DNA from: Candidatus Eiseniibacteriota bacterium
Lineage (GTDB): Bacteria; Arandabacterota; Arandabacteria; JAGLYR01
DNA length: 10,082 nt
Direction: 5' to 3'
Assembly: GCA_023132135.1 (NCBI GenBank)
Contig: JAGLYR010000209.1
Location: 1-10,082 of the forward strand
The notes beneath the pieces are model-generated. The model ran no database searches, had not been told where the DNA came from, and saw only the letters and a program-made list of their open reading frames with translations. Below, piece by piece: positions 1 to 10,082 of this stretch. Made by a program: the position numbers and the translations under genes. The stretch's first letter is position 1. Each line of letters opens with the position of its first letter.

Positions 1-4
1 AAGG

Positions 5-25
5 CGTAAGACGTGAGGCGTGAGG
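5..25. repeat. Three tandem 7-bp units (CGTRAGR type)
   Basis: One CGTAAGA unit is followed by two CGTGAGG units in perfect 7-bp phase at the left edge of the window. The array may continue beyond the edge. Its period matches the GTNCNNN arrays elsewhere in the window, but the sequence family differs. Confidence 0.6.
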
Positions 26-29
26 ATGG

Positions 30-49
30 ATCCCCGCGTGCGCGGGGAT
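30..49. repeat. Palindromic GTCATYCC...GGRAT-type repeat, copy 1
   Basis: A 9-bp perfect inverted repeat (ATCCCCGCG / CGCGGGGAT) with a 2-nt centre, followed by GACG. The second copy at 7582-7599 has the same core. The shape is that of the common dispersed palindromes such as dRS3 of Neisseria (ATTCCC-N8-GGGAAT). The resemblance is in form only and implies no descent. Confidence 0.7.
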
Positions 50-79
50 GACGTTGCGCTCCCTCCCCCGGGGGCTTCA

Positions 80-219
80 ATCCTACAATGCCCCTATCCT
101 TGCACGGAGCACGAAGCACATGGCACGAAGCACCGCTTTTGATGCCCTTCTCCTTGCACGAAGCACGTCTCTGATGCCCTCTTCCTTGGACTTGGGACTA
201 GGGACTACGGACTACGTAC
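80..219 (-). repeat. Composite heptamer array, region 1 (downstream of the M28 gene)
   Basis: Read on the minus strand this contains 7-bp units of form GTNCNNN in three blocks. Block 213-219 to 185-191 has five units (GTACGTA, GTCCGTA, GTCCCTA, GTCCCAA, GTCCAAG). Block 160-166 to 153-159 has two (GTGCTTC, GTGCAAG). Block 127-133 to 99-105 has five (GTGCTTC, GTGCCAT, GTGCTTC, GTGCTCC, GTGCAAG). The blocks are joined by linkers of 18 and 19 nt (167-184 and 134-152) sharing the core GGGCATCA, and a similar segment follows at 80-98. Each block ends in GTNCAAG. The M28 stop codon is made by the first two heptamers. No gene is visible in 1-211. Confidence 0.85.
86..119. repeat. 34-bp dispersed repeat, copy 1
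   Basis: This segment matches the reverse complement of 7519-7552 at 31 of 34 positions. It spans part of a linker and the GTGCAAG end of a heptamer block, so the linker and array are duplicated together as one composite unit. Confidence 0.75.
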
Positions 220-1324
220 TTGTTTCGTAGATGACAGCCGTCAGCACTTTCCCCACGGCCTCGAGGCTCCGTGGAGAACACTTGTCCGGGGTGTCTTCGA
301 GCGTATGCCAATAGGGGTAGTCGAAATCGATGATCACAATGGAGGGAACCCCGGCATCGATGAGGGGAATGTGATCATCGTACATCGTGTGCTTCGTCTC
401 GTGGATGAACTGGGACACTCCGAGGCTCTTGGCCGTGTTCCAGACCTTCTGCACAACGGAGTAGGCGAATCTCTCCGAGTTGGCCTCTACGTAGATCTGA
501 AGATCCCGATCTCCCACCATGTCCACCACAATGGCGTAGTCCGGCTTCGGATGTTCCAGCGCGCGAGCGTAGACGCTGGAGCCCATGCACCAGGGGAGGT
601 TGGCGATCCCGCCCTGATCCTCCGCGTCAAAGAGCACGATATCGACATCCAGCGGGGGCGGCGTCTCCCCCATCAAACGGGCAAGTTCCAGGAGCACCGC
701 GACGCCCGAGGCCCCGTCGTTCGCGCCGGCGATGGGCAGGCTCCGATTCGCCGGCTCAGGATCCTCATCCGCAAGAAGGCGGGTGTCCCAATGGGCTCCC
801 AGAACCACCCACCCACTTCCCACGCCCTTAAAGTGCCCTATGATGTTCCAGAGGCATATGGTTGTGTCCTCAAATGTTACATGGAACTGCTGTACCTCCG
901 CTGAATCGGCGTATTGCCTGAGAGCATCCCTCAGATACTCCATGGTCAGCCTGTGGCCCGGCATACCCGGAACCCGGTAGCCAATCTCCACCTGACAAGT
1001 CAGATGGGAGAAAGCCCTGTCACCGTCGAAGACCGGGACTTCTCCCCCCTGGCTTCCCGACCTGGTGCAACCCGCAGGCACGTACAGGAACCATGCGCAC
1101 AGCAACGGCAGAACGAGTTTCCACGCGGCCCATCGCCTTAGCCCGCATTTCTCACCAGGTTTCGTCGCGAGGCGTCGTAGCTGCCTGTGGTGCCAAGGAA
1201 TGCGAGCGAGGGGACCGGAAGCGTACTGGTCAGTACGTTGAGGATCACCAAGCGAGTATGACGCAGTCAGCATAGGCAGATCCGACGCCGCAGCAGATTC
1301 CTGGTGAAAAATACGGGCTAGCAT
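212..1324 (-). CDS. M28-family peptidase / glutaminyl-cyclase-like lipoprotein with an element-derived N-terminus
   Basis: The catalytic domain is of the M28 zinc aminopeptidase / glutaminyl-peptide cyclotransferase type. Visible motifs are GAHWD (H178, D180), GANDGASG (D203), DAEDQG (E235, D236), VDMVGD (D268) and YWHTLEDTPD (H340). In this fold an Asp, a Glu and a His bind zinc, so D203, E235/D236 and H340 are the likely core. The WHTLED and DMVGD forms favour the cyclotransferase-like branch, but peptidase activity is not excluded. Residues 63-86 form a lipoprotein signal peptide (RRWAAWK, hydrophobic stretch, lipobox PAGC with C86), so the enzyme should be anchored in the envelope. Residues 3-62 come from the palindromic element at 1139-1320. 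Without them the protein would start MLRRWAAWK and have 310 residues, a normal length. The ATG lies 2 bp after the larA stop, which suggests coupling. The stop codon falls inside a heptamer array. Confidence 0.9.
   Translation of the reverse strand: MLARIFHQESAAASDLPMLTASYSLGDPQRTDQYASGPLARIPWHHRQLRRLATKPGEKCGLRRWAAWKLVLPLLCAWFLYVPAGCTRSGSQGGEVPVFDGDRAFSHLTCQVEIGYRVPGMPGHRLTMEYLRDALRQYADSAEVQQFHVTFEDTTICLWNIIGHFKGVGSGWVVLGAHWDTRLLADEDPEPANRSLPIAGANDGASGVAVLLELARLMGETPPPLDVDIVLFDAEDQGGIANLPWCMGSSVYARALEHPKPDYAIVVDMVGDRDLQIYVEANSERFAYSVVQKVWNTAKSLGVSQFIHETKHTMYDDHIPLIDAGVPSIVIIDFDYPYWHTLEDTPDKCSPRSLEAVGKVLTAVIYETST
1139..1320. mobile_element. MITE-like palindromic element inserted in the M28 gene
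   Basis: The ends are inverted repeats: 1139-1159 contains TA then GCCCGCATTTCTCACCAGG, and 1300-1320 is its inverse with two mismatches. TA lies at both outer edges, as expected for a duplicated TA target. The interior is also imperfectly self-complementary: GGCGTCG and CTGCCT blocks recur in both arms. A 16-bp palindrome, CGTACTGGTCAGTACG (1222-1237), sits exactly at the midpoint (1229.5). No transposase is encoded, so it would be non-autonomous. Element plus one TA is 180 bp, a multiple of three, with no stop codon in the M28 frame. The family of the mobilising transposase is not assigned. The TA duplication recalls IS630/Tc1-type elements but does not prove it. Confidence 0.8.
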
Positions 1325-1326
1325 CC

Positions 1327-2622
1327 TCAGGTCCCCCCGCTGCAGGATTTCGGTTGCGGAACAGTCACCGACGCCAGTGGTAGAACCATGACGTCATCAA
1401 TCGCTCCCAATGCTTCCGCCGCCAATCCGATTCCCTCGGCGGCGGATTCAACCCGGGTCATGCCCATGGCCGCCACCTTGTCGGCGGGCAGCGCTGTGAG
1501 CATGAGGATTCTCCGCGACAGGGCCTTGCGCATCGTCACGTAGGCGGTGTGGGCATTAATGGTGAACTCCCGGGGAAGCCGCCGGGCCACAGACCGGAGA
1601 TCCAGAGTCGAGAACCACGCGGAGAAGTCCTTCGATCCAATTCCCTGAGCGCATTCACCCAGCAGGAGGAGTACTCCGTCCTCGGCTACCAGTTCGAACG
1701 CATGATGCAGGGACTTGTGAACCTGGATAAAGTTGATGTCCTTGGGATGACCCCCGCAAGATGCTACCACCAGTTTCGCCTTCTGTTCGGCGGAGACTCC
1801 GAAGAAGGCTCGGACTTTCTCGACACCACTTTCGTACGCTCTCCAGGGATCGCCGGCCACGACATCGGCAATCCGTCCATCGGGGCTCAAGATGGTATTG
1901 AGGAGAAACGCCGGATTCAGCACACGCGCGCCCTCCATCATGTCTTCGTGGATCGGGTTCCCCTCAAGAACACCGTTGGCGCAGGCCGGGCAAATGGGCT
2001 CATCGAGATTCCCCTCCACCAGCATCAGCTTATGATTTGCCAGGATGGTCTCCTTCTGGGCCACACCTGGAAGGATGGACTTCCTCCCGCCACCGAAACC
2101 CGCGAAGTAATGAAAGCCGACCACGCCGGTCAGGACCAGACAGTCGCTCTCCACCACCTCCCTCTGAAAAAGCAGCGGTGTTCCCCGTGATGTCGTCCCC
2201 ACCTGAACGTGGGCATCGGCGTTCTCACCATCATGATCAATCACCCGAAACCGGGACTGGATCCCCGGTCCCAGAATCTGATCGACTTCCTCGGGCAAGT
2301 GCCCCGTGTGGCTGCCGGTGGCCAGGATAATAGTGACGTTCCTGTCTGGAACATCCGCGCTCGCCAGGGACTCCAGAAGAAACGGAAGGAACTCCGCCGT
2401 AGCTGTCGCCCGAGTCTTGTCCGACACGATCAGTACAACCCGCTCTTTTCCCCGGGCAATTTCCTCCAGCCGGAGTGAGTCGATGGGATGCTCCAATGCC
2501 TTGCGGATCAATCCCTCCGCCGCCGGCGGATCCAGGCGTACAGGCTCCACCACCCGAACCCTGGCGCTGTCGGGCAGACGGATGCAAACCTTCTCCCGCC
2601 CGTACTTGAGTTGGATATCCAT
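1327..2622 (-). CDS. larA: LarA-family nickel-pincer-dependent racemase (lactate racemase or related 2-hydroxyacid racemase/epimerase)
   Basis: Counted from the chosen ATG (431 aa, the usual LarA length), the hallmark motifs are: SDKTRA (D68, R71), ATGSHTGH (H105, H108), GFHYFAGFGGGRKSILPG (H171, R180, K181) and ANHKL (H197). In Lactobacillus plantarum LarA the equivalent residues are H108, H174, K184 (covalent to the nickel pincer cofactor) and H200, so every cofactor and acid-base residue I can place is present. The family interconverts lactate enantiomers, but homologues act on other 2-hydroxyacids, so the substrate is open. The cofactor makers LarB, LarC and LarE are not in the window. 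The frame is open for 42 more codons upstream (to 2748). The start at 2622 is preferred because MDIQLKYG matches the family N-terminus and GGGAG lies 4 nt upstream. It follows the regulator stop by 40 bp and precedes the M28 gene by 2 bp. Confidence 0.93.
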   Translation of the reverse strand: MDIQLKYGREKVCIRLPDSARVRVVEPVRLDPPAAEGLIRKALEHPIDSLRLEEIARGKERVVLIVSDKTRATATAEFLPFLLESLASADVPDRNVTIILATGSHTGHLPEEVDQILGPGIQSRFRVIDHDGENADAHVQVGTTSRGTPLLFQREVVESDCLVLTGVVGFHYFAGFGGGRKSILPGVAQKETILANHKLMLVEGNLDEPICPACANGVLEGNPIHEDMMEGARVLNPAFLLNTILSPDGRIADVVAGDPWRAYESGVEKVRAFFGVSAEQKAKLVVASCGGHPKDINFIQVHKSLHHAFELVAEDGVLLLLGECAQGIGSKDFSAWFSTLDLRSVARRLPREFTINAHTAYVTMRKALSRRILMLTALPADKVAAMGMTRVESAAEGIGLAAEALGAIDDVMVLPLASVTVPQPKSCSGGT

Positions 2623-2662
2623 GGCGCTCCCGGCAACTGTCCGTGTTTCACGCTTGGTGGTA

Positions 2663-5626
2663 TCAGGCAGACCTGAGAATACCATTCGAGCCCGTCGGCG
2701 GCAAGGGCAAGTGAGACTGGACCCTCGCACTGAACCTGCCCGGTGCATGATCCCCCCGGGTGTACCGGACTCTCCGCGAGAGCATGTTGGGCTGGATTGT
2801 GCTTCCGCCCGTCGAGAGCGCGCCCAGCCGCTTCATCTCGTTCTCCAGCTCGCGGACGTTCCCGGGCCAGGGGTAGCTTGCCAGAACCTCCAAAGCGTCC
2901 CCTGATAGCCGTCCGGCAACCTTCCCCTCTCGGGCGAAGGAGCGCGCCAGGAAATCGTTCGCGAGAAGGGGAATGTCTTCCATGCGTTCGCGCAACGCCG
3001 GGAGCTGAACATCGACGACATTCAGCCGGTAGAAGAGATCCTCCCGGAATCTCCCCCGCTCCACTTCTTCGTCCAACCTTCGGTGTGTCGCCGAGACAAC
3101 ACGGACATCGACCCGGCCCTCTTCCACAGCTCCGAGGCGCCGGATTTCCCCCGTCTCAAGGAGCCGGAGGAGCTTCACCTGAGTCGCGGCATCCACCTCC
3201 GCAACCTCATCCAGGAAGAAGGTCCCTCCATCGGCGGATTCAAAAAGCCCGGTTTTGTCTCCCACGGCTCCGGTAAAGGCCCCGCTCACGTAGCCGAACA
3301 GCTCGCTCTCCAGCAGATCCCTCGGGATCGCGGCGCAGTTCTGCGCGACGAAGGCCTTGGAGTGGCGGTTTCCCAGCTCATGCAGCGCTCGGGCAACCAG
3401 CTCCTTGCCTGTGCCCGTCTCGCCATGAATGAGAATGGGAACACTCGAGTTGCAGACTCTCCCGATGATGCCCAGCACCCTGGCCAGTTTCGCGCCTCCC
3501 AACATGGAGGGAACGACCTTCACTCCGGAAGGCGTCGCAATCCTGATCCCTCCATTGCCCGATGGCTCTTCCAGCATGGACACGGATTCCAGCACCGGGC
3601 GCGCGGCCGAGATCTTCTCCATCTCCCGTCCACCAAATGGAAACCCCCGTTCGCTGCCCCGGTCCAAGTAGATCAAGCCCTGCAGTGTGCCGTCGGCCAC
3701 CAGGGGAAGAAGGAGAAGGGACCGCACGTTCCGCACCGCCTCGAGCCGGCGAAACCTTGGGTCCGCGGAGACCGATACAGAGAGCACCGGGGCTCCACTT
3801 GCAAGCCACGCGTGTTCCCCCCCCAGTAGTCGCTCGGCCAGCCGCTGGGCCTCGTTCCCGTCCATGTTGATCCGCGCCAGCACGCAGGCATCCGAACCCG
3901 CGCGCCCGGGCCGAACCCACAGGGCGCGGTCGGCGCCAACGTTGGCCGCTATCCCGGCGAGGAGCTCCCCCGGGATCCTCCCCGACAGTTCCCCCAGACA
4001 ATCGGCATCCCAAGGGGTGTGGCATTCACTCGATTGAATCCTCCCGACCAAGAGCGTCTCGATGTCTTCCCGCAGGCTCTGCAGACGGCTCTGAAGCCGG
4101 TTTCGCACACCCTCCGGAGCAGGGTTCATCTCCTCGAGACTGCGGAGGATCGAGAGAGCCCCATCCACACCTCCGTGGCGAACCTTCCAGCGGGCCAAGG
4201 CAATCCGGGCATCCGCCAACCCGCACAGATCACCCAGTTTCTCAAAGATCTCGGAGGCCACGATCAGGCATTCCTGGACCCGGTCCCGACTCTGGGATTC
4301 CATACCGGAATCCGCCATCCACGCGGCAAAGGCCACCAGTGTCCGGGCCAGCAGGTGTTTCATCCCAAGGTCGGACAACCGCTCAATCGCGTGGCTGAAG
4401 CGGGCTCCGGTCCTGTGGTTGCCCTCGCGCGCCCGGAGTTCCGCCCTCAGAACGAGAAACCTGGCCTCTTCGTACCGATCGCCGGTCCGCCGGGCCGTCT
4501 CCAGACCCTGGGTAATGAACTGGAGTGCACGGGCCGGGGATTCGACATGGCTGGCCACCCTTGCCTGGACCCGGCGAATCTCGGCCGTCAGATCCGTCAC
4601 GGTTCCCACTCTGTCGGCCAGCTTCCTGGCCTTCTCCAGTTCCTCTGCAGCTGCCTCCGGATCCCCGGTATCCAGGCAGAGCTCCGTGAGGTACTCGTGG
4701 GCAAGGGCTTGGGTTCTGAGATCGTCACCTGCCTCCGCCAGGGCCAGCGCCCTCGCGTACCGTGTCTCGGCCCTCTCCCAGTTTCCCCGGGCAGCCTCCA
4801 GTCGACCCTGCCCCAGGAGCACGGATGCCTCCGCCGTCGTGTGCTCGCTGCGCCGAGCAACGCGAAATCCCTCACGCCACACTTTCTCTGCCTGTTTCCA
4901 GTCCCCGATTTTGAAGTGAACGATGCCTATGTTGTTCAACCGTTCTGCAAGGGACCGGTCGGGCCCGGCGCGCGCCAACCGGATCGCCTGCTCAAAGCAG
5001 TCGATTGCCCTCCCCCACTCGCAGCGGTTCTTGTGGACGAGCCCCAGGTTGTTGTAGGCCTGCCCCATGCGTTGCCGGTCGCCCGACCTGCGGGCCGCAC
5101 TCAGTACATCTTCGAGAATGCCGCTCGCCTCCTGCCACCGCCCAAGCCGAGCGAAGACGGCCCCGAGGGAAAGTCCAATCCGGAGAGCATCCGTTCCCAC
5201 ACCCCGCTGCGATGCCAGGGCCCTGGCTTTGATAGCGTATTTGTAAGCCCGGCGAACGCGACCGTTCCTGAGGCACAGATCCGCGGCCAGACCCAACGCT
5301 CGCGCCGACAGGCTTCCCTCCGTCCCCTTCCCCAGAAAACCCAGCACCTCTTCAAGCCGTCCAAGCGAATCCCGGTATTGATCCCTCTCATAGAGACAAT
5401 GTGCTTCCTTGACGATCACCCGGGCGCGATCCCTGTCGTGACCGAACGACCCGTCCTGCCTGGCCAGTACAAAATGCACCTCGGCCTGGGCGAGGTCCCC
5501 CCCATCCATCAGCTCATCCCCGATCGCCTCGGCCAGGCGAGCGATCTCGCGTCGGTCTTTCCTCAACTTCGCCCGGTTCAGTTCCCGGAGGCATTGGTCG
5601 CCCCCCTTTGGCGTGCGTGCGGGCAT
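2663..5626 (-). CDS. TPR-GAF-sigma54 activator (AAA+ enhancer-binding protein) lacking a visible HTH
   Basis: 987 aa. Residues ~20-520 are helical repeats of TPR type (for example YNNLGLVHKN at 191-200 and LNNIGIVHFKIGDWKQAEKV at 230-249). Residues ~545-685 resemble a GAF sensor domain, with LLLLPLVADGTLQGLIYLDR near its end. Residues ~700-930 are the sigma54-activating AAA+ ATPase: Walker A GETGTGKE (735-742), the sigma54-contacting loop GAFTGA (782-787), Walker B GTFFLDE (801-807), PALRERMEDIPLL (875-887) and PWPGNVRELENE (919-930). The loop is intact, so it should drive open-complex formation by sigma54 RNA polymerase. The last ~50 residues show no Fis-type helix-turn-helix, which most such activators carry. 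The start is firm: AGGAGGT lies 7 nt before the ATG. It is upstream of and close to larA, which it may control or respond to. The ligand is unknown. Confidence 0.95.
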   Translation of the reverse strand: MPARTPKGGDQCLRELNRAKLRKDRREIARLAEAIGDELMDGGDLAQAEVHFVLARQDGSFGHDRDRARVIVKEAHCLYERDQYRDSLGRLEEVLGFLGKGTEGSLSARALGLAADLCLRNGRVRRAYKYAIKARALASQRGVGTDALRIGLSLGAVFARLGRWQEASGILEDVLSAARRSGDRQRMGQAYNNLGLVHKNRCEWGRAIDCFEQAIRLARAGPDRSLAERLNNIGIVHFKIGDWKQAEKVWREGFRVARRSEHTTAEASVLLGQGRLEAARGNWERAETRYARALALAEAGDDLRTQALAHEYLTELCLDTGDPEAAAEELEKARKLADRVGTVTDLTAEIRRVQARVASHVESPARALQFITQGLETARRTGDRYEEARFLVLRAELRAREGNHRTGARFSHAIERLSDLGMKHLLARTLVAFAAWMADSGMESQSRDRVQECLIVASEIFEKLGDLCGLADARIALARWKVRHGGVDGALSILRSLEEMNPAPEGVRNRLQSRLQSLREDIETLLVGRIQSSECHTPWDADCLGELSGRIPGELLAGIAANVGADRALWVRPGRAGSDACVLARINMDGNEAQRLAERLLGGEHAWLASGAPVLSVSVSADPRFRRLEAVRNVRSLLLLPLVADGTLQGLIYLDRGSERGFPFGGREMEKISAARPVLESVSMLEEPSGNGGIRIATPSGVKVVPSMLGGAKLARVLGIIGRVCNSSVPILIHGETGTGKELVARALHELGNRHSKAFVAQNCAAIPRDLLESELFGYVSGAFTGAVGDKTGLFESADGGTFFLDEVAEVDAATQVKLLRLLETGEIRRLGAVEEGRVDVRVVSATHRRLDEEVERGRFREDLFYRLNVVDVQLPALRERMEDIPLLANDFLARSFAREGKVAGRLSGDALEVLASYPWPGNVRELENEMKRLGALSTGGSTIQPNMLSRRVRYTRGDHAPGRFSARVQSHLPLPPTGSNGILRSA

Positions 5627-5719
5627 GTGTCGGACCTCCTCTGTTTCATCCGGAGAGGCGCACGGGACAACGGGTCCCCCGCGTCCATGCCGGAATTCGC
5701 GACCTGACTGCTGCGGCCG

Positions 5720-6010
5720 CTACCGGATCAACAGATCGCCAAGGCAGCTCAACCATGCGAGGAAGAATGGATTCGTTGGGTCAGAGGCCGGGTCCTCTCC
5801 CAATTCAGGTACAGAATCGAGGGATTTCCCCGGAGGGATCCGTTCCAGATGAGGATTGGAGAAAGGGTTACGATCGGAGGACTGGTAGATGTCGTGGTCT
5901 CCGGAGTGCCATCGCAACACCGGGACCGGTGTCGCGTCCACCTTGGGACTCAAGGCCAAGGATCCGGCAAGAACCGCCGCCAGAGCGGCCCAGACAAGAT
6001 ATGTTCTCAT
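5720..6010 (-). CDS. Small secreted protein of unknown function (96 aa)
   Basis: I do not recognise a family. The N-terminus is a good signal peptide (MRTYL, then the hydrophobic stretch VWAALAAVLAGSLAL, with possible cleavage after KVDA around residue 27), so the mature protein of about 70 residues would be exported. It is rich in Pro, Asp and Ser, with one Cys near the C-terminus (LSCLGDLLIR). AGGAGGGAG lies 4 nt before the ATG, a strong ribosome binding site. The gene ends 93 bp before the sigma54 activator, and I see no promoter or terminator in that gap, so it probably heads the regulator-larA-M28 transcript. Its promoter is likely the one at 6147-6175. It could be a secreted signal or ligand for the operon, but nothing in the sequence shows this. 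Confidence 0.65.
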   Translation of the reverse strand: MRTYLVWAALAAVLAGSLALSPKVDATPVPVLRWHSGDHDIYQSSDRNPFSNPHLERIPPGKSLDSVPELGEDPASDPTNPFFLAWLSCLGDLLIR

Positions 6011-6087
6011 CGCGCTCCCTCCTGGATGTGATGTGTGGACAAAGATGAGTGTTCCCTGAAGGGGGCGTTCCGCCGGAGCCCGGGCAC

Positions 6088-6118
6088 AAAAAAAAGCGCC
6101 CGGATCTCAAACCCGCGC
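6088..6118 (-). terminator. Candidate intrinsic terminator/attenuator in the leader of the secreted-protein operon
   Basis: On the minus strand GCGC (6115-6118) can pair with GCGC (6096-6099), with an inner GG/CC, and the stem is followed at once by eight T residues (6095-6088). It lies about 25-50 nt downstream of the predicted start site of the promoter at 6147-6175 and before the coding region. It would therefore act inside a leader. The stem is imperfect. CCGGGC (6098-6103 on the minus strand) could instead pair with GCCCGG (6080-6085), leaving the T run in a loop. Confidence 0.4.
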
Positions 6119-6146
6119 CAACAGGTTTCAACCGGCTCACACCACT

Positions 6147-6175
6147 AGTAAAGCAGACGATTCCCGAAGTGTCAA
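6147..6175 (-). promoter_or_regulatory. Sigma70-type promoter for the secreted protein-activator-larA-M28 operon
   Basis: On the minus strand there is a perfect -35 box TTGACA (6170-6175), a 17-nt spacer and TTTACT (6147-6152). TGC immediately upstream of the hexamer makes an extended -10 element. The expected start is near 6140, giving a leader of about 130 nt before the ATG at 6010. Confidence 0.6.
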
Positions 6176-6195
6176 TACCCCGCGGGCAAATAGTT

Positions 6196-6221
6196 GGGGC
6201 GGGGAAGCAATTCCCCGCCCC
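6196..6221. terminator. Perfect 11-bp GC-rich hairpin, possible terminator
   Basis: GGGGCGGGGAA (6196-6206) pairs perfectly with TTCCCCGCCCC (6211-6221) around a GCAA loop on the plus strand. There is no T run on either side, so if it terminates transcription it is not a canonical intrinsic terminator. It lies between the two minus-strand promoters of this stretch and about 240 bp after the PorV-like gene. Confidence 0.5.
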
Positions 6222-6374
6222 GTCCTTTGGAGAGAAATCATTCACCTTTTCCTGCTAGGCACCACCTCCCAGCGAGACAGGATGGAACAAACTCCAAAAA
6301 ACCCAATCCTTGCGGTGAGAACGCAACCCTCCCCGACCCAATACAGAGATCGAATCGCCACGCCCTCAGACTCA

Positions 6375-6403
6375 TATATATCACAAAAGAGTTCTTTTGT
6401 CAA
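6375..6403 (-). promoter_or_regulatory. Sigma70-type promoter with an operator-like palindrome in its spacer
   Basis: On the minus strand TTGACA (6398-6403) is followed by a 17-nt spacer and TATATA (6375-6380). The spacer is largely occupied by ACAAAAGAGTTCTTTTGT (6383-6400), a perfect inverted repeat with 8-bp arms and a 2-nt centre. The surrounding ~40 bp are much more AT-rich than the rest of the window. A dimeric repressor bound here would block polymerase. The transcript would start near 6368 and run toward the hairpin at 6196-6221 and the operon below. Confidence 0.6.
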
Positions 6404-6460
6404 CTACACAATGAAAGCAGGCACCGAAGAGGCGGAACTCCCAGCCGCAGACCGCGCAGA

Positions 6461-7402
6461 CTACATCTCGGACGCGACAGACAGCCGGTGGACGGTACCC
6501 AGCGCGCCATAGGGGCTAACTCCATAGTCGACGCGCCAGTCCTCCCACTCTATTCCCAGGCCTCCGCAGAATGCCGAGAGCATCCCCCACCCATCTCCCT
6601 GCCTCCCCATGTCCCAACGCTCCCCGTCCATTCCGGCTCTCAGCCAGAGCGAGCGACCCAAGAGCACCTCAAATCCCGAGGCGAGCCGGACTCCCTCGCC
6701 CCCACCGAAGGCCACATCAACGGCCAATCGCCCAAGACCCGATGGAGCCCGGTAGCCGATTCCGATCCGGCCTTCCACCGGAAGAGACACCTCTTCACTC
6801 AGGTACGACGAGCCACTCAGCTGGAAATTCCGGAGCGAGGCGCCCAGAGTCATGTTCTCCAGAGGAAGATCCAGAAGAAAACCGGCATCGATCCCCACGG
6901 CCATCGCGCTGTACGAGTCGATGGCCCCCGAGATGTAGGACGCGCTCACACCCAGTCGCAAATCCGGAGTCAGCGGGTACGCCGCCCCGAAGGTCATGGC
7001 CACATCGGAGGCAGAAAAGGACTCGCTGTGGTAGCCCACAGGTTCAGTCACAGACGTGCGAAACATGGAACCATAGGACAGGTAGCGAAGTCCCACACCC
7101 AGACCCCAGCCCCGGGGGGCCGCCCTTCCCAGAACAACCTGACCGGCCTGGACTCCCTGCGGATAGTGCATGTATGCGGCCAACGCGTGGGAATCCTGAA
7201 TGAGGCAGAGTCCGGCCGGATTCCACCCAAGACCAACGGCCCCGTCCGAAAGAGCGACATAGGCCCCTCCCATAGCTGCCGGCCGCGGCGCGATTCCAAC
7301 GCGCAGGAACTCGAAGTTCCGCGTCCCGGCCGCATGAGCCGCCGCAGGCAGGAGCCAACAGAGAGCCAAGACTCCAAGATGCTTCCAACTGACGAAATGC
7401 AT
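6461..7402 (-). CDS. PorV/PorQ-family outer-membrane beta-barrel protein
   Basis: 313 aa from the chosen ATG. A signal peptide (MHFVSWKHLGVLALCWLL, likely cleaved after AAHA at residue 24) is followed by the family signature at residues 40-65: RPAAMGGAYVALSDG, then GWNPAGL. The rest alternates short amphipathic strands (for example GWGLGVGLRYLSYG, LRLGVSASYISG, MTLGASLRNFQLSG) and ends on a strand, as in FadL-like barrels of the PorV/PorQ/UPF0164 group. PorV serves type IX secretion in Bacteroidetes, but many homologues have no assigned role. No type IX component is nearby, so the function here is open. The frame extends 19 codons upstream, but the start at 7402 is chosen because it begins the signal peptide and lies just after the promoter at 7422-7450. 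GAGGG lies 8 nt before it. Confidence 0.85.
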   Translation of the reverse strand: MHFVSWKHLGVLALCWLLPAAAHAAGTRNFEFLRVGIAPRPAAMGGAYVALSDGAVGLGWNPAGLCLIQDSHALAAYMHYPQGVQAGQVVLGRAAPRGWGLGVGLRYLSYGSMFRTSVTEPVGYHSESFSASDVAMTFGAAYPLTPDLRLGVSASYISGAIDSYSAMAVGIDAGFLLDLPLENMTLGASLRNFQLSGSSYLSEEVSLPVEGRIGIGYRAPSGLGRLAVDVAFGGGEGVRLASGFEVLLGRSLWLRAGMDGERWDMGRQGDGWGMLSAFCGGLGIEWEDWRVDYGVSPYGALGTVHRLSVASEM

Positions 7403-7421
7403 GAGTGAATCCCTCACACCT

Positions 7422-7450
7422 ATCCTATGCGCAGTACTGCCATCTGTCAA
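7422..7450 (-). promoter_or_regulatory. Sigma70-type promoter of the PorV-like gene
   Basis: TTGACA (7445-7450, minus strand), a 17-nt spacer and TAGGAT (7422-7427). The spacer contains the perfect 10-bp palindrome GCAGTACTGC (7431-7440), and the -35 box overlaps TGTCA-AC-TGACA (7445-7456). The leader to the ATG at 7402 would be only about 12 nt. Confidence 0.55.
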
Positions 7451-7471
7451 CTGACACAAACCAATGCTGAG

Positions 7472-7558
7472 GGAAAGGACATGAGAAGCAGTGCTTCGTG
7501 CCCCGTGCTTCGTGCCCCGTGCTACGTGCTCCGTGCAAGGACAGGAGCATTGGAGGGG
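7472..7558 (+). repeat. Composite heptamer array, region 2
   Basis: A linker GGAAAGGACATGAGAAGCA (7472-7490) is followed by seven uninterrupted 7-bp units from 7491 to 7539: GTGCTTC, GTGCCCC, GTGCTTC, GTGCCCC, GTGCTAC, GTGCTCC, GTGCAAG. A second linker-like segment follows (7540-7558, core GGAGCATTGG). The last unit is again GTGCAAG. The array lies between the FliG-N-like gene and the PorV-like promoter. Confidence 0.88.
7519..7552. repeat. 34-bp dispersed repeat, copy 2
   Basis: The reverse complement matches 86-119 at 31 of 34 positions. In both places a GGCTT-containing segment and a CCCGCG palindrome lie next to it on the same side, so the whole composite is repeated. Confidence 0.75.
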
Positions 7559-7581
7559 TTCAAGCCCTCTCGCGCCTGTCG

Positions 7582-7599
7582 TTCCCGCGTGCGCGGGAA
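7582..7599. repeat. Palindromic GTCATTCC-type repeat, copy 2
   Basis: TTCCCGCG / CGCGGGAA arms of 8 bp around TG, with ATGACA running off the right arm. It has the same core as 30-49. Just before it, GAGGG (7553-7557) can pair with CCCTC (7565-7569), which may give a weak hairpin after the FliG-N-like gene. Confidence 0.7.
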
Positions 7600-7648
7600 T
7601 GACAATCGGTTTCGCGCTCTCGCCTCTCGGATTCTCGCCCCCTCGCGC

Positions 7649-7894
7649 TTACCGCACCACAGCGGAGACCCGGGCGCGGAATGCACTCAGAATCCGGCGA
7701 CGGGCGCCGGTGGACACGCGTGGGAGGAGAGCCGCTTCGAGGTACAGGGCGCCGATCTGTTCCCGACTGAGGTGGGAACAGATGCGCTGTGCTGTTCGGG
7801 GATCGACGGTGGAAAGGAGAATTGCGGCTCGCTGTTGCGCAGTCAGGGATTCGATCTCGTGGTGTATCTCGAGCTCTTCGATGGCATTTGTCAT
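7649..7894 (-). CDS. Lone FliG N-terminal-domain-like protein (81 aa)
   Basis: Residues 17-75 align without gaps, by eye, to the N-terminal domain of the flagellar motor switch protein FliG. RAAILL (22-27), DP (31-32), HLS (41-43), LEAALLPRV (52-60) and ILSAF (68-72) fall where FliG has KAAVLL, GP, HLD, VEIANIGRV and VLEEF. That domain binds the cytoplasmic tail of FliF. The middle and C-terminal FliG domains that make the torque ring are absent, and the frame closes normally, so this is a small protein rather than a visible fragment. The MgtE N-terminal domain has a related fold and is the main alternative. The ATG lies 1 bp after the stop of the upstream gene, and GAGGAGG is 15 nt before it, so translation is probably coupled. 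Confidence 0.75.
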   Translation of the reverse strand: MTNAIEELEIHHEIESLTAQQRAAILLSTVDPRTAQRICSHLSREQIGALYLEAALLPRVSTGARRRILSAFRARVSAVVR

Positions 7895-7895
7895 T

Positions 7896-8300
7896 TCAGG
7901 TGTTCGATTCCTCCTCGAGCCAGTCCTTGAGGACTTCCTTCACGGCGGTGATGTCCTCCTGTGCGAGAGTCTCGATGTCCCGTCGAGCCGATTCCGCCGC
8001 CGCCATCTCCAGACTCGCCATGCCTTCGCAGCTCGTCACCAACCGGCTCCGCCTTCTGGCCACGGCATAGGCAACGGTGCTTAACACTGCGCCCGTCACC
8101 AGAACCACCATCCCTCTCCACAACGCTTCCGCGGGTGCAACCGACATTGATCCAACCCTGTCGGTGACCTCCGCGTTATCCGTTTGAGATGCATGCGCCT
8201 CTTCGGATTCCCCAATTGCCCAGGCGCGTCCAGGATCTGCCATCCCGCAGAGCAATAGCACAACCAGCAACCCACAGCATGCCATGAGGAACTTCAGCAT
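7896..8300 (-). CDS. Mini-FliF-like two-segment membrane protein (134 aa)
   Basis: A hydrophobic N-terminal segment (residues 4-20, possibly a cleaved signal, AWA at 26-28) is followed by about 30 polar residues and a second membrane segment at 60-81 (LWRGMVVLVTGAVLSTVAYAVA). Then come RRRSR and an acidic cytoplasmic tail. The tail at 108-131 (DIETLAQEDITAVKEVLKDW, then LEEE) resembles the extreme C-terminus of FliF, which binds the FliG N-terminal domain. The next gene is FliG-N-like, which supports this reading. FliF itself is over 500 aa with ring-building periplasmic domains between its two membrane segments, and here they are missing. The start at 8300 is chosen for its membrane segment and GGAAGG 6 nt upstream. 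The frame is open to 8393, but that part lacks a signal. FliO-like or unrelated small membrane protein are alternatives. Confidence 0.7.
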   Translation of the reverse strand: MLKFLMACCGLLVVLLLCGMADPGRAWAIGESEEAHASQTDNAEVTDRVGSMSVAPAEALWRGMVVLVTGAVLSTVAYAVARRRSRLVTSCEGMASLEMAAAESARRDIETLAQEDITAVKEVLKDWLEEESNT

Positions 8301-8339
8301 GTCCGGCCTTCCGCGAAGATTGGACTGCGGGGACACGAT

Positions 8340-8389
8340 CCCGATTTCGCAGGCGCTCGGCGCCGTCGGCGGCTCCGCCCGAAATCGGG
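8340..8389. other. Long stem-loop upstream of the mini-FliF gene
   Basis: CCCGATTTCG (8340-8349) and CGAAATCGGG (8380-8389) form a perfect 10-bp stem. GGCG (8352-8355) and CGCC (8376-8379) extend it after a 2-nt bulge. No T run follows on either strand, so it is not an obvious terminator. It would lie about 40 nt before the mini-FliF start in a minus-strand transcript. Confidence 0.6.
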
Positions 8390-8462
8390 TCATGTCCTCG
8401 ACTCACCCGTCCTACTTCAGGATTCGGAATTCTGAGGGGGGAACTCGAGTGGAATCTGTTCG

Positions 8463-8556
8463 GAGAAGGGCATCAAGAGCAGTCCGTAGTGCGTAGTCCG
8501 TAGTGCGTAGTCCAAGGAAAAAGGCATTGAAAGCAGTGCTTCGTGCCCCGTGCTAC
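8463..8556 (+). repeat. Composite heptamer array, region 3 (3' end of pcrA)
   Basis: Linker GAGAAGGGCATCAAGAGCA (8463-8481), then five 7-bp units (8482-8516: GTCCGTA, GTGCGTA, GTCCGTA, GTGCGTA, GTCCAAG), linker GAAAAAGGCATTGAAAGCA (8517-8535), then three units (8536-8556: GTGCTTC, GTGCCCC, GTGCTAC). The last unit contains the pcrA stop codon on the other strand. The 24 bp at 8531-8554 are identical to 7486-7509. Confidence 0.88.
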
Positions 8557-10082
8557 TCCACCTGAAGATGCCCGAACTGCACCACGATGGTCCTTCGGGA
8601 TCCGTCATCAAACAGAATTGTCACCTTCATCGCCTCGCCGGAGCCTACGACGCTGATCACTTTCCCGGAGCCGAAATTCGGATGCCGGACACGCGAACCT
8701 GCCGAGAGGTCAACATCATCCGGGTAGTCGTAGTCGGGATGCACGTCCTTTTCACTTTCGTACTCCTCGGTTGCCATCGTCGAGACGGCCCCGACCTCAT
8801 GAACGAGCTCGCTCGGAATGTCGAAGACAAAGCGCGAGATCTCGGTGTATTCACTCTCGTAGTAACGTCTCCTGCGGTCAGCTATCGTGATATGAACGTT
8901 CCGCAGCGCCCGCGTCAGCCCCACGTAGAAGAGCCTTCTCTCCTCCTCAAGTTCAGTCTCATCATTCATCGATGAAGCGTGCGGCAGCAATCCCTCTTCA
9001 AGGCCGGTGATGAACACCACCGGGAATTCCAACCCCTTTGCGGCGTGGAGTGTCAGCAATTTGACCCCTCCTTGCGACGTCGAATTCAGGCTGTCGACAT
9101 CGCTCACCAGAGCGACACTCTCCAACATCGCACCCAGCCCATCCCGCCAGGGGATCCCGTTGTACTCCACGGCAATGCTTCTCAGCTGGAGCACATTCTC
9201 CCAGCGCTCCTCGGCCTTCTCGAACGATTTCTCCAACCACTCGCCGTAGCCCACAGCCTCAAGAAGAAGATCCATCAGATCGGCTACAGAAGCGCTTGCA
9301 TCCGTGCGCATGAGACTGTTTGCAAGCTCATGGAATGCGGCCAGTGCTTTCGCGCTACGGGTGTCTACGTCCACCCCCGCGGCGCCGTCCCCGGATCCCC
9401 CGCCCTCAACAATCATCCGTAGCGCATCCCACAATCCCACGCCGCGTTCTCCGGCAACATCCCGCAGTGTGCCCCACGCCTTCAGACCGATTCCGCGGGG
9501 GGGAATATTGATGATCCGTTCCAGGGAAACCTCATCACGAGGGTTGTGGAGCACCCGAAGAAGACCGAGTACATCACGGACCTCCCGCCGTTCGTAGAAC
9601 CGCGTGGCCCGAACAAGCTGGTAGGGAATCTGCTCCAGTACCAGCACTTCCTCGATGGAACGGGACTGCGCGTTGGTCCGGTACATCACCGCAATGTCGC
9701 CGTAGGAACCGCCCTTCTGGACATGTTTCTCGATCTCCTGAGCAACGTAGACTGCCTCCGCCGTCTCGTCGGTTGCATCGAACCGGAAGATCTTCGGACC
9801 ATCTCCCGCGTCGGTCCAGAGCTTCTTGGGTGTGCGGTTGACGTTGCGATTGATCACAGCCCCTGCCGCATCCAGAATCGTCTGCGTCGAGCGGTAGTTG
9901 CGCTCAAGAATGAACATCTGGGTGCCCGGGAAATCGCTTCGGAACGAAGCGACATTGCGGTAGTTCGCCCCGCGCCACCCGTAGATGCTCTGGTCTTCAT
10001 CGCCAACCGCGAACACGTTATGCGGAGCGTCTTCCACGCCGGCCGAAGCCAGCAGTTTGACCAACGCATACTGCGTGAGATT
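8553..10082 (-). CDS. pcrA: PcrA/UvrD-type superfamily 1A DNA helicase, C-terminal part (start lies beyond the right edge)
   Basis: 509 codons are visible. The frame is open to the last base, where NLTQYALVKLL matches the residues just after the Walker B motif (DEYQDTN), so the N-terminal third is outside the window. Counting the first complete codon as 1, motif III is GDEDQSIYGWRGA (27-39), motif IV LERNYRS (59-65), motif V TLHAAKGLEF (344-353) and motif VI EERRLFYVGLTRA (380-392). The C-terminal ~45 residues (SRVRHPNFGSGKVISV, then ILFDDGSRR) form the Tudor-like domain by which PcrA/UvrD binds RNA polymerase. It unwinds DNA 3' to 5' in mismatch and excision repair and at stalled polymerases. 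The TAG stop lies in the last heptamer of the repeat array. UvrD and PcrA cannot be separated from this part alone. Confidence 0.95.
   Translation of the reverse strand, partial: NLTQYALVKLLASAGVEDAPHNVFAVGDEDQSIYGWRGANYRNVASFRSDFPGTQMFILERNYRSTQTILDAAGAVINRNVNRTPKKLWTDAGDGPKIFRFDATDETAEAVYVAQEIEKHVQKGGSYGDIAVMYRTNAQSRSIEEVLVLEQIPYQLVRATRFYERREVRDVLGLLRVLHNPRDEVSLERIINIPPRGIGLKAWGTLRDVAGERGVGLWDALRMIVEGGGSGDGAAGVDVDTRSAKALAAFHELANSLMRTDASASVADLMDLLLEAVGYGEWLEKSFEKAEERWENVLQLRSIAVEYNGIPWRDGLGAMLESVALVSDVDSLNSTSQGGVKLLTLHAAKGLEFPVVFITGLEEGLLPHASSMNDETELEEERRLFYVGLTRALRNVHITIADRRRRYYESEYTEISRFVFDIPSELVHEVGAVSTMATEEYESEKDVHPDYDYPDDVDLSAGSRVRHPNFGSGKVISVVGSGEAMKVTILFDDGSRRTIVVQFGHLQVE

Follow-up and report, generated by a model that had tools for sequence, protein, structure and literature searches.

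Two small, coupled genes on the minus strand of a contig from Candidatus Eiseniibacteriota appear, on sequence grounds, to be best explained as encoding the joint between the MS ring and the C ring of the flagellum and nothing else. The upstream gene, P0002 (window 7896 to 8300, minus strand), encodes a 134-amino-acid membrane protein with a FliF-like C-terminal tail, and the downstream gene, P0001 (7649 to 7894, minus strand), encodes an 81-amino-acid, stand-alone FliG D1. The window analyzed is the entire contig of 10,082 bases, and all statements about the neighborhood of the pair cover that contig alone. To our knowledge, FliG_N and the FliF tail have been described only as the ends of large ring proteins, and we found neither a stand-alone FliG_N nor a membrane protein carrying a FliF tail in the literature searched. 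Our tentative reading is that the pair forms a membrane-anchored unit in which the FliF-like tail and FliG D1 would co-fold, and that this unit may act as an accessory at the flagellar rotor. As a naturally occurring minimal pair, it would establish that the FliF-FliG joint can exist as a free-standing module and would offer a ready means of examining the linking, capping, and counting of FliG subunits in the C ring. An effect on the flagellum would make the pair an accessory factor of a new kind, and a nonflagellar role would make it a rare case of a rotor part being reused.

An earlier, sequence-only reading of this DNA had described two coupled small genes, and ORF calling agrees with it. 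A single base separates the TGA of P0002 from the ATG of P0001, and we therefore treat the two genes as coupled. Both frames look intact, and their GC contents at the three codon positions (0.62/0.49/0.71 for P0002 and 0.70/0.49/0.68 for P0001) resemble those of the window's other genes. A Shine-Dalgarno-like GGAAGG (8307 to 8312, minus strand) lies six bases 5′ of the P0002 ATG. On the same strand, the pair is preceded by a gene for a UvrD-type helicase and followed by one for a PorV/PorQ-family protein (Pfam, NCBIfam); Pfam further assigns a sigma-54 regulator, LarA, and an M28 peptidase in the window. Pfam and NCBIfam searches of the 10,082-base window detected no flagellar genes near the pair, and the earlier statement to this effect is right for the window.

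Judged by its sequence, P0001 is a true homologue of the FliG N terminus, consisting of the FliF-binding part (D1) without the D2 hairpin. It matches Pfam FliG_N (PF14842) with 37.9 bits (cutoff, 25; E = 3e-9) and scores 38.4 bits in a whole-genome FliG_N search. An attempt to refute this assignment through a better-matching family failed, FliG_N being the only Pfam family above its cutoff: FliG_M reaches just 14.7 bits, over the residues that FliG_N also matches, and the NCBIfam equivalog TIGR00207 reaches 24.8 bits, below its cutoff of 226.7. A FliO-like or MgtE_N-like identity within the pair had no Pfam support. Residues 17 to 78 of P0001 (window 7661 to 7846, minus strand) correspond to FliG_N profile positions 2 to 63 of 104, so that the protein covers the first ~60 positions rather than the whole domain; it has no counterpart of GG.(E)YA, a stretch conserved in FliG_N. 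In Salmonella, by cryo-EM, FliG D1 comprises residues 1 to 67 and is bound by the FliF tail, while D2, an armadillo hairpin formed by residues 73 to 99, completes the D1 of the next subunit (PMC11087270). The earlier description of P0001 as a FliG N-terminal domain only is supported by the FliG_N match and by the absence of any Pfam match to FliG_C, but it has to be narrowed to D1, a correction that matters because it is through D2 that FliG subunits join into a ring.

The closest PDB sequence to P0001 is the FliG_N of the Thermotoga FliF-FliG complex (5TDY chain B; E = 2e-4). We predicted the structures of P0001 and P0002 as single chains from single-sequence input. The P0001 model contains four helices (mean pLDDT, 80), and Foldseek ranks 5TDY chains D and B first for it, with a best E value of only 0.13 and a probability of 0.97; its VIA-align Z score against 5TDY is 4.7, not above that of unrelated helical proteins. 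Because the Z score is not distinctive and the best Foldseek E value is 0.13, the fold comparison adds little to what the profile matches suggest.

P0002 contains two hydrophobic segments by hydropathy, at residues 1 to 24 and 59 to 82, joined by a short linker. The first, MLKFLMACCGLLVVLLLCG, is signal-peptide-like over residues 1 to 28 (window 8217 to 8300, minus strand; hydropathy up to 2.43), with AWA before and IG after the putative cleavage site, and the second includes a predicted transmembrane segment at residues 62 to 82 (8055 to 8117, minus strand; hydropathy 1.65 to 1.98). The first segment may be a signal peptide ending in AWA, whose cleavage we infer, or a first transmembrane helix. 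Since it resembles a signal peptide, a single membrane pass is possible, and the earlier claim of two membrane segments holds for the hydrophobic stretches but perhaps not for the number of passes. Arginines follow the transmembrane segment, and by the positive-inside rule the tail should therefore face the cytoplasm. AlphaFold2 predicts helices at residues 2 to 20 and 23 to 29 and a long helix from residue 56 to residue 133 that runs to the end of the protein (mean pLDDT, 73.5).

The tail itself (residues 98 to 132, ending in RDIETLAQEDITAVKEVLKDWLEEES; window 7905 to 8009, minus strand) gives a weak but specific match to the FliF C terminus. It scores 8.4 bits with a profile of 33 FliF tails, taken from this genome and others, and up to about 10.0 bits across the FliF-tail profiles used, in the correct C-terminal register, compared with mostly 15 to 43 bits for genuine FliF tails that were each omitted from the profile. 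It keeps the Trp-Leu of typical FliFs and deviates from the consensus at two positions (Pro to Ile and a small residue to Lys). When we ranked 1,617 distinct ORF tails from all DNA examined, 44 FliF tails (many of them within the profile) led and P0002 came next at 10.0 bits; the other two non-FliF tails above 7 bits matched partially and in the wrong register, which leaves P0002 as the sole non-FliF tail with at least 7 bits in the right C-terminal register. A 490-column profile made from the C-terminal ~490 residues of 18 FliFs found one significant match in the six frames of window 7300 to 8560, at this tail (8072 to 7908) (columns 435 to 489; i-E = 5.5e-5).

These scores are low, 17 of 20,000 shuffled P0002 tails reach them, and P0002 has no match to FliF in Pfam, NCBIfam, or the PDB, all of which would fit a FliG-derived P0001 next to a protein whose tail is FliF-like by chance and whose role is unrelated. 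We consider such a coincidence improbable: the match ends at the C terminus in just 2 of the 20,000 shuffles, P0002 is the top non-FliF tail of 1,617, and it directly precedes the FliG-D1 gene. Weak by itself, the match becomes credible because the register is correct and the gene lies in front of the one for FliG D1, in keeping with the FliF-like tail first ascribed to P0002.

Beyond these two binding halves, the ring and the FliG middle and C-terminal domains are absent, as had been claimed. Pfam finds neither of the periplasmic ring domains (YscJ_FliF and YscJ_FliF_C) in P0002, nor FliO (PF04347), and profile searches of the six frames of 7300 to 8560 traced no other FliF or FliG domains around the pair; a whole-FliG profile matches P0001 only (i-E = 1.3e-11). 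The FliG match does run a few codons past the P0001 stop, to window 7634. Such an overrun, along with the preserved fliF-fliG order, the single occurrence among the genomes searched, and the interspersed repeats on both flanks, could mean that the pair is what is left of a second or acquired fliF-fliG in decay, from which the FliF ring domains and the FliG middle and C-terminal domains have been lost. A remnant of this kind seems less likely to us than an accessory, given that both reading frames are intact, coupled, and coding-like in their GC at the codon positions, that P0002 begins with a signal-peptide-like segment preceded by a Shine-Dalgarno-like sequence, and that the missing domains have left no trace in the six frames. 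It would also require two clean, separate losses, each leaving the exact binding half.

The full fliF and fliG that the sequence-only reading had suggested looking for are both present in this genome, in a flagellar operon on a separate contig (C79). Pfam identifies there a FliF with YscJ_FliF and YscJ_FliF_C, a FliG with all three domains, a rod protein, FliH, FliI, FlgE, two FliMN_C proteins, and FliO. A target for a rotor accessory therefore exists. P0001 gives no BLASTP alignment with the native FliG and scores 8.9 bits with it versus 29.6 bits with the best distant FliG; it thus resembles the FliGs of other families more closely than the one in its own genome, and a recent copy of the native gene is disfavored. 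A second full flagellar FliG was also rejected, the above-cutoff FliG_N matches in the genome being the C79 FliG (in two stretches) and P0001 only. The tail of the native FliF (L001:16-1470) lacks the common Trp and ends in RNKPEESATLIRNMIAESD; this Trp is missing in the class relatives G001 and G005 as well. A sigma-54-like site, TGGCCTGGAACTTGCA, lies 72 bases 5′ of the first rod gene (L126:4731, contig C79; score, 13.0), and none was found upstream of P0002, where the best candidate scores 8.5 of 14.5.

FliG_N matches occur in 116 of 290 genomes sampled across the domain, and P0001 was the only short, stand-alone FliG_N among the matches listed for that set and in nine genomes that were rechecked. 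With P0001 as the query, 53 other genomes of 386 gave matches, all in open frames of 219 to 378 amino acids, and no second short, stand-alone case appeared in this set; the marginal one is a 223-amino-acid frame with a stop inside the match. P0002 matches in the 386 genomes were weak and unconvincing. The class relatives G001 and G005, which are flagellated and encode full FliG, lack the pair. At the uvrD loci of six relatives there was no convincing FliG_N-like or FliF-tail-like ORF nearby, and the PorV neighbors in class relatives, members of a multicopy family, revealed no synteny. No relative of P0001 turned up in 85,000 species genomes, and viral contigs likewise yielded nothing, both scans being sensitive to close relatives only; searches of phages and plasmids returned no match; we rejected a phage or plasmid origin on the strength of these scans. 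The proposed search for the same gene pair elsewhere thus produced no second case in the genomes searched, and the stand-alone pair is rare among them, which does not in itself prove it unique.

The location of the pair also bears on whether it has anything to do with rotation. Both binding partners are encoded together and away from flagellar genes, P0001 has diverged from the native FliG, and the P0002 tail has retained the Trp-Leu seen in typical FliFs, unlike the tail of the native FliF, whose ending is given above. These features would suit a self-contained, nonflagellar membrane complex in which P0002 and P0001 have no partners but each other and the flagellar ring joint is reused for another purpose, as a module for docking or scaffolding. 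We give this possibility a minor share of our confidence, since no flagella-less genome carrying the pair was found among the genomes searched (including the sets of 290 and 386) and the unit has no third protein as an effector. The sequence-only reading had offered three alternatives, namely, a remnant, an assembly adaptor competing with the real FliF and FliG, and a separate complex; a recent copy of the native FliG is disfavored, and of the three we lean tentatively toward an accessory, with the separate complex and the remnant as its main, equally weighted rivals.

The FliF tail and the FliG N-domain are known to co-fold (PMC7355467, PMC11087270). Set beside the structures of this joint (5TDY and 5WUJ; Salmonella C ring, 8UMD/8UMX), P0001 corresponds to the portion of FliG_N that binds FliF, the end of P0002 aligns with the FliF tail, and the gene order fliF-fliG is shared. 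The pair differs in lacking the FliF ring-building domains and FliG D2, middle, and C-terminal domains, and in having each half encoded as a small protein of its own. Under the accessory reading, P0002 would be anchored in the inner membrane with its helical tail reaching the cytoplasm, a simple membrane anchor would stand in for the ring part of FliF, and P0001 would co-fold with the tail as FliG D1 does with FliF. Because P0001 lacks D2 and P0002 lacks ring-building domains, the unit should be unable to build a rotor or to continue a FliG chain. In the FliG ring, D2 completes the D1 of the next subunit; a D1-only unit could therefore take a D2 hairpin from the native FliG but never give one. 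A unit that accepts without donating would most plausibly be an accessory at the cell's own flagellar rotor, perhaps a cap, spacer, or brake that is tethered to the membrane where the MS and C rings meet and that would limit, seed, or tune the assembly of FliG. Sequence support is strong for the FliG half and weak for the FliF half, and co-folding, topology, and action on the flagellum are what we infer.

In favor of an accessory role we count the position of the FliF-like tail, exactly C-terminal in the gene directly upstream and in native fliF-fliG order; the end of P0001 right after D1, with intact, coupled frames of normal codon-position GC; and a FliG_N score above the curated cutoff with 5TDY as the nearest structure. 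Against it we count that the pair is neither inside nor close to the flagellar operon, that P0002 lacks the sigma-54-like site which that operon has, that P0001 is distant from the native FliG and the P0002 tail deviates at two consensus positions, and that the flagellated relatives G001 and G005 do without the pair.

Small membrane proteins that act at this junction provide precedents and count on the favorable side. FlgV of Campylobacterota has 104 to 127 amino acids and two membrane helices, its C-terminal part lies in the cytoplasm, and it acts at the MS/C-ring junction near FliF_C and FliG_N (PMC10655999). It resembles P0002 in its small size, in having two hydrophobic segments, and in a C-terminal part that in P0002 is predicted to be cytoplasmic. 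The FlgV gene, however, lies between flhG and fliA, whereas the P0002-P0001 pair lies between UvrD and PorV/PorQ-family genes; the GFFxG of the first FlgV membrane helix is missing from the first segment of P0002; and a FliG-like partner gene is not reported for FlgV, whereas P0002 adjoins P0001. SwrB of Bacillus subtilis is, in the sections of PMC4526659 drawn on here, a small membrane protein through which, by way of FliF/FliG, maturation of the basal body is promoted; those sections describe a single pass and mention neither a FliF-like tail nor a FliG-D1 partner. In Salmonella, FliF-FliG fusion and deletion-fusion mutants show that the joint tolerates alteration or fusion, and partial loss of FliG_N alters ring size and rotation bias (reviewed in PMC7355467). 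Unlike the pair, the Salmonella fusions are laboratory constructs in which the remainder of FliF and FliG is retained.

Several further elements were seen in the window. A TPR-GAF-sigma54-AAA regulator is encoded at 2663 to 5626 (minus strand), and its Pfam list contains no DNA-binding HTH domain. A long hairpin with an ~18-bp stem lies between uvrD and P0002 (8326 to 8398; RNA folding z-score, −2.9) and matched no Rfam family; it may be a terminator, a 5′ leader, or a repeat. Just 3′ of P0001 is a palindrome, GTCGTTCCCGCGTGCGCGGGAATGAC (7578 to 7603), without a T run, and no terminator-like site was called there. An interspersed repeat, AGCAGTGCTTCGTGCCCCGTGCT, is found at 7487 to 7509 and 8532 to 8554 on the plus strand and at 115 to 137 on the minus strand, and its two exact direct copies (the first two) bracket the P0002-P0001 pair. 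We do not take them as the sign of a mobile unit, as the family is interspersed genome-wide, with 22 copies at up to three mismatches, several of them at contig ends.
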